Below are positions 1 to 64,000 of a stretch of DNA of 64,000 nt, one piece after another. The notes under the pieces are model-generated. The model saw only the letters and a list, made by a program, of their open reading frames with translations, was not told the origin of the DNA and ran no database searches. Numbering within the stretch: position 1 is the stretch's first letter; every line of letters begins with the position of its first letter. Location: positions 62,001-126,000 of the forward strand of contig SHZK01000004.1 of NCBI GenBank assembly GCA_009692305.1, read 5' to 3'. The DNA is from Gammaproteobacteria bacterium. Its GTDB lineage: Bacteria > Pseudomonadota > Gammaproteobacteria > Pseudomonadales > Pseudohongiellaceae. Position numbers and translations under genes: made by a program.

Positions 1-228
1 GGTGCCGGTAAGACCGAGCTTGTAGCGCAGCGTGGAGGCCAATGTTTCCTGAGGGGCAACGTCGACGCTGCGTACCTGGCCATTAACATTAATTTGAATC
101 AAGCGCTCGACGGAGCCAGCTGGACGGTCGGCACCATTAGCGGCATACCAGATCGTCGTGGAGGTGGCCGCTGCGCCAGAGGCAATGACACCTTTGATAA
201 AGCGTCTACGGGTTAGTTTTGAATTCAC
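1..228 (-). CDS. Tat-exported (2Fe-2S)-binding subunit of a xanthine dehydrogenase/aldehyde oxidase-family enzyme (partial)
   Basis: The first 76 codons of a minus-strand gene that runs off the left edge; this ORF is not in the supplied track. It starts at GTG (226-228) with a GGAGG about 12 nt upstream. The N-terminus has a twin-arginine motif (RRRFIKG) and a short Ala/Ser-rich stretch. It is followed by INVNGQVRSVDVAPQETL and ASTLRYKLGLTGT, the beta-grasp ferredoxin fold that precedes the cluster cysteines in the small subunits of molybdenum hydroxylases such as E. coli PaoA (YagT). The cysteines lie beyond the window edge, so cluster ligation cannot be checked. The enzyme would be periplasmic. 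The substrate cannot be told from this fragment; molybdopterin and FAD subunits would be expected further left. Confidence 0.8.
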   Translation of the reverse strand, partial: MNSKLTRRRFIKGVIASGAAATSTTIWYAANGADRPAGSVERLIQINVNGQVRSVDVAPQETLASTLRYKLGLTGT

Positions 229-931
229 AGTTTGCTATCGCCTCCGTTCAAGGGAAAGGAACTCTTTTTTTTGAAATTCTGAATCTAAATGAGAATGGTT
301 TACGTTTAGACTACTGATTAATTTTTTGCTGCATAGATAAGTTAGTTAGAGTAATTCACCTGCTGCTTTTTATCAAGCCGCCAAAATTGCTCGCAAGACC
401 GCTATTTTTTATGGGTTCAGCTCAATCTGATACAGGTGAATTTGAGCCTGAAATAGCTCTGATTTCGCTTTGGATGTCTGCCTAGAATTGTCAATTACAG
501 AGCAAAATCGGGGTTGCTTGCAGCACACTTTTCTGGCCCATTAAGAGACCTTAAAAATTCCATGTGCTTGCACAATTATTTGCAGAACAAGTGTCGCATC
601 AGCTTCCTGCCGCTGCGCTGGCGAGGCAACTATTCAATTCCAGAATAACCCACGCCGGGGTACATTCAGCGAGCGTTGCTGATGCAATTTCCGGGTCAGT
701 CGTATATGGCTGCAGGCGGCGCCAACCTTGACATATTCTGATGCGATGATATTGTGGTCGGCTGTCTCCGGCGCAGAAATTTCGACGCCGCATTAAGCGC
801 GAGGGCAACTGATTGAATCGTCAAGCCCTGTCAAGACAAATTCAGCAGCACTCTGTATTCCACACCGTAAGGTCTAACCTCTGCGGAGGTTGCAGTAGCG
901 GGAATTAAAAATAGAGTACGAGAATTTTTAT
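229..931. other. Intergenic region between the 2Fe-2S subunit and gltB
   Basis: About 700 bases with no convincing gene; the short ORFs in it have no SD, no recognisable motif and odd composition. It separates divergent genes and should hold both promoters. One candidate for gltB is TTGACA (728-733) with TATTGT (750-755) at 16-nt spacing, about 180 nt before the gltB start, but it is weak. The stretch near 240-340 is AT-rich and could hold the promoter of the minus-strand gene. Confidence 0.4.
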
Positions 932-3900
932 ATGAGCAAAAAAACTCACCAGCCGTTGCGCTTTGGTTATCCCGAGAAATCTGGTTTGTATGATCCGGCT
1001 TATGAAAAAGATTCATGCGGTGTTGGGTTCGTTGCCAATATAAAAGGCAAGCCCAGTCATCAAATCATGCTGGATGCCTACCACCTGAATTCAAGAATGG
1101 ATCATCGCGGCGGTTGCGGCTTCGAGGCCAACACCGGCGATGGCGCCGGAATCCTGATGGCGCTGCCCCACGGTTTCTTCCACAAAATTGCCGAGCAGGA
1201 ACTGGGCGCCGAGTTGCCCGCTGCTGGCCAGTATGCCGTCGGTAATATTTTCCTGCCGCAACTGAAAGCTGAGCGGGAAAAATGTCGCAAGGTGATCAAT
1301 GCGATCATCATGGAAGAAGGCCAACATCTGGTGGGATGGCGCAAGGTGCCGATTGATGCCAAAGGTGCCGACGTAGGCCCGGCCGCGCTCATGGCACAAC
1401 CACAAATAGAACAACTGTTTGTTAGTGCGGCGATTGGTCTCAGTACCGAAAACTTCGAACGCAAGCTTTACATAATCCGTAAACGATTTACGCACGCGCT
1501 ACGGCTCGAATCCGGCCTGAAAGAAGCGAAACAGCTCTACGCCTGCAGCCTTTCTACCAAAGTTATCGTCTATAAAGGGATGCTCACACCGGGGCAGCTG
1601 TTTCCTTTTTACAAGGACCTGATCAATCCAGATTTCGAAACACATCTGGCAATGGTGCACTCACGTTTCAGCACCAACACATTTCCCTCGTGGGATCGTG
1701 CGCAGCCGAATCGTTTCATGAGCCACAACGGTGAAATCAACACCTTGCGCGGTAACGTCAACTCCATGGTGTCGCGCCAGGGCACAGTGCGCACCGAAGT
1801 TTTCGGCAAGAAACTGAATAGCCTGTTCCCTATCATCGATGCGGATTGCTCTGACTCTGGCAGTTTCGATGCAGTGCTCGAATTCCTGTTGCTTTCCGGG
1901 CGCTCCTTGCAGGAAGCCGTGATGATGATGATTCCGGAAGCCTGGCAGTCTGATGACAACATGGATCAGGCCAAGAAAGATTTCTATGAATTTCACTCCG
2001 CCCTGATGGAGCCCTGGGATGGTCCGGCCTCTATCGTGTTCTCCGATGGTCACTATATCGGGGCGGTACTCGATCGCAATGGCCTGCGCCCAAGCCGCTA
2101 CTATGTAACGCATGATGACAAGGTCATCATGGGCTCAGAAGTGGGCCCGGTACATGTGGATCCAGCCAACGTTAAAATGAAGGGTCGTCTGCAACCCGGC
2201 AAGATGTTCCTGATCGATTTCGAACAGGGACGCCTGATTCCAGACGAAGAATTAAAAGCGGCTATCTGCAGCAAACGTCCCTACGGTGAATGGCTCAAAC
2301 GCCAGAAAGTCACGCTTGCCAACATCGTCAGCGGCAGTGCCGCACACTCGCTCGATGGTGTCGACACACTGCAACGCATGCAGGCATTCGGCTATACCAC
2401 TGAAACCATGCAGTTCATGTTGATCCCGATGGTTACTGAGGCGCGTGATCCGCTCGGCTCCATGGGCAATGATTCCGCGCTCGCCTGTCTGTCTGACAAG
2501 CCGCGGATGATTTACGACTATTTCAAGCAGCTGTTCGCCCAGGTAACAAACCCTTCTATCGATTCCATTCGTGAAGAAGTAGTAATGTCATTACAGTGCT
2601 TTTGTGGTCCAGAAGGCAACCTGCTGGATACTACCGAAGAACAGGTGCATCGCCTGAGTCTGAAGCACCCGATCCTGTCAAACCAGGAACTCACTGATAT
2701 CAAGCTGATGGACACGAGGAAGTTCAGCTCGTGGGTAGTGGATATCACTTACGACAAATACGAAACAGACGGATTCATGAATGCCCTGGACAGAATTTGC
2801 GCAGAAACCACTGGCGCCATCAGCAATGGCTATTCCTTCGTCATCCTGTCAGATCGTGCAATCTCTGCCTCACGCATTCCACTAAGCGCACTGGTAGCCT
2901 GCGGCGCTGTGCATCATCACCTGGTGAAGGATCAGTTGCGCACGCAGATCGGCATAATAATTGAAACTGGCGAAGCGCGTGAAGTTCATCATCATTGCCT
3001 GCTGAGCGGCTTTGGAGCGGATGCAATCAATCCTTATCTTGCCTTCGAATCAATCTGGCAAGCAAACATGGACGGCTTGTTAGGAAAAGATTTCAAAGAG
3101 GAAAATCAGGTTGTTGCCGCCTACAAGAAAGGTGTGAGAAAGGGCATGCTGAAGGTGATGGCAAAAATGGGGATCTCCACTTTGCAATCCTACAAGGGTG
3201 GACAAATCTTTGAAGCCGTTGGTCTGGCCAGTGAAATCGTCAACCGTTGTTTCGTCGGCACTGCCAGTCGCGTGCAAGGGGTAAATTTTGCGGTTTTGGA
3301 AGAAGAATCGCGTCGACGGCATCGTGTTGGTTACCCGGAAGATCCGAGTCAACGCATACCCGTGCTGTCCAATCCGGGTGATTTCCATTGGCGTTCCGGT
3401 GGCGATGCCCACATGTGGAACCCCAATACAATATTCAATCTGCAAGTGGCTGCGCGCAATAATAACGCCGACGCATATCATACGTTTGCACGCTTCTCCA
3501 ATGAAGACAGCACACGCCGCTGTACGTTTCGCGGCCTGTTGAAATTCCGCAAAGACATTCAGCCCGCCATAGCTCTCGATCAGGTTGAGCCAGCGAGTGA
3601 AATCGTGAAACGTTTCGCCACCGGGGCCATGAGCTTCGGCTCTATCTCGGCCGAAAGCCATGAAACTCTGGCGATCGCCATGAACCGTATAGGCGGCAAA
3701 TCGAATACTGGCGAAGGCGGTGAAGATCCGGCGCGTTATAAACCCCTGCCAAATGGCGATTCCAAGCGCTCTGCCATCAAGCAGGTAGCTTCTGGCCGCT
3801 TCGGTGTTACTACCTGGTATCTGAGCAACGCTGATGAATTACAGATCAAGATAGCGCAGGGAGCCAAACCTGGTGAGGGGGGCGAATTGCCCGGTGGCAA

Positions 3901-5494
3901 AGTAGATGCAATGATTGCCCGCATTCGATACTCGACTCCTGGTGTAGGTCTCATCAGTCCACCGCCACACCATGACATCTATTCTATTGAAGATATCGCG
4001 CAGCTCATTCATGACTTGAAGAATGCCAATCGCGACGCGCGGATCAGTGTGAAGCTCGTGTCCGAAATTGGGATTGGCACCATCGCTGCCGGCGTTACCA
4101 AGGCAAAGGCAGATCATCTGGTTATATCCGGTCACGATGGCGGTACTGGTGCGTCTCCTTTGACTTCCATCAAACACGCGGGTCTGCCCTGGGAGCTTGG
4201 CCTGGCCGAAACCCATCAAACCCTTGTGATGAACAATTTGCGTTCACGCGTGACCTTGCAAACTGATGGTCAATTGAAGACCGGCCGAGACATTGCCATA
4301 GCAGCATTGCTTGGAGCCGAAGAATTTGGCTTCGCGACTGCGCCCCTGATCACCCTCGGCTGTATCATGATGCGCAAGTGCCATCTGAATACCTGCCCAG
4401 TGGGAATTGCGACGCAGGACCCTGAGTTGCGCAAAAAATTCAAGGGCAAACCAGAGCATGTAGTGAACTACATGTTCATGGTGGCAGAAGAGTTACGCGG
4501 CATCATGGCGGAACTTGGCGTCCGCACAATTAACGAAATGGTTGGCCGCGTTGACTTTCTGCAAGCAGACGCTGCAGTCGATCATTGGAAGGCGTCGGGT
4601 CTCGACCTCAGCGCGATCCTGGAGCCAGCGCGAGTTATTTTCAAAGGCACTCAGTTTTACAAGACGATGGATCAGGATCATGGCCTCGAGAAAGCGCTGG
4701 ATAATGAGCTGATACATTTGGCCAAACGCACTCTCGAAACCGGCGAGAAAGTCGTCATCGAACGCGCCATCATCAACACCAATCGCGTGGTTGGTACCAT
4801 GCTCTCCCATGAAATCGCGAAGTGGCACGGTATGGAAATGCTGCCGGATGACACCATCAAGATTAATTTGCATGGTTCGGCCGGACAAAGTCTGGGCGCC
4901 TGGCTGGCGAAAGGCATTACCATCAGGGTCGAAGGCGATGCCAATGACTATGTCGGCAAAGGCCTGTCCGGGGGCAAGATAATTCTGTACCCGCCCCAGG
5001 CAAGTACTTTCAAGGCAGAAGAAAATGTTATCGCGGGCAACGTGATACTTTACGGAGCTACCAGCGGCGAAGCCTATATACGCGGCATCGTGGCAGAACG
5101 CTTCGCCGTGCGTAACAGCGGTGCCAGTGCAGTCGTTGAAGGTATCGGTGATCACGGCTGTGAATATATGACCGGCGGACGGGTGGTGATACTTGGCGCC
5201 ACCGGTCGCAACTTCGGTGCCGGCATGAGTGGCGGTATTGCCTATGTGCTGGATCGTGATGGTGACTTCCACACACGCTGTAATCTGGAAACGTTTGAGC
5301 TGGAGCCAATGAGTGCGGCTGAGGATATTCAAGAGTTGCAAACTCTGATCAAGAATCATCATCAGTACACAAACTCACCAGTTGCCGGGGAATTACTCGC
5401 AAACTGGCAGCAGTCATTGCAAGCTTTCGTCAAAGTGATGCCGACCGACTACAAGCGAGTCCTGGTGGAAAAAGCGCGCGCCAACGCTGCATAA
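932..5494 (+). CDS. gltB: Glutamate synthase (NADPH) large subunit
   Basis: The 1520-aa large subunit of glutamate synthase makes two glutamates from 2-oxoglutarate and glutamine; with GltD and glutamine synthetase it forms the GS-GOGAT ammonium-assimilation route in the cytoplasm. The class II amidotransferase nucleophile is Cys29 (DSCGVGF), exposed after removal of a short propeptide. The FMN-binding synthase domain follows in the middle, with 3Fe-4S ligands in CIMMRKCHLNTCPVG near residue 1145. The C-terminal GXGXG beta-helix spans roughly 1345-1430 (for example TGGRVVILGATGRNFGAGMSGG). Length is normal for bacterial GltB. gltD follows after 101 nt on the same strand, the usual operon order. 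No lesion is seen. Confidence 0.98.
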   Translation: MSKKTHQPLRFGYPEKSGLYDPAYEKDSCGVGFVANIKGKPSHQIMLDAYHLNSRMDHRGGCGFEANTGDGAGILMALPHGFFHKIAEQELGAELPAAGQYAVGNIFLPQLKAEREKCRKVINAIIMEEGQHLVGWRKVPIDAKGADVGPAALMAQPQIEQLFVSAAIGLSTENFERKLYIIRKRFTHALRLESGLKEAKQLYACSLSTKVIVYKGMLTPGQLFPFYKDLINPDFETHLAMVHSRFSTNTFPSWDRAQPNRFMSHNGEINTLRGNVNSMVSRQGTVRTEVFGKKLNSLFPIIDADCSDSGSFDAVLEFLLLSGRSLQEAVMMMIPEAWQSDDNMDQAKKDFYEFHSALMEPWDGPASIVFSDGHYIGAVLDRNGLRPSRYYVTHDDKVIMGSEVGPVHVDPANVKMKGRLQPGKMFLIDFEQGRLIPDEELKAAICSKRPYGEWLKRQKVTLANIVSGSAAHSLDGVDTLQRMQAFGYTTETMQFMLIPMVTEARDPLGSMGNDSALACLSDKPRMIYDYFKQLFAQVTNPSIDSIREEVVMSLQCFCGPEGNLLDTTEEQVHRLSLKHPILSNQELTDIKLMDTRKFSSWVVDITYDKYETDGFMNALDRICAETTGAISNGYSFVILSDRAISASRIPLSALVACGAVHHHLVKDQLRTQIGIIIETGEAREVHHHCLLSGFGADAINPYLAFESIWQANMDGLLGKDFKEENQVVAAYKKGVRKGMLKVMAKMGISTLQSYKGGQIFEAVGLASEIVNRCFVGTASRVQGVNFAVLEEESRRRHRVGYPEDPSQRIPVLSNPGDFHWRSGGDAHMWNPNTIFNLQVAARNNNADAYHTFARFSNEDSTRRCTFRGLLKFRKDIQPAIALDQVEPASEIVKRFATGAMSFGSISAESHETLAIAMNRIGGKSNTGEGGEDPARYKPLPNGDSKRSAIKQVASGRFGVTTWYLSNADELQIKIAQGAKPGEGGELPGGKVDAMIARIRYSTPGVGLISPPPHHDIYSIEDIAQLIHDLKNANRDARISVKLVSEIGIGTIAAGVTKAKADHLVISGHDGGTGASPLTSIKHAGLPWELGLAETHQTLVMNNLRSRVTLQTDGQLKTGRDIAIAALLGAEEFGFATAPLITLGCIMMRKCHLNTCPVGIATQDPELRKKFKGKPEHVVNYMFMVAEELRGIMAELGVRTINEMVGRVDFLQADAAVDHWKASGLDLSAILEPARVIFKGTQFYKTMDQDHGLEKALDNELIHLAKRTLETGEKVVIERAIINTNRVVGTMLSHEIAKWHGMEMLPDDTIKINLHGSAGQSLGAWLAKGITIRVEGDANDYVGKGLSGGKIILYPPQASTFKAEENVIAGNVILYGATSGEAYIRGIVAERFAVRNSGASAVVEGIGDHGCEYMTGGRVVILGATGRNFGAGMSGGIAYVLDRDGDFHTRCNLETFELEPMSAAEDIQELQTLIKNHHQYTNSPVAGELLANWQQSLQAFVKVMPTDYKRVLVEKARANAA

Positions 5495-5524
5495 GCGTAG
5501 CTACAATCAAGCTTCTGCGTTAGC

Positions 5525-5567
5525 AACTAAATTAATAACTAAATTAGTAACTACATTAATAACTACA
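5525..5567 (+). repeat. 12-bp tandem repeat in the gltB-gltD spacer
   Basis: Three full units and a partial fourth with 12-bp period: AACTAAATTAAT, AACTAAATTAGT, AACTACATTAAT, AACTACA. A closely matching copy, in the same sense relative to its operon, lies after the stop codon of the OYE gene (59558-59588, minus strand). Function unknown; it could be a small dispersed repeat family or a spacer element affecting mRNA stability. Confidence 0.7.
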
Positions 5568-5595
5568 GATCAGACATACCAGTTCAGGAATATAG

Positions 5596-7032
5596 ATGGG
5601 AAAGCCGACCGGATTTAAGGAGTTCAAGCGCAAGACAGAACCCTATCGCAATGCGATGGAGCGCTTGCTTGATTACAAGGAAATTTACACACCGCACGAG
5701 GAAACCGCACTGTCTACACAGGGTGCTCGTTGCATGGATTGTGGCGTACCTTTCTGTCAATCCGATGAAGGTTGCCCGGTATATAACCTGATTCCAGAGT
5801 GGAATGATCTGGTCTATCACGGCCGTTGGCAGGATGCGCTGGAGCGCTTGCACAAGACTAATAATTTCCCCGAATTTACCGGACGCGTATGTCCGGCGCC
5901 CTGTGAAGGTTCTTGTGTGCTCGGCATTAATGAACCGGCAGTTACCATCAAGAACATCGAATGCGCCATCATCGACAAAGGTTTCGAGAATGGCTGGGTT
6001 GTGGCGAATCCACCTACCTACCGTTCCGGGAAAAAAGTCGCTGTGGTTGGTTCCGGTCCGGCTGGTCTCGCCGCCGCCGCGCAATTGAATCTCGCTGGCC
6101 ACGATGTCACCGTTTACGAGCGTGATGATCGCATTGGCGGCTTGCTGATGTATGGCATCCCCAACATGAAACTGGAGAAGGATGTCGTGGATCGCCGCGT
6201 AGACCTGTTGCGCGCAGAAGGTGTGAAGTTCGTCGTCAATGCCGACGTCGGCGGCAAAGGTAAAAAAGCTGTATCCGTAGAGAGCTTGCTGGATACAAAT
6301 GACGCGCTGTTGCTCGCGACTGGTGCGACCACACCAAGAGATCTCAAGATCCCCAATCGAGAAGGAAACGGCATTCATTTCGCGATGGAGTTTTTGCTAA
6401 AGAATACGGAGAGCTTGTTGGACTCGGAGTTGACCGATGGCGATTACATCAGCGCCAAAGACAAGGATGTACTTGTCATCGGTGGCGGTGATACCGGCAC
6501 TGACTGTATCGGTACGTCCCTGCGCCATGGTTGCAAGTCACTGGCCAATTTCGAGATCATGCCACGTCCTGGTGCAGAGCGCCCTGCCGACAACCCCTGG
6601 CCGCTCTGGCCGAAGATCTATCGCGTTGACTATGGTCACGAGGAAGCCGCGCAAAAATTTGGCGAAGATCCGCGCGTGTATTCGATATCCGGCAAGGAAT
6701 TTGTGCGCGACGAGAGCGGCAAGCTAATGGGTATCAATACGGTCGAAGTGGACCTTCACTTTAAAGAGATACCAGGAACAGTCAAATTCTGGAAGGCAGA
6801 TTTGATTCTGCTGTCGATAGGTTTTCTCGGACCCGAACAATATGTAAGCCGCCAGCTGGATCTGGAATTGGATTCACGCTCGAACTACAAGGCTGAGCTC
6901 GGCAAGTTTGTTACGTCGAACCCGAAAGTGTTTGCCGCTGGTGATTGCCGTCGCGGCCAATCACTGGTGGTTCGCGCCATATACGAAGGGCGACTTGTAG
7001 CTGACGCAATTAATAGCTATCTGACTGCGTAA
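5596..7032 (+). CDS. gltD: Glutamate synthase small subunit
   Basis: The 478-aa small subunit takes electrons from NADPH through FAD and iron-sulfur clusters and passes them to GltB. The N-terminal cysteine clusters are visible: [10 protein letters not shown], then [10 protein letters not shown], then [13 protein letters not shown], which ligate 4Fe-4S centres. A GxGxxG FAD site follows ([15 protein letters not shown]), then [15 protein letters not shown], the NADPH site ([15 protein letters not shown]) and the C-terminal FAD-binding [16 protein letters not shown]. Length is typical. AGGAATATAG precedes the ATG. It is co-oriented with gltB, 101 nt downstream, and probably co-transcribed. A 9-bp hairpin after the gene (7065-7088) may end the transcript but has no good T-run. 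Confidence 0.98.
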
Positions 7033-7188
7033 GCGCGCACGACGCTCAATTTGGTTCTAAAATTTCCGGATCATTGGTTTGATCCGGACGTTTGTTGCAA
7101 GAATTACACTTCCCCATGTGACAAGTTTCAAATCCTCACCCCTTTCTGACATACTGCCTCGCTACAGAAAATCCATAGATTGTGCACG

Positions 7189-8139
7189 ATGCAAGAATCC
7201 GTTCTCAGTCTGAGTCATGTGGTGAAGCAATACGGTGACTTCACTGCCGTTAATGATATCAGCCTGAACATTCCGAAGGGCTCGATCTATGGCTTTCTCG
7301 GACCGAATGGCGCCGGCAAGACCACTACCATTCGCATGATTCTGGATATCATCAAACCCACGCGCGGCGAAATTACAATCCTCGGTCATTCCTCAGCGCT
7401 CGATGTCCGCACTGGCATTGGCTATTTACCGGAAGAGAAGGGCCTGTATAAGAAGATGAAAGTGTGGGCCATTATCCAATACTTCGCCATGTTGAAAGGT
7501 ATGGAGAAGAAGGCGGCGAAACAGCGGGCCTGGACCGTTTTGGAAAAATACGGGCTGAAGGATTTCGCCGAAGCCAAAGTTGAAACCCTGTCTAAAGGCC
7601 TGGGTCAGAAAGTGCAGGTCTTGTCAGCCGTTGCGCATGCACCGGAACTGGTGATTCTCGATGAACCTTTTTCCGGATTGGATCCGGTGAATCAGGGTGT
7701 ATTGGAAGAACTGATACGGGATATGGCGGCTGCGGGACAAACCGTCATTTTCTCTACTCATGTGATGCAACACGCCGAACGCCTGTGCGATCAGATTCTG
7801 CTCATAGCAAAAGGCCGCAAAATTTTTGATGGCAGCGTTGCGCAAGCCAAAGCCACTATTCCACGACGCATTCTGATCGAGACCAACAGTGATATTTCCA
7901 GCTTGCGCGATATTGACGGCATCCGGGAGATTCTCATACTTGCAGCCAATCCCGTTACCGGCAATGCGGGTCAGCTTTGGCAATTGCAAATTCAGCAACA
8001 GGTCAATCCGCAACTAATCCTGAAAACCTGCTTTGATAAAGGCATAGCATTGAGCCGATTCGAGTTTACCGAGCCAAGCCTGCACGATGTATTCGTACAT
8101 CTGGTCGGTGATGATGCGAGGGAGCGCGCCGCCCGATGA
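7189..8139 (+). CDS. ABC transporter ATP-binding protein (NatA-like)
   Basis: About 316 aa. The ATPase half of a two-gene ABC-2 type exporter. Seen: Walker A GPNGAGKTT, signature LSKGLGQKVQ, Walker B LVILDEPFSGLDP, and the switch His in FSTHVMQHAE. The roughly 100-residue C-terminal tail after the nucleotide-binding domain is typical of the NatA/YhaQ group. I prefer the ATG at 7189 over the TTG at 7180 of the ORF track; neither has a strong SD. The stop overlaps the permease start by 4 nt (ATGA), indicating translational coupling. The substrate is unknown; NatAB of Bacillus exports Na+, but this larger group is poorly characterised. Confidence 0.9.
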   Translation: MQESVLSLSHVVKQYGDFTAVNDISLNIPKGSIYGFLGPNGAGKTTTIRMILDIIKPTRGEITILGHSSALDVRTGIGYLPEEKGLYKKMKVWAIIQYFAMLKGMEKKAAKQRAWTVLEKYGLKDFAEAKVETLSKGLGQKVQVLSAVAHAPELVILDEPFSGLDPVNQGVLEELIRDMAAAGQTVIFSTHVMQHAERLCDQILLIAKGRKIFDGSVAQAKATIPRRILIETNSDISSLRDIDGIREILILAANPVTGNAGQLWQLQIQQQVNPQLILKTCFDKGIALSRFEFTEPSLHDVFVHLVGDDARERAAR

Positions 8140-9716
8140 ACATGATCCGTTTGATTGCCTGGCGCGAATTTATGGAGAATGTGCGCACCAAAGGTTTCTG
8201 GGTGGGCATATTGTTATTTCCTGTCATGCTCATCGGAGTGGTGTTTCTGCAAACGACACTGTCACGCGCCACGCCCACGCGTTACTACCTGCTTATTGAC
8301 CAGTCTGGTCAGTATGAGCAGGCGGTAGCCACCGCGATTGAACGTGAGCATCAACGACGCCTGCTGCAGGAATTCGTCAATTACCTTTTAGAGAATCGCA
8401 AGGAAGTCAATTTCGAGCAGACTCCTGTGAATGCATCTTCAGCCGTGGATACACTGATTGAAGATGTAGATGCAGATGAAGTGGCGGCTCTTGATCAGTG
8501 GCTCGACGCCGGCGGACTCAACTTCGCACTCACCATGGCCAGCCCGTATCTGCGCGAAAACGCGCCAGCATTCACTCCTCCAGCATATCAGTTTGTCGAA
8601 GCGCCGCTGCCGGCGGCAGTAAACCGCGACGGAACTCCGACAGAAATCGTCGAAGCCCTGCGTCCCTACCTCACCGGCGCGCAACAGATCAGCGTGAATG
8701 GCAGATCGGAGGATTTATTTGCGCTGATTCTGATTCCAGAAAATGTCGATGAATTCATCGCCCGGCCCGGGCCCGTACCGACGACGGGCTCGGTATCAGC
8801 GGGAATCCAATACTGGGCGCGCAATCTCACCGACAGTCGTCTGCCAGATGCGATTGCAGCCAGCATCAATAGTGAAATTCGTAATAGTGAATACATCAAG
8901 CTCGGTATCAATGCGGAACAGGTGCGCACGGTGCAGCGCACGCGCTTGCCAGTCACACAGCTGGACCCGAGTGCCGCTGCGGGTGAGGAAGCCGTGAGTA
9001 TGGCGGACACTTTTCGGCAATATGCGCCGATGGGATTTGTCTACCTGATGTTTGTATCACTCATGCAAAGCGTGCAATACCTGCTCAGCAATACTATTGA
9101 GGAGAAATCCAACCGCATCATAGAAGTTCTCCTCGCCTCGGTTACTGCAGGGGAGCTGATGATGGGCAAATTGCTTGGTATCGGCCTGTCAGGATTAACT
9201 ACAATAGCTGTGTGGCTGCTGTCTTTCTATTTGTTTATAAATTTTTACCAGAGCGCTCAAACCGAATTGATTGGCGAGATCGTTGGGGTGATTTTGGGTT
9301 CAGAATTGATTCCATGGTTTGTGTTTTATTACTTTGCTGGTTACGCGCTGTATTCTGGTGTGTTTCTCGCTATCGGTAGTTTGTGTAATACCCTGAAAGA
9401 AGCGCAGGCGTTGATGATGCCAATGATTCTGATTCAGATTGTGCCCATCGCAATGATGGCCTTCGTGGTGCTGGACCCGAACAACACCATCGTTCGCATC
9501 TTGTCCTAGTTTCCCCTGTTCACTCCTTATTTGATGATGAATCGAGCCGCAGCAGACCCACCGATGATTGATGTCGTAGGCACAACGATTGTGCTGGTGC
9601 TGTCTATCGTGCTGGTCTTGTGGCTATCCGGAAAAGTATTTCGACTTGGGGTACTGCGCACGGGTCAACCACCCAGGCTGCTGGAACTGCTGCAGTTGTT
9701 ACGCAGCAAGACGTAA
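8136..9716 (+). pseudogene. ABC-2 type permease (NatB/YhaP-like) with an in-frame TAG near its 3' end
   Basis: Reads as a 457-aa protein that stops at TAG 9507-9509. The same frame continues for 68 more codons with the family's expected C-terminus (FPLFTPYLMMNRAAADPP, a last membrane helix rich in V/L, then FRLGVLRTGQPPRLLELL) before TAA at 9714-9716. Without readthrough the protein loses its final transmembrane segment. The N-terminal part is intact: first helix around residues 22-40 (FWVGILLFPVMLIGVVFLQ), a large external domain, then several helices from about residue 300. The residue at the TAG is probably aromatic, since the family often has a W or Y before FPxFTP. Either a nonsense mutation, a base-call error, or amber suppression. 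It is the partner of the ATPase at 7189. Confidence 0.85.
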
Positions 9717-9720
9717 ACGA

Positions 9721-10062
9721 TCAGTTGTCGCTGGATGTATCGGTTGGTTTCAATGCCTGTTGGCAGTGGACGCAATTATGGGTGACCAGATTCAGCAGAA
9801 TAGTTTTCACGAAGAATTGTTGCTTGCACCGGGGACAACGTCTTCGCACCATATCTATCGCAAAAAGTGCATAAACCCCTATGTAGATCCACATGAAGGC
9901 GTCAACATTGCGGCCATTATTCAACAACATCCAAACGGCAACTACATAGACTGGTAGCGTCCAGAAACACACTAGCAGTCGCGTACGGGCGCGACTGATA
10001 TTGCGCAGAGACTGCTGCCACAACGCTGTATTCGCGCGCGCTGCTTTTTCCTTCAGACTCAT
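9721..10062 (-). CDS. Hypothetical membrane protein with C-terminal zinc ribbon
   Basis: A 113-aa protein. I chose the ATG at 10062 (MSLKEKAARANTAL) because AGCAGGTAATAGC precedes it; the ORF track extends 14 codons further. Two hydrophobic segments (about residues 30-48 and 55-72) are followed by RRRCPRCKQQFF and HNCVHCQQ, two CxxC pairs that look like a cytosolic zinc ribbon. The gene is convergent with the ABC permease, only 4 nt from its end. Function unknown. Confidence 0.6.
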   Translation of the reverse strand: MSLKEKAARANTALWQQSLRNISRARTRLLVCFWTLPVYVVAVWMLLNNGRNVDAFMWIYIGVYALFAIDMVRRRCPRCKQQFFVKTILLNLVTHNCVHCQQALKPTDTSSDN

Positions 10063-10224
10063 GCTATTACCTGCTTCCTGATCTTTGCCCGTGGAATGAT
10101 TCACGTTTTTCCTGAATAAATGTACTGGGAGCGATTGTTACGCGGGCAATGTAACGGATGTCACCGTTGATGTACATCGCAGTAGTGCGCGGATTAACCG
10201 CACAATTTGCTGCAATCAATTTTG

Positions 10225-12093
10225 CTACTGATAGCCTCGCGCCTGGAGCTTGAACAAGGTTGCATACTGACCGTTGGCAGCGAGTAGTTCCGTATGGCTG
10301 CCTTGTTCGTGAATCTCGCCTTTTTCCAGCACGATAATGTGATCTGCCATGCGCACCGTAGAGAAGCGGTGTGAAATGATTATCGAAATCCTGTTCGTGG
10401 TGATTTCCTTGAAATGCGCGAATATTTCCGCTTCTGCCCGCGCATCGATCGCCGCTGTAGGTTCGTCGAGGATCAGTACGTCGGCTTTGGTGCGCATAAA
10501 AGCTCGCGACAAGGCGATCTTCTGCCACTGGCCACCGGAAAGTTCCTTGCCGTCCTTGAACCAGGTGCCCAACTGCGTGTTGTAACCATCAGGCAGCTCA
10601 CTGATAAAGGTGTCAGCCATGCCTTTGCTGGCAGCTTCTGCGATGCGCTTTTCTTCAGACAGGTCTGCCACATCGCCAATGCCGATGTTCTCACCCACGA
10701 TTAGCTGGTAGCGGGCGAAATCCTGGAAGATAACCCCGATCTTCTGCCGCAAGCTGTGGATATCCCACTCTCCCAGTTCCAGTCCGTCCAGAAATATTTT
10801 GCCCTCGGTAGGTGCATACAATCGAGTCAGCAATTTGATCAATGTAGTTTTGCCGCCGCCGTTTTCACCGACGATGGCAAGACTCTCACCAGGCTTGATA
10901 TGCAGGGTCACGTTCTTTAATGCGGCTGTGTTACTGCCGGGATAGTAAAAACTGACATTTTCGAAACGAATTCCATTGCGGGGATCTGGACCTGCCAATT
11001 TGACACCGGTTTGTTCCGGCACCTTGTGCTCGAGATACTCGATCAAGTTGGACAGGTACAAATTGTCTTCATACATGCCATTGACCGAAGTGAGGCTGCT
11101 CATCACCGCATTCTGACCGATACGGAACTGGGCAATGTACATGGTCATTTGTCCTATCGTGATCGCGCCGGCAATTGCTGCAAAGCCGACCCAACCATAG
11201 GCAAAGTAGAATGCAGCACTGGCGAGCAAACCAAGCACGTATCCCCAAAATCCACGACGCAGTACCAGGTCTCTGTCTTCCTTATAGATATTGGCAAATA
11301 TATCGATGTAGCGCTGCAGAAAGAGTTTGCCCAGCTGCAACAGCTTGACCTCTTTTACGCCATCTTCCCGCGTGAGCACCATTTCGAGATATATCTGCAT
11401 GCGACGTTCAGCCGACCGGCGGCGCTGAATACGAAATGCTTCACCAGAGAACTTTGCCTCCGCCAAAAATGCCGGCACACCCGCCAAACCAAGCAATAAC
11501 ACGGCGAAGGCTGAGAACTGGAATAGCCATATTCCAATTGTGACAAGAGTGATAATGTCCCGCAGCAAGTCGAACGTCTTGATTACCAGGCTTAACGGTC
11601 TGCTTGATGCCTCTCGTCGCGCCCTCACCAACTTGTCGTAATACTCTGCGTCTTCAAAATGCGCCAGTTCCAGAGTAAGGGCTTTTTCAAGAATCATGAC
11701 ATTGATCTTGTTGCCAAGTAGCACCCGCAATATGGACTGACATACCGAGTTCAGTCGTTGTGCTCCGGTCATAACCACAACCAATCCAGCCTCTACCAGC
11801 ACGAAATAAAGCACATCGCTGCACGCAGCTTCAGCGACGGCTCCGGTTGACTCGAATGCAGTCACAACTGCATCCACGAATAAACCACCGATGGAGGCGA
11901 TTGCTGCTGGTAATACGCCAGTGAGCAAGGTCGCGAGCGCCATGGTGATGGTCAGTCCCGCACTGGTGCTCCAGACGATATCGAGAGCTACGCCGCTATA
12001 TTGAAATACCGCTGCGAATTTCTTGACCGAATTGCCTGATGATGGAGAGTCCAATCTTTTCCTGTATTTATTCTGGGGTGGATGGCGCGACAA
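10225..12093 (-). CDS. ABC exporter, fused membrane and ATPase domains
   Basis: A 622-aa half-transporter of the MsbA/multidrug-resistance type. Membrane helices occupy about residues 30-340. The ATPase domain has Walker A VGENGGGKTT, Q-loop FQDF, signature LSGGQWQ, Walker B VLILDEPTAAIDA and switch His in ISHRFST. The usual A in GxNGAGKT is G here, which still fits the P-loop pattern. There is no N-terminal C39 peptidase domain, so it is not a classical bacteriocin-maturing exporter. The start is uncertain: the ORF opens with TTG at 12093 and no ATG occurs for about 50 codons. It ends in TAG with an in-frame TGA three codons later. Substrate unknown. Confidence 0.88.
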   Translation of the reverse strand: MSRHPPQNKYRKRLDSPSSGNSVKKFAAVFQYSGVALDIVWSTSAGLTITMALATLLTGVLPAAIASIGGLFVDAVVTAFESTGAVAEAACSDVLYFVLVEAGLVVVMTGAQRLNSVCQSILRVLLGNKINVMILEKALTLELAHFEDAEYYDKLVRARREASSRPLSLVIKTFDLLRDIITLVTIGIWLFQFSAFAVLLLGLAGVPAFLAEAKFSGEAFRIQRRRSAERRMQIYLEMVLTREDGVKEVKLLQLGKLFLQRYIDIFANIYKEDRDLVLRRGFWGYVLGLLASAAFYFAYGWVGFAAIAGAITIGQMTMYIAQFRIGQNAVMSSLTSVNGMYEDNLYLSNLIEYLEHKVPEQTGVKLAGPDPRNGIRFENVSFYYPGSNTAALKNVTLHIKPGESLAIVGENGGGKTTLIKLLTRLYAPTEGKIFLDGLELGEWDIHSLRQKIGVIFQDFARYQLIVGENIGIGDVADLSEEKRIAEAASKGMADTFISELPDGYNTQLGTWFKDGKELSGGQWQKIALSRAFMRTKADVLILDEPTAAIDARAEAEIFAHFKEITTNRISIIISHRFSTVRMADHIIVLEKGEIHEQGSHTELLAANGQYATLFKLQARGYQ

Positions 12094-12136
12094 ACACTGT
12101 ATGACGTGAGGTATGCCTGCGCGGATTCTAGCACGA

Positions 12137-12175
12137 AAAAAAAGGGACCCTGACTCGCGTCAAGGTCCCTTTTCT
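12137..12175 (-). terminator. Rho-independent terminator of the exported methyltransferase gene
   Basis: On the minus strand AAAAGGGACC, a 14-nt loop and GGTCCCTTTT are followed by an uninterrupted T-run. It lies just after the methyltransferase stop codon (12204) and before the ABC exporter, so the two minus-strand genes are separate transcripts. Confidence 0.88.
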
Positions 12176-12203
12176 GATTATTACTTTTAGCGATTGAAAC
12201 TTT

Positions 12204-12950
12204 TTACGGTTTTACGAATTTCAATACGATGCGATCAGTGTCCCGGCCCAGTGCTGGGTCGAATGGGGCTGCTGTGTGATCATCATCATCGTTGCGCAGT
12301 ACTTCACTGGAGCCTTCCAGAACAAAGCCTGCAGCTGTTACCGCAGCAACTGCGTCATCATAGGCAATGCGGTGCAGAGTCGCATTATCCGCACCCTTGG
12401 TGCCTTCGTGGTCTTCGACGCCCAAAATACCGCCAGATTTCAGCGCGGCAAACACCTGGCCCAGTATGCCCTGTGCTACAGCCGGGTCGGAATTGTGGAA
12501 ATCGTGGAGATTCATGGCAGTGATGGCGAAATCTATGGAAGCGGCTGGCAAGGTTCCCATGTCATCCAATTCTTGCACATTGCCAAGGCGTGTGGCGCGA
12601 TCAGCACGTGCAGCTTCGCGAGCAACACGGGCATCGCGAGCAGCAGCATCTTCCCCGGGACGAGCTCCAGCACGGTTCTGCATGTAAACCTTGCCGCTTG
12701 GTCCGGTAGCATAGGACAGCACTTCGGTGTACCAACCAGCAGAGGCATTGATATCCAGTACCGTCATACCAGCTTCAAGCCCGAAGAAACTCAATACCTG
12801 AGGTCCTTTGCGGCTGGCATCACGAGCCTTATCTTCAGCCGGACGATCAGGATTGGCCATGGCGCTTTCAAGGGCAGCAATGTCCAGCGCAGCTGAAGCT
12901 GAACCAGCTGCCAGCAAGCAAATTGCGAACAAACTTATCATGGATTTCAT
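12204..12950 (-). CDS. Exported class I SAM-dependent methyltransferase-like protein
   Basis: A 248-aa protein with a Sec signal peptide (MKSMISLFAICLLAAGSASA) and then a Rossmann-like methyltransferase fold: motif I is VLDINASAGWYTEVLS, with the acidic DFAITAMNLHDFHN and GGILGVEDHEG further on. It belongs to the group of predicted periplasmic methyltransferases (COG4798). SAM is not known to be present in the periplasm, so the true activity is uncertain. It is monocistronic, ending at a strong terminator. Confidence 0.85.
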   Translation of the reverse strand: MKSMISLFAICLLAAGSASAALDIAALESAMANPDRPAEDKARDASRKGPQVLSFFGLEAGMTVLDINASAGWYTEVLSYATGPSGKVYMQNRAGARPGEDAAARDARVAREAARADRATRLGNVQELDDMGTLPAASIDFAITAMNLHDFHNSDPAVAQGILGQVFAALKSGGILGVEDHEGTKGADNATLHRIAYDDAVAAVTAAGFVLEGSSEVLRNDDDDHTAAPFDPALGRDTDRIVLKFVKP

Positions 12951-13132
12951 AGTAGTAACCTTTGTATGGGAGGGAATGAACTGAAATGAAATTGGGTTGC
13001 GTTGCCACTAATTCCTGAGAATCGCGGCACAGCAGCATAAACCAAGCTAGTACGGGAATACAACGAGAATACGCCGAAATCTGGGCCGATTACGGGCAGT
13101 TGCGCGGCTGGATAAGAGCCCAAACTACGGCA

Positions 13133-13321
13133 TTAATGCAGTCGGCGCGCCGCTTTCAATTCGTCTTCAAAAAAGGCTTTGACTTGCAGGAGTTGGCTGA
13201 AATCGCCTTCGCTTTCCATAAGTGGCAAGTGCAGCTCAATATCACTGAGAATATTCGTGATACTGCCTGTATCCAGGGCACTGAGGTCCAGATCGAATGG
13301 AAATTTCGATTCCTTAGACAT
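13133..13321 (-). CDS. Small acidic hypothetical protein (62 aa)
   Basis: MSKESKFPFDLDLSALD begins a 62-aa acidic, leucine-rich peptide predicted to be helical (for example DFSQLLQVKAFFEDELKAARR). CCAGGAG lies 11 nt before the ATG, better than for the overlapping ORF in another frame (13156-13344). It stands alone on the minus strand facing the exported methyltransferase, with an AT-rich upstream stretch (13390-13510) shared with the start of the RND operon. No family recognised; it could be a small regulator, a peptide precursor without a GG motif, or spurious. Confidence 0.45.
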   Translation of the reverse strand: MSKESKFPFDLDLSALDTGSITNILSDIELHLPLMESEGDFSQLLQVKAFFEDELKAARRLH

Positions 13322-13619
13322 GAGAAATACAACTCCTGGCTCATTAATACACCCCGAACTGAAGGGCAGAAACTTGCACAGAATGGGTATCGACTGACAT
13401 TAAGAAATCTTCATAAGAAATTCTATTATATGAAGTTTTTAACTTTAAACAGGGGCTCTATTTATATATACGATGTTAACTTTACGCGGTATACATCACG
13501 TATTACACTAGCCCCCGAAGTTGGGGAATCCTGCAGCACCGGGCCCACGGTGTAGACCAATAACAATAGCAAATAAAAGACTCAGTACAGGGATGTCGCG
13601 CTCAGTCAGGAGTTTCAGG

Positions 13620-15981
13620 ATGAATGCTCTCATACGTGCCTGGGCGAATTTCGTCATAACGCAGCGCGCCGGGGTCCTGCTTACGGTCGCCATCTTACTG
13701 TTGATCGCTCTGCTCATCGGCCCAACCATTCCATTTGATAACAGTACCGAACGCTACTTTGTCGCCGGTGATCCGACCATAGCGGATTATGATCGCCTAC
13801 TGGAACTGTTCGGCGATAACGAATATCTGGTCATCGGCTTTGAAGCGAGCGCTAGCGCTGAGGATATTTTTGCCGAAGATACGCTGCATGACCTGGTCAA
13901 AGTTTCCGAATTTCTGGAATTCCACCCGTACATCACCCAGCTTCGCTCGCTCAGCAATTATCAATACATACATGCTGACGGCGACACTCTCAGCACTGAC
14001 TACCTGATTGAAGATGCGACCACGCTGGCCAATGACCCGGCGGCTATTGCCAGGGTCAAAGCCATCCTAAGCGATGAAGATCTCGCGATGGGCGTGCTCG
14101 TTACTGACGACTTTCGCCACACTCGCATAGCCGCGCGCGTTGAATATCACGATGGAGCGTCACCTCACAAGATTGAGTTAGTGCAAGATCTGTATCGGTT
14201 CGTTGAAGAGGAATCGATTTCTTCAGATGATTATATTTTGCACCTGTCCGGCTACCCACTAGTTAACGAGCGTTATGAAACTGTATCCGCCGAAGACCTG
14301 GATATTCTCATACCCATCATGGTGTTATTAATGATGGTGATGCTGTTCCTGAGTTTTTGCTCATTGCCTGGCACCTTGTTGCCCTAGGTTGTGATCCTCA
14401 GTGGCGTCCTGTTCGTCACTGAAATTCAGAGCTATTTGCAACTACCCCATTCCACTGTCGACTCGGCACTATTGCCAAGCCTGATTATCATCGGCATCGG
14501 CAGTGCCGTTCACGTGATTGTGGAATATTTTCACCATCGCCATCTTGGTTTATCTGGACCCGAAGCGGCACATGCGTGTGTCATTCATATGGCGTCCTTC
14601 GCTGTTTACAGCACTTACAACCTCGGCCGGATTCTATGCCCTGTCAGTCACCAAGATTCTACCTGTTCGCGACTTCGCACTGCTCGGCGCGATTGGCCCG
14701 ATGGCGCTATTCTTTTTTTCGTTGACAGTGTTGCCTGCATTACTGAGCTACGTGAAGCAATTGCCACAAGGTACGCAGGATATTCTGGATGAAGGATACA
14801 TCTCCAGACTCACCCGGCGTGTGCCCTCTTTCACTCTCAAGCACCGTAATTCGATCCTGACCTGCAGCGCGCTGTTGCTGCTATTTTCTGTTTTCTATAT
14901 TCCCAACATCAAGATCGACACGAACTATGTAACCCTGTTCAAGGCAAGCAGTCCCACCAGACAAGATATTCACTATTTTGATGCTGTCTTCAGAGGCACC
15001 ATGACGCTGGATATAATTCTTGATTCGAGCCGGATTGACGGAGTAAAAGATTCGGCGTTCCCACGCGAACTGGAGGCCATAGAACAATAGTTGGAATTAC
15101 GTGAACCGCTCGGCCAGATCAATTCACTGGCAGACTTTCTGAAGGATATTTCGCAAGCTCTCAATGCTAATGATCCGGACTTTTACCAGTTACCGGATAC
15201 AGCGGAGTTGGCTGCGCAGTTTCTGTTGCTGTATGACAGTGCTGGCCCGAATGAAGATTTGTCTGACATCAAGGATTTCGAGGATCGGTATGCGCGCCTG
15301 AATGTACCTCTTGCGAACATGGTAGCGTCGGCAACGAAAATTAAACTGGACGCGATTACTGCCTACATGAATGACAATCACGGCAGCCTGAATCCCTTGC
15401 TGACTAGCACCATGGTCTTATTTACCGTGCAGGACATTTATACGTCGCAAGGCATGTTTGCATCATTACTGGTGTCATTGGGTGTAATCAGCGGTTTCTT
15501 CATCTTGCTACTCAGATCTTTCAAGTACGGCATTCTGTGTATGATTCCCAGCGTGTTGCCGATAATATTGACAGCCAGTATTGCCAGCATGCTTGGCATT
15601 TATCTGGATTTGAGCATATTAATTTTCGGTGCCATGACAATGGGTATCGCGGTAGATGACTCAATTCATGTGATAACCCGCTATCTCGCGTCCCGTGAAG
15701 CCGGGGCAACGACACAGCAAGCCATTGCTCGAGCGATGCGCGAATCGGGTCGCGGTGTGGTATTCAGCTCGTTGGTCCTGGTATTGGGTTTCGGCGTTTT
15801 ATGCTTTGGATCGTTCACCACAATCATATATGTTGGAATGTTCGGGTCCATAATCATGGCGCTGGCTCTGCTGGGAGACCTCCTGTTCCTGCCTGCCCTG
15901 CTCTATCTGGTCGATGGCAATGGCAAAGAGTCTGATCCGGCGACCACCGACCAGATCACAACCAATACCACTTCCAGTTGA
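13620..15981 (+). pseudogene. MMPL/RND-family transporter, broken by two TAG codons and a frameshift
   Basis: A single RND exporter of about 787 aa is spread over four ORF pieces. Start ATG 13620 follows TCAGGAGTTTCAGG. Lesions: TAG at 14385-14387 between GTLLP and VVILSGVLFV; a +1 shift near 14590, where HACVIHMAS changes frame to RPSLFTALTTSAGF; and TAG at 15088-15090 between ELEAIEQ and LELREPLGQINSLADFL. Remaining parts are typical of the family: two periplasmic loops, helices such as ILIPIMVLLMMVMLFLSF, and the C-terminal MGIAVDDSIHVITRYL. The length over the whole region is one base more than a multiple of three, which agrees with one insertion. With the LolA-like and barrel genes it would have formed an envelope lipid/hydrophobe export system. 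Probably inactive unless the sequence has errors. Confidence 0.88.
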
Positions 15982-16011
15982 TCTAGACTGCTTATCAGGA
16001 AAATATTTTGT

Positions 16012-16830
16012 ATGCGCTATGCTTGTTCAATTGCTGTCTCGATGCTTGCCATTTTCAGCATACCCACTCAGTTGTACGCTGCCGAATTCACTGCTGCTGA
16101 GATTATGCAGCGTGTAGATGATCGAGAAGATGGCAGCTCTATGGTTGCCGAATATACGATGGTGCTCATTGATCGGCGCGACCGGCAACGTGTACGCGAT
16201 CTGAAATTGTATTCAAAGGACTACGGCGCGGATACGCGAGTACTATCGCCGTTCGAGTCACCGGCTGATATTCGTGACACCGCTTATCTGAACATGGATT
16301 GGGACGATCCGGCGCGTGATGATGATTCCTGGCTGTATCTGCCGGCACTGCAACGGGTAAAGCGCCTCGCCAGCAGCGATACATCCGATTCATTTCTTGG
16401 CAGAGACTTTACCTATGCTGATATCAACGGCTTTGATTTGGCTTGGTATAACTACGAATTGGTGAACTCCTCTGAATTGATCGATGGACATGACACCTGC
16501 GTAATTGAGGCAATTCCCAAACCTGAATTTAAAACACTCGCGGAGAACGCAACCAGTTACTCCAAATTGCAGAGTTGGATACGGAAAGATAATTTCCTGC
16601 AGCTGCGTGGGCAGGCGTGGGAATTGCGCGGAAATCGCATCAAGTATTTTACCGCTTCAGAAATTGAGCTGATTGATGATATATGGACAGTGGGCAAGTT
16701 GCAGGCTGTCACCACCCGCAACGGAAGCCAGGAACACGCCAGCGTATTACAGGTCAAATCCATCCAGTACAACACTGAGTTGGGTGATGAAATATTTACT
16801 ACTGAATACATGGAAAGAGGTCTGGACTAA
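16012..16830 (+). CDS. Outer membrane lipoprotein-sorting (LolA-like) protein
   Basis: A 272-aa protein with signal peptide (cleavage after QLYAA, about residue 24) and the half-barrel LolA/LppX-like fold of COG2834 proteins: EIMQRVDDREDGSSMVAEY at the start, SWLYLPALQRVKRLAS and SFLGRDFTYADI in the centre. Proteins of this family are encoded beside MMPL/RND transporters and are thought to carry lipids or hydrophobic molecules across the periplasm. It lies 30 nt after the broken RND gene and 35 nt before the barrel gene. Itself intact. Confidence 0.87.
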   Translation: MRYACSIAVSMLAIFSIPTQLYAAEFTAAEIMQRVDDREDGSSMVAEYTMVLIDRRDRQRVRDLKLYSKDYGADTRVLSPFESPADIRDTAYLNMDWDDPARDDDSWLYLPALQRVKRLASSDTSDSFLGRDFTYADINGFDLAWYNYELVNSSELIDGHDTCVIEAIPKPEFKTLAENATSYSKLQSWIRKDNFLQLRGQAWELRGNRIKYFTASEIELIDDIWTVGKLQAVTTRNGSQEHASVLQVKSIQYNTELGDEIFTTEYMERGLD

Positions 16831-16865
16831 GTCCTATCGCAGCGCGATTGAAGGAGTATCTTGGA

Positions 16866-18260
16866 ATGCGATTCGGCAGAGGGCACAAAGGGCATCGGAC
16901 ATTGATGCGCGGCTGTGCCGCATTCTGCTTGTCGACCATTGCCAGTGGAGGACTCGCGCAGGACAATTTCTTTAATTCAGTGAATGTGCAAATTCCCCGC
17001 ACCTCTGCGGCGTCATCGGCCTATTCATTGTTCGGTTGGTTAAATCAGAAAATCGGCTATGGATTGGAAGCACCAGGTGTCCCTTTCAGTCGTCAGGACA
17101 GCGAACTGACCAAGGTTGAAACCAGTCTGTTTATGCAATTCGATACCGCGGTAAACGACTCGCTGCAGTTGCGATTCAGCGGCAAGGCTTATCGCGATAC
17201 TATTTATTCACTCAACGACAATCCGCAATTTTCCACAGATGAACCTAACAAGTTTCGCAGTCGATTCGAGGTAAAGGATTTCTTTCTTGAGCGTCAGTAT
17301 GACAATGGCGTCTATCTCAAAGTGGGAAACCAGTTGTTTGCATGGGGACTCTCAGAATATTCCCGAGTGACTGACCTGATCAACACTGAGGACCAGTTTA
17401 CATTTGGCCAACAGGATCTGGAGGATATTCGCCTGCAGGTTCCAGCGACTCTTTTAAGTTTTCAGCTTGGCGACTGGACGCTGAACAGTGTGCTTACCTA
17501 TGAGGCCGGCAGGAATGATACCGCTCCGTTGCGGGATGAATTCGACCAGTTTTTGCGTCTGCGCGACAGCGGCCTCAATCTGGAGCGCGAGCAGCCTGAT
17601 AACCAGTATGAAGGCTTCTTGCGTGCTTCCACAAACTGGGCCAGAGGCGACTTGCAGTTGATCGCTGGTGAATTCAATGACAACAACCTGAGCGTCGAGC
17701 GAATCGAAACCATCGGCTCTATCCAGCCCCGTCTCATTTATTCCCAGAACCGAATGCGCATGCCGGGGATCGCCGGTAATTGGGTGAATGGTGCCTGGCT
17801 TATGTTCGTCGAACTGGGCATGCATCAGGACAAGGCAGTACGCCCCACTGCCGAGACCTTTTTCGGACAGAGCCAGGGTTGGGCTCAAAAGGATCAGGTG
17901 CTCAGTGCATTCGGTCTCGAATACAACGGGTTCCGCAATCTGCTGCTGACAATTGAACTGGATAATACCCATAGCAGAGACCATGATGAATTTATGGCAG
18001 ACCAGCGGGACCAGACCAGTTTCGGCACCCGCGTATACTGGACTGCATTAAATGAGCGTCTGGAACTGATTGCGGTGTGGAACAATTTGATAGATGCCGA
18101 TATAGAAATAGGTCGGTTGTCCGTAAACTACAACTGGTCTGATCAAATCGCCCTTGGCTTGCTGTGGATGAACTACAGCAGCTAGCGTGAAAGTCTGTTT
18201 TACGACTATCGCAACAACGACATGCTGCAGTTGCAGCTGCAATTTAACTTTCAAATCTGA
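16866..18260 (+). pseudogene. Outer membrane beta-barrel protein with an in-frame TAG 24 codons before its natural end
   Basis: The ORF stops at TAG 18183-18185 after LGLLWMNYSS, but the frame continues with RESLFYDYRNND and LQLQLQFNFQI to TGA at 18258-18260. This is the alternating, aromatic-ended last strand that the Bam machinery needs for outer-membrane insertion, so the TAG would block assembly. The start at ATG 16866 (MRFGRGHKG) has GGAG upstream; a signal peptide ends near GGLAQ. Many alternating strands (LQLRFSGKAYRD, VYLKVGNQLFAWGL) resemble the DUF1302-type porins found beside MMPL transporters. It is the third gene of the decayed operon and the TetR gene follows 28 nt later. Confidence 0.8.
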
Positions 18261-18288
18261 GGATACCCTGCATTGGAGGTATCAAACT

Positions 18289-18975
18289 ATGCTGCCAGAC
18301 CACACCAATCCTGAACAACCGTATCACCATGGCAACGTCAAGGAGGCATTGGTGGACACCGCCATGAAGCTGATTGAGAAGCATGACGTTGGCACGCTAT
18401 CTTTGCGCAAACTGTCCAAGGAGGTCGGCATTACACCGTCGGCTGTGTACAACCACTTCGCCGACAAGAATGCGCTGCTATTAGCGATCAAGACTCGCAT
18501 CTATGCTGAAATGAACGAGTATTTCGAGTCCTGTCGTTCTACTACCACTGATCCTGAGCAGGCCTTACTGGAAATTTGCACGGCGTATTACCATTATTCC
18601 AATGAATACTCCTCGCAGTTTCAATTCCTCTTTAGTTCCACGCTGCCATTGGAATGGCTAACACCAGAAACGGTGGCGATTTCCTGTCGCAGTCTTTTAC
18701 GAGTACGCAAACTTGTGTGGCAAATTTATGAGAAGCACCAGATTGCCTGTTCTGAGAGCGATGTCGTGAATGTTGCCTTGCTAGTGTGGTCGCAATTACA
18801 TGGAATTGTGACACTCCGAAATTCCGGTTCTATCAAAGCGGCGGTAGCTCACATGGGGTGGCCGTCAAGTTGCGGCTTGACCAATGACGCGGCAGTAGAA
18901 CAACTAATCAAGAATCATGTAGAGCTGATGGTGAACGGTATCGTCAACAGTAAACACAGCGGCAGTCATCATTAG
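18289..18975 (+). CDS. TetR-family transcriptional regulator
   Basis: A 228-aa regulator. Start ATG 18289 (MLPDHTNPEQPYHHGNVKEA) has TTGGAGGTATCAAACT upstream; the longer ORF in the track begins inside the barrel gene. The N-terminal helix-turn-helix is typical (TLSLRKLSKEVGITPSAVYNHF, ADKNALLLAI), followed by a helical ligand domain. It lies at the end of the RND operon and probably controlled it. The stop is TAG with a second TAG two codons later. Confidence 0.92.
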   Translation: MLPDHTNPEQPYHHGNVKEALVDTAMKLIEKHDVGTLSLRKLSKEVGITPSAVYNHFADKNALLLAIKTRIYAEMNEYFESCRSTTTDPEQALLEICTAYYHYSNEYSSQFQFLFSSTLPLEWLTPETVAISCRSLLRVRKLVWQIYEKHQIACSESDVVNVALLVWSQLHGIVTLRNSGSIKAAVAHMGWPSSCGLTNDAAVEQLIKNHVELMVNGIVNSKHSGSHH

Positions 18976-18983
18976 CCCTAGTT

Positions 18984-19043
18984 TATTGGTCGAATCCCTT
19001 TTAATCCCCACCCTATTGGTCTAGACCCATTTAATCTAAACCC
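18984..19043. repeat. Degenerate 30-bp tandem repeat
   Basis: Two adjacent 30-bp copies that both begin TATTGGTC and both contain TTTAAT; about 22 of 30 positions match. The second copy overlaps the 3' end of the convergent FAD hydroxylase gene. Probably a small slippage duplication. Confidence 0.5.
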
Positions 19044-20272
19044 ATCGCCCTGCGCGCCAATTGCTTCTTTACCAATGCAAGGTTATTGATATTTTTCATA
19101 CCAAAATTCCGTAGCCAGCGAACCGGTAAAGCCTCCGCAGCAAACAGTTGTTTGAAGCCTTCCATCAGCCACATCATGCCCAGATTGTGCCCCCGCCGCT
19201 GGCGCTGGTAACGTTGCAGCAAAATCGGGTCAGTCAGACTGCGGCCGGCAGCGAGACCATGTAGCAACTCGGCAGCAAGCGCCCTCACATCCAGCAAGCC
19301 CAGATTTACTCCCTGCCCAGCCAGAGGATGAATGGTATGGGCTGCGTCGCCTACGAGTACGATACCTGCATTGGCATAGCTGGTTGCGTGACGCTGAGTA
19401 AGGGGAAACGCAAAGCGGACATCACTCCACTCAATGGCGCCGAGGCGTTGTTCAATAGCGGCTCCCAGTTCCTTGCGGAATTGCTCATCGGGCAACGCCA
19501 TCAAGTGGGCCGTTTTCTCTGGCACCGAAGACCACACAATTGAACAATAGTGCCGATCCTCAGCGTCCGCTGCGGGCAGCAGAGGCAGGAAGGCCAATGG
19601 ACCGGTGGTCATGAATCGCTGCAAAGCAATGTGCTGGTGTGGCCGCTCAGTGCGCACTGTTGTTACCAGCGCCTGATGGTCGTAGTTCCATTCCTTGCAG
19701 GAAAAGTTGGCCAGTTCACGCACTCGCGAATTGCCACCATCAGCGGCAATTACCAGTTTTGCGACCAATTTACTGCCTTCACTGCTCAGCAATTGAATAT
19801 GTTGTTCGCCATCAATCTGAATTCGATCCAGCGCTGCAATGGTGAATGGAGCCAGCAGTCGCAACGAATCCTGTTGGGCGATTCTCTTATAGAGCGCGTG
19901 CAGGATTACCGAATTTTCCACGATCGCGCCTAGCGCAGGTTGACCGATTTCCGTCGCGGAGAATTGAATGGAACCGGTGCCATCGGCATCCCATACTTCC
20001 ATATTCTGATAACTGCAAGTGCGCGTGCGCGCAATGTCCTGCCATATTCCCAAATCGGAGAATAACGCCATTGATGCCGAGGTAAGCGCACTTACTCTGG
20101 GATCGAATTTTAATGGTTGCTGTTGGAACGCTAGTTGTTCCGCATTGAATGGAGTCTGGTCTACCAGAGCCAGGCGCAGTCCGGTTTGTGCTAACAGGCA
20201 GGCCATGGAGGCACCTACTATGCCACCACCTGCAATCACGATATCAAAATTGAATTCATCTGCCTTTTTCAT
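19031..20272 (-). CDS. FAD-dependent ubiquinone-biosynthesis hydroxylase (UbiI/VisC-like)
   Basis: A 413-aa flavoprotein monooxygenase. Dinucleotide fold at the N-terminus (DIVIAGGGIVGASMACLLAQTG), the internal DG motif (VIAADGGNSRVRE), and the FAD-phosphate motif LVGDAAHTIHPLAGQGVNLGL. The UbiH/UbiF/UbiI family adds hydroxyls to the ubiquinone ring. A second paralogue (UbiH-like) lies 1.1 kb away on the same strand, as in the visC-ubiH arrangement of enterics, so UbiI is the best guess, though UbiF-type cannot be excluded. Divergent from the MaoC gene. Confidence 0.85.
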   Translation of the reverse strand: MKKADEFNFDIVIAGGGIVGASMACLLAQTGLRLALVDQTPFNAEQLAFQQQPLKFDPRVSALTSASMALFSDLGIWQDIARTRTCSYQNMEVWDADGTGSIQFSATEIGQPALGAIVENSVILHALYKRIAQQDSLRLLAPFTIAALDRIQIDGEQHIQLLSSEGSKLVAKLVIAADGGNSRVRELANFSCKEWNYDHQALVTTVRTERPHQHIALQRFMTTGPLAFLPLLPAADAEDRHYCSIVWSSVPEKTAHLMALPDEQFRKELGAAIEQRLGAIEWSDVRFAFPLTQRHATSYANAGIVLVGDAAHTIHPLAGQGVNLGLLDVRALAAELLHGLAAGRSLTDPILLQRYQRQRRGHNLGMMWLMEGFKQLFAAEALPVRWLRNFGMKNINNLALVKKQLARRAMGLD

Positions 20273-20389
20273 GTCGACTATTATAAGTGGGCCTTCGATG
20301 ATTTGCTAATTATGCGTTATTCCGCCAATCCGCAATTGCTGCTAGACTCGATCGATCGCCGCAATTGTTTGTCAGGCATGGAGCAAAAT

Positions 20390-20854
20390 ATGAGTAACGT
20401 TGTCACCCCAAACCAGTTGCCGAATTATATTGGCAAGGAAGTCGGGGTTACCGACTGGATTGAAATCGACCAGCAGCGCATTAATCAGTTTGCCGAAGCG
20501 ACTGGCGATCATCAGTACATTCATGTTGATCCGCAACGAGCCGCGCAAACTCCCTTTGGCTCCACCATTGCACATGGCTTCCTCACTCTATCCATGATGA
20601 GCATATTGAGTGCGAAAAATGGCGGCATCAAACTGGACAATGCCGTCATGGGTATCAACTACGGTTTGGATAAAGTCAGGTTCATCACTCCGGTAAAAGT
20701 CGGCAATCGAATCCGCGCCCGCTTTCAATTGGTAAGCGCCGAAGAGAAAAAGCCGAAGCACTATCTAATGAAACATAATGTCACTATCGAAATTGATGGA
20801 GCCGACAAGCCAGCACTGATTGCAGAATGGCTGGGCATGACAGTTGTTAAATAG
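20390..20854 (+). CDS. MaoC-like (R)-specific enoyl-CoA hydratase
   Basis: A 154-aa hot-dog-fold protein. The hydratase motif is complete (FAEATGDHQYIHVDPQRA, with the catalytic Asp and His), followed by GSTIAHGFLTLSM. It hydrates trans-2-enoyl-CoA to (R)-3-hydroxyacyl-CoA, often feeding polyhydroxyalkanoate or fatty-acid metabolism. I chose ATG 20390 (MSNVVTPNQLPN), with GGAG upstream, over the track's 20303. The stop TAG overlaps the first base of a perfect inverted repeat (20854-20936). Confidence 0.88.
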   Translation: MSNVVTPNQLPNYIGKEVGVTDWIEIDQQRINQFAEATGDHQYIHVDPQRAAQTPFGSTIAHGFLTLSMMSILSAKNGGIKLDNAVMGINYGLDKVRFITPVKVGNRIRARFQLVSAEEKKPKHYLMKHNVTIEIDGADKPALIAEWLGMTVVK

Positions 20855-20936
20855 GGGTCAGAGTAAAAATACAGTGGTTTGCAGGAATTTAACGTCGCAC
20901 TCCAGGATGAAACCACTGTATTTTTACTCTGACCCC
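20854..20936. repeat. REP/MITE-like perfect inverted repeat, copy 1
   Basis: Arms of 27 bp (20854-20880 and 20910-20936) are exact reverse complements, with a 29-nt loop. The arm begins GGGGTCAGAGTAAAAATACA. A second element with the same core lies at 26024-26087, so this is a dispersed family. Similar GGGGTCAGAGTAAA palindromes in other gammaproteobacteria are, as far as I recall, linked to REP-type elements; no transposase is in the window. It sits between the MaoC stop and the DUF1499 gene and may act as a hairpin terminator. Confidence 0.85.
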
Positions 20937-20965
20937 ATAAATCACCCCATAAATCAGAGAATCAC

Positions 20966-21385
20966 ATGAGAAAAGCCCTAATAGCATTTATTCCTTTCCT
21001 GACCGCCTGTGCCGGAGAACCACCACAAAACATCGGCATGAATAATGGCCGACTCGCTGCCTGCCCGGAGTCACCGAATTGTGTGTCCAGTTACGCGACC
21101 GATGAGGCGCATGGCATTCAACCATTGGCTGCAAATCTGGCGCAGATAGAACAAGTGCTGGTGGGTAATGATGCGGCGAATATTGTGCATGCCGCCGACA
21201 ATTATCTATATGCTGAATTCACCAGTCGCATCATGGGATATGTGGATGATGTTGAATTCCTGTTCGATCAGACCAGCGGCCTCACCCACGTCCGCTCTGC
21301 CTCCCGGCTCGGTTACAGCGACATGGGCGCGAATCGCAAGCGCATCGAGGCTATTCGCAGCGCTTTAGCCAATTCGCCGAACTAA
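20966..21385 (+). CDS. DUF1499 family lipoprotein
   Basis: A 139-aa exported protein with lipobox LTAC at residue 15. The DUF1499 pattern is clear: CPESPNCVSSYA near the N-terminus and VEFLFDQ, THVRSASRLGYSDMGANRKRI at the end. Function of the family is unknown. The stop codon overlaps that of the convergent ubiH by a few bases. Confidence 0.85.
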   Translation: MRKALIAFIPFLTACAGEPPQNIGMNNGRLAACPESPNCVSSYATDEAHGIQPLAANLAQIEQVLVGNDAANIVHAADNYLYAEFTSRIMGYVDDVEFLFDQTSGLTHVRSASRLGYSDMGANRKRIEAIRSALANSPN

Positions 21386-22608
21386 ATTCCCATCGCCTGC
21401 CGTGCAAACTCGCGCCGCAGGGATGGCACCAGGTCGATTGCCAGCAGACCAAATTTCCTTGCCAATATCTTGCCACTGTTATTGCTGGAAAAAAGCCGCG
21501 TAGTGTAATCCGTGAAATTCACGGCTCGATCCTGATCCGCTTGTTGCGCTTGCAGATAACGCTGCAATACCGGCATCGACCCGAGCATGGCTGTCGTACC
21601 ATTCGCCTCCACCAGGATTTGCACCAGCGTCTGCGCATCGCGCAGAGCCAGGTTCAGGCCCTGCCCTGCCACCGGATGTAATGTATGTGCGACGTTGCCC
21701 AGCAGCACCAGACCCGGCCTGGCTTGTTCTGTCGCAATGGAGAGACTCAGCGGGTAGCAGAAGCGCTCACCGATATGCTGTATCTGCCCGAGTCGGTTGC
21801 CAAATCGTTCCTGCAAGCGTGCCCGCAGTTCGCTTTCGGAAGCGGCGAGATGTTCTGCAACTTGATTATCACGCAGCGTCCAAACCAGTGCTCCACGATG
21901 TCGCTCATTGTTATCTGCCAGTGGCAATACTGCGAGGGGGCCGCTATCAGTAAATCGTTCAAACGCTATATTCTTGTGTGGCTGCTCAAAAGCGATGTTG
22001 GCTATCAGCGCCTGCTGTTCATACGACTCTCTGCGATGCGAAATACCTAACTTTTCGCATATGGGAGAATTGCCCCCATCGGCAAGCACCACCAGTTTTG
22101 CCGACAGCGCATGGGACTTGCCAGCCATATCAATTTGCAGCGACATGCCCGCAGTATTCGGTGTGATTGCTGTGATTGCAGCCGGGCAGAAAAATTGTAC
22201 GCCTGCAGAGTTGTCCAGCACGGCATTGAGACAATTGCCGATTTCGTGATTTTCTATCACATATCCCAATGCTTCGACTTGCTGTTCAGCACTGGTAATG
22301 CGCGCCGATCCAAAGCGTCCCTTATCAGAAATCTGAATTTCATGAATCGCTGTGGCGACACCTTGCAGGTGTTGCCACAGGCCCATGCGGGAATAAATCT
22401 GGCTGGAACCGAGAGACAGCGCAGTGGAGCGCGCATCGAAACTCGGCGACTTGCCTGGTGAAGTACTGGGCGCAATGGACTCGACCACCAGTATGGAAAT
22501 GTCTGCAGCAGTTAGCCCATGGCTGAGCGCACAAGCGAAACTTGCGCCAACCATACCGCCACCTACTATGACAACATCATATGCCGTTGCCGGTGTCTGG
22601 ATTCGCAT
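21382..22608 (-). CDS. ubiH: 2-octaprenyl-6-methoxyphenol hydroxylase
   Basis: A 408-aa FAD monooxygenase of ubiquinone synthesis. N-terminal YDVVIVGGGMVGASFACALS, middle VVLADGGNSPICEKLG, and the UbiH-like FAD motif LLGNVAHTLHPVAGQGLNLALRD. The Asp of the usual GDAAH is Asn here (GNVAH), as in E. coli UbiH. Starts 3 nt after the pepP stop, giving the conserved pepP-ubiH operon. The stop is a TAG at the position expected for the family (FARQAMGI), showing that TAG is used as a true stop here. Confidence 0.92.
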   Translation of the reverse strand: MRIQTPATAYDVVIVGGGMVGASFACALSHGLTAADISILVVESIAPSTSPGKSPSFDARSTALSLGSSQIYSRMGLWQHLQGVATAIHEIQISDKGRFGSARITSAEQQVEALGYVIENHEIGNCLNAVLDNSAGVQFFCPAAITAITPNTAGMSLQIDMAGKSHALSAKLVVLADGGNSPICEKLGISHRRESYEQQALIANIAFEQPHKNIAFERFTDSGPLAVLPLADNNERHRGALVWTLRDNQVAEHLAASESELRARLQERFGNRLGQIQHIGERFCYPLSLSIATEQARPGLVLLGNVAHTLHPVAGQGLNLALRDAQTLVQILVEANGTTAMLGSMPVLQRYLQAQQADQDRAVNFTDYTTRLFSSNNSGKILARKFGLLAIDLVPSLRREFARQAMGI

Positions 22609-22611
22609 GAA

Positions 22612-23934
22612 TTAATGCGCGCTTGCAGCCATGAATGATTCGATCTCCGGTACGGTCTTCGGGATACCCGTGCTGAGCACCCTGCGCCCATTGCGGGTTA
22701 CCAGCACATCGTCTTCAATGCGCACGCCGATGCCACGCCATTTCTTCGCCACTTTTTTATTGTCAGGAGCAATATAAATTCCTGGCTCGATGGTAGTGAC
22801 CATGCCCGGCTCGAGCAGGCGCCACTTGTTGCCTATTTTGTAATCACCGACATCATGCACATCCATTCCGATCCAGTGCCCGACGCGGTGCATGTAGAAC
22901 TCCCGATAGGCGCTACTCTTTATCAATTCGCTGGGGCGACCTTTCAACAAGCCCAGTTTGACCAGACCCTGGGTGATGATTTTGATCGAGGTATTGTGCG
23001 GTTCATCCCATGCAGCGCCAGGTCGCACAGCATCGATTGCCGCCAGTTGCGCCTGTAGCACAATTTCATAAATTGCTTTCTGTTCTGGACTGAACTTGCC
23101 ATTCGCAGGAAATGTACGCGTGATATCAGAGGCGTAGTATTCGTATTCGCAACCGGCATCGTTGAGCACCAGGTCGCCATCCTTAATCATTGCTGCATTG
23201 CTGTTGTAGTGCAGAATACAGGCATTATCACCTGCGGCAACAATGGAACTGTATGCAGGTGCGCGACTGCCGCCGCGCGTGAACGCATATAAGAACTCCG
23301 CTTCCAGTTCGTACTCTTTTATACCCGGTCGACAAAATGCCATTGCGCGGCGATGACCGTCAGCTGAAATCTTTGCCGCCTGTTCCATCAAGGTGATTTC
23401 TGCAGAACTCTTGGTTAATCTAAGTTCGTGCAGCAAATGATCCAGCACCAGAAATTCACCCAGTGGCTGTGCGCCCTGCTTCGACTTGCCGCGAATGACT
23501 TTGACCCAGTCCATGACCCGGTTGTCAAAATCGTGGTCTTTGCCCATCGAGTAATACACACGCACACGGCCTTCGATCAACCCGGGCAGAATGTCATCGA
23601 TATCACTGATTGGAAAAGCATCATCTACTTGCAGTTCTGAACAAGCTGCCTCCGGCCCCAGTAATACACCTGACCACAATTCTTTTTCTTTATTCTTCTC
23701 CTGACAGAACAATACAGTTTCGCCGTGCTTGCGTCCGGGAATCAGCGCCAGCACGGCATCGTGTTCATGCAATCCTGTCAGATAATAGAAGTCACTATTT
23801 TGGCGGTAGAGATATTCAGCATCATTGTTGCGAATACGAGGCGTCGCCGCAGTCAACAACGCAATACTGTTCGATTCCATTTGCGCCATCAACTCCTTGC
23901 GACGTTGTTGCATTTCCCGATAACGACTGCTCAT
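22612..23934 (-). CDS. pepP: Xaa-Pro aminopeptidase P
   Basis: A 440-aa metallopeptidase (M24B) removing N-terminal residues before proline; E. coli PepP is 441 aa. Start chosen at ATG 23934 (MSSRYREMQQRRKELMAQ), with GAGAGC upstream; the ORF track adds 38 codons. The N-terminal domain ends near residue 170. The dimanganese-binding residues are present: LVLNDAGCEYEYYASDITRTF (two Asp), HRVGHWIGMDVHD (His), VTTIEPGIYI (Glu), and IGVRIEDDVLVT (Glu). First gene of the pepP-ubiH pair. Confidence 0.95.
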   Translation of the reverse strand: MSSRYREMQQRRKELMAQMESNSIALLTAATPRIRNNDAEYLYRQNSDFYYLTGLHEHDAVLALIPGRKHGETVLFCQEKNKEKELWSGVLLGPEAACSELQVDDAFPISDIDDILPGLIEGRVRVYYSMGKDHDFDNRVMDWVKVIRGKSKQGAQPLGEFLVLDHLLHELRLTKSSAEITLMEQAAKISADGHRRAMAFCRPGIKEYELEAEFLYAFTRGGSRAPAYSSIVAAGDNACILHYNSNAAMIKDGDLVLNDAGCEYEYYASDITRTFPANGKFSPEQKAIYEIVLQAQLAAIDAVRPGAAWDEPHNTSIKIITQGLVKLGLLKGRPSELIKSSAYREFYMHRVGHWIGMDVHDVGDYKIGNKWRLLEPGMVTTIEPGIYIAPDNKKVAKKWRGIGVRIEDDVLVTRNGRRVLSTGIPKTVPEIESFMAASAH

Positions 23935-24278
23935 GCTGCTCTCTGTCTGCTTTGATATATCTGCTTTGATATAAGTGTGGATAGGGCGGGGTGAATGGGG
24001 TGTTAAATCGTAGCGGCCAAGCATATAGAGGTCTGAAACTGGAACCAAGTCCCAAATTTTCCCAATCCATTATTGACCCGTTTCCAACTCGGCTCTATAG
24101 TTACCAGACTGTTAATGTAAATCCTAAACTAATGCCATTAGTGCATTGCGCTTATTGATAAATAGCCATAGTTAATAGCGCGCTAGTTGGATTGTGCCCT
24201 GGCCAAACGCAGCATCGGCAATACAACATTAGACAAAGGTTCTATAGTCAAAATAGAAAAAACAAAGAAGACCTGACA

Positions 24279-24485
24279 ATGAGCGAAGACAGTTTCCAGT
24301 CCCTGAGTGACAAAGTCGATGAATTAATCGACCTGTGCGCTGATATGAAGCGTGAAAACCAATTGCTCAAAGCCGGTGCAGGCTCTTGGGTGTCCGAGCG
24401 CAAGCAGTTGATGGATAAGAATAAAACGGCTAAAACGAAACTGGAGTCAATTCTTGTGCGTTTAAAAGCAATGGATCAGTCGTAG
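24279..24485 (+). CDS. TIGR02449 family (ZapB-like) small coiled-coil protein
   Basis: A 68-aa protein starting MSEDSFQSLSDKVDELIDLC. It is almost entirely a heptad-rich coiled coil (MKRENQLLKA, ERKQLMDKNKTAKTKL). Proteins of this family lie directly upstream of zapA in many gammaproteobacteria and are thought to take part in cell division. The gap to zapA is 22 nt. The start is inside the longer ORF listed from 24192. Confidence 0.85.
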   Translation: MSEDSFQSLSDKVDELIDLCADMKRENQLLKAGAGSWVSERKQLMDKNKTAKTKLESILVRLKAMDQS

Positions 24486-24507
24486 GATTTCTCCCAGGTA
24501 AGTCACC

Positions 24508-24822
24508 ATGAATGAACAGAGTGCTGCGGTACAGGTAAAGATCCTTGATAAGGAATATCAGGTTAACTGCCCACCGTCTGATCAAGAAGCTTTGATAAAG
24601 TCCGCCCGCTATCTTGATGAAAACATGCGCAAGATCAAAGACCGCGGCAATATACATGGTATTGAAAAAATTGCGGTAATGGCCGCGCTGAACATAACCC
24701 ACGATATGTTGCGCAAGAATCGCCTGATTAATGAGACTCGCCACACGACTGCACAACAAGTTAAAACCCTGGAAGACAAGATCGATTTTGCGCTCTCTGC
24801 CAATCGACAACTGGAGATTTAG
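24508..24822 (+). CDS. zapA: Cell division protein ZapA
   Basis: A 104-aa FtsZ-ring cross-linking protein. The beta-strand part VQVKILDKEYQVNCPP is followed by the long helix (EALIKSARYLDENMRKIKD, IEKIAVMAALNITHDML) that forms the tetramer coiled coil. Downstream are 6S RNA and 5-formyltetrahydrofolate cyclo-ligase, the usual gammaproteobacterial order. Confidence 0.95.
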   Translation: MNEQSAAVQVKILDKEYQVNCPPSDQEALIKSARYLDENMRKIKDRGNIHGIEKIAVMAALNITHDMLRKNRLINETRHTTAQQVKTLEDKIDFALSANRQLEI

Positions 24823-24885
24823 GTTACAGCCTTCAACCTGATTTTCTTTACCTTTCTTAGTACTCCTGTGCGATATATACTTGCC

Positions 24886-25070
24886 AAAGAGTCTCCTGGG
24901 ACATTTGCCAACCAAAAGTGTTCTTGAGCCGATATCTGTATCACCGGAGGCAACTCGTTAGATGTTGTTGTGCACGTCCGCAAGTCGGAAAGCCTTATGC
25001 ATCTCGAGTGCCACCACCTGAGCCATTGGGTTCAGGGCAACTTTGGTAGCGGTGTTCCCGGGGGCTTGCC
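24886..25070 (+). ncRNA. ssrS: 6S RNA
   Basis: Position (zapA-ssrS-5-FCL) and sequence both identify 6S RNA, which binds the sigma70 RNA polymerase holoenzyme and lowers housekeeping transcription in stationary phase. Direct matches to the E. coli RNA: TTGAGCCGATAT, GCACGTCCGCAAGTCGGA, AAGCCTTA, and the later CACCTGAGCCATTGGGTTCA. The ends pair as a closing stem (CTCCTGGGACA with TGTTCCCGGGGG). About 185 nt against 184 in E. coli. Exact ends are inferred from the closing stem. Confidence 0.92.
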
Positions 25071-25097
25071 TTAAAGTTGGGATATTGATTGTATTTT

Positions 25098-25694
25098 ATG
25101 AATGAAGAAAGCCGCCAAGCGCTACGCGATTCTCTCAGACAGGCTCGGCAGGCATTAACCCCCAAACTCCAGAATCAGGCCAATCAGGCCGTTTGCGATT
25201 TGCTGCAGCAGCAGGATTTCTTTCGCGCGGCGGAACACATTGCTTTCTATCAAGCGTTTGATGGCGAAATTGATCCGAAGCCATTGCTGGATCTGGCCTT
25301 AAGTCAGGGCAAACACTGCTATTTGCCGATTATTGCGGCAGGAAATCCGGACATGTTGTCCTTTGCCCCGTTCGATAAGAATACCATTCTGGTGAAAAAC
25401 AACTGGGGCATTCCCGAACCGCTGCAACCAACTGAGCTGGTTCCCCCGACTCATTTCGATCTGGTGCTGGTGCCATTGGTGGGGTTTGACCAGAATTGTT
25501 TCCGCCTCGGTATGGGCAAGGGTTTCTACGATCGTACTTTCAGTTTCAAAATTTTTAACCGCAGCAGCAACCCATTACTGATCGGGTTGGCCCATGCCAA
25601 TCAGCTGCTGGACGCGTTTCCTACACAAAGCTGGGATGTGCGACTGGATGCGGTGATTACCGCCGAGAAAATATTCCGCCCCGATGCTGCATAG
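25098..25694 (+). CDS. 5-formyltetrahydrofolate cyclo-ligase
   Basis: A 198-aa enzyme that turns 5-formyl-THF into 5,10-methenyl-THF with ATP. Recognised by KNNWGIPEP, the DLVLVPLVGFDQNCFRLGMGKGFYDR block (substrate/ATP-binding), IGLAHANQ and WDVRLDAVITAEKIF. ATG 25098 (MNEESRQALRDS) is preferred to the TTG of the track. Downstream of 6S RNA, with which it is co-transcribed in E. coli (fau/ygfA). Confidence 0.94.
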   Translation: MNEESRQALRDSLRQARQALTPKLQNQANQAVCDLLQQQDFFRAAEHIAFYQAFDGEIDPKPLLDLALSQGKHCYLPIIAAGNPDMLSFAPFDKNTILVKNNWGIPEPLQPTELVPPTHFDLVLVPLVGFDQNCFRLGMGKGFYDRTFSFKIFNRSSNPLLIGLAHANQLLDAFPTQSWDVRLDAVITAEKIFRPDAA

Positions 25695-25786
25695 GGCGGA
25701 GCACTGAGCTAACTACCTGTCCCTGGCTACACTTCCGTTTTCGTTATCGTAAAATTCTTTACTGCTACGGACCAAGCGTCCGTTGC

Positions 25787-25879
25787 CTACATCAACGCGC
25801 TCTGGGCGACGCTGCTGGCTAATACACTCACTATAAACAGGGTGATGACCACTATGACCATGTCCGGTTTCTTGCTCAT
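25787..25879 (-). CDS. 30-aa single-membrane-helix small protein
   Basis: Too short for the ORF track. MSKKPDMVIVVITLFIVSVLA begins the peptide, giving one hydrophobic helix (about residues 7-24) after a basic N-terminus. The SD is near ideal: CGGAGATAAAA directly before the ATG. It ends in TAG. Nothing else is coded on this strand between 5-FCL and imuA. Probably a small inner-membrane protein of unknown role. Confidence 0.55.
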   Translation of the reverse strand: MSKKPDMVIVVITLFIVSVLASSVAQSALM

Positions 25880-26023
25880 TTTTATCTCCGGGGCAGAGTT
25901 AACGTACATGGGGTTTAACGGTTTATATTGGGAAAGCTTTAATTTTTGTCTAAAAAACAACTGATTACTGGCTTATTGTGTCAGGTTACTTGATTCAATC
26001 GCTGCATCTTGTTGGGTACATGG

Positions 26024-26087
26024 AATAAATGGGGTTAGAGTAAAAATACAGTAGAACTACTGTATTTTTACTCTAACCCCATTTATT
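26024..26087. repeat. REP/MITE-like perfect inverted repeat, copy 2
   Basis: Arms of 31 bp with a 2-nt loop, exact reverse complements; the core is GGGGTTAGAGTAAAAATACA, one base different from copy 1 at 20854. It lies only 22 nt before the imuA LexA box. As RNA it would form a very stable hairpin; it could block readthrough into the SOS operon or simply be an inserted element. Confidence 0.85.
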
Positions 26088-26109
26088 TTCGGGAAATTGC
26101 TGTCTATAA

Positions 26110-26129
26110 TACTGTATAAAAACACAGTA
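26110..26129 (+). promoter_or_regulatory. LexA (SOS) box of imuA
   Basis: TACTGTATAAAAACACAGTA fits the gammaproteobacterial SOS box CTGT-N8-ACAG exactly with flanking TA. It lies 21 nt before the imuA ATG, where bound LexA would cover the promoter. Confidence 0.92.
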
Positions 26130-26150
26130 CAAGAACAGGCGGCATGCCCA

Positions 26151-26903
26151 ATGATTATCAGCAGAGATTCTTCGCAAGACCTGAACCCCCCGTCTAACAA
26201 GGTTTACAGCGATATCGCACGAGTCAGTCACCCGCTGGGTGAAGGGCGCGGCAAAGGGCACATTGAGCACCTGCTGCACACCAATCCGCACCTGTGGCGC
26301 GGCTGCAACTTGGCCGGCCAGGGCTCCCATGGTCGCAGCACCGGCTTTCCGCAACTGGACGCGATTCTGCCGGGACAGGGCTGGCCGACCAAAGGTCTGA
26401 TGGAAATCGTCAGTCCATACTGGGGCATGGGCGAATTGCAGCTGCTGATTCCACTCATGCGTTCAATCGTTGAACTGGGGCAGTGGATACTGTGGATCTC
26501 CCCTCCTTACCTGCTTTATGCCCCCGCCCTGGTACAGGCTGGCATCAACACCGAGCAGGTGTTGGTAGTGCGTCTGGACACCTCCTGCAAGGATGCTTTG
26601 TGGAGCATGGAGAAAGCATTGCAGACCGAAACCTGTGGCCTGGTGCTGGCCTGGCAGAACTGGTTGCCGAGCAAGGTATTGCGTCGCCTGCAACTGGCGG
26701 CAGACACTGGCAATACTCTTGGGGTCATATTCAAGCATCATGATAGCAAACACTCACCCTCGCCAATTCGCCTGCAAATAAAGGATTCTCCACATGCTAC
26801 AGGCTTTAATGAAGCGGAAATTACCCTCGTTAAAGCCCGCGGTAATTTCCGCCCCTTAAGCACCCAGCTCAATCTCTACCAGCATTTCCAGCAGCCAGCC
26901 TGA
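26151..26903 (+). CDS. imuA: Translesion synthesis-associated protein ImuA
   Basis: A 250-aa RecA/SulA-like accessory protein of the damage-inducible mutasome. Start ATG 26151 (MIISRDSSQDLNPPS) lies after the LexA box; the track's start would fall inside the operator. The characteristic opening is HPHLWRGCNLAG-like (NPHLWRGCNLAGQ), then GFPQLDAILPGQGWPTKGLMEIV, and no proper Walker A, as usual for ImuA. The C-terminus carries the ImuA-type tail (VKARGNFRPLSTQLNLYQH). It is 19 nt before imuB and SOS-controlled. Confidence 0.9.
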   Translation: MIISRDSSQDLNPPSNKVYSDIARVSHPLGEGRGKGHIEHLLHTNPHLWRGCNLAGQGSHGRSTGFPQLDAILPGQGWPTKGLMEIVSPYWGMGELQLLIPLMRSIVELGQWILWISPPYLLYAPALVQAGINTEQVLVVRLDTSCKDALWSMEKALQTETCGLVLAWQNWLPSKVLRRLQLAADTGNTLGVIFKHHDSKHSPSPIRLQIKDSPHATGFNEAEITLVKARGNFRPLSTQLNLYQHFQQPA

Positions 26904-26922
26904 GGCTGGCTGGAGCAATCCC

Positions 26923-28449
26923 GTGGAAGATCCAGACAGCCTCAACCAGCTCTCCCTGCCCGCGCTGCCACCGGCAACCAGTGCCCGGATTATCCCGTTA
27001 CCGAAGTCAGCGCTGGCCACGGCATCTGTCGGTACGCGACTGCCTGCAGTAGCGCCGGGCAGCAAGCTGGCCGCGATCACTGCTCTCAATAAACTCAGAC
27101 CCACCCTGTGGTATGCACTGCAGTTCCCACAACTTGCCGACTGTCCGCAACCCCGACAACAGAAGATTCTTAACGAGCTGGCAGCACTGGCGCTGGCAGT
27201 CAGTGCCACGGTAAGTTTTCACCCCCTTGCCCTGGTGTGCGAGATTCGCAGCAGCCTGAACTACTTCGGGGGCATTGATGCGATACACGACAAACTCAAA
27301 CAATCGATTACCCTGCATCTGGTCGAATCGGGCTTGCCGGACAGTTTCCTGTATGCAGCCAGTCCCACCGTTACCGGCAGTCTGTTGCTGGCGAGGTCGG
27401 GGCATAACGCCGTGGTATATCGGAAAGACAACCTGCGCTCTGCACTGGGGCAATTACCCACCTCAGTGCTCGAACTGAACAAGGAGCAGAATCGTCGTCT
27501 GTACAACATGGGCGTGCGCCATTTGCGGGACATTTGGCGCTTACCGGGCGACGGCCTGCGCAAGCGCTTCGGCAGTGAGTTCATCAATTTACTGCACAAG
27601 GCTGTGGGCACAGCGCCAGAGCCAACCTTCAACTATTTGCCACCACCGGCCTTTGTTACTTGTTATGACTTGCCGTTTGAAATAGAAAATCTGGATCGAC
27701 TATTACCTGTGACGGATGAAATGCTGGCACAGCTTTGTGATTTTTTGCGGCGTCGCGATCTCAGCACCAGCCAGCTGTTGTTCTCCCTGCTCCATGAAAA
27801 ACGCGCAAGCACTCCCGTCGCCATCGGTTTGCGCCAACCGAGTCGCAGCCGGGAACACTTGCTGATGCTTCTGGAAACTCACTTTACTCATTTGAGTATT
27901 CCGGCACCGGTTACTGCGGTAAGACTCGAGGTGAAAAAGTTTGATGCCTGCATGAGCCATAGCGATGCATTGTTGTTAGCGGACAATTCAATCAGTAGTA
28001 GTAGTAGTAGTAGTTGCAACAATTACAACGATTCCCATCTCAACCAGTTCATCGAACAACTACAAGCCAGGTTGGGCGAGCACCACGTGAAACGCATTAC
28101 CAGCGTGGCAGAACACTGTCCGGAATATGCCTGCGAGCACCTGGATTACACAGAAGCAACCACGCCGGGGAATCATCGCACTTCCCGCAATCATCCCGTC
28201 GCTTTGAATCCAAGGCCATTGTGGTTGCTCATCGAGCCCCTGCGCTTAATCGTAAAGGCTGGCAAGCTGTATCACCGCAAACCTGTCACCATCGTACATG
28301 GGCCGGAGCGTATCGAGACTCACTGGTGGTCTGGTCATGATGTGCGGCGTGACTACTATATTGCCCGGGAGAGCACCGGCAGCCGTCTCTGGATTTATCG
28401 CGAAAAAACCGGTGTGCGCAACTGGTACCTGCACGGATTCTTTGCGTGA
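26923..28449 (+). CDS. imuB: ImuB, catalytically inactive Y-family polymerase homologue
   Basis: A 508-aa adaptor of the mutasome that links ImuA, ImuC and the beta clamp. The Y-family fold is recognised by TLWYALQFPQLADC (where active polymerases have DxDxF, absent here), SLNYFGGIDA, VTGSLLLARSG and LYNMGVRHLRDIWRLPGDGLRKRFG, and the C-terminal RPLWLLIEPLRL and WWSGHDVRRDYYIAR block. The only start is GTG 26923, which gives about 58 residues before the usual N-terminus, including QLSLPALPP. A run of seven serines interrupts the linker before LNQFIEQLQARLGEHHV. It is the second gene of the LexA-regulated operon. Confidence 0.92.
   Translation: MEDPDSLNQLSLPALPPATSARIIPLPKSALATASVGTRLPAVAPGSKLAAITALNKLRPTLWYALQFPQLADCPQPRQQKILNELAALALAVSATVSFHPLALVCEIRSSLNYFGGIDAIHDKLKQSITLHLVESGLPDSFLYAASPTVTGSLLLARSGHNAVVYRKDNLRSALGQLPTSVLELNKEQNRRLYNMGVRHLRDIWRLPGDGLRKRFGSEFINLLHKAVGTAPEPTFNYLPPPAFVTCYDLPFEIENLDRLLPVTDEMLAQLCDFLRRRDLSTSQLLFSLLHEKRASTPVAIGLRQPSRSREHLLMLLETHFTHLSIPAPVTAVRLEVKKFDACMSHSDALLLADNSISSSSSSSCNNYNDSHLNQFIEQLQARLGEHHVKRITSVAEHCPEYACEHLDYTEATTPGNHRTSRNHPVALNPRPLWLLIEPLRLIVKAGKLYHRKPVTIVHGPERIETHWWSGHDVRRDYYIARESTGSRLWIYREKTGVRNWYLHGFFA
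27994..28014 (+). repeat. (AGT)7 microsatellite in imuB
   Basis: Seven perfect AGT triplets coding for seven serines in the ImuB linker. Slippage would alter the length of the serine run without changing frame. Confidence 0.9.
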
Positions 28450-28524
28450 AGCCAGCCCATTAATGGCTTACACTAATCAGACGAATCGCGGGCATGGCCC
28501 TGCCCGCCACCACCGATTAACGCT

Positions 28525-29526
28525 ATGCCACATCAAATAAGCTATAAGATCAGCAATCTGCAAAGCGCACTGTACAAGCAGGTATTAGCGCCGGCAGTTG
28601 CTGTGTTCATACTGTTCAGCAGTGGCGTCAGTACCGTAATGGCCGCCGACGCAGCGGCCGAGCCAGATCCTCAACTCAATCGGTGGCAATGGTTGGAAGG
28701 CAGAAGAGATCAGGTATCACGGGGAGTAACAGCGCTCGGAAGTAATATTGATGACTGGCTCGCAGGTGAAATTATTGGCGATGAGACCAACGAAACCTTT
28801 CTGCGCTTGCGCCTGCACCAGCAACTAGGCTCACTGGACGGTTATCACTCCAAGGCAAAAATTGGTGGCAGTCTGGATTTGCCCCGTACCTCGGAACGCT
28901 GGAAGCTGATCTTTGAATCTGACAACAACGAACTGAACTCATTGCTGGACACTGTACTTGGCGAAGAAAAGTCGAGCGGGGCCATTGGTGGTTTCCGGTA
29001 TTTACAGGATCTGGGTGACGAGTGGGAAATAACTCACGATATCGGACTGCGCGGTCGTCTCCCGGTTGATCCTTATTACCGATTCCGCGCCCGCTTCCAG
29101 CAGCCTCTCGGCGATATCTGGTCATTGGGGATAAGCCAGAAAATCTGGTATTACCGTACCGATGGCTGGGGCTACAACACCGATGTCATGTTCTCCCGGC
29201 CGCTGGCGTCGGGCATGGTGCTGGATGTTTCGTCAGAAGTAAAATACCAGCAGCATCGCAAGCAAACAGAATTCGCCCAGGCAGTTTCCCTGCACGAGAC
29301 ATTGGGTGACCTGGAAACACTCAGTTACACCATTGGCTTGCTGGGGTTCAGTAAACCGAATCCGCGCATCAATGACTACTATATCGAGACCCGCTATCGA
29401 CGTGCTATTCGCGAGAACTGGCTATTCCTTGAAGCGGCACCACAGATAATTGTTTCACGCTCTGAGAACTGGCGCCCGGAACCACGCTTGATCATCAATC
29501 TGGAACTCTTGTTTTTTGACTTCTAA
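28525..29526 (+). CDS. Hypothetical exported protein, probable outer-membrane beta-barrel
   Basis: A 333-aa protein with a long signal peptide (hydrophobic core LAPAVAVFILFSSGVS, cleavage after VMAA). After a helical linker (RRDQVSRGVTALGSNIDDWLAGE) come alternating, aromatic-rich strands (KIWYYRTDGWGYNTDVMFSRP, NDYYIETRYRRAI) ending in LIINLELLFFDF, a plausible barrel end signal. No named family recognised. It lies 75 nt after imuB and may simply be a neighbour of the mutasome. Confidence 0.7.
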   Translation: MPHQISYKISNLQSALYKQVLAPAVAVFILFSSGVSTVMAADAAAEPDPQLNRWQWLEGRRDQVSRGVTALGSNIDDWLAGEIIGDETNETFLRLRLHQQLGSLDGYHSKAKIGGSLDLPRTSERWKLIFESDNNELNSLLDTVLGEEKSSGAIGGFRYLQDLGDEWEITHDIGLRGRLPVDPYYRFRARFQQPLGDIWSLGISQKIWYYRTDGWGYNTDVMFSRPLASGMVLDVSSEVKYQQHRKQTEFAQAVSLHETLGDLETLSYTIGLLGFSKPNPRINDYYIETRYRRAIRENWLFLEAAPQIIVSRSENWRPEPRLIINLELLFFDF

Positions 29527-29560
29527 CTCATAACTCTACAATTGGTAAACAGGTGCTTAT

Positions 29561-29931
29561 ATGGCAAATAACCCCGTTAACTGGTTTGAAATTTATGTGC
29601 AGGACATCACAGGGCCAAGCGGTTTTACGAAGCTGTGTTGCAAGTGAAACTGGAAAGTCTGTGCAATCCGGAGCTTCCCATGTGGTCGTTCCCCGGTAAT
29701 CAGGCAAGCTTTGGTACCTCTGGTGCGCTCGTGCAATTTCTTGGGAAGCCATCCGGTATTAACAGCACTGTCGTCTATTTTCACTGCAAGGACTGTGCGC
29801 AGGAAGCTACGCGGGTCGTGCCTGCCGGTGGCAAAATTCATCGCGATAAAATTTCTATTGGTCCATTTGGTTTTATCGTGTTGGCGCTGGATACCGAAGG
29901 CAATATGATCGGTTTGCACTCGATGGCTTAA
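29561..29931 (+). pseudogene. VOC (glyoxalase/bleomycin-resistance) family protein, frameshifted
   Basis: ATG 29561 opens NPVNWFEIYVQDIT, the first strand of a VOC protein. The frame then breaks near 29609; one frame over, the sequence continues RAKRFYEAVLQVKLE and on to WSFPGN, GKIHRDKISIGPFGFIVLALDTEGNMIGLHS. The whole region is 371 nt, one short of 124 codons, so one base is missing. The far end is convergent with imuC and overlaps it by a few bases. Either a real loss or an assembly error. Confidence 0.88.
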
Positions 29932-32900
29932 GTAAAATCACGAGAGTGCAATTCCATGGTTCCCAGCCAGTGACTCAGGTCCACCAGATGATGGGCGATG
30001 AGATGAATAACACCTTCACTCTTCTGCACATGCCCGACCACACCCAGCATCATCGCCTGACACACGACCGGTCGCTGTTTCTCGCCAAGACTTGGCCACA
30101 CGACGACGTTAATGAAACCGCTCTCATCTTCCAGCGTTAGAAATGTCACCCCTGCTGCCGTCATGGGCCGCTGCCGGCAGGTGACCAGTCCGGTTACCTT
30201 CGCGCTGGCCTCGTTATCGATATTTGCCAGCTGGCTCGCGGTGGACACCTGAAAGCTGTTCAGGTGTTCCCGAAACAAAGCCAGCGGATGCCGGCGCAAC
30301 GTAAAGCCAGTAGCTGAGTAGTCGCCGACGATGTTCTGGCTTTCACTCGCAACCGGCAACAATACATCTACACCGAAATCAATATCGGTCAGTCTTGGGT
30401 CCGAGTAGAAATCTGTTTGACTCCAGCTGTCCTGCTCCTTGCCCGAGGATCGGCCATTGATCTCAACACCCGAGGCCTGCCAGTAAGCGCGATGTCGGTC
30501 GCCGCTTAATCCACGCAGAGCATCAGCTGCCGCCAGCGCCTCCAGATCCTGCTTGTTAATGCCGCTGCGAAACACCAGATCCTGTAGCGTGGCAAAAGGT
30601 CCAGCCTGTCGCGCTGCAAGGATGGCATTGGCACCGGCCTCTGAAATGCCTTTGACCAGCCGCAGGCCGATACGCAATTGCGGTTGCACATAAGGTTTGG
30701 TGGCGCTCTTCCAGTCATGCAACTTCTCAGGCTGGCTATGCAGTTTTTTCGTTGCCGCCGGTTTCTTTTCAAACTCCAGCGTGCAATCGTAACTACTCTG
30801 ATTCGCCTCAACCGGCAGTATCTTTACCCCATGCTGCCGCGCATCTTTAATCAGTTGTGCCGGCGCATAGAATCCCATAGGTTGGCTGTTAAGCAAGGCA
30901 CAGCAGAACGCGGCCGGGTGGTACAACTTGAACCAGGAAGAGATGTAAGCGATCAACGCGAAGCTGGCCGAATGCGACTCGGGAAAGCCGTAGTCACCAA
31001 AACCCTTGATCTGCCTAAACAGGTTCTCGGCAAATTCCTTTTCATAGCCGCGTATCAACATGCCACCCACCAGCTTCTCCCGATACGGTTCGAGGCCGCC
31101 CTTGCGTTTCCATGCCGCCATGGCGCGACGCAACTGATCCGCCTCACCACCGCTGAACCCGGCGGCCACCATAGCCAGTTGCATCACCTGTTCCTGGAAG
31201 ATGGGCACGCCCAGCGTACGCTCCAATGCGTGACGTACGGCATCGCTGGGATACGACACGGCCTCTTTACCGCTGCGTCGATTCAGGTATGGATGCACCA
31301 TATCACCCTGTATAGGGCCCGGGCGCACGATTGCTATCTGGATAACCAGATCGTAATAGCAACGTGGTTTCAATCGCAGCAACATGCTCATCTGGGCACG
31401 AGATTCAATCTGGAATACACCGACAGTATCTGCCTTACCCATCATGTCATACACGCGCGGATCTTCTGGAGGAATCTGTTGCATCGTCAGCGGTTCGCTG
31501 CTGTATTTACTGACCAGATCCAGACATTTCTGCACAGCGGTTAACATGCCCAGTGCCAGCACATCAATCTTCAGCAACCCCAATGATTCCAGATCATCTT
31601 TTTCCCACTGGATTACTGTGCGATCAGGCATCGTGGCGTTTTCAATTGGCACCAGATGCGACAGCGGCCCCTCGCTGATGATAAAACCACCCACGTGCTG
31701 TGACAGATGGCGGGGAAAGCCAATCAGGGTCTGACTCAGGTGCATCAGTTTTGCAATCGTGGGATCAGTGTGGTCAACGTTGGCATCGCTGAGCTGTTCT
31801 TGCAGATCTGTTCCCCACCAGTAGATCGACTTGGCGAGATGCTCCAACAGGGCATCTTCCAGTTCCAGCGCCTTGCCCACATCGCGAATCACACTACGCG
31901 AGCGATAGGTAATCACCGTGGCCGCAATCGCCGCACGCCCTCTACTATATTTGTTATAAATATATTGAATGACTTCTTCACGTCTGGCATTTTCAAAATC
32001 CACGTCGATGTCCGGTGGTTCATTGCGCTCTCGCGAGATGAACCGTTCAAACAATACCTCGATACGCGCCGGATCCACCTCGGTAATGCCCAGGCAGTAG
32101 CACACGGCCGAGTTCGCCGCCGAGCCACGCCCCTGACACAGAATGTGCTGACTGCGAGCAAACGCCACCATGTCGTGCACTGTCAGGAAGTAATGCTCGT
32201 AGCCCAGCTCCTTGATCAGTTCCAGTTCATGCTCAATCAGGTTGCGGACCTTGGGCACCGCGCCTGCGGGCCAGCGCTGGCGAATACCTGCTTCAGTTAA
32301 CTCCCGCAGCCACCCATGGGGTGTGTATCCAGCCGGCACCAGTTCCCGGGGATACTCATAACGCAATTCATCCAGGGAAAACTCACAGCGGCTGGCAATG
32401 TCTATGGTGGCCTCCAACAGTGCTGTCGGAAATAATTTCGCCAGTTGTTCAATCTTGCGCAGGTGCCTCTGGCCATTACATTCTGCGTCTAGGCCAAGTT
32501 GCGCAATCGGTCTGCCCAGACGGATCGCGCTGAGCGTGTCCTGCAGAGCGCGCCGCTCGGGACAGTGCATATACACACCGCCGGCAGCGCACAAGGGAAT
32601 TGCGAACTGCGCACCCAGTTTTTGCAATTGAACCAGCTTGATACGGTCGTTGCCGCGCAACAACAATTCCACCGCCAGCCATAATCGGGAGGGAAATACG
32701 CGCTGCAACCACGCCGCCTGCGAAGCCACATGCTCCGGTGGCTGCTGCAAATCAGGCACCCACAGTGCGAGGCAATCCTGCGGCAGGTTAGCCTCCACCA
32801 TCTGCCGGTTTATTGCATAACTACCCTTTTTTGTTTCCCGGCGCGCACAGGTAATCAGGTGACTCAGCTCACCATAGCCTTTGCGATTACGGGCCAGGAG

Positions 32901-33200
32901 TATGAGGTGAGGATCTGCCCCGGTAGCCGCCTGCAGCCGAAATTCGCTGCCAATAATCAGCTTGAGTGTTTGCGCTCTGGCCGCCACATGGGCGCGCACC
33001 ACTCCTGACAGTGAACATTCATCAGTAATGGCGATGGCTCGATAGCCCAGCAGCGCCGCCGTCTCTACCAGTTCTTCCGGAAACGAGGCACCGCGCAGGA
33101 ACGTGAAATTGGAAATGCAGTGCAACTCGGCGTACGACAAAACCAGGGGAGGCCTGACCTCCGGGGCTGGGAGCTTTTCTGCAAGGGACTTTTCGGCCAT
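29928..33200 (-). CDS. dnaE2: Error-prone DNA polymerase ImuC (DnaE2)
   Basis: A 1090-aa C-family polymerase alpha paralogue, the catalytic subunit of the ImuA-ImuB-ImuC translesion system. N-terminal PHP domain (YAELHCISNFTFLRGAS, AIAITDECSLSGVVRAH). The polymerase core holds the catalytic aspartates in RNEPPDIDVDFENARREEVIQY, plus CQGRGSAANSAVCYCLGIT, GVPIFQEQVMQLA and GFGDYGFPESHSASFAL, which are diagnostic for DnaE2. An OB domain ends the protein. Its own LexA box lies 19 nt upstream. It is convergent to imuA-imuB rather than part of that operon. Confidence 0.95.
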   Translation of the reverse strand: MAEKSLAEKLPAPEVRPPLVLSYAELHCISNFTFLRGASFPEELVETAALLGYRAIAITDECSLSGVVRAHVAARAQTLKLIIGSEFRLQAATGADPHLILLARNRKGYGELSHLITCARRETKKGSYAINRQMVEANLPQDCLALWVPDLQQPPEHVASQAAWLQRVFPSRLWLAVELLLRGNDRIKLVQLQKLGAQFAIPLCAAGGVYMHCPERRALQDTLSAIRLGRPIAQLGLDAECNGQRHLRKIEQLAKLFPTALLEATIDIASRCEFSLDELRYEYPRELVPAGYTPHGWLRELTEAGIRQRWPAGAVPKVRNLIEHELELIKELGYEHYFLTVHDMVAFARSQHILCQGRGSAANSAVCYCLGITEVDPARIEVLFERFISRERNEPPDIDVDFENARREEVIQYIYNKYSRGRAAIAATVITYRSRSVIRDVGKALELEDALLEHLAKSIYWWGTDLQEQLSDANVDHTDPTIAKLMHLSQTLIGFPRHLSQHVGGFIISEGPLSHLVPIENATMPDRTVIQWEKDDLESLGLLKIDVLALGMLTAVQKCLDLVSKYSSEPLTMQQIPPEDPRVYDMMGKADTVGVFQIESRAQMSMLLRLKPRCYYDLVIQIAIVRPGPIQGDMVHPYLNRRSGKEAVSYPSDAVRHALERTLGVPIFQEQVMQLAMVAAGFSGGEADQLRRAMAAWKRKGGLEPYREKLVGGMLIRGYEKEFAENLFRQIKGFGDYGFPESHSASFALIAYISSWFKLYHPAAFCCALLNSQPMGFYAPAQLIKDARQHGVKILPVEANQSSYDCTLEFEKKPAATKKLHSQPEKLHDWKSATKPYVQPQLRIGLRLVKGISEAGANAILAARQAGPFATLQDLVFRSGINKQDLEALAAADALRGLSGDRHRAYWQASGVEINGRSSGKEQDSWSQTDFYSDPRLTDIDFGVDVLLPVASESQNIVGDYSATGFTLRRHPLALFREHLNSFQVSTASQLANIDNEASAKVTGLVTCRQRPMTAAGVTFLTLEDESGFINVVVWPSLGEKQRPVVCQAMMLGVVGHVQKSEGVIHLIAHHLVDLSHWLGTMELHSRDFT

Positions 33201-33218
33201 GATGACATAGTTCTAAAA

Positions 33219-33238
33219 TACTGTATTAATATACAGTA
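33219..33238 (-). promoter_or_regulatory. LexA (SOS) box of imuC/dnaE2
   Basis: TACTGTATTAATATACAGTA is a perfect palindrome matching CTGT-N8-ACAG, 19 nt upstream of the imuC ATG. It should co-regulate imuC with imuA-imuB. Confidence 0.93.
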
Positions 33239-33279
33239 TTTTTATATGCACAGAATGTCAACGGCCAAACTCCAGACAT

Positions 33280-33310
33280 AAAAAAACCGGAGCTTGTGGC
33301 CCCGGTTTTC
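33280..33310 (-). terminator. Terminator of the 327-aa exported protein gene
   Basis: Read on the minus strand, AAAACCGG and CCGGTTTT enclose an 11-nt loop and are followed by a T-run. It lies just past the stop codon at 33327. Confidence 0.8.
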
Positions 33311-33326
33311 ATGGCAAGCGACCAGC

Positions 33327-34310
33327 TTAACGTGCAGTTTCGGCTGTGCGTTCTTCCGCAATACGTTCACCGCGCAAAATGTTGGTCATGCCGTAGTTGC
33401 CTTCGTGGCAGGCATACTCATACATCAAGCCATCGACTTTCGACATGGGCACACGGGCAACGATCTTGTCCTTGAACGTGGCTGGGTCATCAACAGTGAA
33501 CTCATAGTTCACGGTGTATGGATTGACCCGAGTGAATTTCTCCGTGAGCAGCTTGTCTTTGGCGCTGCCAAATACACTGAAGCTCTGGGTGAGGTCGTTA
33601 AAGTTACGGGTTTCGACTACCAGGGTATCGCCTTCCCAATAACCTCTGGAGTCGCCGGTCCACAAACGGATGGCATCATCCACGTGGGGACGATTGTCCA
33701 TGGGCACAATGCGGGCATCGTGAATCATCTCGGTGATGATGACGACATGGTCCTGGTTCTGGATAATTTGTATGTTGTTGTTGTACATACTCGGAGTGAA
33801 AGGAGGACCGGAATTGAACCCTACGATGCAGCGTTCGGAAATGCCGCGATCTTCAGGGCCATCCTTGCCGATACCACCAACCGGTGTGCGCACTGGCCGC
33901 TGGCCTTTGAAATCAGGACCCAGACCACCGATCTGAATGTCCGTACCTTCTACCATGGGTGGCAGCTGGCCGTTAGTTGGATACGTTATCAATGATGTCC
34001 GCAGGTTTTCGCCGAGGCCAGCACTCTCCACCCAGAACGTGTTATAGCCGCCGACACCATCATTATTAAGTGCTTCATAACCGGCCTCGGACATGGCGGC
34101 AATTGCCGCGGCTTCTTCCTCGGTCATGTATTCACGGTCACCGAACTGGCGCGGTCGGGTCATGGGTACGGTGGACGCAAAGTTCCACACACCTTCCAGA
34201 TCCGGTTGGCCCCACTCTGTGCGCGGAGCCTGATAATCATCTGCCGCGTGCACTGCAGAAAAAGCAGCAGTCGCAGCCAATGTAAGCAGTAATTTCATTT
34301 TGGTATTCAT
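33327..34310 (-). CDS. Hypothetical exported protein
   Basis: A 327-aa protein with signal peptide (MKLLLTLAATAAFSAVHAA). The mature part opens RTEWGQPDLEGVWNFAS and contains PMTRPRQFGDREYMTEEEAA, and near the end YEFTVDDPATFKDKIVARVP and YEYACHEGNYGMTNILRGER. I recognise this as a common family of uncharacterised exported proteins in marine gammaproteobacteria, without known function. ATG 34310 (MNTKMKLLL) is the likely start; the track includes a TTG one codon earlier. Monocistronic between two terminators. Confidence 0.8.
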   Translation of the reverse strand: MNTKMKLLLTLAATAAFSAVHAADDYQAPRTEWGQPDLEGVWNFASTVPMTRPRQFGDREYMTEEEAAAIAAMSEAGYEALNNDGVGGYNTFWVESAGLGENLRTSLITYPTNGQLPPMVEGTDIQIGGLGPDFKGQRPVRTPVGGIGKDGPEDRGISERCIVGFNSGPPFTPSMYNNNIQIIQNQDHVVIITEMIHDARIVPMDNRPHVDDAIRLWTGDSRGYWEGDTLVVETRNFNDLTQSFSVFGSAKDKLLTEKFTRVNPYTVNYEFTVDDPATFKDKIVARVPMSKVDGLMYEYACHEGNYGMTNILRGERIAEERTAETAR

Positions 34311-34435
34311 CAATCATTCCCCCAATTACGACTCAATGCGTGCTGGCTCGCTGTCCCATCCCTGCCAACTAAGTCGGCAGCGGCACTATACCCCAGATGA
34401 TCAGGCAAATCCGAGTCTGGCCGCGACGGGGGGAA

Positions 34436-34463
34436 TGAAAAAGGCTCCCGCAGGAGCCTTTTC
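34436..34463 (-). terminator. Terminator of the TIGR02001-like gene
   Basis: AAAAGGCTCC and GGAGCCTTTT with a short loop, then a T-run on the minus strand, 22 nt after the stop at 34485. Confidence 0.85.
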
Positions 34464-34484
34464 GTCATGGTCCAATCCAGCGAA

Positions 34485-35132
34485 TTACCAGGTTTTGCTG
34501 ATACTGAATACCAGTGCTTCGCTCTCGGTGGGAGAGCCGGAAGAGCTGGTCTGGTCGGACAACTCATCGCTGCTGAAAATAGCTGCTATACCGAAATCGA
34601 TCTCGGAGATCGTGGTGCCCCAGCCCAGTTCCACATAGTCACCGTCGATCTCATCACCGAAAGTGCCATAGGTACCGTAAAGGCCATTTTCACCAGTAAC
34701 GGTAAGTTCGAGGAAATCGTAATCAGCGCCGGCACCAAAACCATCCCATTCGCCGACCGAGTAGCCAAGACTGAACATGCCGTAACCCACACCAAAATTT
34801 ACTTCTTCGTAGGTGTCGTCGAACTCACCGGTATAGTAGTAACCGGTAAAACCGAGGCTTGCGGTAAAGCCGGTTTCAGTTTCGATGCCGTAACCAAAAT
34901 AGCCATCAACTTCCAGGCCATCACCTACATCAGCTGTCCAGGCGCCAGCGTAAAATCCGCTTTCCTCGTAATCGATACCTGCGCTGCCTGAAGAAGACTT
35001 CTGCAAGATACCGCGATAGTAATATTCGGACGTGTAGCCAACGTTATAAGAAACTTCTGCCGAAGCCGTGGTGGCAAACAAGCCACTGGAAGCCAGAGCC
35101 AGGCCAGCGGCGATGCGGGATAAATTATTCAT
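34485..35132 (-). CDS. TIGR02001-like outer membrane protein
   Basis: A 215-aa protein with signal peptide ending at TASA. The mature sequence starts EVSYNVGYTSEYYYRGILQKS, the hallmark of the TIGR02001/Gcw_chp family of small outer-membrane barrels. It is very acidic, rich in G, Y and D, and ends SEALVFSISKTW, a typical last strand. Start ATG 35132 with GGAGG. Function of the family is unknown. Own terminator downstream. Confidence 0.85.
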   Translation of the reverse strand: MNNLSRIAAGLALASSGLFATTASAEVSYNVGYTSEYYYRGILQKSSSGSAGIDYEESGFYAGAWTADVGDGLEVDGYFGYGIETETGFTASLGFTGYYYTGEFDDTYEEVNFGVGYGMFSLGYSVGEWDGFGAGADYDFLELTVTGENGLYGTYGTFGDEIDGDYVELGWGTTISEIDFGIAAIFSSDELSDQTSSSGSPTESEALVFSISKTW

Positions 35133-35363
35133 GTGTTCCTCCAAAGATAGGTTTTAACATCGCAATTGCAACGTGCATGTGAAAGCAAAAATACTTCCTG
35201 CACAGGTGATAGCAAAGATTGAGCCAACATGGAGCAAGACCCGTAAATTCTGGGCTGCAACGTGATACAGCAGCAAACGGCAATTGCTGGCGCTGCAAGT
35301 TGGTGCATTAATGCCCTCCCCTTAAGCACATGCACCAAAAAGCAGCAGTTGCTGCGCAGGGAA

Positions 35364-35621
35364 TCAAGATTCTTTAAGAGCGGGCTCGATTGGACTTTGA
35401 GCGCCTGGACCTGCTGTCAGCTGCTTCCGATTTACCACCATGCGCTCATGCAACTGCTGCACGATGGCACTGCCACGCCGTTCAAATAAGCATGGAATGA
35501 ATGCATGAATCAGGCAGCAGCTGGCTGCGTAAAACATCGCCAGCGTGAAACTGAGCGCTTGTTGCATGTGTTGAAAATAGCTCTCATTCACACTCTGCAG
35601 GTGGGCTTTGGTGCGTAACAT
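35364..35621 (-). CDS. DUF6356-like small membrane protein
   Basis: An 85-aa protein. The segment SVNESYFQHMQQALSFTLAMFYAASCCLIHAFIPCLF and then GSAIVQQLHERMVVNR match the DUF6356 pattern as I know it: one or two hydrophobic segments and a closing HxRMVxNR. GGAG lies 10 nt before the ATG. Function unknown. Divergent from the Lrp-family gene. Confidence 0.75.
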   Translation of the reverse strand: MLRTKAHLQSVNESYFQHMQQALSFTLAMFYAASCCLIHAFIPCLFERRGSAIVQQLHERMVVNRKQLTAGPGAQSPIEPALKES

Positions 35622-35723
35622 CGCGCGATCTCCAGCTTGGAAACAATTGGTATTGAGGAGATAAACAATAGCAAAAGGGTATTAGTCAGTGTTTGCAAAT
35701 ATGCTACTATTAACGATGTTTTA

Positions 35724-35738
35724 TAGAATTAAATTCTA
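35724..35738 (+). promoter_or_regulatory. Lrp-type palindromic operator upstream of the AsnC/Lrp regulator
   Basis: TAGAATTAAATTCTA is a perfect 7-1-7 palindrome; it agrees with the E. coli Lrp consensus YAGHAWATTWTDCTR at 12 of 15 positions. It sits 30 nt before the regulator's ATG, in a very AT-rich stretch, and a second weaker palindrome (TCTACT...AGTAGA, 35735-35760) follows. Autoregulation is the simple reading. Confidence 0.7.
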
Positions 35739-35768
35739 CTAAATCTAATTTATAAGTAGATTCATCCT

Positions 35769-36239
35769 ATGGATAAGATAGATCGTAAAATACTGAGCCT
35801 GCTGCAACAGGATGCAACCATGGCTACCGCAGACATTGCGGCAGCGGTTGGTCTGTCATCTACGCCCTGCTGGCGCCGTATTCAGCGGCTGCAAGAGAAA
35901 GGCGTGATTCGCAAACGCGTTGCCCTGCTGTCACGGGACCAACTGAATCTGGGGGTGGATGTTTTCGTCGCCGTGAAATCCAATCACCACAACTGGGAAT
36001 GGCTGGAAGAGTTTTCGAACACGGTGAGCCAGTTTCCGGAAGTAGTGGAGTTCTATCGCATGGCGGGCGAGTCAGATTATCTGTTGCGGGTGGTAGTACC
36101 CGACATTCCTGCCTTCGACAAATTCTACAAGAAGCTAGTGCAATCATCGGATTTGGCAGACGTCTCTTCCAGTTTCGCGATGGAACAGATCAAATACACC
36201 ACTGCCCTGCCGCTGGATTACGCCGTTACAGACAAGTAA
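35769..36239 (+). CDS. Lrp/AsnC family transcriptional regulator
   Basis: A 156-aa regulator. N-terminal helix-turn-helix (MDKIDRKILSLLQQDA, DIAAAVGLSSTPCWRRIQRLQEKGVI) and the C-terminal RAM ligand domain (VEFYRMAGESDYLLRVVVPDIPAFDKFYKKL). The length and AVGLSSTPCWRRI resemble BkdR-type regulators of branched-chain amino acid breakdown, but the target is not known. A palindromic operator lies upstream. Confidence 0.93.
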   Translation: MDKIDRKILSLLQQDATMATADIAAAVGLSSTPCWRRIQRLQEKGVIRKRVALLSRDQLNLGVDVFVAVKSNHHNWEWLEEFSNTVSQFPEVVEFYRMAGESDYLLRVVVPDIPAFDKFYKKLVQSSDLADVSSSFAMEQIKYTTALPLDYAVTDK

Positions 36240-36364
36240 AGCGCGCCTACTCAACCAGGTATGGGAAAGCGCAATGGGTTAGTGTCTGGCTAAAATCGTT
36301 CTCGGCGCGTACCATCAGCCGTTCTTTTGCGTGAAATCCCAATAATAATCGTGGAGCACACACC

Positions 36365-37690
36365 ATGAATTACCGTACTACTCTCTCCAAATATTTTTCG
36401 ATGCCTGCTATTGGCTCGCTGCTGCTGGCACTCTGTCTGGCACCGCTTGCAAGCGCCGATACTGACTGGCCAACACAGGAAGTTGGCGCCACTGCTGCAG
36501 GGTTTTCCGAGGAAGGCATCGCCGCTCTGGACGCGGCCATGAAAAAAATAGTCGCCGATCAGGACGTGGCCGGCATGGTGTGGCTGCTGGCAAAAAATGG
36601 TCAGGTTGCCACATTCGAAACATCCGGTCTTAACTCCGTTGCTACTCAAGCCCCTATGACCATGGATAGTCTGTTCCGTATCTATTCAATGACCAAGCCA
36701 GTAACTGGTGTGGCCTTAATGATGTTATATGAACAAGGTCTGTGGCAATTCGATGACCCGGTGAGCAAATATGTGCCTGAGCTCGCAAACTTGCAAATCA
36801 TGCGCAGCTACAACGAAAATGGCGAAATGGAGCTGGTGTCTCCCGCGCGCGGTCCTACCATGCGCGAATTGCTGAATCATTCGGCCGGATTTGGATACGG
36901 TCTTGGCGGTGATGATCCGGTGAATACGAAGTACCGTGATACTGGCGTGCTCGCTTCGGCAGATCTGGATGAATTGGTGAAAAAAGTTGCTGACATCCCT
37001 TTACTGTTTGAACCAGGCGAACAATGGTCTTACTCAGTCGCCGTGGACATTCAGGGTTACATCGTGCAGAAACTATCCGGAATGAGTTTTGGTGAATTCC
37101 TCAATCAACGCATATTTCAACCACTTGGCATGACTGACACACGTTTCTATGTGCAGGCAGCAGATATAAGTCGCTTCGCAGATGTGCATAGCTGGGATAC
37201 TGAGCGCAGTCGTCTGGTGGTGCAACCAGAACGAACTGATCGCCCCAGTTATATGGATGCAGATCGGCTGGAATCAGGTGGTGGCGGACTGGTTTCTTCC
37301 ACCCACGACTATGCTCGTTTTCTGCAGATGCTCGTCAACGAAGGCGAACTGGATAACGCCCGCTTGTTGTCTCCAGAATCAATCCGCATTATGGCTACCA
37401 ACAGTTTGCGCGATGAATTGAACCTGCGCGGCAGCGCAACTTCAAGTGGCGCCCCGGGGCAGGGCTTCGGCGTCGACTTCGCCGTAATTATCGATCCAGA
37501 GCAAGCAAATTCACCGCAAAGCCCTGGCACTTATTACTGGAGCGGCGCCGCGGGCACCTGGTTCTGGGTAGATCCGGTTGAAGATATGTTCTGGATTGGC
37601 ATGATCCAGGCACAGGGAGCCACTCGACCGGGTGCGGCGAATATGCGCGAAGTTGCGAACAACATCATTTACGAGAGCCGGGTACAGTAA
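36365..37690 (+). CDS. Serine hydrolase of the beta-lactamase/EstB fold
   Basis: A 441-aa exported protein (signal peptide to about residue 34, cleavage after PLASA). The nucleophile motif SxxK is SMTK (FRIYSMTKPVTGVALMML), the second motif is YSV (GEQWSYSVAVDIQGYIVQKL), and the third region is WSGAAGTWFWVDP. These match the class C beta-lactamase-like esterase/peptidase group (COG1680), where esterase or D-amino-acid peptidase activity is more common than antibiotic resistance. Its terminator is at 37740-37774. Confidence 0.88.
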   Translation: MNYRTTLSKYFSMPAIGSLLLALCLAPLASADTDWPTQEVGATAAGFSEEGIAALDAAMKKIVADQDVAGMVWLLAKNGQVATFETSGLNSVATQAPMTMDSLFRIYSMTKPVTGVALMMLYEQGLWQFDDPVSKYVPELANLQIMRSYNENGEMELVSPARGPTMRELLNHSAGFGYGLGGDDPVNTKYRDTGVLASADLDELVKKVADIPLLFEPGEQWSYSVAVDIQGYIVQKLSGMSFGEFLNQRIFQPLGMTDTRFYVQAADISRFADVHSWDTERSRLVVQPERTDRPSYMDADRLESGGGGLVSSTHDYARFLQMLVNEGELDNARLLSPESIRIMATNSLRDELNLRGSATSSGAPGQGFGVDFAVIIDPEQANSPQSPGTYYWSGAAGTWFWVDPVEDMFWIGMIQAQGATRPGAANMREVANNIIYESRVQ

Positions 37691-37739
37691 GCAGACCAGT
37701 TGCTGCAACCAGCGCAATGCTGGCGCTGCAGAAATCTGC

Positions 37740-37774
37740 ACGCCGAAGCCGTGTAGTGCAGCTTCGGCGTTTTC
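37740..37774 (+). terminator. Terminator of the beta-lactamase-fold gene
   Basis: ACGCCGAAGC and GCTTCGGCGT pair around an 11-nt loop and are followed by TTTT, between two convergent genes. Confidence 0.8.
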
Positions 37775-37794
37775 AGTTGGGGCCTTAGCACTTT

Positions 37795-38448
37795 CTAGGA
37801 TGGCAAGGGTACATCCAACTGCTGCGGCACTGCATACCCTCTCTGTACTGCGGGTCGGGCTGCGATCCGCAAGTACCACTGCTTCAATTTCGGAAAGTCA
37901 CTCAAATTCATCTGCTGCCATTCAAAGCGCGAAATCCATGGCCAGGTGGCAATATCAACGATTGAATACTCTTCATTTATATAGTCACGATCCTGCAGCC
38001 GTTTCTCAAGCACCTGATACAGACGCGCATTCTCCTTGCTATAGCGCTCTTCGGCATAGGTCGACTTGCCGGGGTTGAATTTCAGGAAATGATGCGTTTG
38101 TCCTAACATCGGACCTATGTGCGCCATCTGGAACATGAGCCATTCCAGCTGCTGCCAATATTTTGGGCCCGATGGACTCATCAGTTTTCCGGTCCTGTTT
38201 GCCAGATACATCAATATGGCGCCCGACTCCATCAGTTGCATGCCGGTTGCATGATCGACAATGGCGGGAATTTTATTATTCAGGCTTAGCTTGCTGTACT
38301 CGGGTTTATTCTGGTCACCCTTGGTGATATCAATGGGGAACACTCTATACGGGAGGCCCAGCTCTTCGAGCATGATGGAAACTTTGCGGCCATTCGGCGT
38401 ACTCCAGGTGTAGAGATCAATAAGGTTTTCATTTGCTGGTATTGTCAC
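37795..38448 (-). CDS. Glutathione S-transferase family protein (YghU/YfcG-like)
   Basis: A 217-aa protein. Thioredoxin-like N-terminal half: IDLYTWSTPNGRKVSIMLEELGLPY, with T/N near the active site as in the Nu-class YfcG/YghU disulfide reductases, then NKIPAIVDHATG and LMESGAILMYLA (glutathione gamma-glutamyl site). C-terminal helical half with YSIVDIATWPWISR. Role: glutathione-dependent disulfide reductase or detoxification. Stop TAG. Confidence 0.88.
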   Translation of the reverse strand: MTIPANENLIDLYTWSTPNGRKVSIMLEELGLPYRVFPIDITKGDQNKPEYSKLSLNNKIPAIVDHATGMQLMESGAILMYLANRTGKLMSPSGPKYWQQLEWLMFQMAHIGPMLGQTHHFLKFNPGKSTYAEERYSKENARLYQVLEKRLQDRDYINEEYSIVDIATWPWISRFEWQQMNLSDFPKLKQWYLRIAARPAVQRGYAVPQQLDVPLPS

Positions 38449-38735
38449 TTTTGCTCCTTGTGCAATTCATTTCAATGCAAAATCTGTTTGGCTTGATAAG
38501 TCATTCCTGCAGTGACTCGCACAAGCGCTCGGGCTGGGACGCACGCCGCGCAACATAATGCTCTCCGAATCCTGGCGACTGGCATGACGGCAATGATTTA
38601 ATCGGGGCAAGGTTTGCAGCGGCCGAGCCACCGTTTCCAGGTCTTCTGCTTGCGCGCATGCTGAACCCCTGTCAATTGCCCGCCACAGAAATTGAGCGTA
38701 AGCTGAATTTGCCGTGATTCCCGTTCTGATCTGTC

Positions 38736-40085
38736 ATGCGAAAACCAACCCATCGAATTCTGTTACTGCTTACTGCGGCTTCTCTTGCCTGCGGAATCAG
38801 TGTTGCATTTGCGCAAACTGCTATTCCAGGCAACTCGCAAGACTCCTTCGATAATTTTCGGCCCATCGACTATCAGCGCTTGCTGGAGGCTGCGCTGGTT
38901 GCAATCGAATCCGGCGAGTTTGAGAGTGCCAGACAATCCATTTCTGACTCGCTGCAAATTATCAAAGTAAATCACGGTCTGCTTTCAGTCGAACAGTTTC
39001 CCGCCTTGCAACTGATGACCCAGACTGCAATTGCACAGCATGATTGGCCAGCACTCGATCAACATCTCGCGTATTTTGAATGGTTGCTTGGCAAACTTGA
39101 GCCCACTGCTATCGAATCGTACCTTTCTGGTGCGGAAATTCTAAATAATTTGTATCTCAGCGCTGCGGCTGACAGCAACAATCCGCAGAATGCACATTAC
39201 CTGATTGCCGCCAAGCAATTGAACTGGCGCGCAGTAACCGCGATGGAGCAGCGCTTCGGCAAAACCAGTCTGCGTCTCGCTCCCTGGCTCTATGACATCG
39301 TGTTAACCCATTATTACCAGACCACTCTGACGCGCCGCAAAGGCATGACCAGCTATGACTACAAGAGCACTACTCCAGTTATAGTGAGCGGCTGGAGCCT
39401 GAGCAAAAATGAGTCGCTTGAACAGAGCTATAGTATCGGCCAGGAATTACTGCAACGAATTCGCACGCTTTATGCCGATTCGACTGCAGCTTCTGCGAGC
39501 ACCGACGCGCAGATATTACTGCTCATCGCCGACTGGGAATTGTTGTTCGGTAAAGGCAGCTCTGCAGAAGCGCTTTACCGGACGGCCTATGCATCGTTAC
39601 AGCAGGCCAACGTGGACAAGGAAACGCTGCTGGCCTGGTTTGCCCAGCCGCTAATCATTCCGCAGCGGGAATTCATCGCTACCGGACCAGTGCCGCCGCA
39701 ACCCAGCAACGCAACTCTGAATTTAATTGCCTGGTCTGCTGTATTTCCAGGCACACTGCAGCCCCCTGGTCTGGCCGGCAACCTGCCGCTGCCTGCCGCG
39801 AAATTTTCCGCCACTGCCCGGCTGAATCTGGTATCGAACAATGTCAGCACGTTAAGCAGCAATGCCATTGCACCCAACGTCTTTTCCTACGGAATCAGCA
39901 ATCTGAGCATTGAATCCATGACACCAGATAATGAACTGGTAGCAAGCATGGCACGTAGCCAAATTGCCGAACTGCAATTCAGGCCGCTCTTGATCGATGC
40001 CACGGTAACAGCGGCCAGTGATATTCGGTTACATTACGTGTTCACTGCCGACACTGGTTTTTCCATGCTTACCGATGCCAAATAA
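38736..40085 (+). CDS. Hypothetical exported protein with helical-repeat N-terminus
   Basis: A 449-aa protein with signal peptide (LLLLTAASLACGISVAFAQ). Residues 45-300 look like helical TPR-like repeats (LLEAALVAIESGEFESARQS, ALYRTAYASLQQANVDKETL). The C-terminus ARSQIAELQFRPLLIDATV and LHYVFTADTG looks like a TonB-type beta domain. Not assigned to a named family. The small lipoprotein gene starts 46 nt later. Confidence 0.65.
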   Translation: MRKPTHRILLLLTAASLACGISVAFAQTAIPGNSQDSFDNFRPIDYQRLLEAALVAIESGEFESARQSISDSLQIIKVNHGLLSVEQFPALQLMTQTAIAQHDWPALDQHLAYFEWLLGKLEPTAIESYLSGAEILNNLYLSAAADSNNPQNAHYLIAAKQLNWRAVTAMEQRFGKTSLRLAPWLYDIVLTHYYQTTLTRRKGMTSYDYKSTTPVIVSGWSLSKNESLEQSYSIGQELLQRIRTLYADSTAASASTDAQILLLIADWELLFGKGSSAEALYRTAYASLQQANVDKETLLAWFAQPLIIPQREFIATGPVPPQPSNATLNLIAWSAVFPGTLQPPGLAGNLPLPAAKFSATARLNLVSNNVSTLSSNAIAPNVFSYGISNLSIESMTPDNELVASMARSQIAELQFRPLLIDATVTAASDIRLHYVFTADTGFSMLTDAK

Positions 40086-40131
40086 GATTACTTTGAAAAC
40101 TACTTTCCAATCCACCGAGGTTGTTATATCC

Positions 40132-40407
40132 ATGTTCAAGCTGTTGCGATTGTTGGTAATGGTACTTCTGGTACCTGTGCTGCTCGCGGGCTGTTTGGCG
40201 CCGGGCGCAGAATCAGTCGAGCCTCGTGTCCCAACTGATGCCGAGGTTGAACAATACAATGCTTCTGTGGCGCCGGCAGAACGCATCGTTTGTCGGCGGG
40301 AAATTCCGGTAGGTAGCAATATTCCCAAGCGCCTGTGTCGCCTGGTCAAGGACGTGGAGGAGACGTCGACATTCCACCGGGAACAATTGCGGCGATCACT
40401 GCATTAG
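40132..40407 (+). CDS. Small cysteine-containing lipoprotein
   Basis: A 91-aa protein starting MFKLLRLLVMVLLVPVLLAGC, a classical lipobox (LLAGC). The mature part contains ERIVCRREIPVGSNIPKRLCRLVKD, a two-cysteine motif seen in other small uncharacterised periplasmic proteins. Start chosen at 40132, because the track's start lies inside the preceding gene. Function unknown. Confidence 0.65.
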   Translation: MFKLLRLLVMVLLVPVLLAGCLAPGAESVEPRVPTDAEVEQYNASVAPAERIVCRREIPVGSNIPKRLCRLVKDVEETSTFHREQLRRSLH

Positions 40408-40727
40408 TGCAGTCAAGATTGATACCTGATCCTGCCTGACCAAGGGCCACATTTCGCCTCTAATTGCAGAATAATTCAGGAAAAAGCTGTTTGTAACTCT
40501 AAATGTTACCAGCCTGCTCAGTATTTATCTTATATCAAGGATTTCATCGGACCAGCGCTCGAATAGCCTTGCGCAGGGCTTTCCAGCCCCTCTATACTTA
40601 CCGGGTTATGCGAAATCTGGCTGCGTTTTGGTAACAGTAAACCCACTAGCCAGCAGTTGGTTTTATTCCGCAATAACAAAGCAAACCCATAGCTAGAATA
40701 ATTATCCTTACATAAGGGAGAAGTCCA
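40408..40727 (+). promoter_or_regulatory. Upstream region of the first TonB receptor (duplicated)
   Basis: No gene. About 230 nt of this region (from about 40490) resembles 44260-44497 before the second receptor. The closest block is CCATAGCTAGAATAATTATC with CTTACATAAGGG (40686-40718); the second copy (44456-44488) differs by one base there. GGGAGAAGTCC is the SD. The conserved block probably holds the promoter. Confidence 0.6.
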
Positions 40728-43700
40728 ATGCGCAAAACCTTCCCCGGTCATCGCAAGGCAATCACGCTTGCTGTACTGACCGCAATCTCATTGCCTGTGG
40801 CAGCACAGGATGACGCTGATATCGAAGAAGTCTTGGTTACAGGGTCCTACATCCGAGGGGCAGCTCTGAATGCACCTTCGCCGGTTCAAGTAATAGACCG
40901 GGCCAGTATCGAAGCCCAGGGCGCATCCGCGATTTGGGATGTGATCAGAAACCTGGAAGTGAATCAGGGTTCCGATACCAGTGTCCGGGGCTCGGAAGAT
41001 GCTGGACAATTGGCAGGTACAGCATCAGTAAACCTGCGAAATTTAGGCGGCAACTCTACATTAACTCTGATCAATGGCAAGCGCTTCACTCCGGTCGCGG
41101 TAGTTAGCAGCTCCGGTCAGGAAACCGTTGACTTGAACAGTATCCCGCTGGTGATGACCGAGCGGGTGGAAGTGTTGACCGATGGTGGCTCTGCACTATA
41201 CGGCTCCGACGCAGTGGCCGGTGTGGTAAACGTAATCATGCGTACCAATTTTGAAGGCTTTGAACTTTACGCGGATACGCAGGGAATTGAAGAAGCTGGA
41301 GATATTTACGAAAACACCTTCAGTGCTATTTGGGGCAGCAGTTTTAACGACGGCGCTACCAATCTGGTTATTTCCGGAGAACATTTCGACAGAGATCCGG
41401 TAAGCGTTGAATATGCCAGTTATTATGACCCGGATCGTGCAGCTTACTCTGATCGAGTCGGCTCCTTTGGAGTTTTTACGTTACTAGGCGCTGGCTTCAA
41501 CCCAGCTTACATCAATGGCCCATTGACCGCACAAAATCGCGCTGAGCGAGTTCAATTGGGCGAGTCCATATCTGGTACCAACGGCATTGTGTGGTCAGAC
41601 CCCCTTTGCACCACACAATCAGGACCGAATGGAGCTTTCTTCATTGACAATCGGTTTAGCGGTAAAGGTCGCCTGAACGGAACCTGTCAGGAAGATACGC
41701 TTGACGAGCAGTTTATTACTATTGGGCAGACCCGTTCCAGTTTGGCAGGCTCGCTTGAGCATACCTTCAATGAAAATGTGGAGTTTTATTCATTTTTCCA
41801 ATACTCCGATACCGAAACTGCCAGAGAAGGCAGCGGATACACATTCTCACGCTCACAACATGCCATTCCTTCTCCATCACTATTAGGCGCATTTTCGCAG
41901 CTGGTTGGCAATCCCGCCGCAGTAGCGCCAACTAACAATCCCCACACCATAGCAAACGGTGGTTTTGGTGTGGGATACATGACTTCTGGAAACGCAATTT
42001 CCACTGGCTGGCCCAGAACTGGTGAAGATCGTATCACTGACAATATCACCTCAGGCGCACAGCTCGGCTTACGCGGGGAATTTGATTTTGCCGATCGAAC
42101 CTTGAACTATGATCTGTCTTATTCTTACAGCGAGTCTAGCGTTGAGCAGCAATACGAGACATTGATCCGCGATAGAACTGAAATGGCTCTGATGGGATTG
42201 GGCGGGGAAAATTGCAAGCCAAACGGCACACCAAACTTAAATTTCCTTGCTGGTCCAGGTCTGGGTGCATTGAGCGGACTATTCGCTATTGTCTTCCCAG
42301 GTTATATCCTGAATACCCGTGAGTCCTGGTCGCAGGCGCTTACCAGCACCAACCAGGGCAGGGGTGGCTGTGAATTTTTCAATCCCTACCTGACTTCCCT
42401 GACTAATCCAGCGCTGGCGAATTCACCGGCATTGCTGGATTGGATGACAGACAGTGACATTCTCCGCGCCGACAAGCGCAATAATATGGGGGTTGTTGAT
42501 CTCGTAGTATCTGGCGAATTGTTTGAGATTGAAGGTGGTATGGCGCAGTTCGCTATGGGCTATCAAGGTCGCAACCAGCGTGTATCCAGCCGGGCGCCGT
42601 TAATTAATCTGCCAGGTCTGACAGTTATAACAGGTTATGGACCAGGTGGACTGGCGGCACAACCAAACCGATTCGCGAGCGAGATTACCAACAATCTGGA
42701 ATGTTCGGGCTGTATTGCGAATTTTGATGATGAACGCGATGTTGATGCGGTGTTCCTGGAATTGTCACTGCCCTTCCTGGAGAATGTAGAATCACAGGTT
42801 GCGCTGCGCTGGGAAGACTACGGTGGAAATATCGGTAGCGATATTTCTCCAAAAGTTGCGCTTAGCTGGCGGCCTTTCGACGAACTGTTGCTGAGGACGT
42901 CGTACTCTCAGTCCTTCCGGGCTCCAAATATCGGTGTAGTCAATCAGTCTTTTGAGTCTTTCGGCACCACTGTGCTCGATCCTATACGCAATCAAAGTGT
43001 GCGCGCCGGCTTGTTGCCAGCAGTCAACGCCAATGGCATTGCGAATGGTTCGTTTACTATTGGAGCGCCGAATCCGAATTTGGAAAACGAGACTGCGGAT
43101 ACTTACAATATCGGTTTCCAATGGACTCCTTCCGGGGATTTGGAAGGCTTTTCGGTAGGTGTCGATGTGTGGCGTTTCGAGGTTGAAGGCCGCGTACTGC
43201 CAAAGATACCTCGATCAGCGCTGGATCCGGAAATAGCGAATTTCAATCTTGCGGCTCAGAATCCCGCTAACTATATTTTGAATAACACTATTCCCATCGA
43301 TGCTCGCGGTCCCAATGGCCTGCCGGTTCCTTGTACTCCGGCTTCCTTTCCGGATCAAGCCTCCGCTGCGCGCCGTAATTGTGTAGTAAACCCACAGGCG
43401 TATGTGACGGATGGCGTGCAACGCAATATGACTGATACCAATGCTTCTCTTATTACGCTCGTATTGCCGGCCGTCAATGCAGGTTTATTCGAAGTGCAGG
43501 GAATCGACTTGCGTGCCGGCTACAGCTGGGAAAATAACTGGGGTAGCTTCCGCGTTGGGTTTGATTACACGCACGTGGATGAGTTTCTGGTTAGCGATGT
43601 ACCGGGTCTTGAAGCAGGTTTTCAATCAACTGGTGAGTTCGATGCTGCTGGCGTCGATGGGGAACAAAATATCGTACGCGAAGTACCGGATAACAAAGGC

Positions 43701-44048
43701 ACCCTCAGCTTTAGCTGGGCATCCGGCAACCATCGAGTATCGTTATTTAATCGTCACATTGGCTCGTATCAGGTGCTTAGCCACCGGCAATTCCTGGCTA
43801 ACCCACAAACCACGCCTCTGGACGCGGCTTACGCCAAATCCAGTGTGGCCAGTTATGATACCTGGGATGTTCAGTACAATTATAACCATGAGTGGGCAAA
43901 TTCAGCCTTGGGTACTACCGGATTCACCGTGGGTGTAATAGACGCCCTGAATGCGGATCTCCCCTTGTTTAGACGTAGTACTTTTGATGCGTCTGTGTTT
44001 GACGGTCGTGGACGACGCTTGTACGCCAGAGCGTTGTGGCAGTTCTGA
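40728..44048 (+). CDS. TonB-dependent outer-membrane receptor, copy 1
   Basis: An 1106-aa receptor. Signal peptide (MRKTFPGHRKAITLAVLTAISLPVAAQ), then the plug: EEVLVTGSYIRG, SPVQVIDRASIEAQG, LRNLGGNSTLTLINGKR, and VMTERVEVLTDGGSALYGSDAVAGVVN. The large barrel follows and ends RGRRLYARALWQF with terminal Phe. The plug resembles that of receptors for large or complex substrates in marine gammaproteobacteria; the substrate is unknown. It is a tandem paralogue of the next gene. Followed by a strong terminator. Confidence 0.93.
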   Translation: MRKTFPGHRKAITLAVLTAISLPVAAQDDADIEEVLVTGSYIRGAALNAPSPVQVIDRASIEAQGASAIWDVIRNLEVNQGSDTSVRGSEDAGQLAGTASVNLRNLGGNSTLTLINGKRFTPVAVVSSSGQETVDLNSIPLVMTERVEVLTDGGSALYGSDAVAGVVNVIMRTNFEGFELYADTQGIEEAGDIYENTFSAIWGSSFNDGATNLVISGEHFDRDPVSVEYASYYDPDRAAYSDRVGSFGVFTLLGAGFNPAYINGPLTAQNRAERVQLGESISGTNGIVWSDPLCTTQSGPNGAFFIDNRFSGKGRLNGTCQEDTLDEQFITIGQTRSSLAGSLEHTFNENVEFYSFFQYSDTETAREGSGYTFSRSQHAIPSPSLLGAFSQLVGNPAAVAPTNNPHTIANGGFGVGYMTSGNAISTGWPRTGEDRITDNITSGAQLGLRGEFDFADRTLNYDLSYSYSESSVEQQYETLIRDRTEMALMGLGGENCKPNGTPNLNFLAGPGLGALSGLFAIVFPGYILNTRESWSQALTSTNQGRGGCEFFNPYLTSLTNPALANSPALLDWMTDSDILRADKRNNMGVVDLVVSGELFEIEGGMAQFAMGYQGRNQRVSSRAPLINLPGLTVITGYGPGGLAAQPNRFASEITNNLECSGCIANFDDERDVDAVFLELSLPFLENVESQVALRWEDYGGNIGSDISPKVALSWRPFDELLLRTSYSQSFRAPNIGVVNQSFESFGTTVLDPIRNQSVRAGLLPAVNANGIANGSFTIGAPNPNLENETADTYNIGFQWTPSGDLEGFSVGVDVWRFEVEGRVLPKIPRSALDPEIANFNLAAQNPANYILNNTIPIDARGPNGLPVPCTPASFPDQASAARRNCVVNPQAYVTDGVQRNMTDTNASLITLVLPAVNAGLFEVQGIDLRAGYSWENNWGSFRVGFDYTHVDEFLVSDVPGLEAGFQSTGEFDAAGVDGEQNIVREVPDNKGTLSFSWASGNHRVSLFNRHIGSYQVLSHRQFLANPQTTPLDAAYAKSSVASYDTWDVQYNYNHEWANSALGTTGFTVGVIDALNADLPLFRRSTFDASVFDGRGRRLYARALWQF

Positions 44049-44071
44049 TCAAGAGCTGATTTGAAATAAAG

Positions 44072-44104
44072 AAACGGCGATGAGCAATCATCGCCGTTTT
44101 TTTA
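44072..44104 (+). terminator. Terminator of TonB receptor 1
   Basis: AACGGCGATGA and TCATCGCCGTT around a 4-nt loop, then seven T. Nearly the same hairpin ends the second receptor gene. Confidence 0.92.
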
Positions 44105-44497
44105 TGCATGGGTTTTTTCAAAATATCAGGTACCGAACCACGGCTGCAAAATAGTGAGGTGACGAGCTGTCCCAAAAAACGCAGCGCACCATAAATAGTG
44201 CTAGTTACTACCTCTCTAATAGTCATCATCCGGGATCTTCCCAGGAACAGGTCCTCCTTATTATTCAAAATGTTACCCGCCTACTCAAGATTCGTCTCAG
44301 CTCCAAGGTTTGCTTGGAATTAGGGCTGGAATAGCATTGCGCGGGGCTTTCCAATCGCTCTATACTGACCCAGTTATGTGAAATTCCGCTGCGTATTAGC
44401 AAATCTAAACTCACTCGCCAATATGCTGTCTTATTCCGCAATAACTCAAAGCAATCCCATAGCTAGAATAATTATCCTTAAATAAGGGGGAAGTCCA
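44105..44497 (+). promoter_or_regulatory. Upstream region of the second TonB receptor (duplicated)
   Basis: No gene. The second half (44260-44497) is a diverged copy of the region upstream of receptor 1, including the conserved block at 44456-44488 and the SD GGGGGAAGTCC. The first part (44105-44260) shows nothing recognisable. Confidence 0.55.
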
Positions 44498-47400
44498 ATG
44501 CGCAGATCCTTCCCCGGTCGTCGCAAGGCAATCACGCTTGCTGTACTGGCCGGAATCTCATTTCCTGTGGTAGCACAGGATGACCCAGAAGCCGAAATCG
44601 AAGAAGTCTTGGTTACAGGGTCCTACATCCGGGGCACGCCTCTGGATGCACCTTCACCGGTTCAAGTGGTAGACCGAGCAAGTATTGAGGCCCAGGGGGC
44701 AGCAATTATTTGGGACGTCATCAAGAACCTGGAAGTGAACTCAGGTTCAGTCACTAACCCTGGATCTGGCGACAATAGCCAGGTAGAAGGCACGGCTAAC
44801 GTCAACCTTCGTAACCTGGGTGAAAACTCAACTCTGACTTTGATCAATGGCAAGCGCCAGGTCGGCGCAGCTGCCAATACCCGCAGTGGTGGCGAATTCG
44901 TAGACTTGAACGCCATACCGTTGGTTATGACTGAGCGCGTTGAAGTACTCACCGACGGCGGTTCAGCACTGTATGGTGCGGACGCGGTAGCGGGTGTGGT
45001 CAACATCATCATGCGTACTGACTTCGAAGGTCTGGAAGTGTACGGTGACCTGCAAGGTGTCGAAGCAGCCGGTAGTCAATTTGACGCCACGGTCAGCGCC
45101 ATCTGGGGCTGGGGTAGCGACGATGGCAATACTCACCTGGTATTGTCCGCCGAGCGCTTCGAGCGCGACCCGGTATCGGTGCAAGACGGCAACTTCTTCG
45201 ATGAGAATTCCCAGTTTCTGGGCACCGTCGGTACTGCCGGAAGCTTGGTCTCCAGCACAGCCTTGGGTGCGCGGGTGAGTCCCGGTTGGCTTAACAACGA
45301 AGTCAGAGATTGGAACGTTGCCAATGGTGGCCTAGCCACAGCGGTCTATACCGATCCTGGCTGTTATACGTTGAAGTCTCAAGACGGTTCGCCTTTAATA
45401 ATCGGCGCCTTGCGTGAAATACGTGGCGAGCGTGGCGGGACCTGTCGCGAAGACGTCTCCGAGTGGAACTATATTTCCCAGCAAGCCGCTCGTGACAGCT
45501 TTGCGGGTGCTTTTAATCACACCTTCGGCAACGGCACTGAGTTCTATTCATTTGCCCAGTATTCGGATTCGAACACTGTGCGGGCCGACGACGGCTACAA
45601 TCAATCCCGTGGACCAACCGTATTCCTGGCCGCGCCAGGTAGCACCGCAGGCAATCCCGCGTATGGCGGTTACGGCATTGGGATGTCAGCCGAGCTTGGT
45701 TATTTTGCACCCAGCGTAGGCCTGACCCGTCCAACCGCAGCCACCATTACCAATTCACCGCTGTCTGCTGCCAATGGTGGACCGAACGTGACCTTGTGGC
45801 AGGGTCTGCGTTATGGCCTGCCGCGACAAGGGGCCGACGATAACACCACCTGGACCAATACTTCTGGTATACAAGCCGGCTTACGCGGCGAATTCGAAGT
45901 GGCGGATCGGGTGCTGAACTACGACGTGAGCTACGCCTGGAGTGGATCATCACTGGAACAGACTTATCGCACCTTTGACCGCGATCGTTCCGAGCTGGCC
46001 GCGAATGGTTTGGGCGGACCAAACTGCAAACCTAATGGACGACCAGATTTCAATTTCCAGGGTGCGACAGTTCTGGGTAGCAATGCCTTGAATATGTGGA
46101 ATCCGAAATTGTACGGGCTAGGGTTGACCCAGACCTTCTTCCCGGGCTTCGTGTTCACCACCCGTGAAAACATGTCCTATGGCCTCACCAGTAACAACCA
46201 GGGCCAGGGCGGTTGTCAGTTCTACAATCCGTTCCTCAGTGCCTTGACCAATCCGGCGCTGAGGAATAGCGAAGAGTTGATGGAATGGATTAACGTCAAG
46301 ACCAACGTGCGCGACAAGCGCAATAAGATGGCGGTATTCGATGCTGTCGTCTCCGGTGAACTGTTCGAGATGCGCGGTGGTACCGCACAATTCGCAGCCG
46401 GTGGCCAGTATCGTTCATCCAATAACCACTCGCGCGCTTCCCTGCTTAACCTGCCTGGCTTGACCAATCGCATCCTCGGTTACGATGCTGCTGGCAAACC
46501 GAATAACTTCCATTACGTCAGTAATAACTTTGACTGTTCACTGTGTGCGTATAACTACGACCACGAACGTAATGTTAGCGCGGTGTTTATGGAATTGTCC
46601 CTGCCGTTCATTGAGAACGTAGAGACCCAGATTGCACTGCGTTACGAAGACTACGGTGGCCAAATCGGCAGCGAACTATCACCCAAGTTGGCGGTGAGCT
46701 GGCGGCCTATTGATACGTTGTTGGTGCGCGGTTCCTTCTCACAATCTTTCCGTGCCCCTAACGTCACCATCATTGAGACAGGTCTGGAATCATCCGGTGC
46801 AACTTTCCGCGATCCGATTCGTAACCAGTCAGTGCGTGCCGGTATTCTGCCAGCTACCAACGAGAATGCGATTCCAGGCTTTACCTATACCCTGGGCGTT
46901 CCAGCGCCGGATGTGGGTAACGAGTATGCTGACACCTTCAGTACCGGTTTCCTGTGGACCCCTGCTGGTAAACTCGACGGCCTGTCGGTCGGTGCCGATT
47001 TCTGGCGCTTCGAAGTCAGCGACCGCGTGCTGCCACAACCGCCAATCTCTGCATTACAACCTGAGATTACAGCCTTTGAAGCGGCCGCCAAGAATCCAGC
47101 GAATTATGTCCTGAATGACACTATTCCTGCCGATTCTCCAACTCCCTACGCAGCTTGCAATCCAGCCGCTCTGACGGCCCAGTTTGGTAACTCTGCTAAG
47201 GAGCGTATCAACTGCGTGGTTGACCCGCGCAGCTACGTGGTGCCTGGTATTTCGCGCGCCTTCGGTGTGACTACTGCTTCCTTGATCACCCTGACTTTGA
47301 GCGCGGTCAACGCTGGCACCATCACATCCGACGGTGTGGACTTGACTACTGGTTATCGCTGGAGCAACGACTGGGGTAGCTGGGGCGTGGGTCTCGATTA

Positions 47401-47884
47401 CACCTACGTGCGTCAGTACATACTGGCCGACGTTCCTGGTTTCGAACGGGGTCTGCTGGAACTTGGTGTATTTGATGCCGCAGGTACAACCGGTGACGGC
47501 AACCTGGTGCGTTCACTGCCTGACAACAAGGGTCACATCACTTTCAACTGGCAGCGCGATCAGCAGGGTGTAACGCTGGTTAATCGTCATATCGGTTCCT
47601 ATCGGGATCTGGCATATGACGCTACGTACCAGAATGGCAGTGACTTTACCCGCTCATTGTTGACGAAAAACGTTGCGAGCTACGATACCTGGGATATACA
47701 GTATCGCTACAGCTACGAATGGGCCAACAACAATCTGGGTTCAACTATCTTCACTGCGGGCTTGTTGGATGCCTTCAATGAAGAACTGCCTTATCGTGAA
47801 AGCAGCGGCCTGCACTACGACGCCGGCGTGTTCGACGGTCGTGGACGACGTTTCTACCTTCGTGCCCTGTGGCAATTCCGCTAG
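44498..47884 (+). CDS. TonB-dependent outer-membrane receptor, copy 2
   Basis: An 1128-aa paralogue of the preceding gene. Same signal peptide style (MRRSFPGRRKAITLAVLAGI), the same plug start (EEVLVTGSYIRGTPLDAPSP) and the same end (GRGRRFYLRALWQFR). The plug is most alike; barrel loops differ widely, for example residues 230-330, suggesting a changed ligand. Ends in TAG; a longer product is not expected since the terminal strand is complete. It lies directly before the microcin-like locus, on the opposite strand. Confidence 0.93.
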   Translation: MRRSFPGRRKAITLAVLAGISFPVVAQDDPEAEIEEVLVTGSYIRGTPLDAPSPVQVVDRASIEAQGAAIIWDVIKNLEVNSGSVTNPGSGDNSQVEGTANVNLRNLGENSTLTLINGKRQVGAAANTRSGGEFVDLNAIPLVMTERVEVLTDGGSALYGADAVAGVVNIIMRTDFEGLEVYGDLQGVEAAGSQFDATVSAIWGWGSDDGNTHLVLSAERFERDPVSVQDGNFFDENSQFLGTVGTAGSLVSSTALGARVSPGWLNNEVRDWNVANGGLATAVYTDPGCYTLKSQDGSPLIIGALREIRGERGGTCREDVSEWNYISQQAARDSFAGAFNHTFGNGTEFYSFAQYSDSNTVRADDGYNQSRGPTVFLAAPGSTAGNPAYGGYGIGMSAELGYFAPSVGLTRPTAATITNSPLSAANGGPNVTLWQGLRYGLPRQGADDNTTWTNTSGIQAGLRGEFEVADRVLNYDVSYAWSGSSLEQTYRTFDRDRSELAANGLGGPNCKPNGRPDFNFQGATVLGSNALNMWNPKLYGLGLTQTFFPGFVFTTRENMSYGLTSNNQGQGGCQFYNPFLSALTNPALRNSEELMEWINVKTNVRDKRNKMAVFDAVVSGELFEMRGGTAQFAAGGQYRSSNNHSRASLLNLPGLTNRILGYDAAGKPNNFHYVSNNFDCSLCAYNYDHERNVSAVFMELSLPFIENVETQIALRYEDYGGQIGSELSPKLAVSWRPIDTLLVRGSFSQSFRAPNVTIIETGLESSGATFRDPIRNQSVRAGILPATNENAIPGFTYTLGVPAPDVGNEYADTFSTGFLWTPAGKLDGLSVGADFWRFEVSDRVLPQPPISALQPEITAFEAAAKNPANYVLNDTIPADSPTPYAACNPAALTAQFGNSAKERINCVVDPRSYVVPGISRAFGVTTASLITLTLSAVNAGTITSDGVDLTTGYRWSNDWGSWGVGLDYTYVRQYILADVPGFERGLLELGVFDAAGTTGDGNLVRSLPDNKGHITFNWQRDQQGVTLVNRHIGSYRDLAYDATYQNGSDFTRSLLTKNVASYDTWDIQYRYSYEWANNNLGSTIFTAGLLDAFNEELPYRESSGLHYDAGVFDGRGRRFYLRALWQFR

Positions 47885-47912
47885 CACGCGCTTGTTAACA
47901 AGTGTTGGCAAG

Positions 47913-47947
47913 GAAAACGGCGATGAGCGATCATCGCCGTTTTTTTA
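47913..47947. terminator. Bidirectional terminator between TonB receptor 2 and the membrane-protein gene
   Basis: AAACGGCGATGA and TCATCGCCGTTT with a 4-nt loop; T-runs on both strands. Almost identical to 44072-44104, part of the duplicated unit. It also serves the minus-strand gene that ends at 47945. Confidence 0.9.
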
Positions 47948-48247
47948 TGTGAGCCAGAAGTAAAGAATCACTGTCAGGGTTAGCACATAGAACAGGGGAA
48001 ACCCGTGCAGGAATTTCGTATCCCTGCTCCTGTCGAATATTTTACCGAACTCATCCATGTTTTTTGTAAGTAGCATCTCCGGGTTTCTATACACCCAATA
48101 CAATACGGATGCCGATGAAATCCCCGTCATTGCCCCAGCGAAATCCGGGTGAATGAAAGTTCGACCGATTGCCAGTATGACTGCGGCAAGCACCATCCCC
48201 AGCACAATATTCTTTGCAGTCTTCTGTGAAATTTGCATACGCTGCAT
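47945..48247 (-). CDS. Small membrane protein, candidate immunity protein
   Basis: A 100-aa protein with three probable membrane helices (about 13-31 NIVLGMVLAAVILAIG, 36-53 AGAMTGISSASVLYW, 82-99 FPLFYVLTLTVILYFWL) separated by a charged loop (LLTKNMDEFGKIFDRSRDTK). AAAGGAAAA precedes the ATG. It starts 8 nt after the stop of the double-glycine peptide, on the same strand, the order seen for class II microcins or bacteriocins and their immunity genes. No homologue recognised; immunity is inferred from position, size and topology only. Confidence 0.6.
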   Translation of the reverse strand: MQRMQISQKTAKNIVLGMVLAAVILAIGRTFIHPDFAGAMTGISSASVLYWVYRNPEMLLTKNMDEFGKIFDRSRDTKFLHGFPLFYVLTLTVILYFWLT

Positions 48248-48255
48248 TTTTCCTT

Positions 48256-48474
48256 TTAGGAATATTCATCCAGTGCCCAGCTGGTCACACCAAAACTGAT
48301 CCCGAATACGCCCCCTAGTACCGCGCCTTGAGCACCAAATCGCGCGGCACCCATTAACGTGCACTCATATGCTGCGCCAAAGATAGTCCCTAGCGCACTG
48401 CCCTCGCCCATGTATTCAGTCATCGCTGAACCGCCGCCGACCCGATCAACTTCTATTGCTGTAAGTTCTCTCAT
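48256..48474 (-). CDS. Microcin/class II bacteriocin-like peptide with double-glycine leader
   Basis: A 72-aa precursor. The leader MRELTAIEVDRVGGG has the hydrophobic spacing and GG cleavage site of peptides matured by C39-peptidase ABC exporters. The remaining 57 residues are Gly/Ala-rich and hydrophobic with small-xxx-small motifs (GSALGTIFGAAYE, GAVLGGVFGISFG), like pore-forming class II peptides. CAGGAGACAGACG lies before the ATG. A hairpin (48520-48557) lies 46-83 nt upstream. No C39 exporter is in the window, so export would depend on one elsewhere. Confidence 0.75.
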   Translation of the reverse strand: MRELTAIEVDRVGGGSAMTEYMGEGSALGTIFGAAYECTLMGAARFGAQGAVLGGVFGISFGVTSWALDEYS

Positions 48475-48519
48475 CGTCTGTCTCCTGTATGGTCATTGCA
48501 GATGTTGATACCAGTTGTT

Positions 48520-48557
48520 GATAGAACAAGTCCGCTGCCTATTGCGGACTAACTATC
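48520..48557. promoter_or_regulatory. Inverted repeat upstream of the microcin-like gene
   Basis: AGTCCGC and GCGGACT pair around an 8-nt loop, extended by GATAG and CTATC outside. It could be an operator or a 5' leader hairpin of the peptide mRNA; no T-run, so not a terminator. Confidence 0.5.
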
Positions 48558-48717
48558 AGCCTAGACTGCGATGTGGGAATTGGCGAATTTACGCTGAATT
48601 TTGTAGAACAGTATCGAAGTGCATGCTGTTTGCGCTAGTTTACTTTTGGTTTACAGGGCCGCGAAAGCAGCCCTTGCAGGGAAATTGCGGACCACCGGGA
48701 AGTCGTTCAGCAGAATT

Positions 48718-49947
48718 CTAACAATTCCGAATAAAATCAAAATCCAGTGGCTGTTGCAGATCAATCCTGTAGTGCGTGGATGGCATTGGATATTTCAGGC
48801 CCGTGGCACAATTGAACAGCATCACCTGTTCATCTGACTTGATGCGACCACTGCGCAATTCCTGTTTCAGCGCGGCCAGTGTTGCTGCACCTTCCGGACA
48901 CAGCAAGATGCCTTCCTTGCGTGCACATTCCTGATGCGCCTGCTGTATGTCCGCATCACTCACGGCCACTGCGAAGCCGTTACTCGCTCGCACCGCATCA
49001 AGGATCAGGAAATCACCGACTGCCGCCGGCACCCGAATCCCGGATGCTATGGTGCTGGCATTTTGCCAGGGCTCGGCATGACGCGCTCCAGCTTCGAAGG
49101 CTTTTACAATCGGTGCACAGCCACTAGCCTGCACCGCCACCATGCGCGGCCGTTTCGCACCGATCCAGCCAATCGCCTCCAACTCAGCAAATGCTTTCCA
49201 CATGCCAATCAGGCCGGTACCGCCACCGGTAGGATAGAGAATAACGTCGGGCAGCTGCCAGTTCAGCTGCTCGGCCAGCTCCAGACCCATCGTCTTCTTG
49301 CCTTCGATACGGTACGGCTCCTTCAAGGTCGATGTATCAAACCACTGCATTATTTCCTTGCCTGCCCCAACGATGCGACCACAATCATTAATGTAGCCGT
49401 TGGCCAGAAAAGTCTTCGCGCCTTGAAAGGCTATCTCTTCTATATTTACCCGCGGCGTGTCTTCCGGACAGAATACAAACGTTTCAATGTCGGCCGCTGA
49501 ACAATACGCAGCCAGTGCTGCTCCGGCATTGCCATTGGTTGGCATTGCCATACGCTTTACTCCCAATTCCTTCGCCATCGCCACTGCCAGCGCCAGACCA
49601 CGGGCCTTGAACGACCCGGTTGGTAATCTGCCCTCATCCTTAATCAGTATTTCCCCAGATCCATATGCTTGCTGTAATTTTGTTGCTGGCAGAATTGGCG
49701 TCATGACTTCACCGAGCCGCACCACGTTCGCGGAGTGACGCACTGGCAGGAATTCCCGATAACGCCAGAACTCCGGCAAGCGTTCCTTCAAATCAGATTT
49801 GGATACGGCTTTCCCCAGCGCAGCGAGGTCGTATTTGACGAGCAGCGGTTTGCCGGCTTCCGACAGACCATGTAATTGCTGTGCAGGATAGTGCTTGCCG
49901 GTATAGCTGCACTCGAGGTGGGTTACGAAATTTGGATATTCTTTCAT
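48718..49947 (-). CDS. thrC: Threonine synthase
   Basis: A 409-aa PLP enzyme converting O-phosphohomoserine to threonine. The N-terminus is typical of the long archaeal/plant-like form (VTHLECSYTGKHYPAQQLHGL, KPLLVKYDL). PLP lysine in LPTGSFKARGLALAV; PTNGNAGAALAAYC and the phosphate-binding YPTGGGTGLIGMWKAF also match. Ends with CATGLKYPMP. A TAG closes the gene at the expected length. It stands alone and not with thrA/thrB, so a related PLP lyase role cannot be fully excluded. Confidence 0.88.
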   Translation of the reverse strand: MKEYPNFVTHLECSYTGKHYPAQQLHGLSEAGKPLLVKYDLAALGKAVSKSDLKERLPEFWRYREFLPVRHSANVVRLGEVMTPILPATKLQQAYGSGEILIKDEGRLPTGSFKARGLALAVAMAKELGVKRMAMPTNGNAGAALAAYCSAADIETFVFCPEDTPRVNIEEIAFQGAKTFLANGYINDCGRIVGAGKEIMQWFDTSTLKEPYRIEGKKTMGLELAEQLNWQLPDVILYPTGGGTGLIGMWKAFAELEAIGWIGAKRPRMVAVQASGCAPIVKAFEAGARHAEPWQNASTIASGIRVPAAVGDFLILDAVRASNGFAVAVSDADIQQAHQECARKEGILLCPEGAATLAALKQELRSGRIKSDEQVMLFNCATGLKYPMPSTHYRIDLQQPLDFDFIRNC

Positions 49948-49983
49948 AAAAGTCTCAGCATCCTGGATTGTATAACTGGATAA

Positions 49984-50523
49984 TTATGGAAACATTTTGG
50001 GAAGCAGCGCATCATCGCGCAAGCCATGATAAATCGCAGCAGCAATATGCAGCACGATTGCTAGCAGCAGTAACCAGCACGACCATTGGTGCAGGTCCGA
50101 GAATAGGATATTGAGCCCATCGTTCTCGCGCGCCCACGCTGGCAGTTGTATGAGCCACCAGAATTCGGTATTCCATCCGCTGTAGGAGGAAGACAAATAG
50201 CCACTGCTGCAGCATGCAGCCACCAACGCGTAAATCAGCCATTGATCAATGTCGGCCAGTGTCTGCAGCGCACTGCGCGCTGCTGCATTTTGTTGCAAGC
50301 GGCGTACCCAGCGCAAGCAGATCATAACAAGTATAATCAGTAACAGAGTGATGCCGATATTTTTGTGCAACTGAAATGGAACTACCCGATAAGTGTGGTC
50401 ATCCGAGGGCAGGGGTAATGACAGCATCCACCAGCTGGAGACAAACAGGAACAGGATTGCTGCTGCCAGGGTCCAGTGCAAGACCATCTGCAGAATTGCA
50501 TGACTATTCGAAGGCTTCACCAT
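49984..50523 (-). CDS. Cytochrome b561 family protein
   Basis: A 179-aa four-helix membrane cytochrome. Heme-ligand histidines are seen in AILQMVLHWTLAAAIL, VPFQLHKNIGITLLL, FSDLHQWSCWLLLL and IVLHIAAAIYHGL. Such proteins pass electrons from the quinone pool or act as superoxide:quinone oxidoreductase. ATG 50523 (MVKPSNSH) is the correct start. It follows the next gene by 10 nt, so the pair is an operon. Confidence 0.9.
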   Translation of the reverse strand: MVKPSNSHAILQMVLHWTLAAAILFLFVSSWWMLSLPLPSDDHTYRVVPFQLHKNIGITLLLIILVMICLRWVRRLQQNAAARSALQTLADIDQWLIYALVAACCSSGYLSSSYSGWNTEFWWLIQLPAWARENDGLNILFSDLHQWSCWLLLLAIVLHIAAAIYHGLRDDALLPKMFP

Positions 50524-50533
50524 GGGCGCAGAT

Positions 50534-51085
50534 TCAGTTGTTCTGCTCAAGTGAGTCCCCGCGCACATAGTGCCAATTCGCCAACAACAGACAGAGATGA
50601 ATATTGAGCCACAGGAACAACGGCCACAGGTACTGTGCGCGTAATAATGGCCCGGTACTGGCGGCGCCAATCAGTCCGATCAAATCCAGCGCCAACAACA
50701 GACCAAAGCAGGCGATACCAGATTTAATCATCGGCAACCGGTTATGCACAAACGCAAAGCCCACCAGCAGTGACCCCAGCGCTGCTACCATGCCAACACC
50801 AGAGAGCAACAGTTGCACGATTCGAAACCAGTGCGGGCTCGACGCCAGTTGCATCTGCACATTACTCACCAGCAGCTGGCATTCCAAAACCGTGAGATTC
50901 TCCTCATCCAGTTCGTCTGCACGACAATCTGGAGCGATACCGAGCTCAGCGCTGGATCCCGGAGCAAGTACTACTTGCTTCAGAAATTCATTGCCGTGCC
51001 CCGCAAAGGCCAACAAGCCAAACAGCACAATGATCGCGCCGAAGCCGGCACCCGAAACTGGCGCGTGCTGCATTATCTTGGTCAC
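50534..51085 (-). CDS. Hypothetical four-helix membrane protein
   Basis: About 183 aa. Helices at about 12-28 (FGAIIVLFGLLAFAGHG), 90-110 (LLLSGVGMVAALGSLLVGFAF), 117-140 and 146-166. The first extracellular loop has two cysteines (IAPDCRADE, VLECQLLV) that could pair. Starts: TTG in the track at 51088, GTG at 51085, or ATG at 51073; I favour GTG. Upstream partner of cytochrome b561. No family recognised. Confidence 0.65.
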   Translation of the reverse strand: MTKIMQHAPVSGAGFGAIIVLFGLLAFAGHGNEFLKQVVLAPGSSAELGIAPDCRADELDEENLTVLECQLLVSNVQMQLASSPHWFRIVQLLLSGVGMVAALGSLLVGFAFVHNRLPMIKSGIACFGLLLALDLIGLIGAASTGPLLRAQYLWPLFLWLNIHLCLLLANWHYVRGDSLEQNN

Positions 51086-51365
51086 CAATCAGCCTGGATC
51101 GACACTTATGGGTGTTGATACTGTTATAAAAAGTACCGCTGCAGATGCAGCGGGAATAGAACCAGAAGCGATAGCTGGCATGAGGTGCCGTCTCACTTGA
51201 AACACAGTTTTCTTGGGTCAGCTTGCCATACCTGCCGCATCTTACCGTCATCTTTTTACGATTATAAGAGCTGGACTATTTCTGGAGGCTGCGGCGCATA
51301 GGAGCAATTGGCAATTCGGGTATACTGCCAGCAGCCATCGAACTGATTTGTACCTTGAGGTAACC

Positions 51366-53459
51366 ATGTCCACTTACTTTAAGCCCGCCTGCGTGCTTGT
51401 CTCTCTTTGCCTGATTGGCTGTGACTCCGGTGAAAATTCACCTGCTGTCACTGCACCAGAGCCTGCTGCAACTATCGCCATTATTGCAGCTGCGCCCGAG
51501 CTCGGCGCATTCGGGATCGACTTGGACAATCAGGATACTGCGGTCAAACCCGGCGACGATTTCTTTCGTTATGCCAATGGTAAGTGGCTGGATACCTATG
51601 AGCTGCCAGCAGACCGCAACCGGCATGGTAATTTTGACGTGCTCACCGACCGTGCTGATGCCAGAGTGCGAACCGTGGTTGATGACCTCACCAACATGGA
51701 ACCACCCCAGGGTTCGATTGAGCAGAAGATCAGCGACTACTATCTAAGTTACATGAATACCGAAGCGCTCAATGCTCTCGGTATTAGCCCGCTTCGACCC
51801 GGGCTGGCGCAACTGGCAGAGATTGATTCCATGGCACAACTGGTCGCTGCGTTTGGCCGCTCGCGCCTGAACGGCACCGCCAGCCCATTCAGTTTTGGCA
51901 TTGGTCCAGACCGCAGCAATCCCGATGTGCACCAATTGAGTCTGTCGATCGGCGGTATCGGTCTGCCCGACAGGGACTACTACCTGCTGGATACTGACCG
52001 CTTCGAGAAGATACGCCAAGAGTACACGAGTCATATCACGAGAATGCTGAACTTCGCCAACATTGCCGATGCTGCCACGAAAGCAGCAGCGATCCTGCAA
52101 CTGGAGACGCAAATTGCCGAGCGCATGTGGCCGCGGGCAGACCGGCGCAATCGCGATCTGACTTACAATCCGATGAGCTATGAACAGTTTGTAGCCGCCT
52201 ATCCAGGATTCGACTGGGGCGTTTATTTCAATGCTGCTGGTATCCCACAATTGGATGCATTGAATATTTCTTTTCCCAGTGCCATGTCACCCGTAATCGA
52301 GTTGATCGCTGCGGTGCCGCTGGACGATTGGAAGAGCTATATGACCTACCACTACATTTCCAGTAATGCGAGCGTGCTTGCAGAAGAGATCGACAACGAG
52401 AATTATTATTTTTACTCCACCGTGTTGAATGGCGTGCCTGAACAACGTCCGCGCTGGGAACGGGGTATCGCGCGCGTTGGCGCATCAAATGGTGTCGGCG
52501 AGGCCATAGGACAGGTGTATGTAGAAAGACATTTTCCTGCAGCAGCCAAAGAGCAAATGCTGGTGTTGGTAGAAAATCTTCGGTCTGCCCTTGCGCAAAG
52601 CATCGCGGAAATAGACTGGATGGGTGCAGATACAAAAATAGAAGCGAATCTCAAACTGAACGCGTTCCGGCCCAAAATCGCCTACCCGGATGAATGGAAG
52701 GATTTTACAGCGCTCGACCTGACGCGTGATGACCTGTTCGCGAATACGCAGAGTGTGCGCGAATTCAATTACGCGGACGAACTGGCCGATCTCGGCCGAC
52801 CTACGAACCGGGAAGAATGGGGCATGACTCCGCAAACAGTGAATGCTTATTACAATGCGTCTTTCAATGAGATCGTGTTTCCGGCAGGCATTCTGCAACC
52901 ACCATTTTTCGATCCGGCGGCTGATCTGGCAGTGAATTATGGTGGTATTGCTGCCGTTATTGGACACGAAATGGGTCATGGATTTGATGACCAGGGTTCG
53001 AAAGTAGATTCATTGGGTGTCCAGCGTAACTGGTGGACCGATGCCGACCGCGCCAACTTTGACCGGCTGACGACGGCGTTGGCCGCGCAATATTCCCAAT
53101 TCGAACCAGTACCGGGAAATTTTGTCGACGGCAATTTTACGCTGGGTGAAAACATTGGTGACGTTGGTGGCTTGTCGCTGGCGTATCGCGCCTACAAGAT
53201 GGCGCTGGGTGGCGAAGAAGCCCCGATATTGGCCGGCCTTACCGGTGACCAACGCTTCTTCCTGTCCTGGGCGCAAGTGTGGCAATCGAAATCCCGGGAA
53301 GAATCTACCGTGCAGAGACTGACATCTGATCCTCATTCTCCGCCGGAATTTCGTGTTAACGGTGTAGTACGGAATTTCGATGAATGGTACGAAGCCTTTG
53401 ATGTACAACCCGGAGACGCGTTGTACCTGCCTCCCGAAGCAAGAATCAGAATCTGGTGA
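51366..53459 (+). CDS. M13 family (neprilysin-like) zinc metallopeptidase, lipoprotein
   Basis: A 697-aa peptidase. Start ATG 51366 (MSTYFKPACVLVSLCLIGC) gives a lipobox at Cys19; the track's longer ORF is unlikely. Catalytic motifs are complete: HEMGH in VIGHEMGHGFDDQGS, the third zinc ligand in LGENIGDVGG, and NAYYNASFNEIVFPAGILQPPFF just before. Typical PepO-like length. The stop overlaps the D-aminoacylase ORF by 4 nt (ATGA), so the two are coupled. Predicted to cut periplasmic or extracellular peptides. Confidence 0.95.
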   Translation: MSTYFKPACVLVSLCLIGCDSGENSPAVTAPEPAATIAIIAAAPELGAFGIDLDNQDTAVKPGDDFFRYANGKWLDTYELPADRNRHGNFDVLTDRADARVRTVVDDLTNMEPPQGSIEQKISDYYLSYMNTEALNALGISPLRPGLAQLAEIDSMAQLVAAFGRSRLNGTASPFSFGIGPDRSNPDVHQLSLSIGGIGLPDRDYYLLDTDRFEKIRQEYTSHITRMLNFANIADAATKAAAILQLETQIAERMWPRADRRNRDLTYNPMSYEQFVAAYPGFDWGVYFNAAGIPQLDALNISFPSAMSPVIELIAAVPLDDWKSYMTYHYISSNASVLAEEIDNENYYFYSTVLNGVPEQRPRWERGIARVGASNGVGEAIGQVYVERHFPAAAKEQMLVLVENLRSALAQSIAEIDWMGADTKIEANLKLNAFRPKIAYPDEWKDFTALDLTRDDLFANTQSVREFNYADELADLGRPTNREEWGMTPQTVNAYYNASFNEIVFPAGILQPPFFDPAADLAVNYGGIAAVIGHEMGHGFDDQGSKVDSLGVQRNWWTDADRANFDRLTTALAAQYSQFEPVPGNFVDGNFTLGENIGDVGGLSLAYRAYKMALGGEEAPILAGLTGDQRFFLSWAQVWQSKSREESTVQRLTSDPHSPPEFRVNGVVRNFDEWYEAFDVQPGDALYLPPEARIRIW

Positions 53460-55081
53460 TAACTGCCATGTCCATACCAAACCTCACAAAAGTTCTATTA
53501 CTGGGTTTCCTGTGCACGCTGCCTCTGACACAGGCTCAGGTTGCCACTCCAGATCAATTCGATCTGATCATCCGCAATGGTAAGATTGTCGATGGCTCGG
53601 GTAATCCGTGGTACGAAGCCGATGTGGGCATCGTCGATGATCGTATCGTGCAAATCGGTAATCTCGCGAATGCACAGGCTGACGCAAGCATCGATGCCAC
53701 TGGTTTGATTGTCGCTCCGGGATTTATCGATCCCCACACGCACGCGCTGCGTGGCATCTTCGATGTGCCTACCGCCGAGAGTTCGCTGCTGCAAGGCGTC
53801 ACGACGTTAACCGAAGGCAACGATGGCAGCTCACCGTGGCCGATCGATGCGCACTACCGTGAGATCGAGGCCTTGGGTATCAGTCCGAACTGGAGTGTGT
53901 TCGTCGGTCAGGGCACGATTCGCGAACAGGTGATCGGCACTGAAGACAGGGACGCAACTGCCGCGGAGTTGCAGCGCATGCGCACCATGGTTGCTGAAGC
54001 CATGCAGCAAGGTGCGCTGGGAATATCCACTGGTTTGTTTTACGTGCCGGGCAGTTTTACCCCTACCGAAGAAGTCGTGGAGCTGTCTCGTATCGCGGCG
54101 CAATACAATGGCATTTATATCTCGCACATGCGTGAGGAAGCGGCGCAGTTACTCGACTCCGTCGCTGAGACCATCCGCATCGGTGAGCAGGCAAAAATCC
54201 CCGTACAGATTACCCATCATAAAGTCATCGGTGCCGGTAACTGGGGAACTTCAGTGGCTAGTTTAAGGTTAGTCGACGAGGCACGGTCCCGCGGTGTAGA
54301 TGTAACGATTGACCAATATCCATATACTGCCTCGCAAACCAGTATCACCGCATTGGTTCCGCAATGGGCGCAGGAAGGCGGTAACGCACAATTGCTTGCG
54401 CGTATCGACAGCCAGGAGACGCGCCCCGCTCTGAAAGCTGCGGTCGTTGAAAGAATTCTGTTCGATCGCGGCGGCGGCGATCCGAAAAATGTTTTCATAT
54501 CACGCAGCACATGGAATCGAAATTTGGAGGGCAAGAACCTGGCGGAGTTGGCTATCGAGAATGGTCTGGAGCCGAGCGCTGAAAACGCCGCGGAAGTGGT
54601 GTTCGACATAATCAAGGGCGGCGGTGCCACGGCGGTGTATCACGCCATCGACAGTGCGGACATCGATCGCATCATGCGGCATCCAACTACCGCGATAGGC
54701 TCCGATGGTCCAGTGGGTGTATTCGGGGAAGGTGCGCCGCATCCACGCCAATATGGCACGTTCGCAAGAGTGCTCGGTCACTATGTGCGCGAGCGTGGCG
54801 TGCTGACTTTGGAAGAGGCGGTACGCAAGATGAGCAGCCAGACTGCGCAGCGCTTAAGCATTCGTGATCGTGGTCTGCTCGTGCAAGGCTATTACGCAGA
54901 CATTGCCATCTTCGATGCGCAGGCAATCAGCGACATGTCCACTTTTGAGAATCCGCACCAGTACGCCGTGGGCATGAAATATGTGCTGGTCAATGGTGAA
55001 CTGGTAGTCGCTGCCGGACAGCACACCGGTCGCAGACCTGGCAGGATTCTCCACGGGCCAGGCTATAGCGGTAGCCGCTAG
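53456..55081 (+). CDS. N-acyl-D-amino-acid deacylase family amidohydrolase
   Basis: About 541 aa, exported (signal core KVLLLGFLCTLPLTQAQ). Amidohydrolase metal motifs: APGFIDPHTHALRG, ISHMREEA, VQITHHKVIG, and AIGSDGPVGVFG. Members remove acyl groups from D-amino acids or D-peptides. Two starts are possible: 53456 overlapping the M13 stop, and 53468 (MSIPNLTK). Coupling to the peptidase suggests joint breakdown of peptides, perhaps from cell-wall material. Confidence 0.92.
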   Translation: MITAMSIPNLTKVLLLGFLCTLPLTQAQVATPDQFDLIIRNGKIVDGSGNPWYEADVGIVDDRIVQIGNLANAQADASIDATGLIVAPGFIDPHTHALRGIFDVPTAESSLLQGVTTLTEGNDGSSPWPIDAHYREIEALGISPNWSVFVGQGTIREQVIGTEDRDATAAELQRMRTMVAEAMQQGALGISTGLFYVPGSFTPTEEVVELSRIAAQYNGIYISHMREEAAQLLDSVAETIRIGEQAKIPVQITHHKVIGAGNWGTSVASLRLVDEARSRGVDVTIDQYPYTASQTSITALVPQWAQEGGNAQLLARIDSQETRPALKAAVVERILFDRGGGDPKNVFISRSTWNRNLEGKNLAELAIENGLEPSAENAAEVVFDIIKGGGATAVYHAIDSADIDRIMRHPTTAIGSDGPVGVFGEGAPHPRQYGTFARVLGHYVRERGVLTLEEAVRKMSSQTAQRLSIRDRGLLVQGYYADIAIFDAQAISDMSTFENPHQYAVGMKYVLVNGELVVAAGQHTGRRPGRILHGPGYSGSR

Positions 55082-55277
55082 AATTTCGCAAGGTCACCCT
55101 GCTCTGGCAGCCAACACTGCTGCCAGCGCTCACTTTTCACCGCCCTTGATTGCTGCCTCTTGCCAGCCTCGGAGCAGGCCCGAGCAAGCATTGGCGAATT
55201 TCACTACAATTTGCGAAAAGTGCCCACCCCGCAGCTCTCTTCATAACGTATCTTATTGTTTTATAATAATTTAATTA

Positions 55278-55294
55278 TTGGCACGCTATTCGCA
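55278..55294 (+). promoter_or_regulatory. Candidate sigma-54 promoter
   Basis: TTGGCACGCTATTCGCA has the -24 GG and -12 GC separated by exactly 10 nt and the TGGCAC core. It lies 60 nt before the ATG of the 90-aa membrane protein. No enhancer-binding site is recognised. Confidence 0.4.
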
Positions 55295-55354
55295 ATATCC
55301 CTCCTAAAGTAGCCAATGCATTGACCTTGGCGCGCACTGAGTGAGGAGTGAATT

Positions 55355-55627
55355 ATGCGAATATTGTCCAATCTGCTGGTAATCGGTCTGGTTTGTCTTG
55401 GCCTGTTGGCACTGCTGCCACTTATTTCCATCAGCATCGCCGTGGTGTGCGCGGTCTTCGTATTCGCGCTCTGGTTGCTGCCGATCTGGATTATCGCCAC
55501 CTCGGATGTTACTACCGGTTTTGAAAAGATCGCCTGGTTGCTGGCCATGTTCTGTCTGTCCTGGTTCGCCTGGGTATTCTATTTCTTCCTGGCTCCGCTG
55601 AAATCAAAGCAACAGTATTACTATTGA
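55355..55627 (+). CDS. Small three-helix membrane protein
   Basis: A 90-aa, highly hydrophobic protein (helices about 7-27, 30-48 and 60-80; RILSNLLVIGLVCLGLLALL at the start) ending KSKQQYYY. GAGTGAGGAGTGAATT gives a good SD. No family recognised. A sigma-54-like promoter lies upstream. Confidence 0.6.
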   Translation: MRILSNLLVIGLVCLGLLALLPLISISIAVVCAVFVFALWLLPIWIIATSDVTTGFEKIAWLLAMFCLSWFAWVFYFFLAPLKSKQQYYY

Positions 55628-55744
55628 TTGCCGTGACCAGTAATTCCGCAAACCAGCACGCTGGCCAAGCCATGGTCTGATTCTCGATATACGGTGTTAT
55701 GCTTGGAGAGTTATGCTTGGACGCTCGCAGAACAGGACGTCGTG

Positions 55745-56509
55745 ATGCCGATTATTGAGCTGAACAATCTCACCAAGAAATATCCACTCCCAGGCAACAA
55801 GTCTGAATCATTCCTTGCCGTTGCTGGCATCTCGCTGCGTATCGAGGCTGGCGAGATCTATGGCATTCTCGGCCCGAATGGTGCCGGCAAGACCACCACT
55901 CTGGAAATGCTGGAAGGATTGAATGACATAGACGGCGGTACCGCGACCATTGATGGTATCGACGTGCAAACCAATCCCTACAAGATAAAAGAACTTATTG
56001 GCGTGCAGCTGCAAGCCAATGAGTATTTCGATAATTTATCGCTGGTGGAATTGCTCAGCCTGTTTGGAGCGCTGTACGGTCGCAGCATTGATCCAGACGA
56101 ATTGCTTGGAAAGGTAAACCTGCGGGAAAAGGCCAAAGCGAAACCTGGTAATCTTTCCGGTGGCCAGAAGCAACGCTTCTCGATTGCCTGTGCTCTGGTC
56201 AACTCACCCAAAGTATTATTCCTGGATGAGCCAACTACGGGTCTCGATCCGCAAGCCAAGCGCAACCTGTGGGACCTGGTACTGCAATTGAATAGATCCG
56301 GCATGACAATTGTGCTGACTACTCACAACATGGAAGAAGCAGAGTCTCTATGCCATCGTATCGCCATCATGGACCACGGCAAAATTGTTGCCGAGGGCAC
56401 GCCACAGAATCTCATCATGCAACACGCTCCGGAACCACCCCAGGCTCCACTGCACGGCAATATTGAAGACGTGTTTCTGGCCTTAACTGGCCATGAGTTG
56501 AGAGAATAA
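55745..56509 (+). CDS. ABC transporter ATP-binding protein (drug/daunorubicin-export type)
   Basis: A 254-aa ATPase. Walker A GPNGAGKTT, signature LSGGQKQRFS, Walker B VLFLDEPTTGLDPQAKR, switch LTTHNMEEAE. ATG 55745 (MPIIELNNLTKKY) is preferred to the track's 55694. Followed after 1 nt by the permease gene. It forms the second ABC-2 exporter of the window, distinct from that at 7189. Confidence 0.93.
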   Translation: MPIIELNNLTKKYPLPGNKSESFLAVAGISLRIEAGEIYGILGPNGAGKTTTLEMLEGLNDIDGGTATIDGIDVQTNPYKIKELIGVQLQANEYFDNLSLVELLSLFGALYGRSIDPDELLGKVNLREKAKAKPGNLSGGQKQRFSIACALVNSPKVLFLDEPTTGLDPQAKRNLWDLVLQLNRSGMTIVLTTHNMEEAESLCHRIAIMDHGKIVAEGTPQNLIMQHAPEPPQAPLHGNIEDVFLALTGHELRE

Positions 56510-56510
56510 T

Positions 56511-57602
56511 ATGCTCACCAAATTACAACTGCATTTAACCAGAGTATTTCTGCTGATTTTCCTGCGCGATCGTCAATCCATATTCTTCAGTTTGTTCTTT
56601 CCGGTCATATTCATGACAGTGTTTGGCTTCATCAACAATGGTGAACAGGATGCAGTCAAGATTGGAATTGTGAATAAATCGAACAGTTCTGCTGCAACCA
56701 ATTTTATTGAACTGTTGCACGGCAATCCGTTGTTTGCAGTTACCGAGGGAACTGAGGCCGTGCTGCGCTCCGCGTTGATTACAGGCGACCAGACACTGGT
56801 GCTGGTGCTACCTGTCTCCTTTGATGAGTCGAGCGAAGGCACCGAGCTGCGACTGCTGGTTGATGCTGCGCAAGTACAACAGCTTGGCTTGATCATACCG
56901 GTGCTTGAACAAACCCTGATTAGCATTGAGCGGGAGTTTCGTAACATTGCGCCTATGTTTTCGCTTGCTATTGAAGACGTGCAAGCGCGCTCGCAACGCT
57001 ACATTGATTTTCTGTTGCCCGGTCTGATGGCTTTCACGCTGATGCAACTCAGCATCGCTGGCAGCGGCTTCAATATCGTCGAATATCGACGCAAGGGCAT
57101 ACTTAAACGCTTGTTTGTTACGCCGATCAAACCGAAGGATTTCATCACGGCTATAGTACTGGCGCGCATGTTGATCATACTGATTCAGTTGACCGTATTG
57201 ATCGCGTTTGCCGTATTCCTGCTGGATGTCACCATTGTGGGAAGTTTCGCTTCCTTCTACCTTCTGGTAATGCTCGGAACATTTATTTTCCTCTGTCTGG
57301 GATTCTGTCTCGGCAGCATTGCCAAAACCCAGCAAGCGGTAATGGCCGTTGGCAACATAGTAATATTCCCGCAAATATTTCTTTCCGGAATTTTTTATCC
57401 AATCGAGTCCATGCCGGCATTGATGCAACCAATCGCCAAGATCCTGCCATTGAGCTTCGTCTCTACCGGCATGCGCGAGATTGCCAACAACGGAGCGTCA
57501 CTGCTGGAAATCACTCCGAGCCTGATTGGAATAGCTGTGTGGTTCGTCATCGCCTTCGTGCTGGCGACACGACTGTTTGTCTGGAAGGAAGTGGCACATT
57601 AG
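56511..57602 (+). CDS. ABC-2 type permease
   Basis: A 363-aa permease with one N-terminal helix (SIFFSLFFPVIFMTVFGF), an external domain to about residue 160, then five helices, including FLLPGLMAFTLMQLS, typical of the ABC2_membrane family, and a closing IGIAVWFVIAFVLATRLFVWKEV. Intact. The stop is TAG followed by TAA, both in frame. Substrate unknown. Confidence 0.92.
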   Translation: MLTKLQLHLTRVFLLIFLRDRQSIFFSLFFPVIFMTVFGFINNGEQDAVKIGIVNKSNSSAATNFIELLHGNPLFAVTEGTEAVLRSALITGDQTLVLVLPVSFDESSEGTELRLLVDAAQVQQLGLIIPVLEQTLISIEREFRNIAPMFSLAIEDVQARSQRYIDFLLPGLMAFTLMQLSIAGSGFNIVEYRRKGILKRLFVTPIKPKDFITAIVLARMLIILIQLTVLIAFAVFLLDVTIVGSFASFYLLVMLGTFIFLCLGFCLGSIAKTQQAVMAVGNIVIFPQIFLSGIFYPIESMPALMQPIAKILPLSFVSTGMREIANNGASLLEITPSLIGIAVWFVIAFVLATRLFVWKEVAH

Positions 57603-57756
57603 TAATGCTTGCAGTCGGATAACCGTGACAAAATGGAAGCTGATGTACTATAGTGCGACACGATTATCTGGTGGTAACACCGGTAATCGGCCATCACTCC
57701 CAAAATCACCTTAATTAATTTGAAGTCTGACCCTTCAGGGTCATCTGGAGATAGCA

Positions 57757-58251
57757 ATGCTGAAACGAAGTTTGATTCTGGTCTCTGCTTTGACGCTGTT
57801 ATGCTCGAGTCTGCTGTTTAACGTGTCTGCGCAAGACGCGCCGCCACCCACCCCGGAAGAAGTTGCAGCGGCTGCGGCTGACACACGGCAAGCGCTATTC
57901 AAGCTGTTACGGCACAACCTCGGCCCCATTGCTGGCATGGCTCGCGGTGCGCCGTTTGATGCTGCCATCGCCGAACGCAATGCGCGTCGCATCGCGGCCA
58001 TCGCACCGATGATCCCCGAATTGCTCACACCAGACACACGCGGCTTCGATCTTGAAACTGAAGCGCTGAACAAGATCTGGGAAGGCAACCTGGAAGATAT
58101 CGGCGTCAAGGCGCAAGCCTTGGTTGATGCCGCTAATACCTTTGCCGGTATTGCTGCAGCCGGCGACATGGCCGCTACACTGGGAGCATTTCGCTCGCTG
58201 GGCGGTGCCTGTGCCAACTGTCATGATGTGTATCGCGTCGATAACAACTAG
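57757..58251 (+). CDS. Cytochrome c' family protein
   Basis: A 164-aa periplasmic protein with signal peptide ending at NVSAQ. A four-helix bundle with the heme site CANCHDVYR at the extreme C-terminus is the mark of cytochrome c', a pentacoordinate heme protein that binds NO and CO and protects against nitrosative stress. ATCTGGAG precedes the ATG. Followed by a terminator. Confidence 0.94.
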   Translation: MLKRSLILVSALTLLCSSLLFNVSAQDAPPPTPEEVAAAAADTRQALFKLLRHNLGPIAGMARGAPFDAAIAERNARRIAAIAPMIPELLTPDTRGFDLETEALNKIWEGNLEDIGVKAQALVDAANTFAGIAAAGDMAATLGAFRSLGGACANCHDVYRVDNN

Positions 58252-58270
58252 GTTCACGCTACCGGAATAC

Positions 58271-58299
58271 CAAAGGGCAGCTACGGCTGCCTTTTTTTT
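58271..58299 (+). terminator. Terminator of the cytochrome c' gene
   Basis: GGCAGC and GCTGCC around TACG, flanked by A and T runs, with eight T after the stem. Confidence 0.88.
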
Positions 58300-58373
58300 G
58301 CGCTGATATATTTATAGTTTGGTCATGATTTGGTCGTTTGTCCGCGTTGCAGTAAACCACACGCTATATCGCC

Positions 58374-58550
58374 TTACGAACATACCCGCACGCTATCCTG
58401 TAGTTCTTTAACTACTTTCTCCATCTGTAATCGTATTTCCGCCTGCAGTGACCGCTGCCGGGAAAGGTCAAATTCAGTAGTGATCCACTGATGTTCGATG
58501 GCTGTCCCGCCACAGACATGACTGATTTCCGCTGTTGTTAATTCACGCAT
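58374..58550 (-). CDS. Second double-glycine-leader peptide
   Basis: A 58-aa precursor, shorter than the ORF in the track because I start at MRELTTAEISHVCGG (ATG 58550). The leader matches that of the peptide at 48256 in 9 of the 15 leader residues (MRELT, E, V and GG). The mature part (43 aa) is charged and helical (RSLQAEIRLQMEKVVKEL), not Gly-rich, with a C-terminal Cys. No immunity-like gene adjoins. It could be a signalling or secreted peptide sharing the same exporter. Confidence 0.65.
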   Translation of the reverse strand: MRELTTAEISHVCGGTAIEHQWITTEFDLSRQRSLQAEIRLQMEKVVKELQDSVRVCS

Positions 58551-58639
58551 GACGAATTCCCTATTGATTGTTGAAATGAAAAGACAATTAAAAGGGTAGT
58601 CCAATTTCCGGTAAATGCCAGTTGCTGCAGATATAACGC

Positions 58640-59533
58640 TCAGGGAGCCACTGGCGCATGCTGCTGTCTGGTGAAGAACGCAGCCAGAGCATCGCGATCT
58701 GCATCCGTTAACTTGCTGGTATTGTGCTCGATCACTTCGTTCATATCACCGCCAGCAAACTCTTCGTCTGGTTTCAGTCCGATCAGAAGGAACAGATCGA
58801 AACTATCGACAGTCCAGTCCGCCAAAGCCTCTGCATTAATCGGCTCGATCACCTCATCGCCAAGTTCGGCACCAGCAAATTCTCGGGACATATCAGGAAT
58901 TCCCAGACTGTTACGCGGCGTGTGACATTCACCGCAATGACCCAGATGATATGCGAGATGAGCGCCACGGGCCGTTAGTTCATCAGCATATTCTTCACCA
59001 TTTCCTGGTTGTGGTTGTAGATCAGCGAGCCGGTTCCAGCCGGCCATTACCCAGCGTGTCAGCCACCAGGGCACTTCGGGTACAGGGACAACATTGACCA
59101 CGGGTTGCAGGCTCATCAGGTACGCGGCAATGTCGAGCACTTCGCCTTCGCTAAGCCCAGCGTATGCCCGATAAGGAAATGCAGGATAATAGAAACTGCC
59201 AGAAGGGGTTCTGCCGTGTTGCAGTGCTTGCAAAAAATCCTGCGCCGTCCAGGTACCGATGCCAGTGTCCGCATCCGGTGTAATATTCGGCGCGTAAAAA
59301 TTACCATAATCCGTCTCCACGGCGAGGCCGCCTGAGATTTCAGTTTCTCGCTCAATACCATGATGGCAACTTATACAACCACCCGCAGTTACCAGATATT
59401 GGCCGCGGGCAATCGCGTCCGCAGTGGTGGGCACGACAGCGGCGGAATTCACCGCCGGTGGCAGCAACAACCACAACATGATGCCCAGCAGCACGATGCT
59501 GCAGACGACTAACACTATTTTGCGGGGTTGCAT
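58640..59533 (-). CDS. Diheme c-type cytochrome
   Basis: A 297-aa protein anchored or exported by an N-terminal hydrophobic segment (KIVLVVCSIVLLGIMLWLLLP). Two heme sites: AGGCISCHHGIE near residue 55 and LGHCGECHTPRN near residue 200. DIAAYLMSLQPV resembles the cytochrome c subunits of periplasmic alcohol or gluconate dehydrogenases. Encoded 56 nt downstream of the OYE gene, in the same direction. Confidence 0.9.
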   Translation of the reverse strand: MQPRKIVLVVCSIVLLGIMLWLLLPPAVNSAAVVPTTADAIARGQYLVTAGGCISCHHGIERETEISGGLAVETDYGNFYAPNITPDADTGIGTWTAQDFLQALQHGRTPSGSFYYPAFPYRAYAGLSEGEVLDIAAYLMSLQPVVNVVPVPEVPWWLTRWVMAGWNRLADLQPQPGNGEEYADELTARGAHLAYHLGHCGECHTPRNSLGIPDMSREFAGAELGDEVIEPINAEALADWTVDSFDLFLLIGLKPDEEFAGGDMNEVIEHNTSKLTDADRDALAAFFTRQQHAPVAP

Positions 59534-59557
59534 GTCTGCATCCTGTTGATCAACAAT

Positions 59558-59588
59558 TGTAGTTACTAATGTAGTTCCTAATTTATTT
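59558..59588 (-). repeat. 12-bp repeat in the OYE-cytochrome spacer
   Basis: On the minus strand: AAATAAATTAGG, AACTACATTAGT, AACTACA, 12-bp period. It begins right after the OYE stop codon. The unit AACTACATTAGT is nearly identical to those between gltB and gltD (5525-5567). Confidence 0.7.
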
Positions 59589-59589
59589 A

Positions 59590-60684
59590 CTACACCAGTT
59601 CAGCAAGTTGATCTTTGCTGAACGTGCGCAGTGATTGCATGGCACCACTCTGCACTTTGCTCGCCCAATCCGTATTAGCGAGCAAGGCGCGGCCGACAGC
59701 GATCAAATCAAATTCATCTGCTTCCATGCGTTTGATCAGCTCATCCAGGCCTGCAAGCTCGGCAGTGCCCTCACGATAGGTCGCAATGAATTCCTCGGTA
59801 AGTCCCACGCTACCAACGCTGATCGTAGCCTTGCTCGTGAGCTGCTTGACCCAGCCGGCAAGGTTCAAGTCAGAGCCATCAAACTCCGGCTCCCAGAACT
59901 TGCGCGTACTGCAATGGAATATATCCACGCCAGCCGTAGAGAGCGGCGCCAGAAATTGTTCAAGCTCGGCTGGTGTCTGCGCCAGTTTCGAAGCAAAGTC
60001 CTGTTGCTTCCATTGCGAAAATCGCAGGATGATCGGGAAATCCTCCCCCACCCTATGACGAATGTTTTGCACGATCTTCGCAGCGAACCGCGTGCGCTTC
60101 ACCAGCGAACCGCCATATTCGTCCGTGCGCTGATTAGTGCCTTCCCAGAAAAAGTTGTCAATGAGGTAGCCATGGGCACCGTGCAGTTCCACTGCATCAA
60201 AGCCCAGACGCTGGGCATCCACCGCCGCTTGGGTAAACGCGGCGATAATTTCATCTATCTCCGTGGTGGATAAGGGTTCAAGTACTTGCTTACCAGGAGC
60301 AATCAATCCAGATGGTGTGGCCGACGGATACTCCGGGTACGGTCCCTGGCCAGGCTTGCGAATACCACCAACATGCCAGAGCTGGGGCGCAATCTTGCCA
60401 CCAGCCCCATGCACGGCATCGACTACCTGTTGCCAACCATCCAGTGCCGCACCATGAAAGCAGGGAATCCTGGCATCGCTGGATGCCGCCTTGTGCGCGA
60501 TAGTGGTGCCTTCGGTGATAATCAAGCCAACACCACCTTCAGCCCGGCGCCGATAATAATCTCTGACATTTTCATCCGGAATGCCATTAGGCGAGAACTG
60601 GCGCGTCATGGGCGCCATCACAATCCGGTTTTTCAGTGTAAGTTTGGGGTGATTGAACGGCTTAAACAGGATATCTGGTTGCAT
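59590..60684 (-). CDS. NADH:flavin oxidoreductase (Old Yellow Enzyme family)
   Basis: A 364-aa FMN enzyme. Start ATG 60684 (MQPDILFKPFNHPKLT); the track adds six codons from a TTG. Family motifs: LKNRIVMAPMTRQFS, VGLIITEGT, PQLWHVGG, GFDAVELHGAHGYLIDNFFW (His, catalytic), GEDFPIILRFSQW and VGRALLANTDW. Reduces activated alkenes in vitro. Stop is TAG followed by TAA. Upstream of the diheme cytochrome. Confidence 0.94.
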   Translation of the reverse strand: MQPDILFKPFNHPKLTLKNRIVMAPMTRQFSPNGIPDENVRDYYRRRAEGGVGLIITEGTTIAHKAASSDARIPCFHGAALDGWQQVVDAVHGAGGKIAPQLWHVGGIRKPGQGPYPEYPSATPSGLIAPGKQVLEPLSTTEIDEIIAAFTQAAVDAQRLGFDAVELHGAHGYLIDNFFWEGTNQRTDEYGGSLVKRTRFAAKIVQNIRHRVGEDFPIILRFSQWKQQDFASKLAQTPAELEQFLAPLSTAGVDIFHCSTRKFWEPEFDGSDLNLAGWVKQLTSKATISVGSVGLTEEFIATYREGTAELAGLDELIKRMEADEFDLIAVGRALLANTDWASKVQSGAMQSLRTFSKDQLAELV

Positions 60685-60737
60685 AGGGTGCTGCTTCTCC
60701 AAAATGTGTCAGCATTCTAGAGAAATTGCCTATAAGG

Positions 60738-61577
60738 TCAACCTGAAGGCACCCAGGCTCTCAGAGTCGCGGCCGCTTTCAGGATTGTGCGATTTTGTGC
60801 GGACGCAATCGGTTCAGACTCACCGAAGATTGCACGTATCCAATGACCATCGGTTGGATTGGGAAAAATAATGTAATCCTGACCGAATCGTGCCTGCTCG
60901 CCATGTACCAGATTTTTGCGCTCAGACACATCCGTTACATAGAATTTGCGACTGAAATCATTGAGGTTGTCACCCAGCATCACAACCACTTTATGGTTTT
61001 CACGAATTGAGTCCTGCACCGCTTCCTTGTTCGATGTTTCGCGCAGCACTGTCAGATGTTCAGCGTCGGCGTAGGGAAAACCGGCGGTTTGAAGGCTTTG
61101 TAATGCGAGGTCGAATGTAATGTCTCCCTGATCGCGATTCGTGACATAAAATACCTCGATGCCATTGCTCGCGCAGTAGCGCAGAAACTCCAATGCGCCC
61201 GGACTTGGAAATACGCCTTGCTCCGCTATCCAGCGATCCCAGGCAATATCGTCAAAAAAATCCCGGTCAGCGTTGATCAGATAACCCCAGTAATCATGCG
61301 CAAGCAACAATGTATCATCAAGATCGCTGATCACTGCCAGCGGTTTATCGGTGGAGTTCCGGTTGGCCAGTGCTTGCTGTACTTGCAAACGCGCCATATT
61401 GAAGCCTTGCAGGTAGAGCGCTTCGTATTCGGCGGCGGTTTGTTTCCAGGCCACTGCGTAAAGCAGGTTATTACTCGAGTCTGAAGCCGCTGGATCATTG
61501 TTTTCAGTCAATGGGGCGGGAGCGCATGCTGCCAACCAACAACTTAGTGTTATTGACAAGTACCCTGCTATACGCAT
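60738..61577 (-). CDS. 5'-nucleotidase, lipoprotein e(P4)-type HAD acid phosphatase
   Basis: A 279-aa outer-membrane-type lipoprotein (lipobox LAAC). HAD motif I is SDLDDTLLL (nucleophile and acid Asp), motif III/IV MLGDNLNDFS. NLLYAVAWKQTAAEYEALYLQGFNMA matches class C acid phosphatases (e(P4), AphA-unrelated). ATG 61577 with AGGAAAGCGA is the start; the track adds six codons. It would remove phosphate from nucleotides outside the cytoplasm. Divergent from surE. Confidence 0.92.
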   Translation of the reverse strand: MRIAGYLSITLSCWLAACAPAPLTENNDPAASDSSNNLLYAVAWKQTAAEYEALYLQGFNMARLQVQQALANRNSTDKPLAVISDLDDTLLLAHDYWGYLINADRDFFDDIAWDRWIAEQGVFPSPGALEFLRYCASNGIEVFYVTNRDQGDITFDLALQSLQTAGFPYADAEHLTVLRETSNKEAVQDSIRENHKVVVMLGDNLNDFSRKFYVTDVSERKNLVHGEQARFGQDYIIFPNPTDGHWIRAIFGESEPIASAQNRTILKAAATLRAWVPSG

Positions 61578-61707
61578 TCGCTTTCCTGTTCGCATAAGTC
61601 ACCACCAGAATTTGCCCTGACACGTAGAATTTCGTGTTCAACCTGTACTATATTGCTTTTGTTCAGTGTCAATCCAATAGAAAAAGTGACAATAGAAAGA
61701 GACTTCC

Positions 61708-62541
61708 ATGAAATCGAATTGCATTCGCTCTGTATTTTTGATCGGTTTGATGTTTACCAGCAATCTCGTCTCCGCGCAAAATTATCGAATACTGATATCC
61801 AATGACGACGGCATTGAATCACCGCTATTGGCAATCCTGGCGCAAGAACTGGCGGCGATTCCGAATGTCGAAATAGTTGTGTCGGCGCCACATGAGAATA
61901 TGTCAGGCAGCGCCCACTCCAGCAATGCGCCGCCGCTGGTGGTAGATCAGGTCTTTCGCGACGGCACCCTGTTTGGCTACGCAGTGCATGGCACGCCAGC
62001 GGATGCAGTTCGTTTTGGCATTATCGAACTTGGCAAAATAGCGCCATTTGATCTGGTAGTTTCCGGTATTAATCTGGGCGCCAACGTGGGCGACGTGTCC
62101 CATCTATCCGGTACCATTGGCGCGGCCATGGAGGGTATTTACCTCGGGGTCCCGGCAATTGCCGTTTCCCAGGAAGTCAACGATGTGAATACTGTCGCCT
62201 CCGCCAGATTTGCGGCACAGATCGTGCGCCGCTATCAAGCCCAGGGCGCACCGGAAGGAATCCTGGTTTCTATTAACGTCCCCGGCGGTGCGCTGCAGGG
62301 AATTGCCGTGCGCCCCATGGCTGACTCTTATCTGCAGACCGCTGCCTACACACTGGTAGGGCGGTCGGGCGATAGCTCCACTTATGACCGGGAACGGGTC
62401 ATTGTCCAATCTACAGATACGAGCAGCGATACTTTCGCGTACCAGCAGGGTTATGTCACCCTCACGCCGCTCAAATTTGACTGGACAGCTTTTGAATTCA
62501 TCGACGATGTTGAATCCTGGAATTTGCAATTGATCAATTGA
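61708..62541 (+). CDS. surE: SurE-like 5'/3'-nucleotidase with a signal peptide
   Basis: A 277-aa protein. SurE motifs are intact: ILISNDDGIESPLL (metal Asp pair), SAPHENMSGSAHS, HGTPADAVRFGI, DLVVSGINLGANVGDVSHLSGTIGAAMEG. Unusually, residues 1-24 (IRSVFLIGLMFTSNLVSAQ) form a signal peptide, which standard cytoplasmic SurE lacks. With the divergent e(P4) phosphatase it suggests extracytoplasmic nucleotide dephosphorylation. It is not in the usual pcm-nlpD-rpoS context. Confidence 0.93.
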   Translation: MKSNCIRSVFLIGLMFTSNLVSAQNYRILISNDDGIESPLLAILAQELAAIPNVEIVVSAPHENMSGSAHSSNAPPLVVDQVFRDGTLFGYAVHGTPADAVRFGIIELGKIAPFDLVVSGINLGANVGDVSHLSGTIGAAMEGIYLGVPAIAVSQEVNDVNTVASARFAAQIVRRYQAQGAPEGILVSINVPGGALQGIAVRPMADSYLQTAAYTLVGRSGDSSTYDRERVIVQSTDTSSDTFAYQQGYVTLTPLKFDWTAFEFIDDVESWNLQLIN

Positions 62542-62548
62542 TGAGAAC

Positions 62549-63040
62549 TTGTTACACGGATTACGAGTGTTAGAATTTCAGCATATTGTACTGGTCAATG
62601 ACCTGAAGAATTCAAGATGGAGTGTGTTGACTCGCCGCCAATTGTGGCAGGGATTGGTGATGCGGGCGCGCTTCCCCGACAAATTCAATGAGAACATGCA
62701 GTGCCGCACTGAACAAGTCGAAAATGACAGCTTTATCCGTACTATAGAAGTGGGGAAAAGTAGTTTCTGCGAGCGCGTAGTGCTGACTGCGGAAATGCAG
62801 ATCAACACGCGTTCGGTCAACAACGCACAGTTGCACTTTGAGAGTATAACCAGCATCGAAGAACCCGAATCAGGTTATCTGTGCGTACGTTTCGCCTACA
62901 GGCGTGAACTGGAACAGCACGATGAGCGGGTGGACGTAGGTGGGCATTTAAAGGCTGCCTATGTGCAAGTTGATCGTGACGCGATTGCCATGATCCGGAT
63001 GCTGGCCACATCGGGACTTTTCGACGAAACCATCAATTAG
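62549..63040 (+). CDS. DUF1857/AtaL-like SRPBCC protein
   Basis: About 158-163 aa. FQHIVLVND at the start, LTRRQLWQGLVMRARFPDKF, then FCERVVLTAEMQINTRS and a final VQVDRDAIAMIRMLATSG match the DUF1857 START-like fold. Start uncertain: TTG 62549 (track) or GTG 62567 (MLEFQHIV); no ATG in frame. It may be coupled to surE, whose stop is 7 nt before. Function unknown. Confidence 0.78.
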   Translation: MLHGLRVLEFQHIVLVNDLKNSRWSVLTRRQLWQGLVMRARFPDKFNENMQCRTEQVENDSFIRTIEVGKSSFCERVVLTAEMQINTRSVNNAQLHFESITSIEEPESGYLCVRFAYRRELEQHDERVDVGGHLKAAYVQVDRDAIAMIRMLATSGLFDETIN

Positions 63041-63092
63041 TCGATCGAATTTGCGCAGGGCTTGTGCAACCATTTATGAAAGGAGATTACAC

Positions 63093-63887
63093 ATGAGCAA
63101 GACCTGGCTGAGAATCCTCTGTCTGCTGCCTCTCTCTCTGTATTGCATCGGTGCAGCTGCGGATCGAGATGTTACTGACGACGAAAAATTAATCGACGAT
63201 CCCCGCGTGCAGCATCGTAGTTATGTTTTTCCAGACACCGGAGAAACGATTCCCTACGCGTTGTTTGTGCCGAGTACTTATAACAGCAACAACATGGCCC
63301 CGTTAATGATTTCATTGCATGGACTTGGCAGAAGTTATGATTGGCTAATGGGCTATCACGGTTTACTCGACCAGGCGGAAGCCAATGGTTTCATAGTAGT
63401 GACACCGCTGGGCTACATTCGTCGTGGCTGGTACGGTTCGCGCGCAGTTGAAGACAACGAAGATGCCAACTATAGCGAGCAGGATGTGATGAACGTGCTG
63501 CAACTGGTGCGCGATGAATTCGCCGTAGACCCCAATCGCATCTACTTATGGGGGCACTCCATGGGGGGTGCCGGTACCTATCACATCGCTGCCAGACATC
63601 CCGATCTGTTCGCCGGTCTCGGTGTAGCTGCCCCGGCCCCGGAAGAAGATGCTCCGATTCGGGAAACTTTGGAAAAAATCAAACATCTCCCTATCCTGGT
63701 ACTGCAAGGCGATGAAGACAGCCTTGTTACATTGACTCGCCGCTGGGTGGAGCAAATGCGGGTGCTTGGTATGCAGCATGTCTATATCGAGATCCCCGGC
63801 GGTGATCATTCGCTGGTCATTTCCCAGAACAAGGAACACATGCAGATATTTACCGATTTTTTCCAGATAGTACGCAAGCAATACTGA
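63093..63887 (+). CDS. Exported alpha/beta-hydrolase (PHB depolymerase/esterase-like)
   Basis: A 264-aa protein with signal peptide (WLRILCLLPLSLYCIGAAA). The nucleophile elbow is GHSMGG (WGHSMGGAGTYHIAARHPDL); the Asp is probably in QGDEDSLVT and the His in GGDHSLV. Oxyanion region LHGLGRSYDW. ATG 63093 has AAAGGAGATTACAC upstream, so the 14 extra residues of the track are dropped. Likely an esterase. Confidence 0.88.
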   Translation: MSKTWLRILCLLPLSLYCIGAAADRDVTDDEKLIDDPRVQHRSYVFPDTGETIPYALFVPSTYNSNNMAPLMISLHGLGRSYDWLMGYHGLLDQAEANGFIVVTPLGYIRRGWYGSRAVEDNEDANYSEQDVMNVLQLVRDEFAVDPNRIYLWGHSMGGAGTYHIAARHPDLFAGLGVAAPAPEEDAPIRETLEKIKHLPILVLQGDEDSLVTLTRRWVEQMRVLGMQHVYIEIPGGDHSLVISQNKEHMQIFTDFFQIVRKQY

Positions 63888-63908
63888 TTTATCGAATGGA
63901 GTATGGAT

Positions 63909-64000
63909 ATGAACACTCGTAGATACACCCAACTGATGCTGCTGGCTATTTGCAGCCTGCTTGCAAACTGCAGTCTGGCAGCAGAAGCGGATGCATTCGA
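63909..64000 (+). CDS. Exported protein, 5' end only
   Basis: About 30 codons of a gene that runs off the right edge. MNTRRYTQLMLLAICSLLA begins a signal peptide (ANCSLAAEAD near the cleavage site). GGAG lies 7 nt before the ATG. The product cannot be named. Confidence 0.6.
   Translation, partial: MNTRRYTQLMLLAICSLLANCSLAAEADAF

Follow-up and report, generated by a model that had tools for sequence, protein, structure and literature searches.

The locus described here raises the question of whether a pair of short genes lying beside two TonB-dependent receptor genes encodes a microcin-like bacteriocin and its immunity protein, and whether the organism still releases the peptide. The window, the whole stretch of 64,000 nucleotides that was analysed, comes from the genome of an uncultured marine-type bacterium (G000; other G numbers are the relatives compared). 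The comparison sets comprised 84 genomes of the same genus and 369 genomes of the class, and 21 gene neighbourhoods were read, some of them cut by contig ends. A preliminary description of the sequence had proposed a microcin-like precursor with a double-glycine (GG) leader and a Gly/Ala-rich core, followed after 8 nt by a candidate immunity gene. Open reading frames and alignment bear out this arrangement on the minus strand:

48256..48474, minus strand: precursor peptide gene, 72 aa (ORF; homologues in 23 genus genomes; 23-sequence alignment)
48430..48474, minus strand: double-glycine leader, codons 1-15 (alignment conservation; model matches of relatives)
48259..48429, minus strand: predicted mature core, 57 aa (zipper shuffles; AlphaFold helices)
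47945..48247, minus strand: candidate immunity protein, 100 aa, three membrane helices (ORF; AlphaFold; co-occurrence; alignment)

The precursor gene has a clear AGGAGA ribosome site 7 nt 5' of its ATG, and its product consists of the leader MRELTAIEVDRVGGG and a core that begins SAMTEYMGEGSALGTIFG and ends with a short charged/polar C-terminus, ...ALDEYS. The leader has the pattern MRELTxxEIEQVSGG. Across the 23 aligned precursors MRELT and E8 never vary, and conservation of V12 and G14 is 90% or more. Cleavage by a C39 peptidase would be expected after Gly15; the cleavage site varies in three genomes, reading GA in G072 and lacking GG in G011 and G078. In the Gly/Ala-rich core two helices are predicted, which carry two GxxxGxxxG zippers (G25-29-33 and G50-54-58), and in the precursor family the zippers flank a mostly conserved Arg. 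Glycine zippers are found in harmless membrane proteins too. Among shuffles of the window peptide, 0.8% reached two zippers. Over the family 46 zippers were counted, where shuffling gave 13 on average and 21 at most; since its members are related, this figure makes them look more independent than they are. Structure prediction of the mature peptide, which the preliminary description had put forward as a check, returned a helical hairpin with helices at 17-37 and 40-71 (AlphaFold, pLDDT 78).

The candidate immunity ORF begins 8 nt past the precursor stop; starting it three residues later, at a second ATG, agrees with the family alignment about equally well. For the described three-helix membrane protein, AlphaFold predicted long helices at 8-32, 36-54 and 84-99 together with a helical loop (pLDDT 89.7), and the family alignment shows a conserved loop, RNP..L..K...EFG..D. 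Searches of the family libraries with this protein gave nothing convincing, the weak matches being a TcpD domain (0.02) and HRG (0.006), and searches of the PDB by sequence and by fold gave no meaningful relative. Neither protein of the window pair meets any Pfam, NCBIfam or PADLOC family, in agreement with the earlier statement that no named microcin with this sequence is known.

We found the candidate immunity protein in 22 of the 84 same-genus genomes, with the precursor directly upstream in the same order and on the same strand in 22/22 (including G059, where it is cut by a contig end). The co-occurrence in relatives that had been suggested as a check is strict, and the pairing is more than chance. 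G016 carries the pair in two tandem copies; in G103 the partner is missing and the precursor gene is damaged at its 3' end. The search of 369 genomes of the class gave no match besides G000. Named genomes, scanned with only the window protein, gave no match; with a subset alignment ten records came up, all of them MAGs of uncultured Gammaproteobacteria. Plasmids were looked for and none was found. In many genomes the pair sits between a GST gene and the gene for a pyridoxal-phosphate enzyme, which is its conserved upstream neighbour in one subgroup and serves as a synteny marker only:

48718..49947, minus strand: PALP family pyridoxal-phosphate enzyme (PF00291; gene maps)

Changes between the closest genomes are mostly silent, with ratios of 0.16 (precursor) and 0.14 (immunity) for G079-G091, and of 0.38 and 0.61 for G101-G076, where changes are few. 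Synonymous change to G000 is saturated, which precludes a selection test on the copies in the window. Pheromones are common among GG peptides, and the low non-synonymous change, together with inheritance that is vertical and syntenic in one subgroup, would also suit a secreted GG-leader signal or surface-zipper peptide that is no bacteriocin and is sensed or anchored by its membrane partner. We regard this as unlikely, since the conserved neighbours of the pair include neither a kinase nor a regulator, and since immunity systems usually have this layout of a toxin-like peptide in strict pairing with a single small multi-TM protein (PMC10233263).

The precursor most resembles the Cdz-like glycine-zipper bacteriocins, which aggregate at the cell surface and kill by contact, or else microcin V in its N-terminal half. 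Among the 23 precursors, 14 match Bacteriocin_IIc (PF10439; E up to 0.1, best 1.1e-5) and 14 match MccV (PF17508; E up to 0.1, best 1.3e-4), in each case from the model's first positions, and the best match to the E492 microcin is weak (0.01). None of the eight precursors scored singly passes the curated cut-offs (best member 22.2 vs 27 bits for MccV and 25.1 vs 27.1 bits for Bacteriocin_IIc), and the window copy matches no model. The MccV alignment covers model positions 1-58 of 104; thus the C-terminal half of microcin V is absent here. We found no receptor-binding C-terminal part and no siderophore tail, the peptide ending after the zipper core. The pair is like class IIa microcin V in its leader, glycine-rich N-terminal part and adjacent small membrane immunity protein, but differs in the sub-cut-off score, the missing C-terminal half and the unlinked exporter. 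The likeness to Bacteriocin_IIc lies in the relatives' model matches and the GxxxG motifs; here too the score is below the cut-off, the host is Gram-negative and a single peptide is paired with a three-TM partner.

Class II microcins kill after receptor-mediated uptake, often dependent on TonB. A class II microcin set consists of a pre-microcin with a GG leader, an immunity gene, a PCAT, an MFP and TolC (PMC10233263). The window pair has the N-terminal GG leader and an adjacent small membrane protein in the immunity position; it lacks the C39 exporter/MFP, scores above the family cut-offs and the C-terminal receptor part. The microcin reading of the preliminary description is supported in part. 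Cdz bacteriocins are defined by a length of 60-151 aa, a G[G/A/S] leader, one or two zippers and a short charged C-terminus, and CdzI, the immunity protein of Caulobacter, has three predicted TM domains (PMC5380434). The window pair agrees in length (72 aa), GG, two zippers, ...ALDEYS and three predicted TM helices in the partner, the likeness to CdzI being one of predicted layout. Type I export is a further likeness to Cdz (CdzC/CdzD with CdzI; PMC5380434), found here in relatives of the window genome. Unlike Cdz, the pair has one toxin gene instead of two, and its exporter is distant in the relatives and deleted in G000, with no type I secretion system, in the neighbourhoods read, within the 10 kb that holds for Cdz. 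Because the pair shares these class features in part, we take it to work like Cdz or the microcin V core, and claim formal membership of neither.

The absence of an exporter from the window, already noted in the preliminary description, extends to the whole genome: no C39 domain (PF03412) was found in the window or in the rest of G000. The domain is present in 38 of the 84 genus genomes, and occurs in 16/22 genomes with the pair vs 22/62 others (Fisher p=0.005, genomes treated as independent). Six relatives read closely contain a conserved C39 exporter operon between pepQ and gcvP, in the order MAPEG, DUF1330, YbjQ, LpxL-like acyltransferase, carrier protein, HlyD adaptor, C39-ABC, a 226-aa ORF and a 325-aa membrane protein, with slightly varying content. 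In G010, G011 and G012 the C39 transporter and the pair share a contig, ~200-265 kb apart, and no such transporter lies within 10 kb of the pair in the neighbourhoods read. As the exporter adjoins the pair in none of these neighbourhoods, the link in trans depends on the type of leader and on statistics in which related genomes count as independent. In G000 gcvP and pepQ stand 541 bp apart, and the interval holds the final third of the 325-aa gene, in which a TGA lies in frame. This is a deletion scar, by which the exporter operon was lost; it lies inside one 330-kb contig, ruling out an assembly gap. Scars with other end points are present in G022, G079 and G098, and in G103 MAPEG alone was found between pepQ and gcvP; G087 and G101, where the locus is at contig ends, were left out of the deletion count. 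The preliminary description had held that the lack of any C39 exporter would tell against the proposal. The lack is real in G000, but it arose by a local deletion while relatives kept the exporter, and so it argues against present production here and not against the nature of the genes.

Our best reading is that the pair belongs to a new family of glycine-zipper bacteriocins with immunity proteins, specific to the genus, and that this lineage has lost the exporter. That the pair is a chromosomal module of this kind, served in trans by a C39 exporter in relatives and deprived of it by deletion in G000, we consider probable. The precursor, with its C39-type double-glycine leader and zipper core, would give a two-helix membrane-active hairpin, and the downstream three-helix inner-membrane protein would guard the producer. 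In the relatives, the C39 ABC transporter and HlyD adaptor of the pepQ-gcvP operon, acting in trans, most likely cut and export the peptide, which on release would kill close kin by membrane insertion, in the manner of Cdz-like systems or of microcin V's N-terminal half. We infer each of these steps, namely cleavage, export, killing and immunity. With the exporter operon deleted, the G000 organism probably no longer releases the peptide, and would be an immune non-producer or be losing the pair. Named microcins come from enterics; with this pair a coherent peptide-immunity family is added from outside that group, in uncultured Gammaproteobacteria.

The five exporter-deleted genomes (G000, G022, G079, G098 and G103) amount to a natural series of repeated exporter deletions, with the toxin-immunity pair persisting in some and decaying in others, so that loss of production with retained immunity is open to direct study. 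The immunity gene is broken in 3/5 of them vs 1/16 exporter-bearing genomes (one-sided p=0.03, from small numbers of related genomes), which suggests that the pair and exporter loci work together. It is frameshifted in G022, lacks the first helix and has a late stop in G098, and is gone in G103; the exporter-bearing exception, G034, has a stop codon in the gene. The pattern fits a partner needed only during peptide release. In G079 and G000 the immunity gene is intact despite exporter loss, as is the precursor. This, with the low G079 ratios to the exporter-bearing G091 (0.16 and 0.14), would accord with a pair that is active here without C39, through another peptidase or exporter, or by acting inside the cell, for example as a toxin-antitoxin-like membrane pair. 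Such activity is improbable given the damage in three of five exporter-deleted genomes, and given that the only strong type I adaptor left in G000 belongs to a PrtD-like set with TolC. PrtD-like transporters use C-terminal signals and would not be expected to process GG leaders. The set (G000:C14 L139:5581-10150; types assigned by eye) comprises a PrtD-like type I system, an HlyD adaptor and TolC. In G022 (L109:7802-9019), the front part of the acyltransferase is fused in frame to the back of the operon's last gene via the exporter deletion.

Two TonB-dependent receptor genes end beside the pair, as had been described, and a hairpin stands at the end of the immunity gene:

40728..44048, plus strand: TonB-dependent receptor 1 (Pfam Plug and barrel; neighbour only, judged outside the system)
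44498..47884, plus strand: TonB-dependent receptor 2 (Pfam Plug and barrel; neighbour only, judged outside the system)
47918..47946, no strand: hairpin CGGCGATGA-GCGA-TCATCGCCG, flanked by A/T runs (found by reading the sequence)

The functional tie to these receptors that the preliminary description had drawn is rejected on synteny. Receptor 2 homologues flank the pair in 3/21 neighbourhoods (G000, G062 and G082), while the PALP and GST neighbours are conserved in many, and at other sites (G010, G011, G022, G075, G076, G078, G087 and G101) the pair stands with no homologue of the window receptors. The receptors are therefore most likely incidental, and adjacency of a TonB receptor does not by itself point to a route of uptake. 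A working TonB-dependent class II microcin, exported and entering its targets via receptors such as these two, is very unlikely: the GG leader, the adjacent three-TM protein and the receptors beside it here, with a homologue in G062 and G082, speak for it, but the genome has no C39 domain and a deleted exporter locus, 18/21 neighbourhoods lack receptor homologues, and the peptide has no C-terminal uptake region or siderophore-type tail. The hairpin, which the pattern scan did not list, probably ends transcription from both directions, that of the pair and that of TonB receptor 2. Window positions 40530-40751 and 44265-44441 are similar in sequence and lie 5' of the two receptor genes (matching antisense ORFs, cluster c34); a receptor gene with its upstream region looks tandemly duplicated.

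In G028 (L033:6019-10605, with equivalents in L034-L038), the LpxL-like acyltransferase (PF03279, 24 vs 22.3 bits) and a carrier protein (PF00550) lie directly before the HlyD adaptor and C39-ABC, and acyltransferase and adaptor adjoin C39 transporters, at lower identity, in much of the genus. Since the operon encodes such an acyltransferase with its own carrier protein, the peptide might be fatty-acylated during export, giving an acyl-modified glycine-zipper bacteriocin in the exporter-bearing relatives; we think this doubtful. A literature search for acyltransferase-carrier protein-C39 operons returned no paper, and no description of a lipidated microcin of such a kind was found. G020, whose genome has eight C39 matches, encodes two more GG-leader glycine-rich peptides (L009:1501-1782 and 2390-2677) with the leaders MRELTYEEMEQ(I/V)DGG, apparently a separate family that shares the leader.
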